Shown piece by piece: positions 1 through 64,000 of a stretch of DNA of 64,000 nucleotides (positions are counted from its first letter, which is position 1; each line of letters opens with the position of its first letter). The notes beneath the pieces are model-generated. The model saw nothing but the letters and a program-made list of their open reading frames with translations, had not been told where the DNA came from and did no database searches. Source of the DNA: Spirochaetales bacterium Spiro_07 (GTDB lineage Bacteria > Spirochaetota > Spirochaetia > Treponematales > Treponemataceae); contig LVBI01000013.1 in assembly GCA_001603145.1 (NCBI GenBank), positions 1-64,000 on the forward strand, read 5' to 3'. Made by a program: the position numbers and the translations under genes.

Positions 1-20
1 CTGGAAAAAAGAGGGGTTTT

Positions 21-66
21 AGGGGAGAAAAGAACCCGCTTGCGAGTAGAGGTTCTTGTCTCCCCT
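21..66. terminator. Hairpin downstream of the NUDIX gene
   Basis: Interrupted inverted repeat: AGGGGAGA (21-28) pairs with TCTCCCCT (59-66), and AGAACC (31-36) with GGTTCT (51-56). It lies about 20 bp past the stop of the minus-strand NUDIX gene. Read on the minus strand it is followed after about 10 nt by a T-run, so it may act as a loose terminator. A REP-like repeat is the alternative. Confidence 0.45.
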
Positions 67-84
67 AATAAAGTTCCGACAATT

Positions 85-627
85 TCAATTGTCAAAAAGC
101 CTCTCACAAAGCTTTTTGGCCGCCTTGCGCATTGAATCAAATGCTATCTGGCTTGTATCAAATGTTGCGAGCGGCACCAGCTTGCAGTTTTCGGCTTCTC
201 CGTCTACGGTTTTGATACTTGAAAGCAGCTCTTCTTCAGTGCCTTTGTATTCAGAATAGAAAAATGCGTCGCAAGTCGAATAGATGAGCGTCTTGAACGG
301 ATAGGTGTTCGGAAAGCTGCACAAATATTCAAAAGGCGGCGGCGTTATGCCGATTTCTTCGTTACATTCGCGGATGCACGCCTCTTCCAAAGATTCGCCT
401 TTATTGACAAAGCCGCCCGGCAGGCCGAGCTTGCCTTTTTGCGGGTCTTTTGTGCGGCTGAAAACCAGAAGCTTGCCGTTGACCACTAGCAAGATGCCGA
501 CCGCCGCCGCGTCGTTGTTGTAAAGGTCGTAGCCGCAATCTGGGCAGACCCAGTGCGTTCCTTCTTTTGTAATGATGTTCTTAGAGCCGCACTGCGGACA
601 AAAATTGAATTTGTTTATGCTTTCCAT
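85..627 (-). CDS. NUDIX hydrolase with N-terminal zinc ribbon
   Basis: A 180-residue protein. The N-terminus has a zinc ribbon of two CPxCG knuckles (CPQCG, CPDCG), followed by a NUDIX fold whose box is intact (GGFVNKGES, then RECNEEIGI, matching GX5EX7REUXEEXGU). NUDIX enzymes hydrolyse nucleoside diphosphates linked to another group. The ribbon-plus-NUDIX layout resembles NudC/NADH-pyrophosphatase relatives and ADP-ribose-type hydrolases, but the substrate cannot be read from sequence. The start is set at MESINKF because GGAG lies 7 nt upstream; a longer ATG nine codons earlier has no such site and runs into a dispersed repeat. It seems to be transcribed alone, downstream of the ECF transporter gene on the same strand, with a repeat element between them. 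Confidence 0.85.
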   Translation of the reverse strand: MESINKFNFCPQCGSKNIITKEGTHWVCPDCGYDLYNNDAAAVGILLVVNGKLLVFSRTKDPQKGKLGLPGGFVNKGESLEEACIRECNEEIGITPPPFEYLCSFPNTYPFKTLIYSTCDAFFYSEYKGTEEELLSSIKTVDGEAENCKLVPLATFDTSQIAFDSMRKAAKKLCERLFDN

Positions 628-646
628 GACAATCTCCGTATTATAA

Positions 647-738
647 CTTGTCATTCCGAACTTGCTGGCTTCGGCATTTCAGCACGGCATCTACATTTTT
701 TTATAGTAGAGATGCTGAAACTAGTTCAGCATGACAAG
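647..738. repeat. Dispersed repeat with GTCAT inverted ends, copy A
   Basis: A 92-bp intergenic element bounded by imperfect inverted ends: CTTGTCATTCCGAACT on the left, and on the right the complement of CTTGTCATGCTGAACT. Inner arms TTTCAGCA and TGCTGAAA form a nested hairpin. Related copies lie at 3205-3294, 15714-15805 and 22687-22781. It fills the gap between the ECF gene and the NUDIX gene. Confidence 0.7.
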
Positions 739-756
739 GGTTTCGCTGATTTCAGC

Positions 757-3066
757 CTAGTAATAGCCATAATAGCGCGCATCGAGAGCTTCCGCCAGAG
801 ATTCGGCGCGCTGAAGCGTTCTGATGAACAGCGGCACGAACAGCGGCAGCAGCAGCTTGAACTTTGAGATTAAGCTGCTTTTCTTTGGCTGCTGCCTTAA
901 AGTACCGCTTGAGCGCACCGTCTGCGCCTTCAAAATTACAGCGGCTTCTTCCATTAACAGCGGAATAAACCTGAAAATAATGCTCGTAACAAGGCAGATG
1001 TGCTTTGTCGGCACGCCGAGCAGCGCAAGCGGTTTCAGCAATGCTTCCATTCCGTCAGTTATGTCGCTTTCTGTGGCCGTGTACACAAACACCGAAAGAG
1101 GGCAGAGCACGCCGACATAATGAAGTAGCGTGACAACGCCCAGCTTGATTTTCCGTGCGGTCAGCGAGATGAAATAAAACTGAAAATAAACTGTTTCGCT
1201 GTCTTTTGGCGGAAAGAACACAAGCTGAAAAACAAAAAACAGCAGAATCCATGGCAGAACAATCAAGAAGTTTTTGAAAAGCTTTTTGACAGGGTAACGT
1301 GCAAGCAGTGCATAGAAAATGCCGGCCGCGCATACAGCCGAAAGCAGCGGAATATTCGACAAGCTTAAGGCCGCCACAAAAAACGCGAGAAGTACAATGT
1401 ATTTGGCAAGCGGCTTCATCTTGTGGGCGATTGTGCTGCCTTTGTGGTAGCCGCCGAGGGCAGAGTTTGAAAAAGAAGCAATGTCCGCCGCATTAGCGAA
1501 CGGCTCAATTTTTGAGAGCGTTGCGGCGGCCGGTGTTGCTCTGTTGGTGGGCTTTGCACAAGCATTTTCTGCTGTTGCGTCGTCTAAAGTTAGTGTACAG
1601 GCGGCCGCCTGTGCATCAGCTACTTTTGCTGCGGCACCAGTGCCAGCTTGTGCATCTGCGCCGTCTGCTTGTCCGTCCGCAGTGTCGCTAATGATTTTGC
1701 CTTGCGAGAGCGTGATTATTCTTTCGGCGGCTTCAGCTTCTTCGGTGCGGTGCGTGCTGAAAATAACGGTCTTGCCTTGTGCGCACAAATTCTGCAGCAG
1801 TTTGATTGTTGCGACGGCGCTTTCTGGGTCAAGTCCGGCGGTCGGCTCATCAAACAGATAGATTTCAGCATCAAGCGCGATTATGCCCGCAATTGAAACT
1901 TTGCGCCGTTCGCCGCCCGAAAGGAATGTGGTGCGCCTGTCAGCATAATCTTTGAAAGGCACACCGGCAATGTCCATTGCCTGCCTTACGCGCTGTTTCA
2001 GCTCTTTGCCCGAAACACCGAGCTGCTGCGGACCATAAGCTACATCGTCGGCGGCAAATTCTTCAAAAATGGTAGAAGCGCAGTCTTGGCTTGCAAGCAC
2101 AGGCCGCGAGCTTGCGTAAATGCTGCCGCCCGCCGGAATCAGCAGCCCAGAAAGCAGCTCAAACAATGTGCTTTTGCCCGAACCAGACTGGCCTATAACA
2201 GCGGTCAGCGTTCCTTTTTGTATTGAAAGCGAAAAATGCTCAAAAAGCTTATTCTGTTTAGGGTGCGCGTATTCAAGATTTTGCACTTCAATGACGTTAG
2301 CTGCGTCTGTACTAGAAGCGGCACTGGCTTTCGTGTAATTAGGCTTGAAAAATCTGAAATTCTCATAAAAATCGCGGAAAGTGCCGTCGTACACAAGCTT
2401 GCCCTGCTCAAGATGAATGAGCCTTGAAGAGCGCGCGGCTTCTTCCTTGTTGTGCGTTATGCTCAAGATTGTGCCGCCGTTCTTGTGATATTCATCTATA
2501 TAATCAAGAATCAAGCTGCGGCGTTCCGGGTCAATCATTGAAAGCGCTTCGTCTAAAATCAGCAGTTCCGGCGAAAGCGCGAGAATGCCCGCAATACAGA
2601 GCTTCTGCTGCTGCCCGCCTGAAAGCGTCACCGTGCGCTGTTCTTGTGCTTCAAGCAAGTCCATTAGCTTGAGTGCGGCTAGCGCCCGTTTCTGGCATTC
2701 GTCTTTTGGCAGCTTCAAATTTTCAGGGCCGAAGTACGCATCTTTTATGACAGTCTCTGCAATGAGCTGCGTCTTCGGGTTCTGCATCACAATTCCGTTT
2801 GGCACGCTCTTTGCTACGCTTTTCTTGGTGTGGCTTTTCTGAATGGCGGCGCTTTTGTAAGCATCGCCTGTAACTGTGCCTTCCTGCACCTGAAGAAGCC
2901 CTGCAATCAGCCTTGCAAGTGTGCTTTTGCCAGAACCGTTAGAGCCTGTTATGACCAGATACTCGCCCTTCGTAACCAAAAACGAAACATCGTCGAGCGC
3001 AGTTTTCTGGTTTTCGGTGTTTGCGGCATATGCAAAAGAAAGGTGATTAACGTTAAGAAATGGCAT
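757..3066 (-). CDS. Fused ECF transporter: two ABC ATPases plus T (CbiQ-like) membrane domain
   Basis: A 769-residue single chain carrying all the shared parts of an energy-coupling-factor vitamin/metal importer. ATPase 1 (about residues 1-235) has Walker A GSNGSGKST, signature LSGGQQQK and Walker B LLILDEA. ATPase 2 (about 255-465) has GQSGSGKST, LSGGERRK and IYLFDEPTAG. An Ala/Gly/Asp-rich linker follows, then a polytopic CbiQ/EcfT domain from about 550 with a terminal ALDARYYG motif like the EcfT coupling motif. No substrate-binding S subunit is encoded nearby, so the cargo is unknown; the chain may serve several S proteins. The start is at MPFLNVN because AAGGGG lies about 8 nt upstream. 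A longer start 20 codons earlier would begin inside a 21-bp tandem repeat. ECF components are usually separate genes, so the A-A-T fusion is notable. Confidence 0.85.
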   Translation of the reverse strand: MPFLNVNHLSFAYAANTENQKTALDDVSFLVTKGEYLVITGSNGSGKSTLARLIAGLLQVQEGTVTGDAYKSAAIQKSHTKKSVAKSVPNGIVMQNPKTQLIAETVIKDAYFGPENLKLPKDECQKRALAALKLMDLLEAQEQRTVTLSGGQQQKLCIAGILALSPELLILDEALSMIDPERRSLILDYIDEYHKNGGTILSITHNKEEAARSSRLIHLEQGKLVYDGTFRDFYENFRFFKPNYTKASAASSTDAANVIEVQNLEYAHPKQNKLFEHFSLSIQKGTLTAVIGQSGSGKSTLFELLSGLLIPAGGSIYASSRPVLASQDCASTIFEEFAADDVAYGPQQLGVSGKELKQRVRQAMDIAGVPFKDYADRRTTFLSGGERRKVSIAGIIALDAEIYLFDEPTAGLDPESAVATIKLLQNLCAQGKTVIFSTHRTEEAEAAERIITLSQGKIISDTADGQADGADAQAGTGAAAKVADAQAAACTLTLDDATAENACAKPTNRATPAAATLSKIEPFANAADIASFSNSALGGYHKGSTIAHKMKPLAKYIVLLAFFVAALSLSNIPLLSAVCAAGIFYALLARYPVKKLFKNFLIVLPWILLFFVFQLVFFPPKDSETVYFQFYFISLTARKIKLGVVTLLHYVGVLCPLSVFVYTATESDITDGMEALLKPLALLGVPTKHICLVTSIIFRFIPLLMEEAAVILKAQTVRSSGTLRQQPKKSSLISKFKLLLPLFVPLFIRTLQRAESLAEALDARYYGYY

Positions 3067-3120
3067 GAAATGCGCCCCTTGCAGAATAATTGCTTGCAGT
3101 TTAGCTTTTTTTTTAGTTTC

Positions 3121-3225
3121 TGTCACCTAGAATTTGCTTTCTGCCATACCGAACTGGCTTTATTTCATTCTGAACTTGCTTTGTGTCACCTCGAATTTGC
3201 TTTATGTCATCCCGAATTTAGTTCG
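3121..3225. repeat. Five imperfect 21-bp tandem repeats
   Basis: Five consecutive 21-bp units at 3121, 3142, 3163, 3184 and 3205, each of the form TGTCAYCCYGAAYTTGCTTT with a few substitutions. The last unit merges into the left end of a dispersed GTCAT repeat. The period is a multiple of three, so a spurious heptad peptide reads through it, but there is no ribosome site or homologous protein. It lies upstream of the ECF gene. Confidence 0.8.
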
Positions 3226-3294
3226 GGATCTCTATGCATCTATAGCGCAGATGCTTAGCTGAAAGCCGTCGAAGACTATCAAGTTCAGTATGGC
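3205..3294. repeat. Dispersed repeat with GTCAT inverted ends, copy B
   Basis: Starts with TGTCATCCCGAATTTAGTTC, immediately followed by its own local complement (CCCGAA...TTCGGG). It ends with AAGTTCAGTATGGC, an imperfect complement of the left end. The internal AGCTGAAAGCCG block is shared with copy C at 15714. Confidence 0.65.
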
Positions 3295-3338
3295 GATGCT
3301 TTTTGCTATCAAAAAAATGAAAATTCGAAAAAAAGGAC

Positions 3339-3366
3339 TTGTAAATAATTTGTTTGATGATAGAAT
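3339..3366 (+). promoter_or_regulatory. Possible sigma-70 promoter for the chemoreceptor
   Basis: TTGTAA (3339-3344), a 16-bp spacer and TAGAAT (3361-3366) lie 54 bp before the chosen start of the chemoreceptor. Pattern match only. A flagellar-type sigma site was not recognised. Confidence 0.35.
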
Positions 3367-3419
3367 GGAGTTATTGGAAATTTTCAGTACAATTTTATTT
3401 ACTTCGTTGGAGTTCCCAT

Positions 3420-4571
3420 ATGAGCGATGTTGCGACCAGAAAAGAACCAGCAAGACAGAAATCTTTGATTAAGATTATTCTTATTTCGCTTGCGGCTTGT
3501 CAAATTATTTATACTTGCTTAGTTTTGTTAGCTGTCAATGGCGTAACAAACGACGCGTTCAACAAATATTTTGCAAATGTTCTTGATGAGCGTATTGCAT
3601 TCTTGGATAAAGAAATTTCGCGCAGAACGGAACGCCTTTACAATGCATCTATACGAATTGCTTCTTCAAATGAATTGGATTACGCCTTTGAAGAGGAAAA
3701 TATTTCATATATAAAGGATACGCTCGCTTCTATACGCACGGCTTATGATGTCAGTACGGTATATTTGCTCGACAAGATAGGCAACATCGTGTACAGCTCT
3801 GACTTAATGATAAATCAGCCTGCATTGTTCAGAAACACAGAATCTTTTAAGCTTGCAAACAAGAAATCGCCTTATTCTTGTGTAATGGTGCTTGAAAACC
3901 GCGTTTCTGTTGTTTCTTTCTGCGAAGTTGAAATTGAAGGCTATTTTTCGGGCTACTGCGTTCTTGAAGAGAATCTTACATTAGACCATATCGTTGATTA
4001 TTTGCATGAAATGTTCGGCTGTGAAGTTACAATCTTCATCAAAGATATGCGCTTTGCGACTTCAATTGTCAAAGAAGACGGCAACCGCGCCGTTGGCACT
4101 TTGCTCAACAACGACGCTATCTATAATCAGGTCTGCAACGAAAAGCAGATTTATCATGGAAAGAACAAGATTCAGGGGCAAGACTATCTTACAGTTTATA
4201 TTCCGATTGATACGCCGGAACCGACAGCCGGTATGTTTTTTGTCGGTCTTCCTATAAAAGTTATACGCGACACGCGGCAGCTTATTCTTGCTGTTCTTGT
4301 TCCGATTGTTATTATTTGTACGGTAGGTCTCTGCTTGATTTCGCTTATCATTTTGCATTTCCTGATTTTCAAGCCACTGCGCCTTGTCAACAATGCTGTG
4401 CATAACCTTGCTGACAACACTGACGTGGCAGATTTGACTTACCGGCTTGAAATCCGCAGAAACGATGAAATCGGACGACTTTGCAGCGACATCGACAAAT
4501 TTATGGAACGCCAGCAGAAGCTTATAAAAGACCTTAAGATTGCAGAAGTTGACCTCGATTATATCAGCTAG
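3420..4571 (+). CDS. Methyl-accepting chemotaxis protein, N-terminal sensor and HAMP half (ends at in-frame TAG)
   Basis: A 383-residue N-terminal part of a chemoreceptor. It has a membrane segment at about residues 16-40, an extracytoplasmic sensor domain of roughly 240 residues (Cache-like by layout, ligand unknown), a second membrane segment (VPIVIICTVGLCLISLII region), and a HAMP linker ending near MERQQKLIKDLK. The start is ATG of MSDVATRK, with GGAG 8 nt upstream; an earlier start 22 codons back lacks a site. The frame stops at TAG (4569-4571) exactly where the receptor should continue. The downstream half lies in the same frame. Alone, this product would sit in the membrane but lack the CheA/CheW-contacting hairpin, so it should not signal. 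Confidence 0.8.
   Translation: MSDVATRKEPARQKSLIKIILISLAACQIIYTCLVLLAVNGVTNDAFNKYFANVLDERIAFLDKEISRRTERLYNASIRIASSNELDYAFEEENISYIKDTLASIRTAYDVSTVYLLDKIGNIVYSSDLMINQPALFRNTESFKLANKKSPYSCVMVLENRVSVVSFCEVEIEGYFSGYCVLEENLTLDHIVDYLHEMFGCEVTIFIKDMRFATSIVKEDGNRAVGTLLNNDAIYNQVCNEKQIYHGKNKIQGQDYLTVYIPIDTPEPTAGMFFVGLPIKVIRDTRQLILAVLVPIVIICTVGLCLISLIILHFLIFKPLRLVNNAVHNLADNTDVADLTYRLEIRRNDEIGRLCSDIDKFMERQQKLIKDLKIAEVDLDYIS
4569..4571 (+). other. In-frame amber codon splitting the chemoreceptor
   Basis: The frame reads [23 protein letters not shown], with no other stop across the join and unbroken receptor sequence on both sides. A single base change (for example CAG to TAG) explains it. Sequencing or consensus error is equally possible from sequence alone. 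Confidence 0.85.
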
Positions 4572-4619
4572 AGCTTAAGCTCATCTTCTTATGAGTCTGC
4601 AAGCTCTATCTCTGAAATT

Positions 4620-5531
4620 ATGGCAAATATCGAGAACGTCAGCCGCCAAACTGAATTTCAGACAAAGGCGATTGAATCTGCCAACAACGAAATGGGCATG
4701 TCGATTGACATGGCGAAAAAGCTTCAAGAAACTGTTAAGGTTCAGTCTGCCGACGTAGTTTCTTCTTCAGCTTGTATCGAAGAAATGATTGGCAACATCG
4801 GTTCTGTAAACGCCACGATGCAGAAGATGAACTATCAGTTTGCCGAGCTTTCGGGCGTTACAACTGAAGGCAAGGAAAAGCAATCTGAAGTTGATAAGAA
4901 AGTCACTGAAATGGCCGAGCAGTCTAAGCTGCTTATCGAAGCGAACGGCGTGATTGCGCGCATTGCTTCGCAGACAAACTTGCTCGCGATGAACGCCGCA
5001 ATCGAAGCTGCCCACGCCGGCGAGCTTGGTTCGGGCTTCAGCGTTGTTGCAGACGAAATCCGTTCTCTTGCTGAAAACTCAAGCAAGCAGTCTCATATCA
5101 TCGGTCAGCGCATGAAGGAAATCTCTAAGACAATCAGCGACGTAGTTGCTTCTTCGCATCTGTCTTCTGAGGCGTTTGTTCATATCATAGATAAGCTTTC
5201 TATGACAGATCATCTTGTTCAAGAGATGAGCGCTTCAATGGTTGAGCAGGAAGAAGGCTCTAAGCAAGTCTTTGCGGCTTTGAGCAGCATCAACAGCTCA
5301 ACAAGCCAGGTTCAGGAAATGACCCGCAGCATGGAAGAGGCAATCAACAAGACTAACGCCGAAATGACGACGATGACGCAGATTGCCGACACTGTTGCAG
5401 GCAGCATGGACGAAATGGCAGCCGGTGCGGTTCAGATTAACAAGTCTGCCCAAGATGTTTCTAACATGGCAAAGCAGACCCGCGACAACATCGACTCAAT
5501 GGAATCAATGTTCGGCCGCTTCAAGGTCTAA
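4620..5531 (+). CDS. Methyl-accepting chemotaxis protein, C-terminal signalling half
   Basis: A 303-residue cytoplasmic receptor part in the same frame as the sensor half. It is a long heptad coiled coil with the diagnostic hairpin tip around residues 112-145 ([20 protein letters not shown], then [16 protein letters not shown]), which contacts CheA and CheW. Gln/Glu pairs in the flanking helices are the likely CheR/CheB methylation sites. The first available ATG (MANIENVS) has no ribosome site, so independent translation is doubtful. The real gene is probably one unit from 3420 to 5531 with a point nonsense mutation or a reading error. Confidence 0.8.
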
Positions 5532-5533
5532 GC

Positions 5534-5620
5534 GTTTTGCACTTGCCTAATCTACGATTTGGGAATTATCTGGCAAAACGGCCAACTTTGCGCTAAGCGC
5601 AAAGTTGTAAAGGGTGCACA
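5534..5620 (+). repeat. Two-hairpin repeat element, copy 1
   Basis: The 87-bp copy begins 3 bp after the chemoreceptor stop. Stem P1 is GTTTTGC (5534-5540) with GCAAAAC (5573-5579), enclosing a loop with ATCTAC (5550-5555) and ATCT. Stem P2 follows directly: CAACTTTGCGCT (5583-5594) with AGCGCAAAGTTG (5596-5607). The copy ends at a TGCACA motif (5615-5620). The other copies share the order, spacing and loop motif but use different stem bases. P2 may also terminate the chemoreceptor transcript. Confidence 0.75.
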
Positions 5621-5652
5621 AGGGGCGTCCGTTTCAAGGATTTACGGTTCTG

Positions 5653-6834
5653 CTAGTTTTTGGGTGCAACGCCATGCGAAATAAGCATGGCGTTCAGTCT
5701 GCGCAATGCTTCTTTGATTTTGGCTATATCGGTGGCGTAGCAGCAACGGATAAAGCCTTCGCCGCCCGCGCCGAAGCATGTGCCTGGAACGACGGCCACG
5801 CTGTATTTTTCGATTGCTTCTGTGGCGAACTGCTCAGACGTCATGCCCGAAGATCTTATGTCCGGGAACATGTAGAACGCGCCTTCAGGCTCGTTGCACG
5901 GCAAGCCCATGTCGATGAAAGCTTTGTACATTATGTTGCGACGCTGCTGATAGCTTATGCGCATCTTCTCAACTTCTGCCCAGCCGTGGCGAAGCCCTTC
6001 GGCTGCGGCGTACTGGCTGAAAATCGGTGGACAAATCGAATTATATGCGTGAAGCTTGCAGCATTGCACGAGCAGATCATGCGGCGCGGCAATATAGCCG
6101 ATTCGCCAGCCTGTCATGGCAAACGCTTTTGAGAAGCCGTTGAAAATAATTGCATAATCTTTCATGCCGGGGAATTTTCCGATTGATGTGTGCTTGTGTC
6201 CGTCATACAAAAGCTCGCAGTAAATTTCATCGCTCAAGCACCAAATCTGATGCTTCTGCACAACTTTCGCGATTTTCTCAAGCTCTTCAGCCGGAATTAT
6301 GCGGCCGGTCGGGTTGCTCGGCGAACAGAACATTACGGCTTTTGTCTTTGGCGTGCAAGCCGCTTCTATCTGCTCGGCAGTCGGGTAAAAGCCGTTCACG
6401 CTTGTGTCAAGGTGAATAACTTTTGCATCGCACAAAGTTGCAAGCGGCTGGTAGCTTACGTAGCAGGGCTCGCAGACGATGATTTCATCGCCCGGGTTGA
6501 GAATTGCGCGCAAAACAAGGTCGAGTGCTTCAGAAGCACCGATTGTCGGCAGAATTTCAGCTTTCGGGTCATAAAAAAGCTCGTAACGTTTCAGATATTC
6601 TGCAATTTCTTCGCGCAGTTCAATTAAGCCCCAGTTTGACGTATAAGAGGTGTGGCCCTTTTCAAGATGATAAAAAGCTTCTTCGCGCACAACCCACGGC
6701 GTAGAAAAGTCCGGCTCGCCTACGCCCAGCGAGATGATGTCGTCATGCCCGATGCAAAGCTCAAAGAATTTTCTAATTCCCGAAGGCGGGATGCCCATCA
6801 TCTTGCTTGAGAATTTATCGTTTCTGTCGTTCAT
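5653..6834 (-). CDS. PLP-dependent aminotransferase, class I/II
   Basis: A 393-residue fold-type I aminotransferase that transfers an amino group from an amino acid to a 2-oxo acid using pyridoxal phosphate. Visible marks are LGVGEPDFSTP near the start, TIGASEALDL, the SNPTGR loop, the LSDEIY aspartate that holds the cofactor nitrogen, and the Schiff-base lysine in NGFSKAFAMTGWRIGY. It resembles the aspartate/PatA group, but the amino-acid preference is not decidable. Its ATG shares one base with the stop of the preceding Lrp-type gene (TAATG), so the two are translationally coupled and the regulator probably controls this enzyme or its substrate pool. Confidence 0.9.
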   Translation of the reverse strand: MNDRNDKFSSKMMGIPPSGIRKFFELCIGHDDIISLGVGEPDFSTPWVVREEAFYHLEKGHTSYTSNWGLIELREEIAEYLKRYELFYDPKAEILPTIGASEALDLVLRAILNPGDEIIVCEPCYVSYQPLATLCDAKVIHLDTSVNGFYPTAEQIEAACTPKTKAVMFCSPSNPTGRIIPAEELEKIAKVVQKHQIWCLSDEIYCELLYDGHKHTSIGKFPGMKDYAIIFNGFSKAFAMTGWRIGYIAAPHDLLVQCCKLHAYNSICPPIFSQYAAAEGLRHGWAEVEKMRISYQQRRNIMYKAFIDMGLPCNEPEGAFYMFPDIRSSGMTSEQFATEAIEKYSVAVVPGTCFGAGGEGFIRCCYATDIAKIKEALRRLNAMLISHGVAPKN

Positions 6835-7319
6835 TAAGCCTGAACTCCTTCGCGGTTGTCGCGCTCGCTTTCAACATAAACTATGTCGTTTTCTTTGTAA
6901 GTCTTGAGCACGAAGTTCGTCTTTGTTGAGCGCACGCCTTCAAGAGTTGAAAGCTTTGACGAAACGAAAAGTGCGACGTCTTTGAGAGAATCGCCTTCGA
7001 TGATAATCTTAAAATCGTAGCCGCCGCTCATAAGATAAAGCGACTTGACTTGCGGAAAGCGGTAAATGCGGTCTGCAATTGCGTCAAAACCGTGCTCACG
7101 CTGCGGCTGCACCTGAATCTGGATTTCTGCACAGACTTTTTCCTTTGTTTCAAGGTCTTTCTCTGGGTTTACGATTGCCGAATATTTGAGAATTACGCCG
7201 TCGTCTTCAAACTTCTTGATGATTGATGCGACTTCTTCCGGTGTCTTTTTTGTCATTGCGGCTATATCGTCGGCTGTAAGCCGGGCGTTTTCTTTCAACA
7301 AATTTAAGATTTCTTCCAT
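6834..7319 (-). CDS. Lrp/AsnC-family transcriptional regulator
   Basis: A 161-residue regulator. An N-terminal winged helix-turn-helix (ILNLLKENARLTADDIA ... VASIIKKFEDDGVI) is followed by a RAM/ligand-sensing domain with the glycine turn LMSGGYDFKIII. Lrp-family proteins form octamers or dimers and sense amino acids. GGAGG about 10 nt upstream selects the MEEILNLL start, and the extra 15 codons upstream have no support. It is cotranscribed and one-base overlapped with the aminotransferase. Regulator-aminotransferase pairing suggests local feedback by an amino acid, which is inference. Confidence 0.88.
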   Translation of the reverse strand: MEEILNLLKENARLTADDIAAMTKKTPEEVASIIKKFEDDGVILKYSAIVNPEKDLETKEKVCAEIQIQVQPQREHGFDAIADRIYRFPQVKSLYLMSGGYDFKIIIEGDSLKDVALFVSSKLSTLEGVRSTKTNFVLKTYKENDIVYVESERDNREGVQA

Positions 7320-7503
7320 AATAAAGTGCCTCCCAAATCTAAGTCTGCAAAAAGCAGATTGCACGTTTAATTTGTCTGAAGTCTATCATAAAAGAGATTA
7401 AAGTAAAAGCGTTTGAGCCCGCCGTCCTTGCGAGCCATTGCAATAATGCAGGCTGACGCGAAAAGAGACCCTAAAAACCCCGTGATTAACTGAAAATAGG
7501 AGT

Positions 7504-7590
7504 TGTGCACAAAGACTGCCGGTTTTGCTCTGCAAAAGCGGCGCTTTTCGCAGATTGAGCTTTATTTGTAGATTAAGCTATTGCGAAAAG
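7504..7590 (-). repeat. Two-hairpin repeat element, copy 4 (minus orientation)
   Basis: Read on the minus strand: P1 CTTTTCGC (7583-7590) with GCGAAAAG (7544-7551), a loop with ATCTAC (7568-7573), then P2 TTTTGC-aga-GCAAAA (7523-7537) and a terminal TGTGCACA (7504-7511). It is 87 bp long and about 80 percent identical to copy 5 at 10422-10506, which lies in the same orientation on the other side of the lipoprotein gene. Confidence 0.75.
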
Positions 7591-7593
7591 AGA

Positions 7594-7627
7594 CTTGCTT
7601 TTATTGTATGTATACAATAAAAGCAAG
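7594..7627. promoter_or_regulatory. Perfect 16-bp inverted repeat before the lipoprotein gene
   Basis: CTTGCTTTTATTGTAT (7594-7609) and ATACAATAAAAGCAAG (7612-7627) are exact complements around a 2-bp centre. The palindrome touches the end of repeat copy 4 and ends 18 bp before the AAAGGAG ribosome site of the lipoprotein gene. It could be an operator, a leader hairpin controlling translation, or the end of an inserted cassette. Confidence 0.75.
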
Positions 7628-7657
7628 GGTTGGAAAAATGCATCAAAGGAGAAGTGC

Positions 7658-10225
7658 TTGTTTTCAAAAGATTTTTCCAGGAAGATTTCAATAGGACGTT
7701 ATAGAAACAAAACATATAAACATTTCATAAATCTGATAAAAACGGCTGTAATTCTGCTTGCTGTACTGCTTGTCGTTTCTTGTGGCGGAGGCGGAGGCGG
7801 CGGTGTAGTTTCATTTCAGAATGGACAACAGATACACAACGGCGGCGATTCAGGCGGCTGGGGCAACGGCAACCAGACCGGTGGCGGTTTCGGCGGTGGA
7901 GCAATTCAGAGCAGCAATCTTCTTATAAGTCAGATGGCCGCCCTTAACGGTATTTCAAAAGTAGAAATACATCTTAAAATAAACGGTGTTGACCAGGAAG
8001 TAATAGTTGCGGACGCAACGACAACAACCGATGTCCTTCCAAAAATTTCTGTCGGCGACAAAGTTTCCGGATACGCAGAAATATTTTTGCCGGAGGGTGA
8101 AACGCGTAGAGCCGATCTTGATGAAACCGAAATTGCACTTTCAAATACACTTAAATTCAAAGTTCCGTATAAATATAGAGCTCTTGATGCACCAGACGGA
8201 AGTACAGTAGATACCGGCACATATTTTGCAAGAGACGGAATTAACCTCTCGTTACATACAATCACACCAATTACAGGATGGAAATGTCTTAATGACAATA
8301 CCCGCCATATGGGCAGTCTTGTTGCAGGCGTGCGCGGTGACATAACACTTGTACCTCTATATGGCAGTGGAGAAGGTTTGAATGCCGTACCGAGCAAGCC
8401 CGTACTTTTTGCAAAACCAGACGCTTCATTCAATGATACGGCTACGCTGACCATATCCGGCGGTTCCGGCACATATATTGTAACGCCTGACTCTTCAAGT
8501 GCAAGCTTAATTGACTGTACAGGTTCCGGCTCATCTTGGACAGTTTCAATTAAGACTGATACAGCACTTGGAGCAACCGGCAAAGTTTGGTTTGCTGATA
8601 ATACAGCTGTAACTATAAACGTAACAGATAGTATAAGTGGCGAATCTGTAAACGCCAGCCTTACGCTCAAGAACAAGTATACACTTCAAATTGGTTATAG
8701 TGCCGATGTCTGGCCTAATACGCCTCTTGAATTCGATGCAGGTAATACATTCAATTTTTCTAGTGCAGACACATCTGGTTTTAGTCTGCCTTCAGGCCAA
8801 CAGATTGTGGCATATACAGATCCAAATACAGCTACCACATACAAAGCGACAGACAGCATAACTTTCAGTGATGCTTTAGGCAGAAGGGAGATTTATCTTG
8901 GTTCAAGAGTTGACTTTGCTATGACTGTTACCGGCGGAAAGGGCGACGGGGCAGCTCATACCGGTACGGCAGCAGACCCGTATATCCTTAAATATAATGG
9001 AACAGATGATACGGATGAAACAAAAATAACCGTTACGGTCACCAGCAATATCGGCTCTATTATTGCAAGAAATGCAGATATAACAGGAAAATTGACAATA
9101 GGTCATCCTGGTAGTACTACTGCAACGCAATATATCACAATTTATAAAACTGCTCTCGCAGCAACTGCCATACCGGCGGCGGGTTTGACGTATCAGATAG
9201 TAGTACGTGACTATCAGGAAGGTGTACCCGGAGCTGCTGATAATGATGCTTACTTGTACGCTTCAAAGACATTCTGGGTAAAGATACCGCAGCCGGAATT
9301 TACCGTTTCATTCAATACTGGTACTGGTGGCAGCACTGCGCCATCTGCCCAGACAATAACTTGTGGTAGCTATGCAACAGCACCAACTGCCAACCCGACA
9401 AATTCAGATACGTCTCTTGTTTTCGGCGGCTGGTACACATCAACTAATGGTGGAACTACGCTCTCTTCAACAGCGTATAACTTCGGTACAACACCTGTTA
9501 CAGAAGATATTACGCTTTACGCAAAATGGCTGCACACCAACTTTACGGGAACTGCTGCGGAATTTCTTGCTGCGGAATTTGTACCAAACAATACTGCAGC
9601 ATCTTCGTATACTGTCACGATTACTTCTGCTACCCCTAATGAGCTTTCAAGCATAGGAAAGGCACTTGGCAAATCGTCAGATTCACATTATAAGGGTGTG
9701 TATGTCAGCCTTGACCTCTCAGGATGCGGTGCAACATCAATACCTGCTTGGGCTTTCGCTGCATTAGACAATCTTTCTAGTCAAGCCGGCTCTGATATAG
9801 CAACATACCTTACGGGCGTCACCCTTCCGAGCGGAATAACAAGCATTGGACGAGCTGCGTTCTACGGCTGCGCAGGTCTTACAGGTTCTTTTACTATTCC
9901 AAGCACTGTGTCCGTAATAGAGGACTCTATATTTAACAATTGTACAGGCATTACAGGGTTGACTATTGCGAACGGTGTTCAGAAGATAGGCGGCTATGCA
10001 TTCGAAAATTGCACAAGTCTCACAGGTACTATTGTCATTCCCGATTCAGTTACTGAAATCGCCCCTGGTTCGTTTCATGGATGTACCAATATTGCTGATT
10101 TTAATGTAACTGGAATATGGGACGCACACTGGCTTGAAGCTACAGGTTCCATAACGACTGCAAACATAGCGCTTGATAAAGCGAAACTTTTGAACACCGG
10201 TTACTACTATATCCGCCAACCATGA
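7658..10225 (+). CDS. Large surface lipoprotein with Listeria-Bacteroides and BspA-type leucine-rich repeats
   Basis: An 855-residue predicted lipoprotein. The basic N-terminus and hydrophobic stretch end in a lipobox (LLVVSC, Cys about 42), followed by a poly-Gly/Asn spacer. The middle is Thr/Ser-rich and beta-like without a family I recognise. One Listeria-Bacteroides repeat (VSFNTGTGG ... FGGWYTSTNGG ... ITLYAKW) is followed by LRR_5/BspA repeats (IPSTVSVIEDSIFNNCTGI, VQKIGGYAFENCTSL and related units). Such proteins are usually surface adhesins. No ATG fits: the start is taken as TTG at 7658 because AAAGGAG lies 6 nt upstream; a TTG at 7595 lies inside the palindrome. Many ATA and ACA codons set it apart from neighbouring genes, and related repeats flank it, suggesting acquisition. 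Confidence 0.8.
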   Translation: MFSKDFSRKISIGRYRNKTYKHFINLIKTAVILLAVLLVVSCGGGGGGGVVSFQNGQQIHNGGDSGGWGNGNQTGGGFGGGAIQSSNLLISQMAALNGISKVEIHLKINGVDQEVIVADATTTTDVLPKISVGDKVSGYAEIFLPEGETRRADLDETEIALSNTLKFKVPYKYRALDAPDGSTVDTGTYFARDGINLSLHTITPITGWKCLNDNTRHMGSLVAGVRGDITLVPLYGSGEGLNAVPSKPVLFAKPDASFNDTATLTISGGSGTYIVTPDSSSASLIDCTGSGSSWTVSIKTDTALGATGKVWFADNTAVTINVTDSISGESVNASLTLKNKYTLQIGYSADVWPNTPLEFDAGNTFNFSSADTSGFSLPSGQQIVAYTDPNTATTYKATDSITFSDALGRREIYLGSRVDFAMTVTGGKGDGAAHTGTAADPYILKYNGTDDTDETKITVTVTSNIGSIIARNADITGKLTIGHPGSTTATQYITIYKTALAATAIPAAGLTYQIVVRDYQEGVPGAADNDAYLYASKTFWVKIPQPEFTVSFNTGTGGSTAPSAQTITCGSYATAPTANPTNSDTSLVFGGWYTSTNGGTTLSSTAYNFGTTPVTEDITLYAKWLHTNFTGTAAEFLAAEFVPNNTAASSYTVTITSATPNELSSIGKALGKSSDSHYKGVYVSLDLSGCGATSIPAWAFAALDNLSSQAGSDIATYLTGVTLPSGITSIGRAAFYGCAGLTGSFTIPSTVSVIEDSIFNNCTGITGLTIANGVQKIGGYAFENCTSLTGTIVIPDSVTEIAPGSFHGCTNIADFNVTGIWDAHWLEATGSITTANIALDKAKLLNTGYYYIRQP

Positions 10226-10261
10226 TGAAGCAGTGTGTACAAAGGCGGCGGAATCGGCGGC

Positions 10262-10298
10262 GGTGTACACAAACTGCCGGTTTTTGCTTTTTGTACAC
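10262..10298 (-). repeat. Fragment of the two-hairpin repeat (copy 6, partial)
   Basis: On the minus strand this holds the second half of P2 and the tail seen in copy 4: GCAAAAACCGGCAGT followed by TTTGTGTACAC. The P1 part is missing or eroded. The interval 10226-10551 between the lipoprotein and purL otherwise consists of copies 2 and 5 and at least five TGTACA hexamers. No gene is seen there. Confidence 0.5.
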
Positions 10299-10317
10299 AA
10301 CTATTGCTAGTTTTCGC

Positions 10318-10403
10318 GTTTTGCATCAGCTTTATCTACGGATAAGCCCAATCTAGCAAAACGGCCAAGATTCCGCTTTGCGTAATCTTGTAAATGGTGT
10401 ACA
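10318..10403 (+). repeat. Two-hairpin repeat element, copy 2
   Basis: P1 GTTTTGC (10318-10324) pairs with GCAAAAC (10356-10362). The loop carries ATCTAC (10334-10339) and ATCT. P2 is CAAGATT (10366-10372) with AATCTTG (10384-10390), plus an inner CGC/GCG. The end is TGTACA (10398-10403). It is 86 bp long and faces copy 5 head to head across 18 bp. Confidence 0.75.
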
Positions 10404-10421
10404 TCTTGAAAGAGGATGCTT

Positions 10422-10506
10422 TGTACACATACTTGAGCTTTTGCGTAGCAAAAGCGATGCTTTTCGCGGATTGAACTATATTTGTAGATTAGACTACAGC
10501 GAAAAG
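10422..10506 (-). repeat. Two-hairpin repeat element, copy 5 (minus orientation)
   Basis: On the minus strand: P1 CTTTTCGC (10499-10506) with GCGAAAAG (10460-10467), loop ATCTAC (10484-10489), P2 GCTTTTGC-tac-GCAAAAGC (10437-10455), and a TGTACA end (10422-10427). It lies 45 bp before the purL start, inside what must be the purL leader or promoter region. Confidence 0.75.
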
Positions 10507-10551
10507 AAAACGCGTATTGTATTTTTTGCCGATTCTACATATACTTGTCGC

Positions 10552-13500
10552 ATGTTCCGTCTTTATATTGAAAGAAAATCAGATTTTTCTAATGAAGCAA
10601 AGCGCATATATTCTGAAATCACAGGATTTCTCGGAATAAACGCTGTTAAGGCTGTTCGCTATTTGAACCGCTATGATATTGAGAATGTTTCAGAAAACAT
10701 TTGCCGTGATGCCGCAACACGCATTTTTTCAGAACCGCAAAGTGACATCTGTTATTTTACGCACTTTCCGCTGAACAAGGATGAAACGGCGATTATCTGG
10801 GAATATCTGCCCGGTCAGTATGACCAGCGCGCAGACAGCGCCGAGCAGTGCCTTTCATTGCTTGCCGCAAACGCCGGCGAAAAAGATGCCGCGCCAAAAG
10901 TGCGCTGCGCCAAGATTGTTCTTCTTAAAGGTGCTGTCAGCGAAGACGAGCGCAAAAAAATCGAGCATTATCTTATAAATCCTGTAGATTCACGCCTTGC
11001 GTCACCTGAAATTCCAGAAACTCTTACAATGAACGTAACAAAGCCGGGCGACATTCCGGTTTTTGAAGGCTTTACTGAAATGTCTTCCGCAGAGCTTTCT
11101 GCTATGCGCGAAAAAATGGGTCTTGCGATGGACGATGCAGACCTTGCTTTCATGCAGAAATATTTCAAAAAAGAGGGCCGAAACCCGACCGAAACAGAAG
11201 TGCGCGTGCTTGACACTTACTGGTCTGACCACTGCCGCCACACCACGTTCAACACAGTGCTTGATGACATCAAGATTGAACAGGGCGGAATTTCTGCACC
11301 GCTTACGGCTTCTCTTGAAGAATACCGTGCAATCCGTGACGAGCTTTACGGTGAAAGAGCCAAGAAAGGTGCTGCAAACGAAAAGCCGCTGACGCTTATG
11401 GACATGGCGTGCATCGGCGCAAAATATCTTAAAAAACACGGAAAGCTTGATGACATTGAGCTTTCTGAAGAAATAAACGCCTGTTCAATTTATATTGACG
11501 TTGACACAGCCGATTATTCGACCGGCGTAATTGAGCCTGAACACAAAACCGAGCGGTGGCTGCTTCAGTTCAAGAACGAAACACACAACCATCCTACTGA
11601 AATTGAACCTTTCGGCGGTGCTGCAACTTGTATCGGCGGCGCAATCCGCGACCCGCTTTCTGGCCGCGCCTGGGTTTACCAGAGCTTGCGCGTAACAGGT
11701 GCAGCTGACCCGACAGTTCCGCTAAGCCAGACACGCGAAGGCAAACTGCCGCAGATGAAGCTTACGCGCGAAGCGGCTCAAGGTTTCAGCTCTTACGGCA
11801 ACCAGATTGGTCTTACGACAGGGCAGGTCGCCGAAGTTTATCACCCTGGATTTGAAGCAAAGCGCATGGAACTTGGTGCAGTAATCGCCGCTGTTCCGGC
11901 TGATGTTGTTATGCGCGAAGAACCGGATGCAGGCGACTGCATCGTGCTTGTAGGCGGCGGCACAGGCCGCGACGGCATCGGCGGCGCGACAGGCTCTTCA
12001 AAAGCACATAACGTAAAGTCTGTAACAACTGCTGCGGCAGAAGTTCAGAAAGGAAACGCCGTTGAAGAGCGCAAGATTCAGCGTCTTTTCAGAAACCGCG
12101 ACGTAAGCCGCATGATCCGCCGCTGCAACGACTTTGGCGCAGGCGGTGTTTCAGTTGCCGTTGGCGAACTTGCGCCGGGTCTTGAAATCAACCTTGACCT
12201 TGTGCCGAAAAAGTACGAAGGCTTGAACGGTACAGAACTTGCAATTTCTGAAAGCCAGGAACGCATGGCTATTGTTGTGCGCAAAAAGGACGTTGAAGCT
12301 CTTATTGCCGCCGCAAAAACTGAAAACTTGAACGCGGTTCAGATTGCAACCGTAACAGATACAAACCGCCTTATCATGAAATGGCGCGGCAAGACAATTG
12401 TAGACATTGACCGCGCTTTCTTGGATACGGCCGGTGCAAGCCGCAACGCGAAAGCTGTAATTGCGGCTGTAAAAAAAGAAGATTCACCGCTTTGCAGACC
12501 GCTTGATTGCGTTGAAAAAGCCTTTGCAAAAGGCGCAAGCTTGAACGAAGCTTGGCTTGAAAACATGAAAGACCTTGCGGTCTGCTCTCAGCGCGGCTTG
12601 AGCGAGCGTTTCGACGGCTCAATCGGCTCAAGCACAGTCACTTTCCCGATGGGCGGCCGCTATCAGTCAACGCCGGAAAACGGCTGTGCCGCAAAGATTC
12701 CGGTGCTTCCGCCTTTTGAGACTGAAACTTCAAGCCTTATGACATTCGGCTATGACCCGCGCGTAGCAAGCTGGTCGCCGTATCATGGCGCGCAGGTTGC
12801 AGTTCTTCATTCTCTTGCAAGAATCGCCGCAATGGGCGGTCTGCCAGAAAGCTGCCGCCTTACGTTCCAGGAATATTTTGAGCGCACTGCATCAGAAACA
12901 GCTTGGGGCAAGCCTGCCGCCGCTCTTTTGGGCGCGTTGTCTGCACAGACTGCGATGGGCACAGCTTCAATCGGCGGGAAAGACAGCATGAGCGGCTCTT
13001 TTGCAGAGCTTAAAGTTCCGCCTACGCTCGTTTCTTTTGCTGTTACAACTGAAGACGCAAGAAACATTACGAGCGGCGCATTCAAAAAAGCCGGAAATTC
13101 AGTTTATTTTATTCCGTGCGCATATACAGACGACCTTACGCCGAATTTCAGCTCTTTCAAGGAAACCACAAAAGCATTGCACGCATTGACTGATAAAAAG
13201 CTTGTGAGCGCGCTTTACCCAGTTGCTGCTGGCGGTATTGCAGAAGCCGTTACAAAAATGGCTTTTGGCAACAAGGTTGGTCTTGCATTTGACGCTGATT
13301 TCTTCGCAAAGCTTCAGAACGCTGTTGCAGTGCTTGCTTCAAAGACAGGCGGTGATGCGCTAAAGTCTTTGTTCCTGCCGCTTTATGGTTCGATTATCGC
13401 CGAAGTTCAGCCTGAAAATTGCGCCGCTTTTGAAAAAGCTTTGCCGACATCGTTCAAGCTTGGCACAACTTCTGCTGAACAGAAAATCACCGTTAAAGAC

Positions 13501-14514
13501 ACATCAATTTCTCTTGATGAAGCATATAAAGTTTGGGAACAGCCGCTTGCAAAGGTTTTCCCGCCAGTTACTGCCGGAAGTGACGATGCTTCAAAAGCCG
13601 AAGCGTTGCCTGATTTTGCGCTTGCAACTCACAAGAGCTTGCAGGAAGCACGCGACAAGGCTTCTTTTGCAGTCGGCGGAAAGGCAAAGCCGAAAGTGCT
13701 GCTGCCAGTCTTCCCGGGCACAAACTGCGAATTCGACATGGCACGCGCCTTTGAGCTTGCCGGCGCTGAAACCAAGATTCTGGTTTTCCGCAACAAAGAC
13801 GAAGAAATGCTTGAATCGTCGCTTAACGAGCTTCAGAAAGAGCTTGCATCGGCGCAGATTCTCGCTTTGTCGGGCGGTTTCTCTGCCGGCGACGAGCCTG
13901 ACGGTTCGGGCAAATTTATCGCAAACGTTTTGCGCGAAAACCGCATTGCACAGGCTGTAACGTCATTGATTGACGACCGCGACGGCCTTGTACTCGGCAT
14001 CTGCAACGGTTTCCAGGCGCTTATAAAGACAGGTCTTGTGCCGTATGGCAAGATTCTTGCTCCGTCAGAAGAAATGCCGACATTGACGTACAACAGAATC
14101 GGCCGCCACATTTCGCGCGTCGTTCGCACACGCATGGTCAGCGCGTTGAGCCCGTGGGCGCAGCATCAGTCTGTCGTTCAGAGCCAGACCCACCTTATTC
14201 CGATTTCTCACGGTGAAGGCCGCGTAATCATCGACAAAGCTTTTGCGAAAGAGCTTTTCGAAAAAGGTCAGATTTTCACCCAATATGTTGATGAAACCGG
14301 CAAGCCTGTGATGACAGAGCCGGACAACCCGAACGGCTCAATGTTCGCCATTGAAGGCATGACAAGCCCGGACGGCCGTGTTCTTGGCAAGATGGGACAC
14401 AACGAGCGCACGATTGGAACGGCGCATCTTGGTTCTTCAGACGAGCTTATTAAGAACATCGAAGGCAACAAGTGCCAGAATATTTTTGCCGCCGGTGTAA
14501 GATATTTCGGCTAA
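10552..14514 (+). CDS. purL: Phosphoribosylformylglycinamidine synthase, single-chain form
   Basis: A 1320-residue large-type FGAM synthase. It converts FGAR, glutamine and ATP to FGAM, the fourth step of purine synthesis. Visible in order are a PurS-like N-terminus, the linker with YWSDHCRHTTF, the first AIRS-type half (FKNETHNHPTEIEPFGGAA, GGGTGRDGIGGATGSS), a second AIRS half (GGKDSMSG), and a C-terminal class I glutaminase with PVFPGTNCE, the nucleophile in LGICNGFQAL and the HGEGR histidine. The start is ATG of MFRLYIERK, matching the family N-terminus; the frame is open 58 codons further upstream through repeat copy 5, which is not coding. No clear Shine-Dalgarno precedes this ATG. No other purine genes are adjacent. 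Confidence 0.93.
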   Translation: MFRLYIERKSDFSNEAKRIYSEITGFLGINAVKAVRYLNRYDIENVSENICRDAATRIFSEPQSDICYFTHFPLNKDETAIIWEYLPGQYDQRADSAEQCLSLLAANAGEKDAAPKVRCAKIVLLKGAVSEDERKKIEHYLINPVDSRLASPEIPETLTMNVTKPGDIPVFEGFTEMSSAELSAMREKMGLAMDDADLAFMQKYFKKEGRNPTETEVRVLDTYWSDHCRHTTFNTVLDDIKIEQGGISAPLTASLEEYRAIRDELYGERAKKGAANEKPLTLMDMACIGAKYLKKHGKLDDIELSEEINACSIYIDVDTADYSTGVIEPEHKTERWLLQFKNETHNHPTEIEPFGGAATCIGGAIRDPLSGRAWVYQSLRVTGAADPTVPLSQTREGKLPQMKLTREAAQGFSSYGNQIGLTTGQVAEVYHPGFEAKRMELGAVIAAVPADVVMREEPDAGDCIVLVGGGTGRDGIGGATGSSKAHNVKSVTTAAAEVQKGNAVEERKIQRLFRNRDVSRMIRRCNDFGAGGVSVAVGELAPGLEINLDLVPKKYEGLNGTELAISESQERMAIVVRKKDVEALIAAAKTENLNAVQIATVTDTNRLIMKWRGKTIVDIDRAFLDTAGASRNAKAVIAAVKKEDSPLCRPLDCVEKAFAKGASLNEAWLENMKDLAVCSQRGLSERFDGSIGSSTVTFPMGGRYQSTPENGCAAKIPVLPPFETETSSLMTFGYDPRVASWSPYHGAQVAVLHSLARIAAMGGLPESCRLTFQEYFERTASETAWGKPAAALLGALSAQTAMGTASIGGKDSMSGSFAELKVPPTLVSFAVTTEDARNITSGAFKKAGNSVYFIPCAYTDDLTPNFSSFKETTKALHALTDKKLVSALYPVAAGGIAEAVTKMAFGNKVGLAFDADFFAKLQNAVAVLASKTGGDALKSLFLPLYGSIIAEVQPENCAAFEKALPTSFKLGTTSAEQKITVKDTSISLDEAYKVWEQPLAKVFPPVTAGSDDASKAEALPDFALATHKSLQEARDKASFAVGGKAKPKVLLPVFPGTNCEFDMARAFELAGAETKILVFRNKDEEMLESSLNELQKELASAQILALSGGFSAGDEPDGSGKFIANVLRENRIAQAVTSLIDDRDGLVLGICNGFQALIKTGLVPYGKILAPSEEMPTLTYNRIGRHISRVVRTRMVSALSPWAQHQSVVQSQTHLIPISHGEGRVIIDKAFAKELFEKGQIFTQYVDETGKPVMTEPDNPNGSMFAIEGMTSPDGRVLGKMGHNERTIGTAHLGSSDELIKNIEGNKCQNIFAAGVRYFG

Positions 14515-14525
14515 AACGAATAATA

Positions 14526-14554
14526 TGTCATTCCCGCGCCCGACGCGGGAATCT
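14526..14554. repeat. Short GTCAT-type palindrome
   Basis: TGTC followed by ATTCCCGCG (14530-14538) and its exact complement CGCGGGAAT (14544-14552). It sits between purL and the next gene and can fold as a stable hairpin, so it may help end the purL transcript. It has no T-run. Confidence 0.6.
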
Positions 14555-14574
14555 TTAACTTAAAGGAGACTTTT

Positions 14575-15678
14575 GTGGAAGAAAACGAAAAAGAAGCAGG
14601 GCAGGTTAATGAAACTGCCGCTGTTGAAACAGTTCAGACTGAAAGTGCGGCTGCTGCTGATGAAGGCAAAAAAGCAAAAAGCAAGAAACCTGCAATTTTG
14701 GGTGCAGTTGCTGCTGTTGTTATTGCTGCCGGCGGTGCAGTCGGTGCTTTCTTCGGACTGGACTTGAATGTTCCGGCTGCAACTGAATGGGTAAAAGACT
14801 ACGAAGCTGTTCAGACAACAGCTAAAGAAAGAAACAAGAACATTCTTCTGGCTTTTACCGGCACAACATGGGATGATACGTCTGCAGCCTTTGAAAAAGA
14901 CATCATGAACGACCAGGAATTCATCAAAAAGATGGGCAAGAAATTTGAGCTTGCGCAAATTGATATTCCTAGCGGTGAAAATGAAGTTTCTGAAGACGAA
15001 ATGCAGAAAATCTTTACATACGCAATGATGTACGGTCTTGAAACAACGCCGAGCTTTATTTTGATAAACACAGAAGGCGCAAGTTTTGGCTCGGTTGTGT
15101 ATTCACCTACAATGGGCTTGGAATCTGTGATTGAATCTGTTGATGAAGCAGAAAAAGCTTACAAAGACCTTGCAAAGCTTAAGGCAAATCTTGAAAAGGC
15201 GACCGGCGTAAAGAAAGTTCAGCTCATCGATGAGATTTATGAAAAGTCACCTGATGAAGAAAAAGCTAAGATGACAGATTATATCCTTGAAGTTCCAACT
15301 TTAGACCCTGAAAACAAGAGCGGCCTTCTTGGAAAATACAAGCTTCTTGCAGCTTATAGCGAAGCTGGGCTTTATATGCAGCGCGGTGACGTAATCAGCG
15401 CACGCGAGCTGCTGGTCAAAACGGCTGAAGATTCTTCTGTTGATCCAGAATATGCACAGGAAGCATTTTACACGGCTGCATACGTCACTGCTTTGAGCGG
15501 CATGATGACGACTCAGAAGGAAATCGACTATGTTTGCTCGTTAATCGAAAAAGCAATCAATGTTTATCCAGAAAGCGAACATATCGAAGACTTGAACCAG
15601 TTCCTTACACTTGTAAAGCAGCAGCCTGTTCAAGAAGAACCTGCTGAAAATGCAAGCGCTGCAAATACAGGCAAATAA
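14575..15678 (+). CDS. Membrane-anchored thioredoxin-fold protein without CxxC
   Basis: A 367-residue protein starting at GTG with AAAGGAG 6 nt upstream. An acidic Ala/Lys/Glu-rich cytoplasmic head (about 1-37) is followed by one membrane segment (AILGAVAAVVIAAGGAVGAF) and a periplasmic thioredoxin-like domain (NILLAFTGTTWDD, DIMNDQEFIKKM, a cis-proline context in GLETTPSFILI). The site that normally holds CxxC reads TTWD, so it cannot act as a dithiol oxidoreductase. A helical, TPR-like region follows (about 205-350). The fold may serve binding or assembly. No partner is evident in the neighbourhood. Confidence 0.7.
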   Translation: MEENEKEAGQVNETAAVETVQTESAAAADEGKKAKSKKPAILGAVAAVVIAAGGAVGAFFGLDLNVPAATEWVKDYEAVQTTAKERNKNILLAFTGTTWDDTSAAFEKDIMNDQEFIKKMGKKFELAQIDIPSGENEVSEDEMQKIFTYAMMYGLETTPSFILINTEGASFGSVVYSPTMGLESVIESVDEAEKAYKDLAKLKANLEKATGVKKVQLIDEIYEKSPDEEKAKMTDYILEVPTLDPENKSGLLGKYKLLAAYSEAGLYMQRGDVISARELLVKTAEDSSVDPEYAQEAFYTAAYVTALSGMMTTQKEIDYVCSLIEKAINVYPESEHIEDLNQFLTLVKQQPVQEEPAENASAANTGK

Positions 15679-15713
15679 CATTTCATAGGGCTGTCTAAAA
15701 ACTTCATGTCTAA

Positions 15714-15805
15714 TGTCATCCCGAACTTGGTTCGGGATCTCCGGGCTACCTCTGGTGCAGATGCTGAGCTGAAAGCCGCTAAAGGCTAATAAATTCAGCA
15801 TGACA
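15714..15805. repeat. Dispersed repeat with GTCAT inverted ends, copy C
   Basis: Begins TGTCATCCCGAACTTGGTTC and ends AATTCAGCATGACA, the imperfect complement. The internal CAGATGCTGAGCTGAAAGCC block matches copy B and, inverted, copy D. It is 92 bp long and fills the space before the first HlyC/CorC gene. Confidence 0.7.
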
Positions 15806-15901
15806 CTATGCAACGAACTTATTGGACAGACCCGATTAAGCCGCCGTTTGTGCAATGTGCAAGCGGCGCGCCTTGCTTTCAGCTTTTAGGAGGCTGCCTT
15901 T

Positions 15902-17170
15902 CTGAACGTTAATCTGGTAATAAACTTAATTGTCCTCATCGCGTTGATTCTGCTTTCCATGATTTTTTCTGCGACAGAAAGCGCATTCCTTTCTATTAAT
16001 AAGCTCAGGCTTCGTGTGCTGCGCGGCAAAAAGAACAAAAAAGCGCTGCGCACAGGCAGCCTGCTAGATTCCAAGACAAAGCTTCTGAACACAATTCTTC
16101 TCGGAAACAACCTCGTAAATGTTGGCTTGACCGCGCTTTTGACGGCGATTGCGCTTGAAATGTACGGCGAGCGCGGCGTGGAAATAGCGGCAATTTTTTC
16201 TACAGTCGTGCTGCTTCTTTTTGGCGAAATTACGCCAAAGACAATCGCATCATCTTACCCTGAAAAAATCGCTTTTGCAGTTGCGCCGTTCATCAGCTTT
16301 TTGACAAAGCTTTTTGCGCCTGTCGTAAGCTTTCTTGGCAAAATCTCGGAACTTATCGCGCGTCTTTTCGGCGTAAACACCGTGTCAAAGTCAGTTTCTT
16401 TTACAGAAGAAGACATAAAAACGTTTATTGATGCCGGCGAAGAAGAAGGCGTAATCGAGCAAAACGAGAAGAAAATGCTCCGTCAGGTCTTTAAATTTAC
16501 AGATTTGACCGCAAAAGAGATAATGGTTCCGCGCACAGAAATTGTTGCGATTCCGCTTGAATCAACTTATCAAGAAATTCTTGACTTGGCAGAAAACACT
16601 TCGTTTTCGCGTTTTCCGGTTTATAAAGACGGCATAGACGACATCTGCGGCTTTGTTTATCTGAAAGACATGCTTTTTTTTGACGAAGTTGAAAGCTTTT
16701 CTGTTAAAAAAGTGATGCGTCCGCCGCTTTTTATTCTTGAAAACAGACGAATTTCTTCAATCAGAAAGATTTTCAAAGAAAACAAGCAGAGCATCGCCAT
16801 TATTGTAGATGAATATTCTGGAACTTCGGGGCTTGTCACCATAGAAAATCTGACGCGCGAAATTTTCGGCAGCGCCGGAAAGGAACAATCTTTAGATGAA
16901 GACGAAAAGCTCACCGAAATTTCAGAAGATTCATTTATTGTAGACGGCTCAATGCGGCTTGTTGAGCTTTCAGAAAAGCTCGGAATCGAGCTGAAATCTG
17001 AATTCTACGACACGGTCGGCGGCTTTATCACCGAAAAGCTCGGCGACATGCCGCAAGCCGGTTCAGAAGTGAAATTCGATTTTGGCAAAATGACAGTGCA
17101 AACGCTTGACGGCCACCGTGTTGAGTCTGTGCTCGTAAGCCTTAAGACAGAGGCGGAGGGCGAAAAATGA
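15902..17170 (+). CDS. HlyC/CorC-family protein (DUF21 plus CBS pair), first of two
   Basis: A 422-residue membrane protein. The DUF21/CNNM transmembrane domain (about 1-190, with FSATESAFLS, LLGNNLVNV and FGEITPKTIA) is followed by two CBS domains (about 215-335, VPRTEIVAIP, FSRFPVYKDG) and a C-terminal CorC/transporter-associated domain (about 340-415). Family members are linked to magnesium/cobalt efflux or homeostasis. No ATG or GTG gives a proper N-terminus. The frame opens at 15890, and a CTG at 15902 sits 8 nt after a full AGGAGG and restores the usual hydrophobic start (NVNLVINLIVLIALILL), so a rare CTG start is proposed. The next ATG would cut into the first membrane helix. It overlaps the following paralogue by ATGA. 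Confidence 0.85.
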   Translation: MNVNLVINLIVLIALILLSMIFSATESAFLSINKLRLRVLRGKKNKKALRTGSLLDSKTKLLNTILLGNNLVNVGLTALLTAIALEMYGERGVEIAAIFSTVVLLLFGEITPKTIASSYPEKIAFAVAPFISFLTKLFAPVVSFLGKISELIARLFGVNTVSKSVSFTEEDIKTFIDAGEEEGVIEQNEKKMLRQVFKFTDLTAKEIMVPRTEIVAIPLESTYQEILDLAENTSFSRFPVYKDGIDDICGFVYLKDMLFFDEVESFSVKKVMRPPLFILENRRISSIRKIFKENKQSIAIIVDEYSGTSGLVTIENLTREIFGSAGKEQSLDEDEKLTEISEDSFIVDGSMRLVELSEKLGIELKSEFYDTVGGFITEKLGDMPQAGSEVKFDFGKMTVQTLDGHRVESVLVSLKTEAEGEK

Positions 17171-18417
17171 CGCTCACGCTGATTCTGCTCTGCCTTTGCG
17201 TTGTCTTATCTGCTTTGTTCTCGTCTTCAGAGACTGCGTTCATGTCGCTTTCGCCGATAAAAGTGCGGCAGCTTTTAAAGCGGCGTGCCAAGAACGCCAA
17301 GCTTATACACAAGCTTAAGTCTAAGCAAGACAAGCTTTTAACCACGATTCTTATCGGCAACAATATTGTGAACGTTTTTGCGTCTGCGCTCGGCGCGTCT
17401 GCGGCAATTTCGTTTTTCGGCGAAACCGGCGTAGGCATTGCAACCGCGCTGATGACTTTTGCAATTCTAATTTTTGGCGAAATCGTTCCGAAAACGGTGG
17501 CATCGCATCAGCCTGAAACTGCGGCCTGCAATCTTTCAAAGATTGTGCTGTTTTTTGAGGTTCTGCTTTCGCCGCTTGTGCTTTTCTTTTCGGGCGCGGT
17601 CAAGCTTATTACAGCCGCAATCAGGCGCTTTTTTCCAGAGCAGATGCCGCTTGTAACAGAAGAAGAGCTTAAAATGCTAATCGATGTGGGCAACCAGGAA
17701 GGCACGCTTGAAGCTGGCGAAAAGGAAATGCTCAACAAGATTTTTGAATTCACTGATTTGCATGTGCGCTCGATTATGGTAAACCGCCTGCTTGTAAAAG
17801 ACGTTAGCATTGACGCTTCTTATAAAGAAACTGTAAAAATCTTGAAAGATTCTGGCTTTTCTCGGTTGCCTGTCTTTGACGGCGACTTTGATTCGATTTT
17901 GGGTTATGTGCATTACAAAGATGTGCTTTACGCAAAAGAGAAGGGCGAAAATTTCAGCATAAAAAGCATAATGCGGCCTATCTGTTTTGTGCCAGAAACG
18001 AAAAGCGCGACGGAAATGCTTCATTTTTTTATAAACGAAAAGCAGAGCTTCGCGATAGCGGTTGACGAAAACGGCTGCAACGCCGGCCTTATTACGATGG
18101 ACGACCTGCTTTCTGCTGTTTTTGGGCGGCTTGCAGATGAATACGACAAAAAAGCTGTGCCTATCGAAGAAAGAATCGAATTTATAAGCCCGACGGAGCT
18201 TCGGCTGCCCGGCGACATGCTTTTAAGCGATTTCAACGGCTTTTTCAAGACAAAGCTTGAAAGCGAATATTATCAGACTTTGGGCGGCTGGATGCTCGAA
18301 AAATTTGACGTGCTGCCGTCCGTCGGAGACCTGCTTAGAACAGATGTGTGCACTTTCATCGTTGAGCAGCAGTACCAGCGCTGCATCAAGACCGTGCGCG
18401 TGAAATTCGCCATTTGA
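17167..18417 (+). CDS. HlyC/CorC-family protein (DUF21 plus CBS pair), second of two
   Basis: A 416-residue paralogue of the preceding gene, overlapping it by 4 nt (ATGA), so the two are coupled and may form a heteromer. It shows the same order: DUF21 membrane domain (FSSSETAFMSLSP, LIGNNIVNV, FGEIVPKTVA), two CBS domains (GFSRLPVFDGD and the QSFAIAVDENG region) and a CorC_HlyC C-terminal domain. Paired CorC-type genes are known in spirochaetes. The ion handled is not readable from sequence. A hairpin about 45 bp after the stop separates it from the convergent omptin-like gene. Confidence 0.87.
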   Translation: MTLTLILLCLCVVLSALFSSSETAFMSLSPIKVRQLLKRRAKNAKLIHKLKSKQDKLLTTILIGNNIVNVFASALGASAAISFFGETGVGIATALMTFAILIFGEIVPKTVASHQPETAACNLSKIVLFFEVLLSPLVLFFSGAVKLITAAIRRFFPEQMPLVTEEELKMLIDVGNQEGTLEAGEKEMLNKIFEFTDLHVRSIMVNRLLVKDVSIDASYKETVKILKDSGFSRLPVFDGDFDSILGYVHYKDVLYAKEKGENFSIKSIMRPICFVPETKSATEMLHFFINEKQSFAIAVDENGCNAGLITMDDLLSAVFGRLADEYDKKAVPIEERIEFISPTELRLPGDMLLSDFNGFFKTKLESEYYQTLGGWMLEKFDVLPSVGDLLRTDVCTFIVEQQYQRCIKTVRVKFAI

Positions 18418-18459
18418 TAGATGCATATGCACTCATTGCTGTGGCAGCTTGAAAAGCAT

Positions 18460-18486
18460 TGTCACCCTGAACTTGTTTCAGGGTCT
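18460..18486. terminator. Bidirectional hairpin between convergent genes (GTCAT-repeat half)
   Basis: ACCCTGAA-CTTG-TTTCAGGGT forms a tight stem just before the stop of the omptin-like gene and after the HlyC/CorC pair. Its TGTCACCCTGAACTTG sequence is a solo end of the dispersed GTCAT repeat. There is no strong T-run. Confidence 0.5.
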
Positions 18487-18488
18487 AC

Positions 18489-19421
18489 TTAATCAATGGT
18501 CAATTTGTAAGAAAAGCCGAAAGAGTAGTTAGTGTTGGCTGCGCCGCCCCTTCCGCTTGGAATGCCTTTGCCTGTGTCGCCGATGTTCCGGTATTCGGTT
18601 TTTCCTTTTACGTTCTGAATCGTCTGACCGTTGGCAAATATCGAGATTGTGTGATACCTCAAGAACGACACGTCGATTTTCAGTTCGCCGAAGAAACCGT
18701 AACCGCGCCGCATTGTGTCTATAATTTCAAGATTTCTCATCCAGTGTTGGTCAACAGAATTCGAAAAAATGTATGGAGCGGCTGAAAAACCTGCCTGAAG
18801 CGAAACAAAATTCAAGAAGTTCGTCTTTACTTGTACACCGGCGGCGGGATACCACATCGTGTTTTGATAGCTTATGCATTTTGCGAGCGGATCAATATAA
18901 TCTTTTGGCAAATCTTTGTTCCAATAGCCCTTGCCCGGCGCGTATTGTGTGTAGCCGCCGTAAGAATCCCAGCGCATTTGGCTATAATTGATTGACGCAA
19001 AAGGCGCGACAGAAAAAGCTTCGTCAAATTCAAATCTGAACGCTAAGTTGCCAGACGCTTCAACGCTGCCAGTAATCTCCGCCGTATGTTCTGAAAATTT
19101 TGTAGGCTTTCCGTCGTAGTTTTCATAATCCCAGTCATAAAGAACGCCGTTCCTTATGTGATTCATTCCGAGTACAGTTGTTGAAAACTCAAGCGCGCCA
19201 AAATCTGAAGTGATTGTGCCGCCCATAAGGTATGCCGGATTGTAGTGCCATTCAAGCTGGCTGAGCTTATAGTCAGAGTTGTTCGGCAGCACGCTGTACG
19301 CATATTCATAGAGCGTGCCGCTCCTTACGCCGAAAAAAGGCTCAATCGAAAATTTATAGCCATCGGCGAAGAGTGCTGTGCAGAATGAAAGAATCAAAAA
19401 ACCAGGAAAAAGTTTCTTCAT
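18489..19421 (-). CDS. Omptin-like outer membrane protease
   Basis: A 310-residue protein with a signal peptide (cleavage near LFADG) and alternating aromatic/polar beta-strands. Family marks line up with OmpT/Pla in order: KLSQLEWHYN (OmpT SQLDWK), YDWDYEN with Asp96 and Asp98 at the place of Asp83/Asp85, FSEH (OmpT ESRH), YSQMRWDSYGGY (OmpT ESRYSFTARGGSY), SVDQHWMRNLE with Asp224 and His226 at the Asp210/His212 dyad, and a GxxGxxNxNY end strand. Omptins are ten-strand barrels that cleave between basic residues at the cell surface and need LPS. The catalytic set looks complete, so activity is plausible, although treponemal outer membranes differ from enterobacterial LPS. Its ATG overlaps the upstream pseudouridine synthase stop by 4 nt. 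Confidence 0.75.
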   Translation of the reverse strand: MKKLFPGFLILSFCTALFADGYKFSIEPFFGVRSGTLYEYAYSVLPNNSDYKLSQLEWHYNPAYLMGGTITSDFGALEFSTTVLGMNHIRNGVLYDWDYENYDGKPTKFSEHTAEITGSVEASGNLAFRFEFDEAFSVAPFASINYSQMRWDSYGGYTQYAPGKGYWNKDLPKDYIDPLAKCISYQNTMWYPAAGVQVKTNFLNFVSLQAGFSAAPYIFSNSVDQHWMRNLEIIDTMRRGYGFFGELKIDVSFLRYHTISIFANGQTIQNVKGKTEYRNIGDTGKGIPSGRGGAANTNYSFGFSYKLTID

Positions 19422-20161
19422 GCAAGCGGGTCCGTGCCGAACAGCTTAGCAAGCTGCTTGCGTGTTGAGTCTAGGTCTTTTGAATATGGGGCTGTAAAAG
19501 TCATTTCCTCTCCAGTTACAGGATGCCGAACCTTAACCTTCCATGCGTGAAGCGCGAGCCTTGAAAGCAACGGACGCTCTTCATAGATGTCGCCGCGCCA
19601 AGAACGCTTTATGTCTGAAAGGCGCACCGGCTTCTGGTTGCCGCTGTAGAGCGGGTCGCAGACTATGCAGAAGCCAAGGCTTGAAAGATGGGCGCGTATC
19701 TGATGGGTTCTGCCTGTCTTTGGCTTTGCCTCAATCCAAGAATACGGGCCGCAAGAACCGATGCATCTGAAATAAGTTTCGGCATCTTTTCCTGTTCTGT
19801 TGACAACCGTTCTATGGCGCTGATCGCCGTTCACAAGCAGCCGCAGCGTCACTGTTGTTTCTTCCCATAAAGGGCGGCCATGCACAAGCGCGTGATAAGT
19901 CTTATCGACTTGGCGCTTTTCAAAAGCAATTGAAAGCGTGCGCTGTGCTTCCGGTGTGCGCGCATAAATGATTGCACCCGAAGTGTCTTTGTCTATTCTG
20001 TGAACGGCAAAAAGCTTGCCGTATTTTTCAGAAGCAATTTTATCAAGGCGCGGCGCGTCAACGTCATAGCGGTCTGCCGCGGTGAGAATGCCTGAAGCTT
20101 TATTAAGAACTACTATTGAATCATCGCAATAAATTTCAGTGAATGGCAAATTTTGTTTCAT
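19418..20161 (-). CDS. RluA-family 23S rRNA/tRNA pseudouridine synthase
   Basis: A 247-residue single-domain RluA-type enzyme that isomerises uridine to pseudouridine in RNA. The catalytic aspartate lies in HRIDKDTSGAIIYAR (usually HRLDxxTSG). Further marks are VDKTYHALVHG, the GRTHQIRAHLSSLG motif and DPLYSG. There is no S4 domain. It is the first gene of a two-gene unit with the omptin-like protease. The pairing has no obvious functional meaning. Confidence 0.87.
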   Translation of the reverse strand: MKQNLPFTEIYCDDSIVVLNKASGILTAADRYDVDAPRLDKIASEKYGKLFAVHRIDKDTSGAIIYARTPEAQRTLSIAFEKRQVDKTYHALVHGRPLWEETTVTLRLLVNGDQRHRTVVNRTGKDAETYFRCIGSCGPYSWIEAKPKTGRTHQIRAHLSSLGFCIVCDPLYSGNQKPVRLSDIKRSWRGDIYEERPLLSRLALHAWKVKVRHPVTGEEMTFTAPYSKDLDSTRKQLAKLFGTDPLA

Positions 20162-20216
20162 ATAGAAATACTATATCATGTTTACGCCGGGCAAGTATAG
20201 TCACCAAAAATGTGCT

Positions 20217-20302
20217 TGTACATTAGCTTGCAAGTTTCCAAAAGGAAACTTGGTCGTTTCGCTAGATAATCTGAATGATAGAGATTAATCCAAAGGCGAA
20301 AC
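20217..20302 (-). repeat. Two-hairpin repeat element, copy 3 (minus orientation)
   Basis: On the minus strand: P1 GTTTCGC (20296-20302) with GCGAAAC (20256-20262), a loop with an ATCTCT variant and ATCT, P2 CAAGTTTCC/GGAAACTTG (20231-20252), and a TGTACA end (20217-20222). It is 86 bp. It lies in the divergent gap between the pseudouridine synthase and phosphofructokinase genes. Confidence 0.7.
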
Positions 20303-20310
20303 ACTTTAAC

Positions 20311-20337
20311 TTGAAAATATGACGAAATCGGTATACT
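20311..20337 (+). promoter_or_regulatory. Possible promoter of phosphofructokinase
   Basis: TTGAAA (20311-20316) and TATACT (20332-20337) with a rather short 15-bp spacer, 45 bp before the gene. The -10 is good and the spacing is suboptimal. Confidence 0.4.
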
Positions 20338-20381
20338 CTATTTTTGACATTTGTATCTCACTTAAGGAGCTATGAGCAAAC

Positions 20382-21737
20382 ATGAAAGGAAGATTCGATT
20401 TTACTATTGATTCATTGGGCGAATGCAAAGTTCCTTCCCCAATCAAATTGTCTAACGAATACGGTGATTTTATTGCAAATTATGTCAAAGATAATGAATA
20501 TATCCGTTACAATGTAGATATATACGATAATGTCCTTGAAACAGAGGCTGATGCCTATAATAATAATCTGATTTCAAAGGCTGGCCCTCGCGAATTCATC
20601 TATTTTAATCCGAAACATGTTCATGCGGCAATCTGCACTTGCGGCGGTCTTTGCCCGGGCTTGAACGACGTAATACGTGCAGTTGTGCGCTGCTTGTGGA
20701 ACAGATACGGCGTGCGCAGAATTACCGGCATACGTTACGGCTACAAAGGTTTTTTGAACGAATACGGCTTTGATACCGTTGACCTTGACCCGGATAAAGT
20801 TGATGACATCCACAAGACAGGCGGCTCTTTCCTCGGCACAAGCCGCGGCGCAGGCAACCGCGTAATCGATATTGTTGACGCAATTGAGCGGCTTAACATC
20901 AACATTTTGTTCATCGTCGGCGGTGACGGCACGCAGCGCGGCGCGCTTGAAATTGCAGAAGAAATCGAGCGGCGCGGCTCTAAAATTTCCGTTGTCGGCA
21001 TTCCGAAAACCGTTGACAACGACCTTTTGTTTATTCAAAAGTCTTTCGGCTTTGATACGGCCGTAGTAAAGGCGACAGAAGCTGTTTCTGCCGCGCACAT
21101 GGAAGCACATTCGCAGATTAACGGCATTGGTCTTGTAAAATTGATGGGGCGCGAATCTGGTTTTATTGCGACCGCAACGGCGCTTGCTAGCCATGAAGTA
21201 AACTTCTGCCTTATTCCGGAAGTTCCTTTCGACTTGTATGGCGAGCACGGCTTTTTGGATGAGCTTGAGAAGCGCATTTTGGAGCGCAACCATGCTGTAG
21301 TCATTGTGGCTGAAGGCGCAGGTCAGGAGCTTTTGCAGGCAACTGGCGAAAAAGATGCTTCGGGCAATATCAAGCTCGGCGACATAGGTACATTCTTGCG
21401 CGACAAGATTTCAGAACATTTCAAGGAACGGAACATTCACATAAATCTAAAATATATGGATCCGAGCTATCAGATTCGCTCTGCGCCGGCCGTTGCGGTT
21501 GATTCAATTTACTGCGAACGTCTCGGCAACAACGCCGTTCATGCGGCTATGGCTGGCAAGACAAAGCTTGTAATCGGGCTTGTGCACGACAAATTCGTGC
21601 TGCTGCCGACAAAGCTTGTAACAATTCAGCGCAACAAGGTGAACCCGGAAGGCTCTCTCTGGCGCGATGCTATTGATGCGACAGGTCAGCCAGTATTTAT
21701 GGGGCAGAAGCCGAAGGCAAAAGCTGAAAACAAATAG
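20382..21737 (+). CDS. pfkA: 6-phosphofructokinase, long clade-X type
   Basis: A 451-residue phosphofructokinase of the long group shared by spirochaetes, plants and protists. It phosphorylates fructose 6-phosphate in glycolysis. Visible motifs are [13 protein letters not shown], the GGDGT donor-site loop (about 180-184), IPKTVDND (about 207-214) with the catalytic aspartates, and MGRESGFIA for substrate binding. Gly after GGD is typical of ATP users (PPi enzymes usually have GGDD), while Lys in PKT occurs in both clade-X ATP enzymes and PPi enzymes. ATP is therefore favoured but not proven. AAGGAG precedes two candidate ATGs; the in-frame one is MKGRFDF. It is monocistronic. Confidence 0.88.
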
Positions 21738-21798
21738 CAAAGCTTGGAACTTGACTAAAGCAGTCTAAAGCCTTAAAGTAGCAAGGCACAATTCAATT

Positions 21799-21830
21799 TC
21801 ACATTTTCAATTATGTTTGTCAAAATGTGA
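21799..21830. promoter_or_regulatory. Inverted repeat before the small lipoprotein
   Basis: TCACATTTT and AAAATGTGA are exact 9-bp complements separated by about 14 nt, about 33 bp before the small lipoprotein start. It may be the phosphofructokinase terminator or a leader hairpin. Confidence 0.4.
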
Positions 21831-21862
21831 TTTATACAAGACTATGAAAATAGGAGATTTAC

Positions 21863-22282
21863 ATGAAAAAGACGATAGGTATTCTGCTTCTTGCAGCATT
21901 TGTAGCTTTGAGTTTTACCGCTTGCAGTGGCGGCGGTGGCGGAAGCAGCTTTATCGATAAAATTACTGGCAAAGACGACAAGGCAAGCAAAGACAACTTT
22001 GCAGGAAAGAAATTGGGTTGTAATAACTGGGGAGATGCTCCTGGAACAAATTTCGAATTTGGTGCTGCTGGCACGGGCACTGTTACCGTTTGGATAGAAG
22101 GTGTTCCTAAAGGAAATTGCACTTACAACAAGCCTACAGGGCTTTCAAATGTAAATCTTGTTATAAAGGATAGCAGCAACAACGAGATATTTAATAGGAC
22201 TGGTAGTTTTGACAATGAAGCACATTCTTTTAATTGTCCAAACAAGGCTAATAATCTAACAGTAACATTTAGTCTGTACTAG
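21863..22282 (+). CDS. Small lipoprotein of unknown function
   Basis: A 139-residue protein with a textbook lipoprotein signal (MKKTIGILLLAAF ... LSFTAC, Cys about 21), a Gly/Ser spacer, then a compact beta-rich domain with four further cysteines that could form disulfides (GCNNWG, NCTYN, FNCPN). I do not recognise a family. AGGAG is well placed. The poly-Gly spacer after the lipidated Cys resembles the one in the 855-residue lipoprotein at 7658. It has its own strong terminator. Confidence 0.75.
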   Translation: MKKTIGILLLAAFVALSFTACSGGGGGSSFIDKITGKDDKASKDNFAGKKLGCNNWGDAPGTNFEFGAAGTGTVTVWIEGVPKGNCTYNKPTGLSNVNLVIKDSSNNEIFNRTGSFDNEAHSFNCPNKANNLTVTFSLY

Positions 22283-22302
22283 TATTAATTGATGTTACTT
22301 AT

Positions 22303-22345
22303 AAAGCTGTCTGGTAAAGTTCAATCTTACCGGGCAGCTTTTTTT
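22303..22345 (+). terminator. Rho-independent terminator after the small lipoprotein
   Basis: AAAGCTGTCTGGTAAAG pairs with CTTACCGGGCAGCTTT and is followed by a T7 run. Confidence 0.85.
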
Positions 22346-22442
22346 ATGCCCGTACAGCTTCAGCAAAGCGCAGCACAGACCAGAAAATTTGCCGTGGCGT
22401 GTTGTCAAAAAACTGATTATATGCTAGTATCTTAAAACATTC

Positions 22443-22515
22443 GGGCCATTAGCTCAGCGGTCAGAGCAGAGGACTCATAATCCTTTGGTCCCCGGTTCAA
22501 ATCCAGGATGGCCCA
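22443..22515 (+). tRNA. tRNA with CAU anticodon (elongator Met or lysidine-type Ile)
   Basis: A 73-nt cloverleaf: acceptor GGGCCAT/ATGGCCC, D arm GCTC/GAGC, anticodon stem GAGGA/TCCTT with loop CTCATAA, T loop TTCAAAT. CAU can be elongator Met or Ile2, where C34 becomes lysidine; the sequence alone does not settle it. It is not an initiator (no three G-C pairs before the loop, and 1-72 is paired). The T stem CCCGG/CCAGG has one C-A mismatch (51-63). CCA is not encoded. Confidence 0.88.
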
Positions 22516-22626
22516 ATATTTTCGTAACGAAGTGAGAAAATATAAGTAAATCACTTCCTATAGGCCAAACGACGCAAGGCGGCGTATGGCCCACTTTCGC
22601 CTGTCTACATTTAGACAGGCTTTTTT
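22516..22626 (+). terminator. Structured tail and terminator after the CAU tRNA
   Basis: Three successive inverted repeats follow the tRNA: ATATTTTC/GAAAATAT, then GGCCA...TGGCC, then a terminator stem GCCTGTCT/TAGACAGGC (22599-22620) with TTTTTT (22621-22626). The last is a clear rho-independent terminator. The first two may be processing structures or a small RNA domain. Confidence 0.8.
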
Positions 22627-22686
22627 ATACCCAAAGAACGAAGCAAAGAACCGTATGTTTCATTAATGAAAATGACTAAACCCAGC

Positions 22687-22781
22687 TGTCATGCTGAACT
22701 TGTTAGCCTTCGGCGGTTTTCAGCACAGCATCTGGTAACTTCCGAAACATTCAATCATAGCAGGTGAGCCGGGCAATGACA
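22687..22781. repeat. Dispersed repeat with GTCAT inverted ends, copy D (inverted)
   Basis: TGTCATGCTGAACTTGTTAG followed by CTTCGGCGG and TTTCAGCACAGCATCT, matching the reverse complement of copy C. It ends at ATGACA. It lies downstream of ppk and fills the gap to the tRNA terminator. Confidence 0.65.
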
Positions 22782-22803
22782 AATCATCATTAACAGCAAG
22801 AAA

Positions 22804-24945
22804 CTACGAATTGCGTCTTACGACAAATTCTTTGGGCTGGTCACTGTCAAAGATGAGCGCTTTTTTCATCTGCTCAAGGTAAAAGAATTCCTGCGCCCTA
22901 GACGGTTGCTCCGTCTGTTTTCTGCGCTGCCATGTGCCGTCGCTGCAAAGCTCAAATGATTGCGCCGTGTCTGCAAAATATGCGCCCAGCGCGTCTTTTA
23001 GCTGCTTAACAAGGTCTTCTTGCACAACCGGAAACATAAGCTCAACACGCCGCTCAAGGTTGCGCGGCATCCAGTCTGCGCTTGAAAGATAAAGCTCTTC
23101 GTCGCCGCCGTTCTGAAAATAGAAAATGCGCTCGTGTTCCAAATATCTGTCGATTATGCTTACAACCTTGATGTTTGCGCTCATGTTTTTTACGCCGGGC
23201 ACAAGCATACAGATGCCGCGCACATTCAGCAGAATATTCACACCGGCGTTGCTCGCTTCATAAAGCGCGCGGATAATCTCTTCGTGGCCAAGACTGTTCA
23301 TCTTTGCCATGATTAGCGCGCTCATTCCGCGCCTTGCATGCTCTGTTTCGCGCTCAATCATCGCAAGAAGCCGCGTCTTTAAGTCAATCGGCGCCATCGC
23401 AAGCCGCTTCATCGTCTGAATTGAAGAATAGCCCGAAATCATGTTGAAAAACACAGTGGCGTCGTTCGCAATTTCAGCTTTGCTTGTAAAGAGCGAAAAA
23501 TCTGCATAAGTTCTTGCTGTCTTGTCGTTGTAGTTGCCTGTCGAAAGATGCACGTAGCGCTTAATGCCTTCGCTTTCGCGGCGCACCACAAGCAGCATCT
23601 TTGCATGAACTTTAAGGTTTGCAATGCCGTAAACAACGATAACGCCTGCGCGTTCAAGCTGCGTTGCCCAAGAAATGTTGCGCTCTTCGTCAAAACGCGC
23701 TTTAAGCTCAACAAAGGCCGTAACATGCTTGCCGTTGTGCGCCGCACGCTCAAGCGCCTGCACCACAGGCGAATTTCCGCTTGTTCTGTAAAGCGTAATC
23801 TTGATTGCAAGCACGTCAGCGTCATCAGCCGCCAAATTCAGAAAATTCACCACAGGGTCATAAGATTCATACGGAACATGAAGCAACTCGTCTTTCAGCT
23901 TGAGCACATCCCACGGCGAATTCCGCAAAAGGCTTGAAGTTTTGAAATGTTTCCATTGCGGATATTTGAACTCTGACGCGGCGTCTATGCTGCCAAGCTC
24001 GGTGAGAAAGCCCAAATCGACAAGTCCGTCAACCTCGTACACGTCTTGTTTTTGAAGCTTGAGCCTGTCTGTCAAAGCTTTTTGAATTGATTGGCTGGAA
24101 CTGTTCGTCATGATGCGGACGATGAACGAATTTTGCCGCTGTTCAAGCACTTCTTCCATTGCCTGAATGAAGTCGTTGCTGCGGTCTTCGTCAACCGCAA
24201 AGTCCGCATCGCGCGTAATCTTAAAGATGAGCGTTTCTTCAACAGAAAAGCCCGGAAAAAGGTGCGTGCCGAAAGTCTGAACAACGTCGTCAAGCGTGGT
24301 GAACATTCGCAGGTTTTCAGAATTTTCCGCTGAATCTTCCGGCAGCCAAACTATGCGGCCTATGCTCGAAGGAATCTGCACAATGGCGAGCGGCTCTTCT
24401 TCAAGCGGGGCAGCACCGAGCAGCATGTTCGTTTCTTTGTCTTCGAACATCGGCTTAAGCAAAAACGCCGCATGAAGGCGCAAGTTTGAAACATGCGGAA
24501 ACATTTCGGTTGAGCTTGTGCGTAACGGCGTTAGCAAGGGGAAAATCTCGTTGAGAAAAAGCTTTTTCAAGTAATTGTGCTGCTTTTCGGTGTAATCGTT
24601 CCGGCTTATATATTTGATGCCGCACTGCGGAAGCGCGGGCAAAATTTCGTTGTTGAAGCAGCTGTACTGCTGCTTTAAGATTTCGTGCACGCGCTTTGAA
24701 ATTGCGTCAAGTTGCGCGCTAGCCGTCAGCTCAGAAATGTCTTTCCATTCAGGGTTCTTGCGCTGCTGCCGCTTTAGGCTTGCAACCCTCACCATGAAAA
24801 ATTCGTCAAAATTCGAACTGACTATGCCTAAGAATTTTACGCGCTCAAGGAGCGGCACGTCTTTGCGTTCCGCCTGCGACAGTACGCGCGCGTTGAATTC
24901 AATCCATGAAAGTTCTCTGTTAAAAAAAGTGTATTTCTTGGGCAT
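22804..24945 (-). CDS. ppk1: Polyphosphate kinase
   Basis: A 713-residue PPK1 of normal length that reversibly builds polyphosphate from ATP. The four domains are in order: an N-terminal helical domain (FFNRELSWIEFNARVL), a head domain, and two phospholipase-D-like catalytic domains. The phosphorylated histidine is expected in KVHAKMLLVVRRE, the second conserved histidine in YVHLSTGNYN, and the C-terminal motif in SSADWMPRNLERRVE. It is the last gene of the glycosidase-ppx-ppk unit, 27 nt after ppx. Having synthesis and breakdown enzymes together implies joint control of polyphosphate stores. Confidence 0.94.
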   Translation of the reverse strand: MPKKYTFFNRELSWIEFNARVLSQAERKDVPLLERVKFLGIVSSNFDEFFMVRVASLKRQQRKNPEWKDISELTASAQLDAISKRVHEILKQQYSCFNNEILPALPQCGIKYISRNDYTEKQHNYLKKLFLNEIFPLLTPLRTSSTEMFPHVSNLRLHAAFLLKPMFEDKETNMLLGAAPLEEEPLAIVQIPSSIGRIVWLPEDSAENSENLRMFTTLDDVVQTFGTHLFPGFSVEETLIFKITRDADFAVDEDRSNDFIQAMEEVLEQRQNSFIVRIMTNSSSQSIQKALTDRLKLQKQDVYEVDGLVDLGFLTELGSIDAASEFKYPQWKHFKTSSLLRNSPWDVLKLKDELLHVPYESYDPVVNFLNLAADDADVLAIKITLYRTSGNSPVVQALERAAHNGKHVTAFVELKARFDEERNISWATQLERAGVIVVYGIANLKVHAKMLLVVRRESEGIKRYVHLSTGNYNDKTARTYADFSLFTSKAEIANDATVFFNMISGYSSIQTMKRLAMAPIDLKTRLLAMIERETEHARRGMSALIMAKMNSLGHEEIIRALYEASNAGVNILLNVRGICMLVPGVKNMSANIKVVSIIDRYLEHERIFYFQNGGDEELYLSSADWMPRNLERRVELMFPVVQEDLVKQLKDALGAYFADTAQSFELCSDGTWQRRKQTEQPSRAQEFFYLEQMKKALIFDSDQPKEFVVRRNS

Positions 24946-24972
24946 AAGCTTCCTTGTTCCAGTTTTTGAATG

Positions 24973-26502
24973 TCAGTGCAAAATTACTTTATAGCCGAAA
25001 ATGTTCTCAAACAGGTCGGCTTTTTCGGCAAGCGCATTGCGTTCAAGCGTTGTGTTGAAGACTTGATTGACCACAATATGCATCGCCTCGTCTTTAAGCT
25101 CAATCTTAAAGTCTTTGATTCTCTGCGTGTGGCCGCGGTCAAGCGCGTCTGCAATGCGCAGAATGGCCGCAAGCTTTTGCACGGTAATTCTGTCTTGCGG
25201 CGGCAGCGCGTAAAATTTGGTGTCGGTGGGACGTGGCGGCGCACCTTTGTGGTAACGCGCAACATTTGACACAATCGTCATGTCGTCTTTGCTAAGACCG
25301 AAAATCTCTGAATTTGAGATTATGTAAAGGCTGTGCAGCTCGTGGTTCTGGCTTCTGATGAAAGTGCCCGAATCGTGCAGAAGCGCCGCAACTTCAAGCA
25401 GCAGACGTTCGCGCCCTTCAAAGCCAAGCTCGTCCTGCAGCTTGTCGTAAAACTTGAGCGCAGTCGCCCGCACATATTGGGCATGTGCTTCGTCAACCTG
25501 AAATTTCCGGCAAAGGTTGAGCGCAGACGCAATTACTTGGCTTGCAAAATTTGCTTGCAACGCTTTGTCTGGCGCTGTGTACTTGCTTGCGATTATTCCT
25601 TCGCGTATTGAAGCTTTTACGACGAGAATCTCTTCTGCACCGGTCAAGTTCAAGAAAAGCTGATACGTGAGCAGGTTTATCGTCAGCGCGCGCGCCTCTG
25701 TGTAAGGCAGCTTGAAATGCGCAATACATTCATCAATCGAATAATTCTGAAGCTCCGTTACAAATTCTTGAAAGTCGGCGCGGCTTATAATCCAGCAGTT
25801 GTCTGAAATGATTCTGCCTATCTGGTTAGCCACAAGCTGCGCTTCTTGGCCGGTCGCAATAAACTGGTGTACTTTGGCAAGCGAAAGCTCTTTATTAAGG
25901 TTTACGCCTGTGTTGTTGATGAATTCTTCGAGGAAGCGGCGCGCGTCTTTTTCTGTGCCCATCATAGACTTGATGTGCTGCTCGATGATTACGGTGCCGA
26001 GGCGCAGACTGTGCACGGCCACCATTTCGCCGCGCTGCAGCAGCATAAGCTCTGTAGAGCCGCCGCCTACGTCCATGATGATTGAATTCGACTTTTTGAA
26101 GCGCGGCATCTGCCCTTTGAGCGCATTGAGAACGGCTATGTACATAAGTCTGTTCTCTTCAATGCCGTCGATGATTCTTACGGAAAAGCCTGTCTTGATC
26201 TTGATTCTGTCGAGCACGGCGTCGCGGTTGCGGGCTTCGCGCAATGCGCTTGTTGCAACAACTGTAGTGTGCGCGCCGTCAATCTGCCATGTCGAAATTT
26301 GCTCTTTAAACCTGTTCAGAATCTGAAGGCACTGGATAAGCGTTTCCCTTGAAACGGCTGACGTCGTAAAAACATCCCAGCCGAGAGCCGCCGGAAGTTC
26401 AGAATAATCAATAAAAGACCAGCTGTTGTTTTCAGCAATTTCTGCAACAGCCAGCCTTATGCCTGTTGAGCCAATCTCAATAACGGCTTCAAGTTTTGTC
26501 AT
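24973..26502 (-). CDS. ppx: Ppx/GppA-type exopolyphosphatase with HD-like C-terminal domain
   Basis: A 509-residue enzyme. The N-terminal actin/hexokinase-like phosphatase half (AVIEIGSTGIRLAVAEI, the VGGGSTELML phosphate loop, GTVIIEQ) is followed by a C-terminal HD-like helical half (AALLHDSGTFI ... NHELHSLYIISNSEI). It removes terminal phosphate from polyphosphate or hydrolyses pppGpp; the two roles cannot be separated here. The start is the ATG that overlaps the stop of the upstream glycosidase gene by 4 nt (ATGA). A longer frame of 39 codons reaches back into that gene without a ribosome site. Confidence 0.88.
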   Translation of the reverse strand: MTKLEAVIEIGSTGIRLAVAEIAENNSWSFIDYSELPAALGWDVFTTSAVSRETLIQCLQILNRFKEQISTWQIDGAHTTVVATSALREARNRDAVLDRIKIKTGFSVRIIDGIEENRLMYIAVLNALKGQMPRFKKSNSIIMDVGGGSTELMLLQRGEMVAVHSLRLGTVIIEQHIKSMMGTEKDARRFLEEFINNTGVNLNKELSLAKVHQFIATGQEAQLVANQIGRIISDNCWIISRADFQEFVTELQNYSIDECIAHFKLPYTEARALTINLLTYQLFLNLTGAEEILVVKASIREGIIASKYTAPDKALQANFASQVIASALNLCRKFQVDEAHAQYVRATALKFYDKLQDELGFEGRERLLLEVAALLHDSGTFIRSQNHELHSLYIISNSEIFGLSKDDMTIVSNVARYHKGAPPRPTDTKFYALPPQDRITVQKLAAILRIADALDRGHTQRIKDFKIELKDEAMHIVVNQVFNTTLERNALAEKADLFENIFGYKVILH

Positions 26503-27938
26503 AGCTTGTCTATAAGCATAGAGCATTTGCCGGAAGGAATCGGCAATGTCTTTTTCTTTTCTCCGAGAATGTTGATTGTAAAGTAATAGAGCTTTTCGCT
26601 TTCCATGTGAATTTCCCAACCGCGCTGGCTCTTGTTAGAGAGAATCGTAATGAGGTTGCGCTTCAACGAAAGGTTTTCGATGCCCATTATTTCAAGATTC
26701 GGAATAATCCAGTCGACAGTTTTTCTCGGCAGGCTGATGTAAAGCCCGATAACGTTTTCAATCATCAGCGCGATTGTAGAAAGACCTGTGTAGTGCATGT
26801 AACGCTTCTTCGGAAAGTCGGGGTTCGTACTTGATTTTGCAGGGCCGTCTTTGACTGGCGAATAAGCTTCCCAGAGGTCGCCTTTCGTGTGGCCGTCAAG
26901 CAGCAGCGCGTCAAGAATCTGATAAAGATGTCTGATTGAACATTCGCGCGCCAAATCCCATTTCTGGTATTTTTCAAGCCCTTTGATTACGACGAACGTG
27001 AAAGGCGGGTAAACGCTTCCGCAGAATTCGTTGCCGTCCGGGTCAAAATGCGGGTCATCAGCTGAAAGGGTCGGGAACGGATGGTTCGTGCCGAAAGTTT
27101 CTGGGTTTGTCAGATGCTCTACGAGCTGGTCTGCCTTGTCTTCGTTCGGAATTTCAGCAATCATCGGCCAGAAACCGGCGATTGTCTTTACAGGCAGCCG
27201 CTCGCCGTTTTCGTCAAGGTCGTGGTAGAAGCCTGTTTCAGGGTTCCACATGAGCGAGTTGATGCGCGTCTTGAGCGAGAAGTACATGCGCTTGTACATA
27301 AAGCTCAAGTCTTTGTCGTTGAGAATGTCGCCCATTGCAGACATGTAAAGCGCGTTTACGGCGAGCGCACTGTTGAAGTCTACAAGATACTTCGCACCTT
27401 CACGCGGCGAATTCGTCATCGTGGTGGCGGCTACAGGACAAGTGTAAAGACCGTTTTCGCATTTAAAGGTCTTCTCAAGCCATGTCATGTATTTCTGCAT
27501 AACAGGCATAACTTCTTTTATGCGCTTCTTGTTTGCAGACTTGTGGTAAAGGTTGTACTCAACCCACGCGAACAGAGGAATGCCCACGCCTTCGGGGTTT
27601 TCCTTTGAGATTACAGGTTCGCCTGTCTTTGTGTTATACTTCCAGCGGATTGCGCCGCTTTCTTCCTGCTTTGAATACAGATAGTCCAAGTTCTGGTTTG
27701 CAGGAAAATTCCTGTTTGAATAGACGAGGAAGAACGATGCAAAGATAGACTCAAACTGGTCGATTATAAGCTCACCGTTTTGCGGAAACAGAAAAAGCTC
27801 AGATCCGATTTTGTCTTGCGCCGGCTCGCCGGTCTTAGGATCTTGCCAAAAGTCCTGCAACCATGACCATGCCTTATCATAAATATCAACAAAATCTTGA
27901 TCATAAAAATGGACTTTGGGAAAATCGCGCTTATTCAC
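26499..27938 (-). CDS. Trehalase-like (alpha/alpha)6-barrel glycoside hydrolase
   Basis: A 479-residue soluble protein without a signal peptide. Tryptophan/acid-rich stretches are typical of GH37/GH63/MGH1-like (alpha/alpha)6 barrels (WKYNTKTGEP, LFAWVEYNLYH, FNSALAVNALYMSAM, LMWNPETGFYHDLDENG, KTIAGFWPMI, GDLWEAYSP, HYTGLSTIALM). The acidic residues in these blocks are catalytic candidates, but the substrate (trehalose, other alpha-glucosides or mannosylglycerate-type compounds) is not decidable. It starts at GTG with GGAG 5 nt upstream. It leads an operon with ppx and ppk, which suggests a link between stored carbohydrate and polyphosphate reserve metabolism (inference). Confidence 0.72.
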   Translation of the reverse strand: MNKRDFPKVHFYDQDFVDIYDKAWSWLQDFWQDPKTGEPAQDKIGSELFLFPQNGELIIDQFESIFASFFLVYSNRNFPANQNLDYLYSKQEESGAIRWKYNTKTGEPVISKENPEGVGIPLFAWVEYNLYHKSANKKRIKEVMPVMQKYMTWLEKTFKCENGLYTCPVAATTMTNSPREGAKYLVDFNSALAVNALYMSAMGDILNDKDLSFMYKRMYFSLKTRINSLMWNPETGFYHDLDENGERLPVKTIAGFWPMIAEIPNEDKADQLVEHLTNPETFGTNHPFPTLSADDPHFDPDGNEFCGSVYPPFTFVVIKGLEKYQKWDLARECSIRHLYQILDALLLDGHTKGDLWEAYSPVKDGPAKSSTNPDFPKKRYMHYTGLSTIALMIENVIGLYISLPRKTVDWIIPNLEIMGIENLSLKRNLITILSNKSQRGWEIHMESEKLYYFTINILGEKKKTLPIPSGKCSMLIDKL

Positions 27939-28139
27939 AGAGGCTCCTTTTCAGCTTGCAGTTGAACGTTTTTTATTAGTCGTCTTGCACAAACAGGCAG
28001 ACGCATGAAAAATCAAAAATAAAACAGAATCTCATAACTATATCATAAATTTGCAAAAAATAGTATATTTTTCAAAGAAAAATATATAAACTTTTGGCAT
28101 CTCTAATGGTCAAAAGCCGAAAAACGCAAAGAAGGGCAC

Positions 28140-30515
28140 ATGTTTCAATCTCATATTTATCTTGAAGTCAGAATTTTGATTTCAACACAGAAGAAACCAT
28201 TCATTTCAGGCGAAAAGCCTGCGCTTGACGGCGAAGTCTGCAAAAAGGTCTGCTCTCTTCTCAATGCTTTCAGTTGCAGCATTTTAAAGACTGTGCATTA
28301 CGAGCGTTACACCGCCAAGCTGAATGTGCCCGAATCAGCCGGTTTTTCAGGGCTTTCCGTTAAAGTCGGCGAAAAAGGCGTTGTGCCGATTGAGTTTCAC
28401 AGACGCCAGAAACTTATACGCATCAAAGAAGTGCGCATAGAAGAAGATGCGGGCAGGCTTACGCATTCAAACAACGTTTCAAAGATGGACTACACATGGG
28501 CGGGCTGTGCAAGCGTGCGCATAAAGACAGCCGCCGACTTTGAGCTTGGCGAAGAAGCGGAGCTTTTCTTGAACGAGCTTCGCCGCCGCATTCAGTATAT
28601 GCGCCTTGTTGAGAACGTGCCTGTAGAAACGCTTATAAGGTGCAACGCCTATGTCGCGCTTGCACGCTACCCAGAAAAGCCCGATTATTACGTAAAGCTC
28701 AGAAACCTCAATTCGTTCAACTTTGTAAGAAAGGCCGTAAACGCCGAGATTGACCGCCAGGAATCTGTGCTTTCTTCGGGCGGCACTGTTGAATCTGAAA
28801 GCAGGTTATGGAACGAGCGACAGAATTTGACAGAAAGCTATAAGCCGTGGTCGCCTGAAATTTCTCAAAGCAGGCAGCTTGTGCTTCTTGCTGATGCTGA
28901 ACCTTTTGACATGAGCGAAATTCTTGACGGGCTTTCTGACGGCGGTTCTTCTGAAATTTCAGCTGAAACTGAAATTGAGCAGCCGGCGGAGCGGTGCAAA
29001 CGGCTTTGCAGCCAGTATGGGCTTATCAAGGTTCACGCCGAATTTATTTGCGATGACAAGGCGCGCGCCGACTTTTTTGAAAAAGCTGTTGCAGCCGGTG
29101 CAGACCCAATAATGACGGCGCACTGGCTTACAAGCGAATTCATGAAGCTGCTCAAGTGGTCGGGCTCTTCGATTCAGCAAAGTTCCGTTACGGCAGAGCG
29201 GTTTGCCCGCGTAATGGTTCTTCTGAAATCGGGCGAGATTCACAGCAGCATTGCAAAGCAGCTTCTTCAGCATCTGCATGAAAAGGGCGGCGAGCCGGAC
29301 GAGATTCTTGCACAGAACAACTGGAAGCAGATTACAGACAAAGACGTGCTGCTTCCGCTCGTGCAAAAAACTATAAACGAAAACCCCGAAGAAGCAGAAA
29401 AGCTCCGCAAGGGCGAGATGCCGCCGCTTGAATTTTTGACCGGCCTTATAATGAAGCAGACTGACGGGCTTGCTTCTCCGCTTGTGGTCAAGGGGCTGCT
29501 GAAAGAAGAGCTTCACATCAATATAGTCTATGTAATTTCAATGGGCGGTTCTATTTGCGGCCGCCGCACAAAAGACGGCGCGGTCATCGCGGCAGACGGG
29601 CGCATCTTGAAGTCTATGCTGCAAGACATAGACCCTTCGATTCATTATCAGGTTGTGCAGCTTGGCCGCATGTTGAGCGAAGAGCTTGAGCCAGCCGACT
29701 GGGCTGTGCTCATTGCAGAAATTGCCTCGCTTATAGGCACTGGCACGGCAACCGGCATTGTCGTTGCGCACGGAACGGACACGCTTTCTTATACGGCACC
29801 GCTGCTTTACTGGCTTTTTTCTGATGCGGAAGTGCCGGTCGTTGTTACGGCTTCTTCTAAAACTAGCGATGAATCTTCTGAAGCGAAAGAGAATCTTCAT
29901 TTTGCCGTGGAAACTGCGTGCAAAGAAAAGCAGGGCGTGTTTGTCGCTTTCGGCGGCAAGCTGCTTTCGCCGCTCAACCTGAAATTTGAGCGGCCTTCGC
30001 CGGACGGTTTTTCTAACTGGAACATGAAGACACCGCTTTATACTTGCGGGGCTGGGCCATTGAGCGGCTTGTTCAACGGCTTTTTAGATGCAGACGAATT
30101 CGTTATGCGCCAAGTTTTGCGCGAAGCAGCGAACCGCATGATTGTTTGCCGCGTTTATCCGGGGCTTAGAGCAGAAAGCTATGTTCAGCTTATAGAAAAC
30201 GGAATAACCCACATTTTTCTTGAATTGTACGAAACAGGCACGGCAAGTATGCGTAACGGCGATTATTCGCTCAAGCCGCTTTTGACAAAGGGCCGAAAGC
30301 GGGGCTGCACGTTCTTCTGTACCTCGCAGCAACAGAGCTTGCTAGACTTTTCGGGCTATACGACCAGCCGCCGCATGTGGCGCGAAGGTGCTGTGCCGAT
30401 GGGGCGACTGACGACAGAATCTGCTGTTGCGCTTTATTTTGCGGCAAGCCTTGTGTCAGACACAAAAGAAGAGCTGAACCAGTGCATGGAAGCATACGCC
30501 GAGCTTTTTGAATAG
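28140..30515 (+). CDS. GatB-like domain fused to an asparaginase domain
   Basis: A 791-residue fusion. Residues 1-458 follow the amidotransferase GatB along its whole length: IEEDAGRLTH, LIRCNAYVAL, KLRNLNSFNFVRKA, and the tail with IMTAHWLTSEF, SGEIHSSIAKQLL and LIMKQTDGLASPLVVKGLL. Residues 461-785 are an L-asparaginase fold: VISMGGSIC (Ser471 where the usual nucleophile is Thr), HGTDTLSYTAP (Thr546, Asp547) and a Lys near 595. The GatB part lacks the zinc cysteines, the GLEVHVEL His/Glu pair (here YLEVRILI) and the YRYFPEPD block, so its kinase/transamidation site looks dead while the tRNA-binding tail persists. Archaeal GatD and GatE are the separate-chain parallel. It is monocistronic with a weak GAAGG ribosome site. 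Function unknown. Confidence 0.8.
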   Translation: MFQSHIYLEVRILISTQKKPFISGEKPALDGEVCKKVCSLLNAFSCSILKTVHYERYTAKLNVPESAGFSGLSVKVGEKGVVPIEFHRRQKLIRIKEVRIEEDAGRLTHSNNVSKMDYTWAGCASVRIKTAADFELGEEAELFLNELRRRIQYMRLVENVPVETLIRCNAYVALARYPEKPDYYVKLRNLNSFNFVRKAVNAEIDRQESVLSSGGTVESESRLWNERQNLTESYKPWSPEISQSRQLVLLADAEPFDMSEILDGLSDGGSSEISAETEIEQPAERCKRLCSQYGLIKVHAEFICDDKARADFFEKAVAAGADPIMTAHWLTSEFMKLLKWSGSSIQQSSVTAERFARVMVLLKSGEIHSSIAKQLLQHLHEKGGEPDEILAQNNWKQITDKDVLLPLVQKTINENPEEAEKLRKGEMPPLEFLTGLIMKQTDGLASPLVVKGLLKEELHINIVYVISMGGSICGRRTKDGAVIAADGRILKSMLQDIDPSIHYQVVQLGRMLSEELEPADWAVLIAEIASLIGTGTATGIVVAHGTDTLSYTAPLLYWLFSDAEVPVVVTASSKTSDESSEAKENLHFAVETACKEKQGVFVAFGGKLLSPLNLKFERPSPDGFSNWNMKTPLYTCGAGPLSGLFNGFLDADEFVMRQVLREAANRMIVCRVYPGLRAESYVQLIENGITHIFLELYETGTASMRNGDYSLKPLLTKGRKRGCTFFCTSQQQSLLDFSGYTTSRRMWREGAVPMGRLTTESAVALYFAASLVSDTKEELNQCMEAYAELFE

Positions 30516-30545
30516 CTGGTTCATATTTAGATTATTCCACACATA

Positions 30546-30573
30546 CGGTCACTTCGACTGCGCTCAGTGACCG
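30546..30573. terminator. Bidirectional hairpin between convergent genes
   Basis: CGGTCACT and AGTGACCG are exact 8-bp complements around a 12-nt loop, between the GatB/asparaginase fusion and the GGDEF gene. There is no T-run on the plus side. Confidence 0.5.
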
Positions 30574-30594
30574 GCTTTCTGAGAAGTTTAGGGC

Positions 30595-32490
30595 TTACAA
30601 GCCTTTCTTGTAGGTTTCTTGCTTGTGCTCATACATTACGCTGTCGGCCTGATGAATATAGTCAATCAAGTTTTGGGATGATTTTGGGTCTGAAAGAATA
30701 TGTCCGGTGCTTATCGTGAGCGGATAAGCGAGCTGCATTCCTTCAACTTCGTTTTCAAGCTCTTTTGTAAGACTCTCTTCATAAGCCATTACGTCGTTTT
30801 CGTCTGTGCATTCGCCCACCGCAATAAATTCATCGCCGCCGTATCGTATTGCCACCCAGCCTTTCGGCATCAGCTCAAGGACTTTTGCCGCAACTGTTCT
30901 TATGGCAAGGTCACCTTGCAGATGCCCGAAATTGTCGTTTATATATTTCATGCGGTTTATATCTGCAAAGATAATCGCACATCTTCGGTTGTTCTTGTGT
31001 GCGTTTTCCAAAAGCGGAACGGCGTTTACTTCCATTCCAAAGCGGTTGTTCAAGCCTGTAAGCTGGTCTGTGTTAGAAATATCTCTGAGCGCGCGGTTCA
31101 TTTCATCAAGGCGGCTGTTGTTGCGGTATTGTTCCAGATTGAAATTCACCTGAAGCATGTAATGGTTGAGCGTTCTGTCTTTTATGCACTCAAGCGCATT
31201 GCTTGTAACGATGTAGCCGAAAATTTTGTCGTCGTAATGCATTGAAGTGAACGTGTATACCGACGGCTTGTCTTCTTTTTTATAGTTTGGAATAAGCTCT
31301 TTGCGTGTGAATTCGCCTTTGCTTTCTGCTTTTCCGTCTTTAACGGCCACAAGGCAGTTCATTTTTTCAGCATATTCAGTTTTTAGCGGGAACAATGCGT
31401 CTTTGAATGCTTTTTGCGCATTTTCGTCAATCACAAAATAGAACTCGCCGCCGCCAATGCTCTGATGCGTTGAATAAAAATTAATGAGGTTCTTCTGAAA
31501 TTCATCATAAGATGAGCAATTGAACACAGAAGTCGTCATGTCAGCTTCGGCAGTCTGAAACAAGATGTTTTCCATCTCTTTTTTATAGGCGTTTACACAG
31601 AAATCATGGCGGACTTCATCGGCTTCAGAAGTTTTTTTGCAGCCGCAGCTTTCGCCCATCACAAATTTTGAAGAAACGACAACATGGTCTTCTTTTGACG
31701 TGCCTTCAATCTGCTCGACAAGCTGCCACGCGGCAATGTAGCCGATTTTTTCGTAGTCTTGATAGACAGTCGTTATTGAAGGGTAGAATGTTTCCGCATG
31801 AGAGATTTTGTCAAATCCGGTGACGATTACATCGTCTGGAACGGATACGCCAATATTGTTCAAGCCGATGCAAGCGCCGATCGCGTTATGGTCGTTCGCG
31901 CAAATATAAGCGTCCGGCCGGTTGCCGCTTTGCCACAGCTCGATTGCATATTTAATGCTTGTAAGATATTCCCAGTCAGTGTAGCGGATGTTCTCTTCTT
32001 TCAGTTCAACTCCGTTGAGAGCAAGCACTTTTTTGGTTGTTTCAAGCCGTTCGATTGAGTCGGGGTGGTCTCTCGTTCCGGCCAAGAAAGCCGGATTTTT
32101 TATATGATGCTTTTGGACAAGATGCTCTACAAGCTCGTACATTCCGTCAGAGTTGTTTATGCCGACAAAGTTCAAGCCTTTATAGGGCATTCCGACGCTT
32201 ACGGCGCAGATTTTTTCTTTTATAAGCTTGTCTGCAATCCGTCTTGGTGTTTCTTCGGAATTCAGCATATTTGAGAATGTGATAACGCCGTCAAAATCTT
32301 TGAAGTCCGGCAAGTCAAATATGGAATCTTCGCCTATGTTGCGCACTTTGCTTCTGCCGTATGCGGCGTAGCTTAAAAAAAGGAAAATGTCGATATTAAG
32401 CTCATCCGTTACCGAGCGGATTCCTTTCAGAGCTTGTGTAATACTGATGTTGTTCCAGCCGTTTGCAAGTACGGCAATTTTCCTTTTCAT
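30595..32490 (-). CDS. Cytoplasmic sugar-sensor/GGDEF diguanylate cyclase
   Basis: A 631-residue soluble protein without signal or membrane segments. Residues 1-280 form a LacI-type periplasmic-binding-like domain without its HTH (IAVLANGWN, DGVITFSN, AYICANDHNAIGA, VIVTGFDKISHAETFYPSITTVYQD). A middle region of about 190 residues starts with ESCGCKK, and a GGDEF domain follows (about 465-630: DQLTGLNNRFGME, FADINRMKYINDNFGHLQGD, RYGGDEFIAVGE). The active-site GGDEF is intact, so it should make c-di-GMP from GTP. No RxxD inhibitory site is evident before it. A ligand, probably a sugar, seems to control second-messenger output directly in the cytoplasm. Confidence 0.85.
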   Translation of the reverse strand: MKRKIAVLANGWNNISITQALKGIRSVTDELNIDIFLFLSYAAYGRSKVRNIGEDSIFDLPDFKDFDGVITFSNMLNSEETPRRIADKLIKEKICAVSVGMPYKGLNFVGINNSDGMYELVEHLVQKHHIKNPAFLAGTRDHPDSIERLETTKKVLALNGVELKEENIRYTDWEYLTSIKYAIELWQSGNRPDAYICANDHNAIGACIGLNNIGVSVPDDVIVTGFDKISHAETFYPSITTVYQDYEKIGYIAAWQLVEQIEGTSKEDHVVVSSKFVMGESCGCKKTSEADEVRHDFCVNAYKKEMENILFQTAEADMTTSVFNCSSYDEFQKNLINFYSTHQSIGGGEFYFVIDENAQKAFKDALFPLKTEYAEKMNCLVAVKDGKAESKGEFTRKELIPNYKKEDKPSVYTFTSMHYDDKIFGYIVTSNALECIKDRTLNHYMLQVNFNLEQYRNNSRLDEMNRALRDISNTDQLTGLNNRFGMEVNAVPLLENAHKNNRRCAIIFADINRMKYINDNFGHLQGDLAIRTVAAKVLELMPKGWVAIRYGGDEFIAVGECTDENDVMAYEESLTKELENEVEGMQLAYPLTISTGHILSDPKSSQNLIDYIHQADSVMYEHKQETYKKGL

Positions 32491-32560
32491 AGCATTACAA
32501 TTCTAAACCAAGATTTATGATTTTTCAAACTTATTTATTATAATAATTTGAATATTGAAA

Positions 32561-33916
32561 TTATTTTGCGAAAAGCTCTTTTATAAGGCTTTTTATGTCG
32601 CTGACGAACACAGTTTCGGGGCTTTTTTCCGGGGCTAGAACGCGGCTGAAACCCAGGTTCTGCGCCGTTTTGACGCGCTGCTTGAGCCTGCTTACTGGGC
32701 GGATTTCACCTGCAAGGCTGATTTCGCCTGCAAGGGCGGTCGCTTCGGGGCAGGGCAGGTCTGTTCTTGCAGAATAAAGCGCGGCCGCAAGTGCAAGGTC
32801 TATCGCGCTTTCGTTTAGGCGTACGCCGCCCGCCACGTTTACGTACAAGTCGTATTCGCTGAGCTTTAAGCCTGATTTTTTTTCAAGCACCGCCGCAATT
32901 CTGCTGACGCGGGCAGATTCAATCTTTTCAGAAAAAACGCGCGCGATAGAAGCTTTTGCCGGCACAGTCAAAGCCTGAATCTCAACCATGAAAACGCGCG
33001 AGCCTTCAAACACGGGCACAATCGCAATTCCGGCGGGCAGGCTGCCTTCGCGCTGTGTGATGAACATCGCCGAAGGGTCTTCGACCGGCATAAGCCCTGT
33101 TTCACTCATCGAGAAAATGCCAAGCTCGTCAACGGAGCCGAATCTGTTTTTCTGGGCGCGCAGAAATCTTATGTCGTCTGAATTGCGCTCAAAAGAGATG
33201 ACCGTGTCGACCATGTGCTCAAGCGATTTCGGGCCGGCAATTACGCCGTCTTTTGTAACATGCGCGGAAAGGAAAAGCACCGAATCGCGCTCCTTGACCC
33301 AAGAGATAAGCTCGTTCGAGCAATATTTGAGCTGGTTCACTGTGCCGGGCACGATTCCGGCTTCTGCGCTGTAGACTGTCTGAATCGAATCGACGATAAC
33401 GCACATCGGGTTGAGCGAATCAAGCGCATGCTCAATGTCGTCAAGCCGCAGCGTACAGAGAATGTCTATGTTTTCAAAGTTTATCTTAAGACGGTCGGCG
33501 CGCGCCCTTATTTGAGACGCAGATTCTTCGCCTGAAATGTAGAGAACTCTTCCGCTGGTCTGAACCGAAGAAGCTGTCTGCAAAAGCAATGTAGATTTTC
33601 CGATGCCAGGTTCGCCGCCGATTAAGATTGCAGAACGCTTTGTCGCACCGCCTCCCAGAACGCGGTCAAATTCAGTGTTGCCTGTCGAAATGCGGGCACA
33701 TTCCATCGGGTTTACGGAAGAAAGCGGCACAGGCGTTATTCTTTCAGTTGTGCCTGGCATTTTGCCGTAGGGCAATGCGGCTGCGCTTGTTTCGGCGGCG
33801 TGCTCTTCCATGGTGTTCCATTCGCCACATTCAGGGCAGCGGCCAAGCCAGCGCGGTTGAGAGAAGCCGCAGTTTGAGCATTTGTACACAACAGAATTCG
33901 CTTTCTTCTTTGCCAT
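32561..33916 (-). CDS. radA: DNA repair protein RadA
   Basis: A 451-residue RecA-like protein that helps branch migration and processing of recombination intermediates. An N-terminal C4 zinc finger (CSNCG, CPECG) is followed by a RecA core with Walker A GGEPGIGKST, the RadA-specific KNRFG motif and SIQTVYS, and a C-terminal Lon-protease-like domain (LYVNVAGGVRL, ALAGEISLAGEIRPV) without a Ser/Lys dyad evident. ATG of MAKKKANS is chosen; a GTG five codons earlier is itself part of the GAGGA ribosome site. Confidence 0.94.
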   Translation of the reverse strand: MAKKKANSVVYKCSNCGFSQPRWLGRCPECGEWNTMEEHAAETSAAALPYGKMPGTTERITPVPLSSVNPMECARISTGNTEFDRVLGGGATKRSAILIGGEPGIGKSTLLLQTASSVQTSGRVLYISGEESASQIRARADRLKINFENIDILCTLRLDDIEHALDSLNPMCVIVDSIQTVYSAEAGIVPGTVNQLKYCSNELISWVKERDSVLFLSAHVTKDGVIAGPKSLEHMVDTVISFERNSDDIRFLRAQKNRFGSVDELGIFSMSETGLMPVEDPSAMFITQREGSLPAGIAIVPVFEGSRVFMVEIQALTVPAKASIARVFSEKIESARVSRIAAVLEKKSGLKLSEYDLYVNVAGGVRLNESAIDLALAAALYSARTDLPCPEATALAGEISLAGEIRPVSRLKQRVKTAQNLGFSRVLAPEKSPETVFVSDIKSLIKELFAK

Positions 33917-34005
33917 TTGTCTGTTCCTCACATAGCCTGAATATCGAATTTAAGTTTTATTGCAAACAATCTGTCATTGCAGGGTTAGATCAGGCAAACC
34001 AGCGT

Positions 34006-34899
34006 TCAGTCTTGGCTTGCATCTGCTGTTTCGTTCGGTTTGTCTGCAAGCTGATACTTTACTTTGCTGTAAGGCGGCACAGACGAAATAATCCACACGT
34101 TGCCGCCGATTATGCTGCCTTTGCCTATAACGGTGTTGCCGCCCAAGATTGTCGCGCCCGGATAGATTGTAACATCGTCTTCAATTGTCGGGTGGCGTTT
34201 CTTGGCTTGAAGTTCCTTTTTTACGCTCAACGCGCCGAGAGTTACGCCCTGAAAGATTTTGACACGCTTGCCGATTACGCAAGTTTCGCCGATTACAACG
34301 CCTGTTCCGTGGTCAATGTGGAACGATTCGTCGATTTCTGCGCCCGGGTTGATGTCTATGCCGGTGCGTCCGTGGATATATTCAGTCATAATTCGCGGAA
34401 TCAGCGGAACGCCGTTCTTGTGAAGGAAATGTGCAATCCTGTAAGCCAGAATCGCCTGAAGTCCTGGGTAAGAGAGAATGACTTCTTCGATGCTGTTTGC
34501 AGCCGGATCGTTCAGCAAAGCCGCTTCTGCGTCAAGCCGTGCAAGACGGCGCAGCTCCGGTATGTACTCAATCAGCGAAAGCACCGTCTTTTCGGCAAGC
34601 CCGAAACAGTTCATCTCGCCGTTGTTTTTTGTCTTGCATATATAAAGCAGCGCCTTCTGCGTTTCAGACGTGAGATTGCTTATAAGTCTGTTGATGCGTT
34701 CGCCGGTTGTATATTTGAGGCTGTCGCGGTCAAGTTTTTCAGCTGTATTGAAGCCCGGAAAAACTATATTCTGAAGGTCTCTCAAAATATCCTGAACAGT
34801 CTGTCTGTTCGGAAAGTTTTCTGCTTCAGAGAAATTGATTCCGCCGTAATTCTGGTATGAATCTAAGATGTCATCGACAAGATTGTCTATTGTTTTCAT
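34006..34899 (-). CDS. cysE: Serine O-acetyltransferase
   Basis: A 297-residue enzyme that acetylates serine with acetyl-CoA to give O-acetylserine, the carbon skeleton of cysteine. An N-terminal helical domain (about 1-175) is followed by a left-handed beta-helix of hexapeptide repeats ([61 protein letters not shown]). The catalytic Asp-His pair lies in HIDHGTG. The N-terminal domain resembles the extended plant/anaerobe form. It stands alone; cysK is not adjacent. Confidence 0.92.
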
Positions 34900-35027
34900 A
34901 GGTTGATAATAGCGGTTTTGATGGAACTTTTCAATAATGATAAGGCTTTTGCCGGGCTTTATCGGACGCGCGGCTCTTTGGTATTACAAAATCAATGAAA
35001 AAAAATCAGAAAAATAGCATTTTCTTG

Positions 35028-35056
35028 TTGACAAAATGGGTTTTTATCGTTATTCT
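35028..35056 (+). promoter_or_regulatory. Near-consensus promoter for the tRNA-Thr/rpmG/secE/nusG/rpl/rpoBC cluster
   Basis: TTGACA (35028-35033), a 17-bp spacer and TATTCT (35051-35056), 41 bp before the tRNA. The upstream A/T-rich tract would act as an UP element. This is the strongest promoter seen in the window. Confidence 0.8.
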
Positions 35057-35097
35057 CTACAAACTGAATCTGCTTATAAACACTAGGTTGAGAGCAT

Positions 35098-35170
<73 letters not shown>

Positions 35171-35234
35171 TTTGCTTTAATGTGTATACAGAATAGTAAC
35201 AAAAGTTACTGGTTATATAGTAAGGGGAATTAAA

Positions 35235-35408
35235 ATGGCTTCAAAAAAGACTGCTGTTGAAATTATTGCATTGCAGTGCAGCGAATGCAAAAGAAAGAAC
35301 TATACTACTTATAAAAACAGAAAGAACATTCAGGGAAAGCTTGAACTGAAGAAGTATTGCCCTTTTGACCGCAAGCACACATTGCACAAGGAAACAAAGG
35401 CAAAATAA
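35235..35408 (+). CDS. rpmG: 50S ribosomal protein L33
   Basis: A 57-residue L33 with AGGGG upstream. The family core is [20 protein letters not shown] and [13 protein letters not shown]. The first zinc knuckle CxxC is present, but the second reads CPFD rather than CPxC, so only three of the four cysteines remain. It lies between two tRNA genes, as often seen before secE. Confidence 0.93.
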
Positions 35409-35437
35409 TGCTTTTAATGGCGAGCTTCGGTTCGCCG

Positions 35438-35475
35438 GTAAAACTAAAAGACTGCGTGCGGTTTTTTAGTTTTAC
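35438..35475 (+). other. AT-rich 12-bp hairpin between rpmG and tRNA-Trp
   Basis: GTAAAACTAAAA (35438-35449) and TTTTAGTTTTAC (35464-35475) are exact complements around a 14-nt loop, preceded by a small GGCGA/TCGCC stem. It probably marks RNA processing that releases tRNA-Trp, or a weak attenuator. Confidence 0.55.
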
Positions 35476-35479
35476 TTTT

Positions 35480-35552
35480 AGGCCAGTAGCTCCAATGGTA
35501 GAGCGTCGGTCTCCAAAACCGAGTGTTGCGAGTTCGAGTCTTGCCTGGCCTG
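35480..35552 (+). tRNA. tRNA-Trp (CCA anticodon)
   Basis: A 73-nt cloverleaf: acceptor AGGCCAG/CTGGCCT with G73 (the Trp discriminator), anticodon stem TCGGT/ACCGA, loop CTCCAAA, T arm GCGAG-TTCGAGT-CTTGC. It sits directly upstream of secE, a common bacterial arrangement. Confidence 0.95.
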
Positions 35553-35630
35553 TATTTTGCTGCTGCCCTGTTCTTTAATCGTTCAGTGCAGCATTTTTTT
35601 AGATTCTCAAGTTGAAAAACGAGGTCCGTG

Positions 35631-35810
35631 ATGGGAAAAATCACAAATTTCTTTAAAGAAAGTGTTGCAGAACTTAAGAAAGTTGTATGGCCTGGCTTTG
35701 ATGATGTAGTTTCTTCAATTAAGGTTGTGTTGCTTTCAACTTTGTTTGTCGCAATTGTACTCGGCCTGCTTGACTGGCTGTTTGTATCTGGCATGAATCT
35801 TATTTTCTAA
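35631..35810 (+). CDS. secE: Preprotein translocase subunit SecE
   Basis: A 59-residue, single-span SecE of minimal length. An amphipathic N-terminal helix (ITNFFKESVAELKKVVWPG) is followed by one membrane segment (VVLLSTLFVAIVLGLLDWLF). It clamps SecY in the translocon. ATG is preferred to the GTG directly before it, with GAGG 6 nt upstream. nusG follows 9 nt later. Confidence 0.92.
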   Translation: MGKITNFFKESVAELKKVVWPGFDDVVSSIKVVLLSTLFVAIVLGLLDWLFVSGMNLIF

Positions 35811-35819
35811 GGTAGTTCA

Positions 35820-36380
35820 ATGGCAAGGGGTTGGTATATCCTTCACGTTTTTTCAGGTTACGAAGCTAAAATCGAAAGAACGATTCGTTCAATGCTTGAG
35901 CAGGGCGAACTTTCTTCTGATGAAGTGCTTGATGTCAAAGTTCCTGTCGAAACGGTCGTAGATGTCAAAGACGGCAAAAAGAAAGAAGTCAAGAAACTTC
36001 TTCTTCCGGGCTATATAATGGCAGAGCTTGATTTGCCTGACGGTTTGGGCTGGAAGCCAGTTTGCTCTGCTATCCGCCGCATCAACGGTGTTACAGGTTT
36101 TGTCGGCACTTCGAACAGCGTGAAACCGCGTCCTATTCCGGCTGAAGAAGCAAAAGCCTTGCTTCAGAAAGCAGGTGACATTAAGGGCGAAAAAACACCT
36201 CGCGTCAGACAGACATACTCAGTCGGTGAAACTGTTAAGGTTATTGACGGACCTTTCGCAAGCTTTACCGGCACTATTGATGAAGTTAATCTTGAAAAGA
36301 ACAGACTTAAGGTTGTGGTAGCCATCTTCGGCCGCGCTACACCTGTTGAAGTTGATCTTTTGCAAGTTGAAAAGGTTTAA
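35820..36380 (+). CDS. nusG: Transcription termination/antitermination protein NusG
   Basis: A 186-residue NusG. The N-terminal NGN domain ([24 protein letters not shown]) binds RNA polymerase. The C-terminal KOW domain ([19 protein letters not shown]) contacts Rho or S10. It links transcription with translation and lies in the conserved secE-nusG-rplK order. Confidence 0.95.
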
Positions 36381-36387
36381 TTCCTTG

Positions 36388-36415
36388 AGAAAAGCCCTTG
36401 AAAGAGGGTTTTTCT
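36388..36415 (+). promoter_or_regulatory. Leader hairpin before rplK
   Basis: AGAAAAGCCCT (36388-36398) and AGGGTTTTTCT (36405-36415) pair over 11 bp with one G-U. A second GC-rich segment (36430-36480) lies before the rplK ribosome site. The 122-bp gap could hold a weak terminator/attenuator and the L1-type autoregulatory site; the latter is inferred from position. Confidence 0.5.
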
Positions 36416-36502
36416 GTTTTGGGAGAGACTGCGCACCGTCGGTGAAGGGCGTCTCGTTAAAGCCGGAAAATCCGGCGTCACCAATTTAATAAGGAGATAT
36501 AT

Positions 36503-36934
36503 ATGGCAAAAAAGAAGGTAACGGCCGTTATCAAGTTGCAGTGTCCAGCAGGAAAAGCTACACCAGCTCCTCCAGTTGGTCCGGCACTTGGTCCGTACGG
36601 TGTCAGTGCTCCTCAGTTTGTACAGCAGTTCAACGACCGTACAAAGTCAATGGAACCGGGCCTCATCATTCCGGTTGTAATCACAGTCTATCAAGACAAG
36701 TCTTACACGTTCATTCTCAAGACTCCGCCTGCAGCAGTTCTTATCCGCAAGGCTCTCGGAATCGAGAAGGGTTCAGACAATCCTCTTAAGAACAAAGTCG
36801 GAAAGCTTTCAAAAGCACAGCTTGAAGAAATTGCAAAGACTAAAATGCCTGATGTCAACGCAAATGACATTGAAGCGGCTAAAAGAATCATTGCCGGTAC
36901 TGCTCGCAGTATGGGCGTAGAGGTGGAGCGGTAA
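36503..36934 (+). CDS. rplK: 50S ribosomal protein L11
   Basis: A 143-residue L11 of the GTPase-associated centre, with AAGGAG well placed. The N-terminal domain has the [14 protein letters not shown] proline stretch that binds thiostrepton-type drugs. The C-terminal domain contacts the 1070 region of 23S rRNA. It is coupled to rplA, which starts one nucleotide after its stop. Confidence 0.96.
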
Positions 36935-36935
36935 C

Positions 36936-37616
36936 ATGAAACACGGAAAGAAATATCGCGAGTCGCTGAAAAAGTATGATCCGACAAAATTTTATGGACT
37001 TTCAGAAGCATGTGCTTTGGTAAATGAATTGAAATTTGCCAAGTTCGATGAAACTGTAGAAATCCATGTCAGCCTCAAGCTCGGCAAGTCTCAGACAGTG
37101 CGCGACACTTTGGTTCTGCCGAATCAGTTCAAGGGCGAAAAGAAAGTGCTTGTTTTCTGTAAAGAAGACCGCGTAAAAGAAGCTCTTGATGCAGGCGCAG
37201 CTTATGCAGGTGCAGCTGAATACATCGACAAAGTAAAGGGCGGCTGGCTCGACTTTGACGTTGCTGTTGCAACTCCTGACATGATGAAAGACGTTGGCCG
37301 TCTTGGTATGGTTCTCGGCCGCAAAGGCTTGATGCCTAACCCGAAGACAGGCACTGTTACAACAGACATCACAGCTGCTATCAATGAACTTAAGAAAGGT
37401 CGCGTAGAGTACCGCGCAGACAAGGGTGGTGTTGTTCACCTTGCAGTCGGCAAGGTTTCTATGGGTGCTGACAAGGTTGCTGAAAATATCTCAACTTTGC
37501 TTTCTGAAATTTCACGCAAGAAGCCAGCTGATGCAAAAGCTGATTATATTCAGTCTATTTCAGTAAACTCAACAATGGGACCTGGAATCTGGATTGACTA
37601 CAAGGATGGTGAGTAA
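36936..37616 (+). CDS. rplA: 50S ribosomal protein L1
   Basis: A 226-residue L1 of the E-site stalk. The marks are GRKGLMPNPKTGTV and KGGVVHLAVGKVSM. In other bacteria L1 represses the L11 operon by binding its leader, so the gap before rplK is the likely target here. rplJ begins 2 nt after its stop. Confidence 0.96.
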   Translation: MKHGKKYRESLKKYDPTKFYGLSEACALVNELKFAKFDETVEIHVSLKLGKSQTVRDTLVLPNQFKGEKKVLVFCKEDRVKEALDAGAAYAGAAEYIDKVKGGWLDFDVAVATPDMMKDVGRLGMVLGRKGLMPNPKTGTVTTDITAAINELKKGRVEYRADKGGVVHLAVGKVSMGADKVAENISTLLSEISRKKPADAKADYIQSISVNSTMGPGIWIDYKDGE

Positions 37617-37618
37617 TT

Positions 37619-38134
37619 ATGGCTATAAAAGCAAAAAAACTCCAACCAGCAAAAGTAGAAGCAATTGCCGAAGTTAAGTCAGTTCTGGAAGGATACAACG
37701 ATTTCATCTTTGCTGAATACCGCGGCTTGACTGTTGCTCAGATTACAGATTTGCGCAAACAGCTTCGTGCAAAAAATTGCGAATTCAAAGTTGTTAAGAA
37801 CAATTTTGCTCGTGTTGCTTTTGATGAGCTTAAAGTTGAAAACGTTGCAGATTATCTTTCTGGACCGACAGCTATTGCTCTTGCAAAAGAAGATTCAAAC
37901 GAAGTTGCAAAAATCATGTTTGATTTTGCAAAAGAAGTTCCGGCATTGGTAGTAAAAGGCGCATACATTGAAAAGACAGTGTATGACCAGGCAAAGATTG
38001 AAGCTTATTCAAAATTGCCGAGCAAAATGCAGCTTTATACTATGTTTGCTTGTGCTCTCAATTCTACAACACAGAAACTTGCTGCTACATTGCAGGCTGT
38101 TGTTGATAAGAAAAACGCAGAAGGTGCAAACTAA
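37619..38134 (+). CDS. rplJ: 50S ribosomal protein L10
   Basis: A 171-residue L10 that anchors L7/L12 dimers to the ribosome (IFAEYRGLTVAQITDLRKQL, NNFARVAF). The C-terminal helix for L12 binding is present. It is closely packed behind rplA. Confidence 0.95.
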   Translation: MAIKAKKLQPAKVEAIAEVKSVLEGYNDFIFAEYRGLTVAQITDLRKQLRAKNCEFKVVKNNFARVAFDELKVENVADYLSGPTAIALAKEDSNEVAKIMFDFAKEVPALVVKGAYIEKTVYDQAKIEAYSKLPSKMQLYTMFACALNSTTQKLAATLQAVVDKKNAEGAN

Positions 38135-38237
38135 TCTGCGATAACAGTTTCGGAGAAACTGAATTAAAATGGTGTCAGGCTTCATCGCTGTCGTCCTGTC
38201 CCAAAAAAAATAATGCCTATTTTAAGGAGAAGATAAT

Positions 38238-38618
38238 ATGGCAGCTTTAACTAACGATCAGATTTTGGATGCAATCGCATCAATGACAATTCTTGAACTC
38301 TCAGACCTCGTAAAGGCTATTGAAGAGAAGTTCGGTGTAACAGCAGCAGCTCCAGTAGTAATGGCTGGCGGCGCAGCTGGCGGCGCAGCAGCAGCTGAAG
38401 AAAAGACAGAATTCAACGTATCTCTCGAAGCAGCAGATCCTGCAAAGAAAATCGCTGTTATCAAGGCTGTACGTGAAGTTACTGGTCTTGGTCTTAAAGA
38501 AGCAAAAGACCTCGTTGAAGGTGCTCCAAAGGCTCTCAAAGAGGGTGTTTCTAAAGAAGAAGCAGATAAGATTAAATCAACTGTTGAAGCAGCTGGTGGA
38601 ACAGTTAAGATTGCATAA
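38238..38618 (+). CDS. rplL: 50S ribosomal protein L7/L12
   Basis: A 126-residue stalk protein. An N-terminal dimerisation helix ([17 protein letters not shown]) is followed by an Ala/Gly-rich hinge and a C-terminal factor-binding domain ([28 protein letters not shown]). TTAAGGAG gives a strong ribosome site, fitting the multiple copies needed. A 103-bp gap separates it from rplJ. Confidence 0.96.
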
Positions 38619-38709
38619 TTTTAGCTTAAAAATCAAAAGCTTTGGCGCGGGCGCAAGCTTGTGCCACGGCTTTTCTAACAGCGTTAGTTTTACTCAAATT
38701 TAAGCGTGT

Positions 38710-38735
38710 GCTACTGGAATACGTATTCCGGTAGC
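38710..38735 (+). promoter_or_regulatory. Hairpin in the rplL-rpoB gap
   Basis: GCTACTGGAATAC and GTATTCCGGTAGC pair over 13 bp with one G-U and no spacer. The 235-bp gap also has an upstream AGC...GGC stem near 38640-38675 and no obvious promoter. The position matches the attenuator/RNase site that lowers rpoBC expression relative to ribosomal proteins in other bacteria. Confidence 0.6.
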
Positions 38736-38853
38736 TGTATCTATTTATAGGGTTTTTGAACTCCGGGAAAATTGCGCAAAGCCATAGACGGCCAGAGAAT
38801 TAAGGCGCAACCCGTATAAGTTAAAGCCATGTGGCAAAAGGCAAGGGGGATCG

Positions 38854-41800
38854 ATGTCCGCAAAAAAAGCGATAATCAATCGTCAATATATTGGTAAAAA
38901 TATCCAGAACTTTATGGAACTTCCTGACTTGATAGGAATCCAGACTTCTTCATACGAAAGTTTCCTTCAGAAGGAAAAGCTTGATGCAAAACAGGAACTT
39001 GCAGTTCAAGGCTTGGAAGAAGTATTCCGTTCGACGTTCCCTATTGAAAGCCCGAATGGCGACATGTCTCTTGAATATGACTCTTATGAACTTGATGAAG
39101 AAAACATCAAATTCTCTGAACTTGAATGTAAACAGAAGGGGCTGACTTATGCAGTTCCTCTTAAAGCTCATATAAATCTCGTCTTTCAGCAGACGGGCGA
39201 AATCCGCATGAAAGACATCTACATGGGCGATATTCCGCTCATGACAGACCGCGGCACGTTCATCATCAACGGTGCTGAGCGCGTCGTCGTTTCTCAGATT
39301 CACCGCTCGCCGGGCGTTATTTTCTGCCACGAAAAGGGCGTATACTCAAGCCGCATCATTCCGTACCGCGGTTCGTGGCTTGAATTTGAAATTGACCAGA
39401 AAAAAGAGCTCATCTACGCAAAGATTGACCGCAAGAAGCGCATTCTCGGCACAATCTTCTTGCGCGCGCTGGGCTATGAAACACGCGAAGAAATCATCAG
39501 ATGCTTCTATGATGTAACAGACATTGACATTTCATCTGGCAAGAAAGAAGACCTTGTAGGCAAGGTTCTTGCAAGCGCAGTCTTCATCAAAGACGCAGAA
39601 TCTGGCGAAGAAAAGAAATTGTTCCGCGCCGGCGAAAAGCTGCACCCGCATAGCATCGACGAGCTTTTTGCAAACGAAATCAAGAAAATCACTGTAATTG
39701 ATTTTGAAGCTGAAACTTCGCTCAACTCTCAGATGCTCATCAACTGCTTTGAAAGGGAAGAAATCCGCTTTACAAAAGAAGGTTCTGAAAGTGATGAGCC
39801 GACAAAGGAAGATGCACTCGCAGCAGTTTATTCAGTGCTTCTGCCGGGCGAGCCGATTACGGTTGAGAACGCAGAAAAAGACTTGAACACAATGTTCTTT
39901 ACTTTGCGCCGCTACGACTTGGGCCGCGTTGGTCGCTACAAGCTCAACAAGAAATTTGAATACAAAGACAATGTCGAAGAGCATACACTTGTAAAGCAGG
40001 ACATCATCTCAACGATGAAGTACCTTATAAAGGTTTACAACGGCGACGAGCCAATCGATGATATCGACCACCTCGGCAACCGCCGCGTGCGCTCTGTCGG
40101 CGAGCTTATGACAAACCAGCTCAAGACTGCATTCAGCAGAATGGAAAGAATCGCCAAAGAAAGAATGAGCATGAAAGAAACTGAGACTATGAAGCCTCAG
40201 GACTTGATTTCCATTAAGCCGATTGTAGCCGCAATTAAGGAATTCTTCGGTTCAAGCCAGCTTTCACAGTTCATGGATCAGGTAAACCCTCTTGCAGAAC
40301 TTACTCACAAGCGCCGTTTGAACGCATTAGGCCCGGGCGGTCTTTCACGCGACCGTGCAAGCTTTGAAGTGCGCGATATTCACTATACGCACTACGGAAG
40401 AATGTGTCCTATCGAAACACCTGAAGGCCCGAACATCGGTCTTATTGTTTCGCTTGCAATTTATACGCGCGTAAACGATTACGGCTTCCTCGAAGCACCT
40501 TATAGGAAGATTGAAAACGGAAAGGCAACACAGAAAGTTGAATATCTTTCTGCTATCGAAGAAGACCGCTACTACATCGGTACGGTTTCTGAAGATATGA
40601 AGCCGGATGGCTCATTCACGACTGACACAATTTCTTGCCGCAAGCGCGGTGACTATACATCACGCGCGCCGGAAGATGTTCAGTACATGGACGTTTCGCC
40701 GAAGCAGATTATTTCAGTTTCTGCGGCGCTTATTCCGTTCCTTGAGCATGACGACGCCAACCGTGCATTGATGGGCTCGAACATGCAGCGTCAGGCTGTT
40801 CCACTTCTTTTCCCGGAACCACCGCGCGTTGGAACTGGTATGGAAAAGAAATGCGCCTACGATTCAGGCGTTCTTGTAAAGGCAAAGCGTGCAGGTGAAG
40901 TTGTCTGGGTAACATCAGAAGAAATCCGCGTAAAGCCTACAACTCAGAAAAATCCGGAAGACATTGATGTCTATCCAGTTTTGAAGTATCAGCGCACAAA
41001 CCAGGATACATGCTATCACCAGAGACCAATCGTAACTCTCGGTCAGCATGTAGAGAAGGGCACGCCGCTTACAGACGGCCCTGCAACATATAACGCCGAG
41101 CTTGCTCTCGGAAGAAACATTCTCGTCGGATTCGTTCCGTGGAACGGCTACAACTATGAGGACGCTATCCTCATTTCTCAGCGCGTTGTCAAAGAAGATA
41201 TGTTTACTTCTATTCATATCAAGGAATTCAATACAGAAATCCGCGAAACGAAGCTTGGCCCAGAAAAGATTACGCGCGATATTCCGAACACAGGCGAGAA
41301 AGCTTTGGACAATCTCGACCAGGAAGGTATTATCCGCATCGGTGCAAAAGTCCGCTCAGGCGACATCTTGGTCGGAAAGGTTACGCCGAAATCTGAAACT
41401 GAAACAACGCCGGAATTCAAGCTTTTGAACTCAATTTTCGGTGAAAAAGCTAAGGAAGTCCGCGATTCTTCATTGCGTGTTCCGCACGGAATCGAAGGAA
41501 CTGTCATCGATGTTCAGCGCATGAGACGCACAGCCGGTGACGACTTGAACCCTGGCGTTGATGAAATCGTTAAAGTTCTCATCGCCACAAAGCGCAAGCT
41601 CCGTGAAGGTGACAAAATGGCCGGACGCCACGGTAACAAAGGTATTGTTGCCCGCATTCTTCCGGTTGAAGATATGCCGTACATGGAAGACGGAACACCG
41701 CTTGACATCTGCTTGAACCCGTTGGGCGTTCCTTCGCGAATGAACATCGGTCAGATTATGGAATCAGAGCTTGGCCTTGCTGGTCTTTACCTTGATGAAT

Positions 41801-42354
41801 GGTACGAAGCACCAGTTTTCCAGTCTCCTTCAAACGAGCAGATTGGCAAGAAGCTTGTTGAAGCAGGCTTTGAGAGCAACTCAAAGGCAATTTTAAGAGA
41901 CGGCCGCACTGGTCAGCCTTTTGAAAACCCGGTTTTCGTTGGTGTTATCTACTTTATGAAGCTGCACCACTTGGTTGACGATAAGATGCACGCCCGCTCT
42001 ACTGGTCCATATTCACTTGTTTCACAGCAGCCGTTGGGCGGTAAGGCTCAGTTTGGTGGCCAGCGTCTTGGTGAAATGGAAGTTTGGGCTCTTGAAGCTT
42101 ATGGTGCTGCAAATACATTGCAGGAACTTCTGACAATCAAATCAGATGATATGACAGGACGTTCTAAGATTTACGAATCAATCGTAAAAGGTGAACCGAC
42201 AACAGCGGCCGGTGTTCCGGAAGCGTTCAACGTTTTGGTTCAGGAACTCCGTGGTCTTGCCCTTGACTTTACAATCTATGATGCACAGGGCAAAGAAATC
42301 GGTTTGACAGAACGCGACCGCGAGCTTATCGAAAAGTCTAATTCGACGTTCTAA
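38854..42354 (+). CDS. rpoB: RNA polymerase beta subunit
   Basis: An 1166-residue beta subunit with all main conserved regions: the rifampicin pocket ([22 protein letters not shown]), the catalytic-site wall ([20 protein letters not shown]) and the C-terminal clamp contact ([26 protein letters not shown]). Within the rifampicin pocket, Asn490 stands where E. coli has Ser531, and Val stands for the first Asn of DQNNPL. Asn at this place is known from naturally rifampicin-resistant spirochaetes. Confidence 0.97.
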
Positions 42355-42362
42355 TTTACGGA

Positions 42363-42401
42363 CAAGGGAACTTCTTTCTATAAAACATAGAAGTTCCCTT
42401 G
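42363..42401 (+). promoter_or_regulatory. 13-bp perfect hairpin between rpoB and rpoC
   Basis: CAAGGGAACTTCT (42363-42375) and AGAAGTTCCCTTG (42389-42401) are exact complements around a 13-nt loop, 9 bp after the rpoB stop. With no T-run it is more likely an RNase III-type processing or mRNA-stability site than a terminator. Confidence 0.7.
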
Positions 42402-42441
42402 CTTATGTGTTTAATGCAAAGCAATTTGATAGGAGAAAAAG

Positions 42442-45400
42442 ATGCGAGATATACAAGAGTTTGATAGTTTGCAGATTAAACTCGCTTCACCGGAAACCAT
42501 CCGTGCATGGTCTTATGGTGAAGTAAAGAAACCAGAAACAATCAATTACCGTACATTGCGCCCGGAGAAAGACGGTCTTTTCTGTGAAAGAATCTTCGGT
42601 ACAACTAAGGAATGGGAATGTTATTGTGGTAAATTCAAGTCAATCCGCTACAAGGGCGTTATCTGCGACCGCTGTGGTGTTGAAGTTACTCACTTTAAAG
42701 TCCGCCGCGAACGCATGGGACACATTGACCTTGCCGCTCCTGTATCTCACATCTGGTACTATCGTTCTGTTCCGTCGCGCATGGGCTTGCTGCTCGACCT
42801 TCAGGTTGCCGCTCTTAGGTCTGTTCTTTACTATGAGAAGTACATCGTTATCGATCCGGGCGACACAGACCTTAAAAAGATGCAGCTTTTGAGCGAAGAT
42901 GAATATTCTGAAGCACAGGAACGCTACGGCGGTTCATTCTCTGCCGGAATGGGTGCAGAGGCAATCAAGATTTTGCTTGAAAACCTCAACCTTGACGAAC
43001 TTGCAGCTGAGCTTCGCGCTAAAATGATTGAGAAAGGCGCAAAAAGCGACAAGCGCCTTTTGAAGAGAGTTGAAATCGTAGAAAATTTCAGATCTTCTCA
43101 GAATAAATGCTCATGGATGATTCTTGACGCAATTCCTGTTATTCCGCCGGAACTGCGCCCAATGGTTCAGCTTGACGGTGGCCGCTTTGCCACATCAGAC
43201 TTGAACGATTTGTACCGCCGTGTGCTCAATAGAAACAACCGCTTGAAGAGGCTTATGTCTCTTTCGGCACCAGATATTATTATCAGAAACGAAAAGCGCA
43301 TGCTTCAAGAAGCAGTTGACGCTTTGTTCGACAATTCAAAGAGAAAGCGCGTAGTTAAAGGCGCATCAAGCCGCCCGCTCAAGTCTATTTCAGACATGCT
43401 CAAAGGTAAGCAGGGCCGCTTCCGCCAGAATCTTCTCGGTAAGCGCGTTGACTACTCTGGCCGTTCTGTAATTATCGTTGGTCCAGAGCTTAAGCTGTGG
43501 CAGTGCGGTCTGCCTACAAAGATGGCTCTTGAATTGTTCAAGCCTTTCATCATGAAAAAGCTTGTCGACAAAGACATTGTATACAATATTAAGAAAGCAA
43601 AGATGCTCGTTGAAAGCGAATCTGCCGAAGTTTACCAGATTCTTGACGAAGTTGTACGCGAGCACCCTGTTATGCTGAACCGTGCGCCTACATTGCACCG
43701 TCTCGGTATTCAGGCATTTGAGCCTGTGCTTGTTGAGGGCAAGGCTATCCGCCTGCACCCGCTTGTTTGTAAGGCTTTCAACGCAGACTTTGACGGCGAC
43801 CAGATGGCTATTCACGTGCCGCTGACACAGGCTGCCCAGATGGAATGCTGGACATTGATGCTTTCAGCCAGAAACCTTCTTGACCCTGCAAACGGAAAGA
43901 CAATCGTTTATCCGTCACAGGACATGGTTCTTGGTATTTACTATTTGACAAAGATTAAGCCGTCAGGCAAAGGCACTGGCAAACGTTTCTCTTGTGCAAA
44001 CGAAGTTCAGCTTGCAGCAGAAGCTAAGAACATTGACTATCAGTCAAAAATCAAAGTTCCTGCTACGAAAGATTCAATCGAAGGCGCTTTCAAGAAAGGC
44101 GATTTGATTGAAACAACAGCCGGCCGCTTGATTTTCAACGAACTTATGCCGCCGGAAGTTGATTATGTAAACGAGCTTCTCGGTGATAAAGAAATCCGTA
44201 AGCTTATTGAAAGAGTCTATAAGAAGAGCGGCCCGTGGCTCACTGTAACAATGCTTGATGCTATCAAGGCATGCGGTTATAAGTATGCAACATTCTTCGG
44301 TGCAACGCTTTCAATGGACGATATCATCGTTCCGGAAGAAAAGCCTGCAATTATGGAAGAAGCAAACAAGAAAGTTGCTGAAATCGAAAAGCAGTACAAG
44401 CACGGTGTTATCACACAGGACGAAAGATACAACAAGGTAGTCGAAGTTTGGCAGAAGACAAACGATAACCTTACAGACATCATGTATGAAAAGCTTGAAA
44501 AAGACAAAGAAGGCTTCAACACAATTTACATGATGGCAACTTCTGGTGCCCGTGGTTCTAAGAAGCAGATTTCTCAGCTTGCCGCAATGCGTGGCTTGAT
44601 GGCTAAACCTAACGGCGACATCATCGAACTTCCGATTCGTGCAAACTTTAAAGAAGGTCTTTCGGTTATCGAATTCTTCATTTCTACGTCTGGTGCGCGC
44701 AAAGGTTTGTCAGATACAGCTCTTAAGACTGCGGAAGCAGGTTATTTGACACGCCGTCTTGTTGATATTGCGCAAGATGTTGTTGTAAACGAAGACGACT
44801 GCGGAACAATCAACGGAATTGAATATACAGCATTGAAAGACGGCGACAAGGTTATCGAAACTTTGAGAGACCGCATCGTCGGCCGTTTCACGCTTGAAAG
44901 AGTGCGCCACCCGATTACACAGGAAGTTATCTGCGACGTGAACCAGTACATCACAGACGAGCTTGCTGCAAAAATCGATGAAGCTGGTGTAGAAAGCGTC
45001 AAGCTCCGCACAGTTTTGACTTGCGAAAGCCGCCACGGCGTATGCTGCAAGTGCTACGGCAGAAACCTTGCAAGAAACAAGATTGTCGAAATCGGTGAAG
45101 CTGTCGGCGTTATTGCTGCACAATCAATCGGTCAGCCTGGTACACAGCTTACGATGCGTACATTCCACGTCGGTGGTACAGCTACAAAGGTAACTGAAGA
45201 TAACCGCATCGTTCTTAAAGACAAGGTTCTCGTTCAGTCAATTGACGGTACACATGTTGAAATGGAAGACGGTTCATGGCTCTTTACCCGCAAAGGCAAG
45301 ATGCGCGTAACAAGAATCCTCGACATTGTTGATATTCCGAAGAATGCAGAGCTTCTTGTAAAAGAAGGCGACCGCGTGAACATGGATGCACCGCTTTTCA

Positions 45401-46698
45401 AGGTTGGCAACAAGGAAATAAAGTCAACAGAAATTGCACAGGTTCTTTTGCGCGACGGCAAGATTTATCTCGCTGGCAAGGATCAGGAACTTGAAATCCA
45501 CAATGGTTCTTCTGTTGTCGTAAAAGTTGGTCAGCTTCTTGAAGAAGAGCAGACAATCGCAACATTCGATCCGTATTCAGATCCGATTATCGCAGAAGCT
45601 TCTGGTCTTGTTCACTTTGAAGATATTATAGAAGATTTGACTCTTGAAATTGAAGTAAACGAAGAAACTGGCACTGAAGAAAAGCGCATTTCAGACCTTC
45701 ACCTTGATACACACCAGCCACGCATCTGGATTGGTGATGATGACGGTTATGAATTGAGCTCTTACAGCTTGCCGGCAGGCGCTATCCTTCAGGTTGAAGC
45801 CGGAAAGCACATCAATGCTGGTGAGCTTATCGCTAAAATGCCGAAAGAAACATCAAAGACTAGCGATATTACCGGTGGTCTTCCTCGTGTTGCTGAATTG
45901 TTCGAAGCACGCAAGCCGAAGAATCCGGCAGTTCTTGCCCAAATTTCAGGCAAGGTCTTCCAGAAAGGCGTTTCAAAAGGCAAGCGCATTCTCGTTGTAG
46001 AAGACAAATACGGCAAGACTTTTGAGCATCAGATTCCGATGACAAAGCGTTTGCTTGTGCGCGACGGTGACGAAGTTGTTGCCGGCGAGCAGCTCTGCGA
46101 CGGTTCATTGAGCCCGCACGATATTCTTGCAATTTCTGGTGAAAACGCATTGCAGCGCTACTTGATGGACGAAATCCAGCAGGTTTACCGCGCACAGGGC
46201 GTAAATATCAACGACAAGCACATCGGCGTTATCGTTAGACAGATGCTCCGCAAGGTTGAGATTGTCGCTGTAGGTGATACAAGATTCATTTACGGACAGC
46301 AGGTTGATAAATATAAGTTCCACGAAGAGAACAGCAGAGTTATGGAAGAAGGCGGACAGCCGGCCGTAGCAAGACCGTTGTTCCAGGGAATTACAAAAGC
46401 TTCTTTGAACATTGATTCGTTCATGTCTGCCGCTTCGTTCCAGGAAACGACACGCGTATTGACTAACGCCGCAATCGCCGGTGCTGTAGATACATTGCAT
46501 GGTCTTAAAGAGAATGTAATTATCGGTCACATGATTCCGGCTGGTACAGGCAGCAGAAAATACCGCGACATCAAGCTGTTCGACTCTAACGAGACAGACC
46601 TTGACGCGCAGATGAACGAAATCCTCGAAAGGCGCAAGCTTGAAAAGCAGGCTGAAGACGCTGAGGATGAAGACGACGGCGTAATGGGCGAAGAATAA
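42442..46698 (+). CDS. rpoC: RNA polymerase beta-prime subunit
   Basis: A 1418-residue beta-prime subunit. An N-terminal zinc site ([20 protein letters not shown]) precedes the clamp and lid. The catalytic NADFDGDQM holds the active-site magnesium, followed by the bridge helix/trigger loop region ([19 protein letters not shown]) and a second zinc site ([17 protein letters not shown]). The acidic C-terminal tail ([15 protein letters not shown]) is species-specific. AGGAG is well placed. Confidence 0.97.
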
Positions 46699-46715
46699 AA
46701 GCTTAATTCTGCTAT

Positions 46716-46754
46716 TGCCGGGCTTCTGCCTTAATGCAGGCAATTGTTCCGGCA
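46716..46754 (+). other. Nested hairpin after rpoC
   Basis: TGCCGG (46716-46721) pairs with CCGGCA (46749-46754) and encloses CTGC/GCAG. It lacks a T-run. It may slow transcription or stabilise the rpoC message end. Confidence 0.4.
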
Positions 46755-46778
46755 GTCGCAGCCAAAAGCTTGCATCTG

Positions 46779-46808
46779 TTGACATAAACTTGCAGTTTCT
46801 GCTATGTT
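46779..46808 (+). promoter_or_regulatory. Promoter for rpsL-rpsG
   Basis: TTGACA (46779-46784), an 18-bp spacer and TATGTT (46803-46808). A small stem CAAATCTT/AAGATTTG follows the start region, before the rpsL ribosome site. Confidence 0.65.
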
Positions 46809-46892
46809 TAGCAAATCTTGTAAAGATTTGTGCATTTTTGTTTGTTAAATTCTGCCGGGGTGCTGACCGGTATAAAAAATAGGAGAAGGCTA

Positions 46893-47267
46893 ATGCCTAC
46901 AATTAATCAGTTGATTCGTCAGGGACGTAAATCAGCCGCGAACAGAACGAAGTCTCCCGCGCTTCAGTCTTGTCCGCAGAAACGTGGCGTTTGTACACGT
47001 GTTATGACTGTTACCCCTAAGAAGCCGAACTCGGCACTCCGCAAGGTTGCTCGTGTTCGCTTAAGCAATGGTATTGAAGTTACTGCATATATTCCTGGTA
47101 TTGGACACAACTTGCAGGAACACTCAGTTGTTCTTATCCGCGGTGGTCGTGTAAAGGACCTTCCTGGTGTGCGCTATCACATCATCCGTGGTACAAAAGA
47201 TACTCTCGGTGTAGAAGACCGCAAGCGCGGACGCTCAAAGTATGGCGCAAAGCGTCCTAAGGCATAA
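46893..47267 (+). CDS. rpsL: 30S ribosomal protein S12
   Basis: A 124-residue S12. The start [13 protein letters not shown] follows AGGAG; the longer frame lacks support. Decoding-centre loops [17 protein letters not shown] and [13 protein letters not shown] carry the wild-type lysines whose loss gives streptomycin resistance. It pairs with rpsG as the head of a str-type operon that here lacks fusA. Confidence 0.97.
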
Positions 47268-47278
47268 GGAGACATAAG

Positions 47279-47749
47279 ATGGGAAGAAAGAATAAGTCTA
47301 TTGACCGTCATGTAATGCCGGATGCCAAATACAACAGCGTAGTTGTATCAAAATTCGTCGGCAGAATGATGCTTGACGGCAAAAAAACAACTTGTATCGG
47401 AATCATCTACGATGCAATGGATAAATTGAAGGAAAAGACTGACAAGGATCCTCTTGAAGTATTCTTGAAAGCTCTTGATAACGTAAAGCCTTTGGTTGAA
47501 GTTAAGTCACGCCGTGTAGGTGGTGCTACATATCAGGTACCTATCGAAATTCGTGAAGCTCGCCGCGAAGCTTTGGCTATGCGCTGGATTATTGCAGCTG
47601 CACGTGCCAAGAGCGGTCACAACATGAGCGAAAGACTTGCTTCTGAGCTTTTGGATGCATACAACAACACTGGTACTGCATACAAGAAGAAGGAAGACAC
47701 ACACAAGATGGCAGATGCAAACAAGGCATTTGCACATTTCAGGTGGTAG
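47279..47749 (+). CDS. rpsG: 30S ribosomal protein S7
   Basis: A 156-residue S7 that starts assembly of the 30S head and lines the E site ([35 protein letters not shown]-type segment). It starts 11 nt after rpsL and is followed at once by a strong terminator. Confidence 0.97.
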
Positions 47750-47777
47750 TAACAACCGTCTTCCGGTTTGTTCAAAA

Positions 47778-47811
47778 AGGGCTGCTCCGATCGGGGCGGC
47801 TCTTTTTTTTT
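47778..47811 (+). terminator. Rho-independent terminator after rpsG
   Basis: AGGGCTGCTCC-gatc-GGGGCGGCTCT stem of 11 bp with two or three G-U pairs, followed by a run of nine T. It ends the rpsL-rpsG unit. Confidence 0.92.
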
Positions 47812-47883
47812 ATCCGCAAATGTAAAAAATGAGTATGAATCTGCAAAAAAGCGCAAAGAATTGCGTTAATTTCATTATAGCTC

Positions 47884-47912
47884 TTGCATAAAAAAATAAT
47901 AATTGGTATAAA
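47884..47912 (+). promoter_or_regulatory. Strong promoter in the rpsG-tuf gap
   Basis: TTGCAT (47884-47889), a 17-bp A/T-rich spacer and TATAAA (47907-47912). It points toward tuf, 440 bp away, leaving a long untranslated leader or a separate RNA. Confidence 0.7.
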
Positions 47913-47918
47913 AGAAGT

Positions 47919-48340
47919 CCGAGTATTTTGCAGAATTGTGTAAAGACTCAGGTTCTTTGAGAGTCAAAGCGTTTAGCGCAGGGCGATTAACCGTAAAGAT
48001 TTCAAAATCAGGTTTCGCCGCCCTTGATGAAGAAGCTACCTGCCGTTGGCAGCAACTGCAAAAGTTGGTCATTAAGGGTTTTGTTTGCACCGTGTTGTGC
48101 CAGGCTCTTGGATGCCAGACCGGTCATTGAACGAAGTTTGATGGTGATTGGTGGTTCCGAGCGAATCAGCCCGAAAGTATGGACTGATATGCAAGAAAAT
48201 CCGCGTAAAAGCGGTTGTCCCATCTTAATAATCAAAATCAAATTTCTACAGGTTATATGTGTGTGATAGATTTTTCTATTTAGATTGAAAAATCTTGAAA
48301 ATAAAACACATAAAATTTAATGCGATTGCCTTTATCTGTT
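47919..48340 (+). ncRNA. Unassigned 420-bp transcribed gap before tuf (possible leader RNA or ncRNA)
   Basis: No reading frame here has a ribosome site or a recognisable protein. The GC content is gene-like rather than spacer-like up to about 48220. Several local stems can be drawn, for example CCGC/GCGG near 48202 and AGATTTTTC/GAAAAATCT at 48269-48295. No match was seen to core motifs I know for RNase P RNA, tmRNA or SRP RNA. It could be a long tuf leader, a small RNA, or decayed coding DNA. Confidence 0.3.
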
Positions 48341-48352
48341 AAGGAGGATCAA

Positions 48353-49540
48353 ATGGCAAAGGAAAAGTTCGAGAGAACGAAGCCGCATATGAACGTTGGA
48401 ACCATCGGTCACGTTGACCATGGTAAGACAACTCTTTCAGCGGCAATCACAATGCATTGTGCCAAGAAATATGGCGACAAGGCTATGAAGTATGATGAAA
48501 TTGATAATGCTCCAGAGGAAAAAGCTCGTGGTATTACAATTAACACACGCCACCTTGAGTATCAGTCAGACAAGCGTCACTATGCTCACATCGACTGCCC
48601 AGGACATGCTGACTATGTTAAGAACATGATTACTGGTGCTGCTCAGATGGATGGTGCAATTCTCGTTGTTTCTGCTCCAGACTCAGTTATGCCACAGACA
48701 CGCGAGCACATCTTGCTTGCACGTCAGGTTGGTGTTCCAAAGATTATCGTTTTCTTGAACAAAATCGACTTGTTGGACGACCCGGATCTTCTCGAATTGG
48801 TAGAAGAAGAAGTTCGCGACGTTCTTGAATCTTATGGTTATCCACGTGATACACCAATCATCAAAGGTTCAGCATTCAAGGCTTTGGCTGACGGTGCTAC
48901 TGCTGATGATACAAAGTGCATCGACGAATTGCTCGAAGTAATGGATACATATTTTGATGATCCAGTACGCGACAGCGATAAGCCATTCTTGATGCCAATC
49001 GAAGACGTATTCACAATTTCTGGCCGTGGTACAGTAGTTACTGGACGTATCGAGCGCGGTGTTGTAAACATGAACGATGCAGTTGAAATCATCGGTATCA
49101 AGCCGACAGCTTCTTCAACTGTAACAGGTATCGAAATGTTCCAGAAGACACTCGATCAGGGTATCGCTGGTGACAACGTAGGTATTCTTCTCCGCGGTAT
49201 TGAAAAGAAAGATGTTGAACGCGGTCAGGTTCTTGCAAAGCCGGGTTCAATTCACCCGCACACAAAGTTCGAAGGTCAGATTTACGTTCTTACACAGGAA
49301 GAAGGTGGACGCCACAGCCCATTCTTCACAGGATATCGCCCACAGTTCTATTTCAGAACTACAGATATCACAGGTACTGTATCTCTCCCAGCTGGCGTAG
49401 ATATGGTTAAGCCTGGTGACAACGTAACAATCCTCGGTGAATTGATTCACCCAGTTGCTATGGATCAGGGATTGAAGTTCGCTATCCGCGAAGGTGGCCG
49501 CACAATCGCTTCTGGTCAGGTAACAAAAATCGACGAATAA
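48353..49540 (+). CDS. tuf: Elongation factor Tu
   Basis: A 395-residue EF-Tu, the GTPase that delivers aminoacyl-tRNA to the ribosome. G1 [11 protein letters not shown]2 RGITINT, G3 DCPGHADYV and G4 NKIDLLDD are present, with complete domains 2 and 3. The start [14 protein letters not shown] follows a perfect AAGGAGG; the extra 11 codons upstream are not needed. It heads the S10 cluster; no fusA is adjacent. Confidence 0.97.
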
Positions 49541-49553
49541 TTAGGATTTAAAT

Positions 49554-49580
49554 AAGGCGGAAGTGCAGAGCTTCCGTCTT
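49554..49580 (+). promoter_or_regulatory. Hairpin between tuf and rpsJ
   Basis: AAGGCGGAAG (49554-49563) pairs with CTTCCGTCTT (49571-49580) over 10 bp with one G-U, followed by ATTTT. It looks like a partial terminator that would let some transcription continue into the ribosomal protein cluster. Confidence 0.55.
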
Positions 49581-49598
49581 ATTTTCCCTGGAGGAAAA

Positions 49599-49907
49599 AT
49601 GGCGACCGAAAAGATTCGTGTCAGGCTTCGTGCTTTTGATGTAGAGCTAATCGATCAGAGTGCAAAAGCTATCGTGCAGACTGTACAGAAAGCAGGTGCA
49701 AAGGTTTCAGGCCCTATCCCGCTTCCTACAAGAATCAATAAGGTAACTGTTTTGCGTTCTCCTCACGTAAACAAGAAGTCACGTGAGCAGTTTGAAATGA
49801 GAACACACAAACGTCTTATTGACATCATTGAACCATCAGCAGATGTTATGGATTCATTGATGAAGCTTGAACTGCCTGCAGGCGTTGATGTAGAAATTAA
49901 ACAGTAA
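49599..49907 (+). CDS. rpsJ: 30S ribosomal protein S10
   Basis: A 102-residue S10 ([49 protein letters not shown]). It also acts as NusE, the NusB/NusG partner. The start at MATEKIRV follows GGAGG. First gene of the S10 operon. Confidence 0.97.
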
Positions 49908-50006
49908 GCACATTGTGCTGAATAAAAAACAGTACGGTCCCCAGGATCAGGGGATGGCGGCTGAAAACGGGAACGGCGCAAGCCATTCTCAAGGAGAAAT
50001 GTCAGA

Positions 50007-50630
50007 ATGAAAGGTCTGATTGCAAAAAAAGTGGGTATGACCCAGGTTTTCGACGAAGACGGCAACTTGACACCTGTTACCGTGATCCACGTCGAGCCTA
50101 ATACGGTTGTAGCACTTAAAGACAAGAAAACTTTTGGTTATGACGCAGTAGTTTTAGGTCTCGGTGATAAGAAAAAATCGAACATCACTAAGCCTTATGC
50201 TGGTCAGTTTCCAGAAGGAATCACACCAAAGCAGCAGCTTAAAGAATTCCGTGATTTTGAAGGCGAAGTAAAAGTTGGTGATCAAATTGGTGTTGAGCTT
50301 TTTGAATCAGTTCGTTACCTCGATGTAACTGCAACTTCAAAAGGAAAAGGCTTCCAGGGCGTTATGAAACGCTGGGGATTCCATGGTGGACGTGCTACAC
50401 ATGGTTCAAAGTTTCATCGCGAGCCGGGTGGTACCGGTCAGTGTACTTCACCAGGAAGATGCTTTAAGAACATTAAGATGCCTGGCCGTATGGGCCGTGA
50501 GCGTGTGACTGTTCAGAATCTTAAAATCGTTAAGATTGATCCTGAAATGAAAGTAATGATGGTTCGCGGGTCTGTGCCCGGGAATAAAGACTGTGCGCTG
50601 ATCATCAAGTCTGCGGTTAAGAAATCCTAA
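50007..50630 (+). CDS. rplC: 50S ribosomal protein L3
   Basis: A 207-residue L3 (GLIAKKVGMTQVFDEDG, VTATSKGKGFQGVMKRWGF, GRMGRERVTVQNLKI). It starts 50S assembly and reaches toward the peptidyl-transferase centre. The 99-bp gap before it has a TCCCC/GGGGA stem. Confidence 0.96.
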   Translation: MKGLIAKKVGMTQVFDEDGNLTPVTVIHVEPNTVVALKDKKTFGYDAVVLGLGDKKKSNITKPYAGQFPEGITPKQQLKEFRDFEGEVKVGDQIGVELFESVRYLDVTATSKGKGFQGVMKRWGFHGGRATHGSKFHREPGGTGQCTSPGRCFKNIKMPGRMGRERVTVQNLKIVKIDPEMKVMMVRGSVPGNKDCALIIKSAVKKS

Positions 50631-50645
50631 CGACAGGAGAAGACA

Positions 50646-51284
50646 ATGGAAAAGAAAGTCTATTCAGTCGATGGCAAAGAACTTAGAACGATTAATCTTG
50701 ATGATACCGTGTTCGGCCTTCCGGTCAATGAAGATGTTATCTATTATGCCATCAATAATGAATTAGCCAACAAGCGTGTTGGTACTGCATGTACAAAAGG
50801 ACGTGCAGAGGTTCATGGCAGCAATGCTAAGCCATACAAACAGAAGGGTACAGGTAACGCCCGCCGTGGTGATAAGAAATCACCTCTTGTAAGAGGCGGC
50901 GGTGTTGTTTTTGGACCGAAACCGAGAGATTTTAGCTTTGCATTACCAAAAAAGGTAAAGCGTCTGGCAATGAAGTCTATCTTGAGCCTTAAAGCTCAGA
51001 CAGACAGACTTACAATCGTAGAAGATTTTACTGTTGCAAGCGGAAAGACTAAAGACCTCGTAAAGATTTTGAGCAACTTCGGAAAAGACGAACGTACTGT
51101 AATCGTTCTTAAGGATGATGATGCAAAAATTAAGCAGGCCGGACGTAATATTCCAACTGTTTCATTCCTTTCGTTCAACAGACTTCGTGCCCATGATTTG
51201 TTCTACGGCAAGAAGATTGTTATGCTTGAAACAGCTGCAAAGAATCTTGGTGACTTTTACAAGGCAGAAAAGGGAGCTGAATAA
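50646..51284 (+). CDS. rplD: 50S ribosomal protein L4
   Basis: A 212-residue L4 with the exit-tunnel loop [20 protein letters not shown] and VFGPKPRDF. In enterobacteria L4 represses its own operon; no such leader is evident here. Its stop overlaps the rplW start (TAATG). Confidence 0.95.
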
Positions 51285-51568
51285 TGAATTACGAAGATAT
51301 CCTTATTGAGCCTGTAATGACAGAGAAAGCAACTTTGCTCCGCGAGCAGGGCAAGTACGTATTTAAAGTACATCCTGATGCAAGCAAAATTGAGATTAAA
51401 GAAGCAGTTCGCCGTCTTTTTAATGTTAAAGTGGTTGATTGCACAGTGATGAATGTTGACGGAAAGGTTAAGCGTGTCCGCTATAGACCTGGTAAAACAT
51501 CAAGCTGGAAAAAGGCAATCGTCAAGTTAGCACCTGGCGAATCAATCAAAGTGTTCGAGGGTGTATAA
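51284..51568 (+). CDS. rplW: 50S ribosomal protein L23
   Basis: A 94-residue L23 at the exit tunnel, docking site for trigger factor and SRP (ILIEPVMTEKATLL, YVFKVHPDASKIEIKEAV). It is one-base coupled to rplD. Confidence 0.95.
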   Translation: MNYEDILIEPVMTEKATLLREQGKYVFKVHPDASKIEIKEAVRRLFNVKVVDCTVMNVDGKVKRVRYRPGKTSSWKKAIVKLAPGESIKVFEGV

Positions 51569-51595
51569 CCTCGACGTGGTAAAAGGGGAACCTAG

Positions 51596-52420
51596 ATGGC
51601 TCTAAAAGTATATAAGCCGGTAACTGCAGGAACTCGAACACGAATCGATCTTCGCAGAGATGAAATAACCTGTGACAAACCGGAAAAAAGCTTGTCATAT
51701 GGTTTGCGTTCAAATGGTGGACGCGGCGCTGGCGGACGTCTTTCAGTTCGTCACCAGGGCGGCGGACATAAGCGCAAGTACCGTGAGATAGATTTCAAGA
51801 GAGATAAGCACGGAATTCCTGGAACAGTTCATTCAATTGAATATGATCCAAACAGAAGTGCAAACATCGCCTTGATTTTCTATGCAGACGGTGAAAAACG
51901 TTACATCATTGCACCGAAAGGTTTGCAAGTTGGACAGAAAATTCTTTCAGGTGAGAATGCTACACCTGAAATCGGAAATGCCTTGCCGTTAGAGGCAATT
52001 CCAGTAGGTTTTACTGTTCATAATATTGAATTGACACTCGGACGCGGCGGACAGCTTGTTCGTTCTGCCGGTGCAAGTGCACTTGTCGCGGCAAAAGAAG
52101 GTGAATACGTAATTATCCGCCTTCCTTCAAGTGAATTGCGCAAAGTTCATAAGAAGTGTTACGCAACTATTGGTATCGTAGGCAATGAAGACCACATGAA
52201 CACCAGTCTTGGAAAAGCTGGTCGTGCAAGATGGAGAGGTATCAGACCAACCGTTCGCGGTATGGCTATGAACCCTGTTGACCATCCGCTTGGTGGTGGT
52301 GAAGGCGCTGGTAAGGGTCGCAACCCGGTTACACCGTGGGGACAGCCTTGTCGTGGCTACAAGACACGCAACAAGCGCAAGGTTTCTGACAAGTTTATTG
52401 TCTCGAGACGTAAGAAATAG
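51596..52420 (+). CDS. rplB: 50S ribosomal protein L2
   Basis: A 274-residue L2 of usual length. It binds 23S rRNA near the peptidyl-transferase centre; the key histidine lies in [12 protein letters not shown]. The [11 protein letters not shown] and GYKTRNKRK tail is present. Confidence 0.97.
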
Positions 52421-52435
52421 TTGTAGGAGTTAACC

Positions 52436-52714
52436 GTGTCAAGATCTGTAAAAAAAGGTCCTTTCATTGAAAAGAGCCTTCTTAAAAAGGTTAATGAAAT
52501 GAACAAGGTGAGCGACAAGAAGATGATTAAGACATATTCGCGTTGCTCTACAATTATACCTGATATGGTTGGAAACACCATTTCTGTGTATAACGGTAAG
52601 TCATGGGTGCCTGTATACGTTACGGAAAACCTCGTCGGCCACAAGCTCGGCGAATTTGCTCCTACACGTACTTTCCGCGGCCATGGCGGTTCAGACAAAA
52701 AGGCTGGTAAATAG
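52436..52714 (+). CDS. rpsS: 30S ribosomal protein S19
   Basis: A 92-residue S19 of the 30S head ([35 protein letters not shown]). It starts at GTG after TAGGAG. Confidence 0.96.
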
Positions 52715-52723
52715 GTGGATATG

Positions 52724-53080
52724 ATGGCTGATACAATTAACTATAAAGCCACTACAAAATTCCTTATTGCATCACCTACAAAGGTTCGTCCTGTAGCTAA
52801 TGTAATTAAACGGAAGACCTGTTCAGAGGCTATGGCAATTCTTGAGAATATGCCGCAGAAAGGTGCTGGCTTGATTCATCAGACAATGAAGTCAGCTATG
52901 GCAAACGCCCTTTATGCAAATAAGAAGCTTGATGAAGATATGCTGTACGTAAAGGAAATTCGCATCGACGAAGGTCCTCGTCTTAAGAGAGTCTGGTGCC
53001 GTGCACGCGGCCGCGCTGACATGCTCGTAAGACGTATGTGCCATATTACAGTCGTAGTAGCTGAAAAGGCAGGTAAATAA
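52724..53080 (+). CDS. rplV: 50S ribosomal protein L22
   Basis: A 118-residue L22 with the tunnel-lining hairpin ([20 protein letters not shown]), relevant to macrolide binding. Three tandem start codons exist (GTG 52715, ATG 52721, ATG 52724); the last best fits the AGGTGG spacing. Confidence 0.93.
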
Positions 53081-53081
53081 C

Positions 53082-53864
53082 GTGGGACAGAAAGTAAATC
53101 CGATTGGACTGCGGCTTGGAATTAACAAAACATGGCAGTCACGCTGGTATGCTGACCCGCGTGAATATGCTGATTTGCTTCACGAAGATCTGAAAATCAG
53201 AAAGCTCGTAAGCGAATTGCCGGAATGCAAGAATGCTGATATCGCTGAAGTTGAGATTGTAAGACATCCTCAGCGCGTCACAATTGTAATTCACACAGCA
53301 CGTCCTGGTGTAATCATTGGTGTTAAAGGTGCTACAATCGAAAAGATTAGTGCTGAAATTCAGAAAAGCCTGACAAAGAAGGTTCAGATTAAGATTAAGG
53401 AAATCAAAAGAGCCGAAGTCAAAGCTTCTCTTATTGCACAGAACATTGCTCGCCAGCTCGCTGGCCGCGGTTCTTTCCGCAAGTGCCTCAAGCAGGCTTC
53501 AAGCGGCGCAATGAAAGCAGGTGCACAGGGCATCAAGATTCGTTTGAGCGGCCGTCTCGGCGGTGCTGAAATGACACGCTCTGAAGAGCACAAAGAGGGA
53601 CGCGTTCCTCTTCACACTCTCCGTGCTGATATTGATTATGGATTCGTTGAATCACTTACAACGTTCGGTAAGATCGGTGTTAAGGTTTGGGTATTCAACG
53701 GAATGAACTATGGTCGCGACTTGAATGAAGATGCTGGACAGCTTCTGAAAAAACGCCGCGAACGCACTGATAAAGCTGATTCTGCTAAGGGTGATAAGCC
53801 TGCTGCTGAAAAGTCTGAGCGTAAAGAACGCGCACCACGTGCTGCTAAATCTTCAAGGAGCTAG
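53082..53864 (+). CDS. rpsC: 30S ribosomal protein S3
   Basis: A 260-residue S3 starting at GTG one base after rplV. An N-terminal KH domain ([15 protein letters not shown]) and a C-terminal domain ([21 protein letters not shown]) are followed by an approximately 40-residue Lys/Ala/Glu-rich tail beyond the usual core. It helps form the mRNA entry site. Confidence 0.96.
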
Positions 53865-53867
53865 TAG

Positions 53868-54287
53868 ATGCCACTTAGTCCTAAAAGAGTTATTCACCGA
53901 AAGGTACAGCGCGGCAGAATCCATGGCAATGCTACACGCGGAAACGAACTGGATTTCGGTGACGTAGCACTTGTTGCAATGGAGCCGTTTTGGTTGACAA
54001 ACCGTCAGCTGGAAGCTGCCCGTGTTGCCCTTAACCGTTATATGAACCGTCGCGGACAAGTATGGATTCGTATTTTCCCTGACAAGCCATATACAAAGAA
54101 GCCTGCCGACACTCGCATGGGTAAAGGTAAGGGTTCTCCGGAATACTGGGTATCAGTAATCAAGCCGGGTCAGATTATTTTTGAAGTAGGTGGTGTTGAC
54201 CGTGCAACTGCAGAAGGCGCTATGCACCTTGCAGGAAGCAAGTTGCCGATCAAAACTAAGATCGCTTACAGTAATGATGTGCAATAA
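53868..54287 (+). CDS. rplP: 50S ribosomal protein L16
   Basis: A 139-residue L16 ([52 protein letters not shown]) near the A-site tRNA elbow. It starts 3 nt after rpsC, whose end supplies AAGGAG. Confidence 0.96.
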
Positions 54288-54298
54288 GGAGGAATAGC

Positions 54299-54502
54299 AT
54301 GGCTAACAAGAAACAGAAAGAAATGTCATATTCCGAATTGGTTGCTCAGCGTAATGAGCTGAAGAGAAAATACATGGATCTTCGTTTCCAGATGGTAATC
54401 GGACACGTTGATAATCCAATGCAGAAGCGTACAATGCGCAGACAGATTGCGACATTGAACACGCTCATCCGGCAGAAAGAAATTGCCGGACAGGATAAGT
54501 AG
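54299..54502 (+). CDS. rpmC: 50S ribosomal protein L29
   Basis: A 67-residue two-helix L29 (SYSELVAQRNELKRKYMDLRF, RRQIATLNTLIRQKE) beside the exit tunnel. A strong AAGGAGG precedes it. Confidence 0.94.
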   Translation: MANKKQKEMSYSELVAQRNELKRKYMDLRFQMVIGHVDNPMQKRTMRRQIATLNTLIRQKEIAGQDK

Positions 54503-54512
54503 GAGCTGACCC

Positions 54513-54782
54513 GTGGCAGAACAAGAAGTTCGTAAGGCAGTAAGACGTGAATTTGTTGGAAAAGTAACAAGCGACAAAATGCAGAAGACAATTGTTGTTG
54601 CTGTTACAACTAAGAAATTGCACAGACTGTATAAAAAATATGTAACGCGCGTCAAGAAGTATAAGGCACATGATGAGAATAATGATGCACATATTGGCGA
54701 TACAGTTCGTATTGTTGAATGTCGTCCTCTTTCAAAAGACAAGTGCTGGCGGCTTGCAGAAATCGTTGAGCGGGCTAGATAA
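54513..54782 (+). CDS. rpsQ: 30S ribosomal protein S17
   Basis: An 89-residue S17 with an OB fold ([41 protein letters not shown]). It starts at GTG after AGGAG. Confidence 0.95.
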
Positions 54783-54799
54783 GCAAAGGAGAAGAAGCT

Positions 54800-55168
54800 A
54801 TGATTCAGATGCAGACGTATTTGAACGTCGCCGATAACTCCGGCGCAAAACAAGTCCAGTGTATCAAAGTAATCGGTGGTTCACACCGCCGTTATGCAAG
54901 CATCGGTGACGTTATCGTTGTTGCTGTAAAGGATGCTATCCCTACATCAACAATCAAGAAAGGTTCAGTTGAAAAGGCTGTAATCGTTCGCATTTCAAAG
55001 GAATATCGCCGTCCTGACGGTACATACGTTCGTTTTGATGACAACGCTTGCGTAATCATCGACAACAACAAGAACCCGAAAGGAAAGCGTATATTTGGCC
55101 CTGTGGCTCGTGAACTTCGTGATATGGATTACATGAAGATTGTTTCACTTGCACCAGAAGTTCTGTAA
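54800..55168 (+). CDS. rplN: 50S ribosomal protein L14
   Basis: A 122-residue L14 of standard length ([42 protein letters not shown]), at the intersubunit face. Confidence 0.97.
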
Positions 55169-55180
55169 GGAGAATAAACA

Positions 55181-55495
55181 ATGGAAAAGAAGTTTAAGAT
55201 CCGCAAGGACGATATGGTTGAGATCATTGCAGGAAAAGACAAGGGCAAGCGTGGTAATGTAATCCGCATTATCCGCGACAAAGACAGAGTAATCGTTTCT
55301 GGCGCAAACCTTGTTAAGAAAGCAATGAAGAAACGCAGCCAGCAGGATCGCGGCGGAATCGTGGAAGTTGAAGCTCCGCTGCACATTTCAAATGTTATGA
55401 TCGTATGTAAAAAATGCGGTCCTACCAGAATCGGATATAAGCTCGACGGCGACAAGAAAATCCGTGTTTGCCGTAAATGTGGAGACACACTGTAA
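55181..55495 (+). CDS. rplX: 50S ribosomal protein L24
   Basis: A 104-residue L24 with a KOW motif ([19 protein letters not shown]). A C-terminal CKKCG ... CRKCG pair forms a probable zinc knuckle. Its stop overlaps the rplE start by one base. Confidence 0.95.
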
Positions 55496-56046
55496 TGAGT
55501 AATTACGAACCTCGGCTTAAGAAAGTCTATAGAGACACAATCGCCCCTGAGCTCTTTAAAGAGCTCGGTTATAAGTCAGTCATGCAGGTTCCTGCAATTA
55601 AGAAGATTGTAGTCAGCATGGGTGTTGGCGAAGCGCTTGCAAATAAGAAACTCCTTGATGCCGCAGTTACTGATATAACGGCAATCACCGGTCAGAAAGC
55701 TGTGAAAACCAAGGCAAAGAAATCTATTGCAAACTTCAAGCTTCGTCAGGGCAATGAAGTTGGTGTAATGGTAACATTGCGCGGAGCACGTATGTACGAG
55801 TTCCTCGACCGTCTTATCAATGTTGCATTACCACGTGTTAAGGATTTCCGCGGAATCAAGGCAACAGGCTTTGATGGCCACGGAAATTATTCCCTTGGTA
55901 TCACAGAACAGATTATCTTTCCGGAAATCGACTTCGACAAAATTGAAAGAGTTGCCGGTCTGAATATTAATATCGTGACAAGTGCAACAACTGACAACGA
56001 TGCCCGTGTTCTTCTTACCAAATTTGGCATGCCCTTCAGAAAGTAA
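55495..56046 (+). CDS. rplE: 50S ribosomal protein L5
   Basis: A 183-residue L5 that binds 5S rRNA ([31 protein letters not shown]-type loop, GHGNYSLGI). Coupled TAATG start at MSNYEPRL; a longer frame reaches into rplX. Confidence 0.96.
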
Positions 56047-56057
56047 GTGAGGAGTTC

Positions 56058-56243
56058 ATGGCTAAGAAATGTTTGATTATTAAATCGAATGCGGAACCAA
56101 AATACAGCACAAGAAAATACAACCGCTGTAGAGTTTGTGGCCGCCCTCGTGGATATTTGCGCAAGTTCCAAATGTGTCGTGTTTGCTTCCGCAAATTGGC
56201 AAGTGAAGGCCTGTTGCCAGGCGTTACAAAGTCTAGCTGGTAG
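56058..56243 (+). CDS. rpsN: 30S ribosomal protein S14, zinc (type Z) form
   Basis: A 61-residue short S14 with both zinc pairs, CRVCG and CRVC ([21 protein letters not shown]). A zinc-free alternative is not seen nearby. Confidence 0.96.
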
Positions 56244-56252
56244 GAGAATAGA

Positions 56253-56651
56253 ATGAGCGTTTCAGATCCGATTGCAGATATGCTGACAAAGGTAAGAAAT
56301 GCGGCTCAGGCCGGACACGAAAGTGTTGACATTTCTACTTCAAAATTAAAGCTGGAAATTGTTAAGATTTTGAAAAACGAAGGTTATATCAAGAATTTCA
56401 AAAAAGTAACACAGGACGGTTTGAATATCATCCGCGTTTCTTTGAAATATGATGACCAGAACAAATCAGTTATTCACGGAATCCAGAAGATTTCTACACC
56501 TGGCCGCCGTGTTTACTCTGGCTACAAAGATATGCCGCGCGTTTTCAATGGTTATGGTACCGTTATCGTTTCAACATCTATCGGCGTAACAACCGGAAAG
56601 AAAGCTGTTGAAAAGCTCGTTGGCGGTGAATTGCTCTGCAAAGTTTGGTAA
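56253..56651 (+). CDS. rpsH: 30S ribosomal protein S8
   Basis: A 132-residue S8 ([57 protein letters not shown]). It binds the central domain of 16S rRNA. In E. coli it represses the spc operon. Confidence 0.96.
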
Positions 56652-56662
56652 TAGGAGGAAGT

Positions 56663-57199
56663 ATGTCAAGACTTGGTAAACTTCCGGTGTCTATTCCAGC
56701 GGGAGTAAAAATTAGCGTTAATGACAATGTTGTTACTGTTGAAGGTCCGAAAGGAAAGCTTTCTCAGAAATTTGACAACGTTGAAATCAAGGTTAACGGT
56801 TCAGACGTAGAAATCAGCCGCAAGGATGATTCTCGTGTTGCAAAGGCATCACACGGCTTGTACCGCAACCTTATCAAGAATATGGTTACCGGTGTTTCAG
56901 CAGGTTTCACAAAGTCATTGATTATCAATGGCGTTGGTTACCGTGCGGAAGTACAGGGCAAGATGATTGTAATGAACCTCGGTTATTCAACTGATTTCAT
57001 TGCACTCATTCCAGAAGGTCTTACTGTTACTGCTGATGCTCAGGGAAAAGTAACAATTACCGGCATCGACAAACAGTTAGTCGGTCAGTTTGCTGCTGAA
57101 ATTCGTAGCTTGCGCAAGCCTGAACCTTACAAAGGCAAGGGTATCCGCTATGAAGACGAATACATCAGAAGAAAAGTCGGTAAATCCGGCGTTAAATAA
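56663..57199 (+). CDS. rplF: 50S ribosomal protein L6
   Basis: A 178-residue L6, two similar folds ([46 protein letters not shown]). The start MSRLGKLPV follows AGGAGG; six extra codons upstream reach into rpsH. Confidence 0.96.
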
Positions 57200-57211
57200 G
57201 GGTAAAGCGAT

Positions 57212-57574
57212 ATGTTTAGAAAACTTAATGAGAAAGATAGAAAACGTCTTAAGAGAAAGATTCATATCCGCAAGAACCTTCGCGGTACAGCTGCCCGTCC
57301 TAGAATGACTGTTACACGCAGCAACAAGAATCTGTATGTTCAGGTTATAGACGACGATGCTGGAAGAACATTGGCTTCTATTTCAACTCTCGAGAAAGAA
57401 TTTGCATCTCTCAAGCCTAACACTGAAGGTGCAACAAAGCTCGGTGAAGCTATGGGTGCCCGCTTAAAGGACAAGAAAATTACGACAGTAGTTTTCGACA
57501 GAAACGGCTATCTCTACCATGGTGTAGTGAAAGCTCTTGCTGACGGAACCCGTGCAGCCGGTATTGTATTTTAG
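57212..57574 (+). CDS. rplR: 50S ribosomal protein L18
   Basis: A 120-residue L18 that carries 5S rRNA into the 50S ([19 protein letters not shown]-like N-terminus, [20 protein letters not shown]-terminus). Confidence 0.96.
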
Positions 57575-57583
57575 GAGTTGGCT

Positions 57584-58096
57584 ATGGAACACCAGAAAAA
57601 TTATGATAAAGACCAGCCAAAGGAATTCATCGAGAAGCTTGTAAAGCTTAACCGCACTTCTAAGACCGTAAAAGGCGGCCGCAGAATGTCTTTCTCTGCT
57701 CTTACTGTTGTAGGAGACCAGAAAGGCCGTGTTGGTTATGGTTTCGGCAAGGCTAACGATGTTTCTGAAGCTATTAGAAAGAGCATCGATAAGGCCAAGA
57801 AGAACTTGGTAACTGTTCCGCTCAAGAACGGAACAATTCCACATGATGTTCAGGCTGAATATAAGAGCTCGTCAGTGCTCCTCAGACCAGCTTGTTCTGG
57901 TACCGGTATCATCGCCGGTGGTGCAGTCCGTGCTGTTATGGAAGCTGTGGGTGTTACAGATGTTTTGTCTAAGTCTCTTGGATCAAACTCTTCTGTAAAC
58001 GTAGTTCGCGCAACTTTTGAAGCAATCAATTCTTTGATGGATGCTAAAGTTGTTGCTAAAAACAGAGGCAAATCTCTGGAAGATTTGTGGGGTTAA
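57584..58096 (+). CDS. rpsE: 30S ribosomal protein S5
   Basis: A 170-residue S5 (KGGRRMSFSALTVVGDQKGRVG, VPLKNGTIPHDVQAEYKSS, GTGIIAGGAVRAVMEAVGV) at the mRNA entry and fidelity site. ATG at 57584 is chosen, with AGGAG 6 nt before it. A TTG two codons earlier is less likely. Confidence 0.95.
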   Translation: MEHQKNYDKDQPKEFIEKLVKLNRTSKTVKGGRRMSFSALTVVGDQKGRVGYGFGKANDVSEAIRKSIDKAKKNLVTVPLKNGTIPHDVQAEYKSSSVLLRPACSGTGIIAGGAVRAVMEAVGVTDVLSKSLGSNSSVNVVRATFEAINSLMDAKVVAKNRGKSLEDLWG

Positions 58097-58098
58097 TC

Positions 58099-58290
58099 AT
58101 GGCAAAAGCAAAAAAGCTTAAGATTACATTGGTAAGAAGCACCATCTCACAGAAACCTGCTGTTGTAGCAACTGTAAAAAGCCTCGGCTTGAGAAAAATC
58201 AGTTCATCAGTTGAGCAGAATGCAACTCCTGATATCCTCGGAAAAATCAGGGCTGTTGCTCACCTTGTTGAAGTAGAGGAGATGAAATAA
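58099..58290 (+). CDS. rpmD: 50S ribosomal protein L30
   Basis: A 63-residue L30 (LKITLVRSTISQKPAVVATVKSL-type core). It starts 2 nt after rpsE; its stop overlaps the rplO start. Confidence 0.94.
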   Translation: MAKAKKLKITLVRSTISQKPAVVATVKSLGLRKISSSVEQNATPDILGKIRAVAHLVEVEEMK

Positions 58291-58742
58291 TGTCTGAATT
58301 CAATCTGAGCGCACCTGTTGGTGCAAACAAGAAAAAGCGGATTGTCGGTCGCGGTTCATCTTCTGGTCGCGGTACAACTGCTGGCAAAGGCAACAAAGGT
58401 CAGCAGTCTCGTTCTGGCGGCAAGGTGTACGTCGGTTTTGAAGGCGGTCAGATGCCTCTTTACCGCCGCATCGCACAGCGTGGTTTCTCAAACTACTGGT
58501 TCAAGAAAGAATATGCAATCTTCAATCTTTCACAGCTTGAAGAGAAGTTTTCTGACGGCGAGACAGTAGACAAAGAATCATTGGTTAAAAAAGGTCTGCT
58601 CAAAAAAGCAGGTATGTTGGTAAAAGTTCTTGGTGATGGAGATTTGACCAAAAAACTTACTGTTGCTGTAGACAAGGTTTCTGCTTCTGCAAAGGAGAAA
58701 ATCGAAAAGCTCGGCGGAACAGTAGCTGTTACCAACGAATAA
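58290..58742 (+). CDS. rplO: 50S ribosomal protein L15
   Basis: A 150-residue L15. A Gly/Lys-rich N-terminal extension (GRGSSSGRGTTAGKGNKGQQ) threads rRNA, and a globular C-terminal domain follows. TAATG coupled to rpmD. Confidence 0.96.
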   Translation: MSEFNLSAPVGANKKKRIVGRGSSSGRGTTAGKGNKGQQSRSGGKVYVGFEGGQMPLYRRIAQRGFSNYWFKKEYAIFNLSQLEEKFSDGETVDKESLVKKGLLKKAGMLVKVLGDGDLTKKLTVAVDKVSASAKEKIEKLGGTVAVTNE

Positions 58743-58759
58743 ACGGAGCAAGTGGAAAA

Positions 58760-60079
58760 ATGGCAAACAATCCAATAGTTAATATGCTAAAGGTTAAGGA
58801 ACTGCGCGAGCGCATCTTCTTTACCTTCGTCATGCTTGCAGTTTTCCGCTTGGGAAGTGTTCTCACTATTCCGGGAATCAGTGCCCAGGCCTTGACTGCT
58901 TACTTCAAGTCACTTACTCATGGAAATGCGTTTGTTGATTACATGGACTTTTTCGCAGGCGGTGCCTTCTCGAATTTCTCTGTGTTTATGCTTGGTGTTA
59001 TGCCTTATATTTCTACACAGATTATCATGCAGCTTGCATTGATAATCTTCCCGTCGCTCAAGAAGATTGTTCAAGACGACGGCGGCCAGAAGAAATTTAA
59101 TGCCTGGACAAGAATCGGTACAGTTTTTGTATGTCTGATTCAGTCAGGCATTGTTGTTGCTTATGCTTCAAGCATTCCAGGCGCAATCATTCTTAATAAC
59201 CGCATAGTGTTTACCGCTATCGTTCTGATTACTGTCACGACAGGTGCAATGATTACTGTCTGGATGGGTGATCAGATTACAGCCCGCGGAATCGGTAACG
59301 GCATTTCAATGTTGATTTTTGCCGGTATCGTTGCACGCTGGCCATCTGCCATCTGGGAGCTTGGCCGCATGGTTAGCAACGGTGATGTAAACATTGTGCC
59401 AGTAATAGTTGTTTTCTTGATGTTCATTGCTATCATCGGTCTTGTAATTCTGGAACAGCAGGGCGAGCGCAAGATTCCTATCCATTATGCTAAGCGTGTT
59501 GTAGGACGCAAAATGTATGGCGGTCAGAGCACATACATTCCGTTCAAAATCAATCCGTCAGGCGTTATTCCGGTAATCTTTGCCTCAACATTCTTGACAT
59601 TCCCGTTACAGATTGTTAACGGACTTGCAGCTTCAAACCGTTTCTTGAACAAGGTTGCTGCAATCCTTAATCCGGCCGGTTGGTGGTATAACATTATTCT
59701 GGTTTTGTTGATTGTTTTCTTTGCATACTTCTACACTCAGGTAACACTGAACCCCACTGAAATTGCAAAGCAGATTCGGGAAAACGGCGGCTCGATTCCT
59801 GGAATCAGAACAGACAAAACAGAAGACTACATGCAGAAAGTATTGAACAGACTTATTCTGCCGGGTTCTTTGTATCTTGCATTTATTGCGGTAATTCCGA
59901 CACTCATTCAGAACTGGTTCGGTTTCCCGCAGTCAATCTCAATGCTTATGGGCGGCACTTCGTTGCTGATTGTCGTAGGTGTTGACCTTGATACGATGAG
60001 CCAGGTTGAAGCCATGCTGAAGATGCATCATCACGATGGATTGGTAAAAAAAGGCAAGTTGAGATCAAGAAATCTGTAG
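58760..60079 (+). CDS. secY: Preprotein translocase subunit SecY
   Basis: A 439-residue, ten-span protein-conducting channel (LAVFRLGSVLTIPGIS, FMLGVMPYISTQIIMQL, GQSTYIPFKINPSGVIPVIFAS, IRENGGSIPGIRTDK cytoplasmic loop). It is followed by a 117-bp gap rather than by adk/map/infA, as expected for spirochaetes. Confidence 0.97.
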   Translation: MANNPIVNMLKVKELRERIFFTFVMLAVFRLGSVLTIPGISAQALTAYFKSLTHGNAFVDYMDFFAGGAFSNFSVFMLGVMPYISTQIIMQLALIIFPSLKKIVQDDGGQKKFNAWTRIGTVFVCLIQSGIVVAYASSIPGAIILNNRIVFTAIVLITVTTGAMITVWMGDQITARGIGNGISMLIFAGIVARWPSAIWELGRMVSNGDVNIVPVIVVFLMFIAIIGLVILEQQGERKIPIHYAKRVVGRKMYGGQSTYIPFKINPSGVIPVIFASTFLTFPLQIVNGLAASNRFLNKVAAILNPAGWWYNIILVLLIVFFAYFYTQVTLNPTEIAKQIRENGGSIPGIRTDKTEDYMQKVLNRLILPGSLYLAFIAVIPTLIQNWFGFPQSISMLMGGTSLLIVVGVDLDTMSQVEAMLKMHHHDGLVKKGKLRSRNL

Positions 60080-60081
60080 TT

Positions 60082-60168
60082 TTTAATCTAACCTGTAGAT
60101 TAAATTTGGAATTTAGTGTTTAATACTAAGATGCCGGTGCTGCCATTGAGGCGTGTGAATCCGGCATC
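60082..60168 (+). promoter_or_regulatory. Two hairpins between secY and rpmJ
   Basis: TTTAATCTA (60082-60090) with TAGATTAAA (60096-60104), then GATGCCGG (60130-60137) with CCGGCATC (60161-60168). Neither has a proper T-run. They probably form an attenuator or processing region separating the spc and alpha parts. Confidence 0.5.
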
Positions 60169-60196
60169 TCTTTGACACAAATCCAAGGGGGATTTT

Positions 60197-60310
60197 ATGA
60201 AAGTACGAACCAGCGTAAAGCCCATCTGCGATAAGTGCAAGGTTATCAAGAGAAACGGCATTGTCCGCATTATCTGCAGTAATCCAAAACACAAGCAGCG
60301 CCAGGGCTGA
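60197..60310 (+). CDS. rpmJ: 50S ribosomal protein L36
   Basis: A 37-residue zinc form ([33 protein letters not shown]) with the C-x2-C, C and H ligands intact. AAGGGGG precedes ATG. Confidence 0.96.
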
Positions 60311-60322
60311 GGAGTAAATTAG

Positions 60323-60688
60323 ATGGCTCGAATTGCGGGAGTTGACCTCCCAAATAAACATGTACATGTTTCGTTGACCTATATTTACGGTATTGGACGT
60401 TCATCAGCTGATAAGATTTGCAAAAGAGCAAATGTTGATCCGACAAAAATGATGAACGATTTGTCTACAGATGAAGTAAACGAACTTCGCAAGCTGATTG
60501 AATCAGAGTATAAGGTTGAAGGACGTCTTCGTTCTGAAATTGGTTTGAACATCAAGCGTTTGATGGACATCGGTAGCTATCGTGGTCTTCGTCACAGAAA
60601 AGGTTTGCCGGTTCGCGGACAGCGGACTCGTACAAATTCTCGCACACGCAAGGGTAAGAAAAAGACCGTTGCTGCAAAGAAGAAGTAA
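60323..60688 (+). CDS. rpsM: 30S ribosomal protein S13
   Basis: A 121-residue S13 ([40 protein letters not shown]) at the head-50S bridge. Start of the alpha part. Confidence 0.97.
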
Positions 60689-60711
60689 TAGCTAACCGGA
60701 GGTAGAATCAA

Positions 60712-61092
60712 GTGGCAACCGTAAAAAAACGAAAAGAGAAAAAGAGCGTTTATGAAGGTAATGTTTACATTCAGGCAACGTTCAATAATACAATCGTAAC
60801 AATTACTGATCTGAACGGAAATGCTCTTTCTTGGGCATCTTCTGGCGGACTTGGATTCCGTGGTGCTAAGAAATCAACACCTTTCGCAGCTCAGTCTGTT
60901 GCAGAAACAGCTGTACAGAAAGCAGCTAGTTATGGTTTGCGTGAAGTACATGTGTTCGTAAAAGGACCAGGCGTTGGTCGTGAATCTGCTGTCCGCTCTT
61001 TGGGAGCATTGGGATTAAAAGTTAAATCTATTAGCGATATAACTCCTATTCCACACAATGGCTGTAGACCAAGAAAAACACGCCGCATGTAA
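60712..61092 (+). CDS. rpsK: 30S ribosomal protein S11
   Basis: A 126-residue S11 ([48 protein letters not shown]) at the mRNA exit. GTG start after GGAGG. Confidence 0.97.
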
Positions 61093-61110
61093 TCAAGGAG
61101 AACGTGAATA

Positions 61111-61704
61111 ATGGGAAAAAGCACACAACCGTTATTAAAACGCTGCAAAGCTTTGGGAATTAATCCTATAGTAATGGGTTATGGAAAGGTTTCAAAACGG
61201 AATCAGAAAGAAACCCGCAGAAAAGTTTCTGAATATGGTCTTCAGCTTAAAGAAAAGCAGAAGGTTAAGTTCATTTACGGCATCATGGAAAAACAGTTCC
61301 ATCGCTATTATGTTATGGCAACTAAGAAACATGGTGTTGCAGGTGAGATGCTCCTTCAGCTTTTGGAAAGCCGCATCGACAACGTAGTTTTCAGACTGGG
61401 CTTTTCAAAGACCCGCGATGAAGCTCGTCAGATGGTAAGCCATGGACATATTCTTGTTAATGGCAAGAAAGTTGATATTCCGTCATACCTTGTAAAAGTT
61501 GGTGATGTAATTTCTATCAAGGAAAAGAGTAAGTCAATGCCTGGAATCAAGTTGATTCTTGCAAAGAACGGCGACAGAGCTGTTCCGGGTTGGCTTGAAG
61601 TTGACAGAGACAACTTTACAGGCAAAGTAGTCGCTTTGGCTACTAAGGCTGATATCGATTATTCTGTACAAGAAAACCTCATTGTTGAGTTTTACTCTAG
61701 ATAA
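61111..61704 (+). CDS. rpsD: 30S ribosomal protein S4
   Basis: A 197-residue S4 with an S4 RNA-binding domain (RLGFSKTRDEARQMVSHGHI). It lacks the N-terminal zinc cysteines. It starts 16S assembly and affects accuracy; in E. coli it represses the alpha operon. Confidence 0.96.
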   Translation: MGKSTQPLLKRCKALGINPIVMGYGKVSKRNQKETRRKVSEYGLQLKEKQKVKFIYGIMEKQFHRYYVMATKKHGVAGEMLLQLLESRIDNVVFRLGFSKTRDEARQMVSHGHILVNGKKVDIPSYLVKVGDVISIKEKSKSMPGIKLILAKNGDRAVPGWLEVDRDNFTGKVVALATKADIDYSVQENLIVEFYSR

Positions 61705-61713
61705 GGAGCATAA

Positions 61714-62772
61714 ATGGCCCGCAAAAATCTGCTTAAAGGATTTAAGAAACCTAAAGGCGTTACATTTGAACATATTGAATCAAATCCTGATTATGGAAAG
61801 TTCATTGCGTACCCGTTTGAAACTGGTTTCGGATCAACCGTAGGTAATACCCTGCGCAGAGTATTGTTATCATCAATTCAGGGCTATGCAATAACCTCTG
61901 TTCGCATTACATCGTATGACGCTGATGGCGTTGCACATGTAATTTCGAGTGAGTTTGAGACCATACCGAATGTTGTTGAAGATACGCTTGAAGTAATCAA
62001 CAATCTTAAGCAACTTCGCGTAAGGCTTCCTGCTGACGTTGAACAGGATACTTTGGAATTTGAATTCAAGGGACCGGGAACTGTTGTAAGCGATATGCTC
62101 AACAAGGAAGGCGCTCTTGAGATTCTGAAGCCAAAGGATTTTACCCTTTTCACAATGATGGAAAATGCAAATTTGCTTTTCGAAATTCAGGTTGATTTGG
62201 GAAGAGGATATGTTCCTGCAGAAGTGAATGAAAATTATATCGACATCGTCGGAACTATTCCGATGGATGCAATTTTCACTCCGATTCCGAAGGTAAACTA
62301 TTCAATTGAGCCTTGTCGTGTTGGACAGCGTAGCGATTACGATAAGCTGGTTATTGAAATTTGGACAGACGGTACTATTGCTCCAGACGATGCTTTGGCA
62401 GAAGCTGCAAAGATTGCAAAAGATCATTTCTCAGTCTTTGTAAACTTCAACGACACAGAGCAGAGTCGCAATGATGAGCTTGACGACGGCGATGACCGCA
62501 TCAAGCAGTTGCTTAATACTCCGGTAGAAGAACTCGAACTGTCCGTTCGTTCTTCTAATTGTCTGAAAAACGCAAATATTCGTACTATTGGCGAATTGAC
62601 CCGCAAGACAGAAGATGACATTGCCAAGACAAGAAACTTCGGCAAGAAGAGCCTTCTTGAGATTAAGGAGAAATTGCTTGAATGGAACCTTAACCTCGGC
62701 ATGACAGACTATTCACATCTTAAAAATGCGGTAAATTTACCAAAGCAGAAGGAAGAATCTGATGAATCATAA
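61714..62772 (+). CDS. rpoA: RNA polymerase alpha subunit
   Basis: A 352-residue alpha subunit. The N-terminal assembly domain ([20 protein letters not shown]) is followed by a linker and a C-terminal domain ([22 protein letters not shown]) that binds UP elements and activators. Its end overlaps rplQ by 11 nt. Confidence 0.97.
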
Positions 62773-63274
62773 AAACGGTTTTAATCCGCTTTCACGGACT
62801 ACGGCTCATCGCCGTGCAATGTCTCGGAATATGGTGACTTCACTTTTCAGATATGAACGCATTACCACTACAAAGGCGAAAGCTCTTGAAGTGCGCAAGG
62901 CAGCTGAAAAATTAATCACACGCAGCAAGGTTGATTCTGTTCACAACCGCCGTCAGGCTGCTCGCTATATTCAGGACGATATCGTTTTGGCAAAATTGTT
63001 CAATGAAATTGGACCAAGAATGAAGGATCGCGCCGGTGGTTACACACGCATCCTGAAAATCGGTTTTCGCCAGGGCGATGCTGCTGACATGGTTATTCTT
63101 GAGCTTGTTGACTACAAACTTGATGTAGAAGGCAAGAAAGAAAAGAAAGAATCTAAGCCAGCAAAGAAAGATGCTGAAAAGGCTGAAGCAAAAAAGCCAG
63201 CTGAAAAAGGCAAGAAAAAGGCTTCTGCAAAAAAAGCAGATGCAGAACCCGCATCGTCAAAGAGCGATGAATAA
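62762..63274 (+). CDS. rplQ: 50S ribosomal protein L17 with long basic tail
   Basis: A 170-residue L17. Residues 1-125 are the normal domain ([39 protein letters not shown]). The last 45 or so form a Lys/Ala/Glu-rich tail that most L17 proteins lack. It starts inside rpoA, so the two are coupled. Confidence 0.95.
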
Positions 63275-63294
63275 TTTAGTATAGGAGAAAAACT

Positions 63295-63471
63295 ATGTCA
63301 AAATCTCATCGCGGAAAAGGTCTTCTTGACAAACCAGCTCATGGTCGCGGTACTTGCGCACGTTGCAAGAAAGACGGAATCAAAGTTCTTTATGAACAGG
63401 AAATTGATGGCGTAAAAGCTCAGATTTGCAAATATTGCAAGGCTGCCATCAAGAACGGAAAATCTGTCTGA
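63295..63471 (+). CDS. 58-residue zinc-ribbon protein after rplQ
   Basis: A small basic protein (SKSHRGKGLLDKPAHGRG, CARCKKDGIKVLYEQE, CKYCKAAIKNGKSV) with two CxxC pairs 20-25 residues apart, indicating a zinc ribbon. AGGAG lies 8 nt upstream. It is transcribed with rplQ and ends at the cluster terminator. I do not recognise a named family; size, charge and place suggest a ribosome-associated or RNA-binding role (inference). Confidence 0.8.
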   Translation: MSKSHRGKGLLDKPAHGRGTCARCKKDGIKVLYEQEIDGVKAQICKYCKAAIKNGKSV

Positions 63472-63478
63472 TAAATAA

Positions 63479-63536
63479 GCATGTTCCTAAACATGCAAAA
63501 GAGGCTGTCCTCTAGAAGGGCAGCTTTTTTTATTTT
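63479..63536 (+). terminator. Terminator of the S10-spc-alpha cluster
   Basis: A first stem GCATGTT/AACATGC (63479-63496) is followed by GGCTGTCC-tctaga-AGGGCAGC and a T7 run. A clear rho-independent signal 7 nt after the zinc-ribbon gene. Confidence 0.88.
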
Positions 63537-63639
63537 AAATGGCAAACGCTGAGCTGTGGTGTGCGTCGAAAATGGCGTAAGCAAAAAAAAATGCACCGCC
63601 GGAAAATCGGGGTGCATTTCTAAAAGCTTTAAAAGCTTG

Positions 63640-64000
63640 TCAGACGGCGCGGATGTTCTTGCGTTGTTCAACAAGACGCTGAATTTCGTTGATGTTCTTA
63701 ACCATGATGTAGTTTTCCATAACTTCGATGCGGCGCTTTTCAACATAGCGGTTGATTTCGTCGCGGGTTTCATCAAGCGAAAGACCAGCCCAGTGCGAAA
63801 TATCCTGAATTGAAACATCGAAACGTCTCATAGGGCTAGAAGTTGGCATCTGCTGTGGCTGTGTTTCGTCAAGCATCAAGAATACATCGCCGATACGTGC
63901 GGTTACATCTGAAATAACGAGAATTCTTAATCTGCGCTTTTGTTCGTTGATACGGCGGCAGAACATTTTAAGAAGAATCAATGCAATTGCCGGGTTGTTC
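63640..64000 (-). CDS. Crp/Fnr-family transcriptional regulator, C-terminal part (continues beyond window)
   Basis: At least 119 residues of a minus-strand gene whose 5' end lies outside the window; the frame is open to base 64000. The visible part is the dimer helix (NNPAIALILLKMFCRRINEQ) and the winged HTH (VTARIGDVFLMLDE, DVSIQDISHWAGLSLDETRDEINRYVEKRRIEV), typical of Crp/Fnr regulators. The effector domain is not visible, so the ligand is unknown. It converges on the ribosomal cluster. Confidence 0.75.
   Translation of the reverse strand, partial: NNPAIALILLKMFCRRINEQKRRLRILVISDVTARIGDVFLMLDETQPQQMPTSSPMRRFDVSIQDISHWAGLSLDETRDEINRYVEKRRIEVMENYIMVKNINEIQRLVEQRKNIRAV

Follow-up and report, generated by a model that had tools for sequence, protein, structure and literature searches.

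A perfect 34-bp palindrome before a spirochaete lipoprotein gene: a predicted promoter-overlapping control site with locally extended arms

The perfect 34-bp palindrome upstream of a lipoprotein gene of Spirochaetales bacterium Spiro_07 is most likely an ordinary control site overlapping the promoter, as predicted from the sequence, with a palindrome that has been extended locally. Readings of the site as an inversion end or as a terminator are not supported. If this interpretation is true, the strikingly perfect palindrome is part old control site and part recent copying error. It would also mean that these spirochaete lipoprotein genes swap their control-and-export ends as units, an exchange that would help explain the selective expression of a large surface-protein family. 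The site lies in a stretch of 64,000 nucleotides, referred to here as the window, with the following features.

7594 to 7627, no strand assigned: perfect palindrome of 34 bp, with 16-bp arms and the centre GT (7610-7611), from the sequence and a simulated chance level
7601 to 7620, no strand assigned: 20-bp core TTATTGTATGTATACAATAA, which recurs with one centre base changed before a related lipoprotein gene in genome G003
7621 to 7627, no strand assigned: outermost bases of the right arm, AAGCAAG, which match the reverse complement of 7594-7600 exactly
7583 to 7594, plus strand: end of an interspersed repeat (GCGAAAAGAGAC), from the sequence and a comparison of upstream regions
7595 to 7600, plus strand: -35-like TTGCTT, from a by-eye alignment with five other upstream regions; missed by the consensus scan
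7618 to 7623, plus strand: -10-like TAAAAG at 17-bp spacing, a hexamer chosen by eye with weak consensus
7613 to 7618, plus strand: alternative -10-like TACAAT (5/6), from promoter scoring; mirrored on the minus strand at 7608-7603
7645 to 7651, plus strand: ribosome-binding site AAAGGAG, from the sequence
7658 to 10225, plus strand: lipoprotein gene; the open frame is listed from TTG 7595, and the start TTG 7658 is the analyst's choice
6834 to 7319, minus strand: divergent Lrp/AsnC-family regulator gene; a GTG start is listed at 7364, and ATG 7319 was chosen

The arms, CTTGCTTTTATTGTAT at 7594-7609 and ATACAATAAAAGCAAG at 7612-7627, are 100% complementary and enclose two nucleotides, GT. Direct sequence comparison bears out the exact palindrome of the original prediction, with its 16-bp arms and 2-bp centre, and its rarity by chance was also confirmed. 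Among 100 first-order Markov sequences of window length, the longest arm measured 8-12 bp, most commonly 10 bp (55 of 100) and 12 bp in only two, against the 16 bp observed. The palindrome is real and non-random, beyond what chance produces. No other perfect hairpin of the window is as long when loops of up to 10 are allowed. The runner-up, at 5583-5607 with 12-bp arms (CAACTTTGCGCTAAGCGCAAAGTTG), resembles hairpins at related loci.

The palindrome is located within the 338-nt gap between the chosen starts of the Lrp/AsnC-type gene (7319) and the lipoprotein gene (7658). It had been placed 18 nt before AAAGGAG; the proximity holds and the gap is 17 nt. The product of the lipoprotein gene contains a long leader followed by an LVVSC-GGGGGGG lipobox (placed by eye), and its domains are List_Bact_rpt (Flg_new) and a BspA-type LRR_5 leucine-rich region. 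The 12-nt sequence GCGAAAAGAGAC forms a direct repeat with copies at 7458-7469 and 7583-7594, the second of which shares one base with the palindrome. Elsewhere in the window, at 3100-3258 and 15541-15855, reading frames contain repeats such as CHPEF and EIPNQVRDD; these are presumably the familiar spurious translations of interspersed repeats.

The own genome (G000; 2.69 Mb in 68 contigs, 85% complete) contains no second full copy of the 34-mer at up to three mismatches, and searches of it with a 22-bp core, an 18-bp core and a single arm returned no second full palindrome. A shorter core, TTGTATNNATACAA, is found exactly, once each, in four of the eight genus genomes searched (G000, G003, G005 and G006). 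The flanks of the G005 and G006 copies are unlike the window, as judged by eye on the sequence without gene calls. The copy in G003, another species of the same genus, is a gap-free palindrome of 20 bp, TTATTGTATATATACAATAA, at the same place; the ribosome site and leader that follow are those of the window, and so is the spacing to them. Among 274 family genomes, the 20-bp core occurs exactly in two, G000 and G003, in both cases upstream of lipoprotein genes that share the leader.

Sites with one mismatch to the core were recorded once each in six more of the 274 genomes, where the backwards control matches two genomes. Those in G062 and G283 fall inside reading frames and were set aside. Those in G033 and G168 were judged from sequence alone, reading frames being listed for the four others. 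In G264 and G267, two genomes of another genus, the site belongs to a longer palindrome just before an operon and was treated as unrelated. This longer palindrome, GTATTATTGTATTAATACGATAATAC, spans 26 bp, is perfect but for one pair, and lies directly before what is taken to be an ABC-transporter operon (L071, G264:C33:5922, read on the strand away from the operon; L072, G267:C58:1152). It is likely to be an operator in its own right. None of the viral contigs searched contains the extended core, in which 22 bases are specified.

The palindrome likely covers the -35/-10 region of the lipoprotein gene. A by-eye alignment of the window with the upstream regions of three paralogous genes, the G003 gene and a gene on contig C6 of the own genome places comparable hexamers before each: TTGCTT-17-TATAAT (G000:C33), TTTACT-18-TATAAT (G006:C32), TTGCAT-17-TACGAT (G001:C109), TTGCTT-17-TAAGAT (G003) and TTGCTT-17-TAAATT (C6). 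The C6 gene, presumably V-ATPase-like, has a half-site before it that was used for promoter comparison only. Of 18 lipoprotein-family regions, six carry the sequence CGAAAAGA, the end of the interspersed repeat, in the 400 nt that precede the lipobox, and in five of those six it starts 10-14 nt before the -35-like hexamer. The 18 regions were chosen among similarity matches, from 21 less L037 (at a contig end) and L036 and L048 (lipobox unplaced at that stage). Against promoter overlap, the -10-like TAAAAG is poor, and a consensus promoter scan called no promoter at the palindrome.

The reading as an operator-like control site overlapping the promoter, with outer arms added locally, is favoured, though tentatively, since a related gene has the inner 20 bp at the corresponding position upstream. 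The -35-like hexamer would belong to the left arm and the -10-like hexamer to the right. RNA polymerase would then have to contend with a symmetrical, dimeric protein bound to the inner 20 bp, TTATTGTATRTATACAATAA, and the lipoprotein gene would thereby be repressed or tuned. The core, ribosome site and signal-peptide leader would travel as one 5′ cassette among lipoprotein genes whose bodies differ. The seven outer pairs would have been added locally, most probably when an existing inverted repeat underwent a single template switch.

Dyad symmetry is kept at the same place in the related G003 locus, two copies being known in all; plain recent homology may account for this conservation. Core sites at up to three mismatches number 31 in G000, including 12 copies of an unrelated interspersed hairpin (backwards control 13), and 22 in G003, including three such copies (backwards control 15). 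Once the palindrome and the hairpin copies are removed, 18 sites are left in each genome, near background. At up to two mismatches, three sites besides the palindrome occur in G000 and none in G003; the three, each differing at two positions, fall within or next to unrelated genes, the gene after one of them being presumably Rex-like. No regulon was found in G000 or G003 by the core search at up to three mismatches, and no regulator gene common to the neighbourhoods of the window and G003 palindromes was seen. A regulator, if one exists, would then serve this gene alone or have its own gene elsewhere. The original suggestion of an operator thus gains from the recurrence of the inner 20 bp and is weakened by the missing regulon and common neighbouring regulator. 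Among the matches listed, neither ATTGTATACAAT nor TTGTATACAA occurs literally in the operator-motif literature, and titles and abstract starts of the Treponema literature contain nothing on such a site.

The interspersed element among the core-search sites is a nested hairpin around TGTTGTATNGAAACTATA, with 12 copies in G000 (C7:10261, C14:2137, C14:41999, C15:46500, C15:48268, C15:50371, C28:43676, C30:74016, C31:348, C39:406, C40:15339 and C68:14286) and three in G003. Two of these copies fold with their surroundings at -28.3 and -60.8 kcal/mol, and five loci carrying the element gave no Rfam match for it.

The outer arms most likely arose by template switching, to judge from the comparison of G000 with G003. 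Over 7595-7657, the two differ at one position in the first 26 nt (-35 and core), at nine in the next 13 and at three in the last 24. A 13-nt window with at least nine differences was obtained in 12 of 20,000 permutations, the window size having been set after the data were seen. The segment 7621-7627 agrees with the reverse complement of 7594-7600 at seven of seven positions in G000, against two of seven for the G003 counterpart and its own left arm. The seven bases that complete the palindrome in G000 copy its left arm exactly in reverse complement. With two sequences the direction of change is a deduction, and G003 could instead have lost the arm. PMC7202029 describes, for E. coli, how replicative template switching at a quasipalindrome yields such arm-copying changes, and PMC8794818 describes the same process for RNA genes.

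This process alone might account for the site. A chance-symmetrical A+T-rich promoter segment, completed by template switching (quasipalindrome correction), would then have no dedicated function and nothing would bind it. This is a doubtful explanation, though one with some weight. It agrees with the clustered right-flank differences and the exact copying of the left arm, with a palindrome at one genome place only and no regulon found, and with a mechanism known from E. coli and RNA genes, as documented in PMC7202029 and PMC8794818. However, G003 already has its gap-free 20-bp palindrome at the same place, with an arm of 10 bp, the length most often reached as the maximum in the simulated 64-kb sequences, and its core differs from that of G000 by one centre base only.

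Coding sequence was tried as an explanation and rejected. The frame is open through the palindrome from TTG 7595 in the window and is also open in G003. A coding signature is absent, the differences between G000 and G003 falling 5, 4 and 4 by codon position over these 21 codons, against 4, 3 and 7 over 120 nt of aligned leader.

A hairpin in the 5′ leader of the mRNA is an unlikely alternative role. From an upstream transcript start, the stem would protect the mRNA or tune how readily the ribosome site, 17 nt farther on, is reached. The 34-mer folds at -16.7 kcal/mol into a stem of 15 pairs capped by a 4-nt loop, a 118-nt fold scores z -3.64 with none of 200 shuffles as good, and AAAGGAG stays outside the stem. 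Yet the outer pairs are broken in G003 with no compensatory change between the two sequences, the 34-nt counterpart reaches -6.5 kcal/mol, and the promoter-like hexamers overlap the stem. No Rfam family was matched at the site; Rfam reports three tRNAs and nothing else in the window, and no match in the seven loci examined. The very stable RNA hairpin first proposed folds well in the window sequence, whereas the long stem is not conserved in G003, the one related copy.

A function as an intrinsic terminator or attenuator, chiefly for minus-strand transcripts, is very improbable. The stem is listed as terminator-like on the minus strand, with the tail TCTCTTTTCG, but this tail is interrupted, and on the plus strand GGGTTGG rather than a T run follows the stem. 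Four of the 15 pairs counted are G-C, so that neither strand presents a G+C-rich stem followed by a T run. In addition, no likely minus-strand gene ends just before the palindrome.

The operator reading includes a 5′ cassette, for which the neighbouring genes provide the evidence. The G003 locus has a neighbourhood unlike the window: the Lrp/AsnC-family gene is not adjacent, the gene upstream is presumably sigma-54-like, and the G003 lipoprotein gene runs off the contig end. Across leader residues 1-80, the window and G003 proteins are 59% identical. Over body residues 83-340, the window protein is 28% identical to that of G003 and 75% identical to that of G006:C39. Residues 1-60 of the window leader gave no significant match to the fetched G006:C39 DNA in all frames (best E 4.4). 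The syntenic relative G001:C42, with the same Lrp neighbour and a related lipoprotein, does not contain the palindrome. Since the leader is common with G003, the body is closer to G006:C39 and the neighbourhoods differ, the simplest reading is that core, ribosome site and leader have been exchanged among lipoprotein genes as a 5′ cassette, the joint probably lying close to the glycine tract that follows the lipobox.

A third copy of the cassette was found neither in the 274 family genomes nor in a genome-contig scan (1 relative/57 stretches). A family DNA search with the cassette returned G003 at high score and seven other genomes matching over 27-39 nt only. The interspersed repeat at 7530-7594, which ends in GCGAAAAGA, immediately precedes the -35-like hexamer in 5 of the 18 lipoprotein-family upstream regions and may have offered homology for the exchange. 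A more elaborate proposal, considered improbable, joins the two processes. A promoter-plus-leader cassette with a palindromic site would be swapped among the surface-lipoprotein genes of these spirochaetes, and template switching would act as a mutational switch. Completion of the palindrome would turn a TAAGAT-like -10 into TAAAAG, turning the gene down and creating a longer operator or hairpin; with the repeat tracts of its relatives, each lipoprotein gene would have its own mutational switch.

A role as an inversion or recombination end that would phase-vary a surface protein, also raised by the original prediction, is very improbable; in its favour stands the setting, a surface lipoprotein family with mosaic genes and exchanged 5′ cassettes. 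The arms lie 2 bp apart, leaving nothing to invert, no two inverted repeats flank a segment at the palindrome, and there is no second full copy at up to three mismatches. A search for the arm elsewhere in the own genome returned half-sites rather than a second palindrome: a single one at up to one mismatch, on another contig before an unrelated gene, and four on other contigs at up to two mismatches, against two for the backwards control. Phase variation of this protein family is plausible through simple-sequence tracts in relatives of the gene, not through the palindrome.

The 7-bp repeats and poly-G tracts of the relatives are plausibly the better candidates, judged on sequence. Perfect CAACAAG tandem repeats of 9.9, 7.3 and 7.9 copies occupy the 5′ ends of paralogous lipoprotein genes at G000:C33:1-1800 (L039), G006:C32:41200-42700 (L050) and G000:C64:1-700 (L037, starting at a contig end), respectively. 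In L039 and L050, no start codon of the lipoprotein frame precedes the lipobox, and the ATG upstream of the repeats reads another frame; these repeats are candidates for slipped-strand phase variation. Of 20 related regions scanned, six have a poly-G tract of 7-9 G right at the lipobox cysteine: G006:C39, C60, C50, C52 (21.0-22.6 kb) and C15, and G001:C42 (L048, L049, L051, L052, L053 and L057). In the four G006 genes with 8 G, the leader reads in frame into the body, and in G006:C39 (7 G) and G001:C42 (9 G) the frame changes between leader and body at the tract. Homopolymer phase variation and homopolymer error in draft assemblies are both candidate explanations. The window gene contains neither heptamer repeats nor a poly-G tract.

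With regard to known systems, the palindrome resembles invertible promoter switches in its inverted repeat before a surface protein gene, but it has no invertible segment. It also resembles repressor operators with dyad symmetry that overlap promoters, such as GntR-type sites. Like these, it is an A-T-rich perfect dyad of about 20 bp with GT...AC half-sites over the -35/-10 region. Unlike them, the window copy measures 34 bp and no regulon or common adjacent regulator was found. Bacterial bidirectional promoters, also the topic of PMC12825309, have starts 7-25 bp apart, mostly 18 bp, with coinciding -7T/-11A, according to PMC10268837. Like the promoters described there, the palindrome has mirrored -10-like hexamers on both strands, here TACAAT. 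Its hexamers, in contrast, point outward, and starts would be expected nearer 29 bp apart; this geometry, worked out by hand from the sequence, is not centred on the palindrome. The window case differs from documented template-switch products in consisting of two natural sequences only, with a deduced direction of change. It is similar to the quasipalindrome products described in PMC7202029 and PMC8794818 in that clustered changes copy one arm and turn an imperfect repeat into a perfect one.

Follow-up and report, generated by a model that had tools for sequence, protein, structure and literature searches.

A spirochaete GatB joined to an asparaginase fold: most likely a repurposed pseudo-GatB, perhaps with an amino-acid sensor

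What can be the job of a protein that begins as GatB, a subunit of the tRNA-dependent transamidase, and ends as an asparaginase? The question is raised by a gene in the stretch of 64,000 nucleotides analysed here (the window), which comes from Spirochaetales bacterium Spiro_07, a member of the Treponemataceae (contig LVBI01000013.1). A preliminary description of this DNA had reported the two-domain chain and proposed that it was either a one-chain analogue of the archaeal GatDE enzyme or a tRNA-linked asparaginase. Our analysis confirms the chain as a single join of a GatB-derived half (residues 1-458) and a class-1 asparaginase fold (residues 459-791). Pfam places GatB_N at residues 23-235 (E 2.7e-26; profile positions 41-250 of 277), GatB_Yqey at 311-458 (E 1.6e-36, so that the tRNA-binding tail is kept, as had been claimed), Asparaginase_N at 463-629 (E 1.6e-29) and, as a weak match under the cut-off, Asparaginase_C at 669-783. 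In an AlphaFold model of the protein (pLDDT 87.6, pTM 0.80) residues 1-459 match GatB structures with a Z score of 36 and residues 460-791 match class-1 L-asparaginases with a Z score of about 31. Most likely the protein is a pseudo-GatB put to a new use, one that binds tRNA and carries a pseudo-asparaginase, which would bind a ligand and perhaps act as an asparagine/aspartate sensor.

Table 1. Features of the fusion gene and its neighbours (positions in the window; counts from the alignment of 105 fusions)
Feature	Position	Strand	Basis
gatB::asp fusion gene, type II, 791 aa, one intact frame	28140..30515 (28140-30512 plus stop)	+	ORF call, family homologues
Likely RBS (agaaggg), 3 bases 5' of ATG	28130..28136	+	sequence
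GatB cradle-domain homologue, residues 1-240	28140..28859	+	Pfam GatB_N 23-235; structure match to GatB
Fast-evolving linker replacing GatB's YRYFPEPD block	28860..29069	+	dN/dS 0.18-0.40
Helical/YqeY tail, residues 311-458; tRNA-binding in GatB	29070..29513	+	Pfam GatB_Yqey; role from PMC4027206
Asparaginase-like domain, residues 459-791, most constrained part	29514..30512	+	Pfam, dN/dS, structure match
Arg11, replaces GatB Mg-binding His (His 17/17 type I, Arg 88/88 type II)	28170..28172	+	alignment; yeast H36, PMC4027206
Arg99, replaces conserved GatB His (His 17/17 type I, Arg 88/88 type II)	28434..28436	+	alignment
Glu102, Mg-site Glu kept (105/105)	28443..28445	+	alignment; yeast E156, PMC4027206
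Arg127, replaces GatB Mg-binding Glu (Glu 17/17 type I, Arg 86/88 type II)	28518..28520	+	alignment; yeast E186, PMC4027206
Asn169 (Asp 17/17 type I, Asn 87/88 type II)	28644..28646	+	alignment
Lys186-Leu187-Arg188 (type I: Glu-Ile-Lys), directly 5' of conserved NLNS, ATP-binding strand	28695..28703	+	alignment
Ser471, nucleophile position (Ala 80, Thr 12, Ser 11, Val 2 of 105; Ala 17/17 type I)	29550..29552	+	alignment, parsimony
Ser513-Glu514-Glu515, invariant 105/105; matches archaeal GatD SED and Ser58-Gln/Glu59 substrate-binding pair	29676..29684	+	alignment
Thr546-Asp547 of HGTDT (98/105, 95/105)	29775..29780	+	alignment
Lys615, probable Lys162 equivalent (Lys 82, Arg 14, His 9 of 105)	29982..29984	+	alignment
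Divergent glycoside hydrolase (PF22422, MGH1-like), neighbour common to type I and II loci	26499..27938	-	locus comparison
Ppx/GppA phosphatase, conserved type II neighbour, also near type I locus of G467	24973..26619	-	locus comparison
Polyphosphate kinase, conserved type II neighbour, also near type I locus of G467	22804..24945	-	locus comparison

The fusion was found in 63 of the 195 genomes of the window's family, in many genera and mostly at full length, with some copies frameshifted or cut at contig edges; its presence in dozens of independent genomes rules out an assembly artefact or a chance reading frame. An all-species genome scan returned only spirochaetes among its best 80 matches, carriers there including Treponema porcinum, Gracilinema caldarium and Brucepastera parasyntrophica, and a search of the phylum (393 genomes) found fusions in the window's class alone. 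Measured against two relatives 89-90% identical to it, the window gene has a dN/dS of about 0.07 (0.06-0.08), the value falling to 0.03 over the asparaginase half; this marks a maintained gene under strong purifying selection. Many Treponemataceae do without it and still have the glycoside hydrolase neighbour, so it is dispensable. A tie to that neighbour was rejected, the hydrolase being present in 190 of the 195 genomes with or without the fusion. Both active sites of the fusion have been rewired and yet the gene is strongly conserved in spirochaetes, which points to a probable new job, perhaps sensing. In the literature that we searched, mostly outside subscription journals, no paper describing a fusion of GatB with an asparaginase came up; the architecture may already be visible in database annotations.

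An alignment of 105 full-length fusions separates 17 type I proteins, from other families of the Spirochaetia, and 88 type II proteins, from the Treponematales, with the window among the latter. Type I keeps all the GatB catalytic residues and has His11, His99, Glu127, Asp169, Glu186 and Lys188, as true GatB does; type II has, near-invariably, Arg11, Arg99, Arg127, Asn169, Lys186 and Arg188. Columns that tell the types apart at 90% or more number only ten; six of them (H11R, H99R, E127R, D169N, E186K and K188R) lie at or beside the GatB pocket, and none falls in the asparaginase half. In the yeast GatB homologue H36, E156 and E186 are Mg ligands and E34 and T189 contact ATP (PMC4027206); they correspond to R11, E102, R127, E9 and T130 of the window, where the His/Glu/Glu ligand set thus reads Arg/Glu/Arg. 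The roles of positions 99, 169, 186 and 188 are putative and follow from their location on the same conserved strands. Loss of the transamidase chemistry, which the preliminary description had judged likely, is supported, and the motif losses that it listed (VHVEL to VRILI, with the zinc cysteines and the YRYFPEPD block gone) are right for the window sequence. The zinc-cysteine motif is kept in 52 of the 105 fusions, so its loss in the window is lineage-specific.

The window protein resembles bacterial GatB in its fold, in the helical tail and in several ATP-site residues, and type I relatives score as true GatB: the three tested pass both GatB cut-offs, with 607-620 bits against an equivalog cut-off of 338, and most unfused GatB proteins of the class share 58-68% identity with one of the three. 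The window protein differs in falling below both cut-offs (233 against 338 bits for NF004012, 200.7 against 314.8 for TIGR00133), in having arginine for two Mg ligands and no zinc cysteines, in the absence of gatC and gatA from its neighbourhood and in its extra domain. A profile check of the N-terminal half, which had been suggested earlier as a way to refute its assignment, places it inside the GatB family.

Comparison of the loci shows how the two types are related. At type I loci a divergent glycoside hydrolase gene is followed by gatC, gatA, gatB::asp and aspS, and in related genomes a plain gatB that lacks the tail takes the place of the fusion in an otherwise identical order. At type II loci the hydrolase gene and gatB::asp adjoin, and gatC, gatA and aspS are gone. 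The fusion is the only GatB in each of the five type I genomes searched; type II genomes carry a second, ordinary GatB elsewhere, and the proposed search for gatCAB in the window genome found a canonical gatA-gatB pair on contig C4. In a FastTree GatB tree type II forms one clade (support 1.0) with a long stem that arises from among type I; the precise point of attachment is weakly supported (about 0.75). Type I shows no variation at the two positions that contact GatC (PMC4027206), and type II is relaxed there. Synteny, the single GatB of type I genomes, the tree and the relaxed GatC contacts together mark the window gene as a B subunit left stranded from an old gatCAB-aspS operon, and the descent of type II from type I is well supported by these comparisons. 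Some unfused GatB proteins sit within the type I grade, so the tail may have been lost, or gained more than once. The ordinary GatB of the window's family (C4:72196-74468, outside the window) groups with GatB from other spirochaete classes and not with that of its own class, which suggests displacement by transfer; taken with the missing GlnRS described below, this grouping suggests a transferred gatB and loss of glnS. In one complete type I genome (G377; L171) the gatA beside the fusion is split over two frames (about 8236-9425, minus strand).

The asparaginase half has the whole two-lobed fold of the cytoplasmic (type I) class-1 L-asparaginases, such as those of Pyrococcus and Thermococcus and E. 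coli AnsA, at 20-25% identity, and shares with them the HGTDT motif and a probable substrate-binding Ser-Glu. It is unlike them in that the catalytic threonine is replaced, mostly by alanine, and the lysine is variable, and the window protein lies below every NCBIfam asparaginase cut-off. The catalytic residues of EcAII are Thr12, Tyr25, Thr89, Asp90 and Lys162 (PMC8256714); the window has Ser471, Thr546, Asp547 and Lys615, and neither the window nor the family alignment has an evident counterpart of Tyr25 at the aligned loop. The equivalents of Asp90 and Lys162 vary across the family. Parsimony gives alanine as the ancestral state of the nucleophile column, with 11 changes in all and several regains of threonine or serine, one of them in the window. 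With alanine in most of the family Ser471 is probably a secondary change, and its interpretation as a leftover of an ancestral threonine was rejected. The preliminary description was correct that the window keeps HGTDT and has serine at the nucleophile position, and the doubt that it cast on asparaginase activity is supported; the tRNA-guided amide hydrolysis that it went on to entertain is weakened by the inferred alanine ancestor, the lack of a Tyr25-like residue and the variable Asp90 and Lys162 equivalents. Nine type II members (L037, L038, L098, L099, L101, L102, L104, L105 and L115) share Thr468, Ala471, Tyr547 and His615, so that the site is rewired in a way of its own.

Other parts of the asparaginase site are constant. 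The SEE motif aligns with the SED of Pyrococcus abyssi GatD, and the substrate-binding pair of asparaginases is Ser58-Gln/Glu59 (PMC9500103); E695, Q730-Q731 and E760 are invariant in all 105 fusions. The engineered asparaginases guinea pig T19A and BlAsnase T13A carry the Thr-to-Ala change found in most of the fusion family, although they are unfused laboratory mutants of active enzymes. Such Thr-to-Ala forms have been deposited with asparagine bound (titles of PDB 5dnc and 7c8x), and an alanine form is therefore able to hold asparagine. The invariant putative substrate-binding residues and these mutants therefore favour a ligand-binding pseudo-asparaginase.

These observations suggest a history in which a spirochaete gatB first gained a pseudo-asparaginase tail. 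This tail would bind asparagine or aspartate as a small amino-acid ligand and hydrolyse it hardly or not at all. Type I proteins serve as the catalytic GatB of a gatC-gatA-gatB::asp-aspS operon, and there the extra domain may tell the transamidase how much asparagine is available and so give tRNA-dependent asparagine synthesis a feedback switch. A feedback domain for free asparagine would be sensible in that context: GatCAB with a second AspRS is known to make asparagine on tRNA alongside AsnRS in other bacteria (PMC4206432), a pathway with which the type I operon and its second AspRS-like gene agree. In the Treponematales gatC, gatA and aspS have left the locus, another GatB is present, and the Mg/aminoacyl pocket was rebuilt in concert, His/His/Glu/Asp/Glu/Lys becoming Arg/Arg/Arg/Asn/Lys/Arg; strong constraint persisted on the asparaginase-like domain and the tRNA tail. 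The type II pocket may now hold an anion (a nucleotide, a phosphate or an acidic aminoacyl-tRNA end) without a metal, and the GatB that carries this sensor would have retired from catalysis, still bind tRNA and act as a regulator. We give an even chance to the account as a whole, that of an in-place descendant of a spirochaete gatB with its pseudo-asparaginase tail that is now a regulator with a sensor. More tentative, and somewhat short of even, is the proposal that fusion of a nucleophile-less asparaginase to GatB itself made the sensor, which the Treponematales freed from the complex as a stand-alone regulator responsive to tRNA and amino acid, its metal site turned into a cationic pocket. 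Against sensing, the several regains of threonine or serine at the nucleophile column are more than a pure sensor needs. Asp547 has become tyrosine in nine members, the gene is dispensable, and asnA is present in three of the five type I genomes tested and in nearly all of the window's family, all of which we count against the favoured account. With asnA in those three genomes, tRNA-dependent synthesis is not their sole route to asparagine; in the other two neither asnA nor a full asnB over the cut-off was found. A link between the fusion and the route of asparagine synthesis was rejected, as the near-universal asnA fails to sort carriers from non-carriers.

The main rival to the regulator with a sensor puts the new function in the rebuilt GatB pocket, as a metal-free Arg/Lys cluster. 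It would take hold of the acidic side chain on Asp-tRNA or Glu-tRNA, or else of a nucleotide, and by trapping or deacylating mischarged tRNA would provide quality control beside canonical GatCAB. The charge changes at six positions are concerted and nearly fixed, the ATP-site residues E9, T130 and N189/N191 are unchanged and the tRNA tail is kept, all of which would suit such a role. GlnRS, present in most other genomes of the class that were tested, was not found in eight Treponemataceae, the window genome included, and these should therefore carry Glu-tRNA(Gln); AsnRS was present in all genomes tested. However, three tested relatives with type II also have GlnRS, and type II is missing from many Treponemataceae expected to need Glu-tRNA(Gln). 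We know of no deacylase that shares such a pocket, which also counts against this reading, and the asparaginase half, the most conserved part, is left unexplained. We regard it as unlikely.

Next to the pseudo-asparaginase as a sensor stand two other views of that half. The domain could be a structural module, for dimerisation or an additional contact with tRNA or a partner, with no ligand role, and the variable catalytic residues and the assembly of class-1 asparaginases through intimate dimers (PMC8256714) agree with this; invariance of the putative substrate-binding S513/E514, together with E695, E760 and Q730-Q731, fits ligand binding better than a scaffold, and we think a purely structural part quite unlikely. 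It is improbable that the protein is a working tRNA-linked asparaginase or amidase, at least where position 471 is threonine or serine. Such a residue accompanies Thr546-Asp547-Lys615 in 23 of the 105 sequences, as it does in the window, and serine occasionally stands for the catalytic threonine in natural type II asparaginases (PMC9500103). Against activity, alanine is the commonest and inferred ancestral state, the Tyr25-like residue is lacking at the aligned loop, and clades close by, whose conserved residues are the same, carry Ala, Val or Tyr547.

A decaying relic is very improbable: loss in many relatives and frameshifts in three genomes would agree with decay, but dozens of invariant residues and strong purifying selection do not, and the dN/dS values contradict it. 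Least credible of all is the one-chain GatDE analogue, with the asparaginase half feeding ammonia to an amidating GatB half, because a slight preference of that half for the GatD profile over type I asparaginase (95 against 87 bits) and the common SED/SEE motif are set against a score far below the GatD cut-off (94.9 against 310 bits), the absence of the GatD N-terminal domain, an N-terminal half that is bacterial GatB and not GatE (233 against 49 bits), arginine at two of three Mg ligands in nearly all type II proteins, canonical GatAB in the window genome, and the use of the fusion in related families as the B subunit of an ordinary gatCAB operon, gatA adjoining, where every catalytic GatB fusion has alanine at the nucleophile position.

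The fusion is a clear example of how a core subunit of a translation enzyme acquired a dead-enzyme domain that probably binds a ligand, lost its operon partners and was repurposed, with the forms before and after both alive. If sensing is its role, type I would represent allosteric control of tRNA-dependent asparagine synthesis, for which we found no precedent in the literature searched, and Treponema and its relatives would have, in type II, a tRNA-linked amino-acid regulator of a new kind. Three type II genes (L052 in G018, L072 in G003 and L182 in G041) carry a frameshift within the asparaginase half, in each case where A is repeated in a run, at about residues 595 and 720; one lies in the complete genome of an isolate, Brucepastera parasyntrophica, and sequencing error, decay or slippage may be the cause. 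Beside the fusion in the window, at 30595-32490 on the minus strand, a gene joins a LacI-type periplasmic-binding-like sensor domain to a GGDEF diguanylate cyclase domain.
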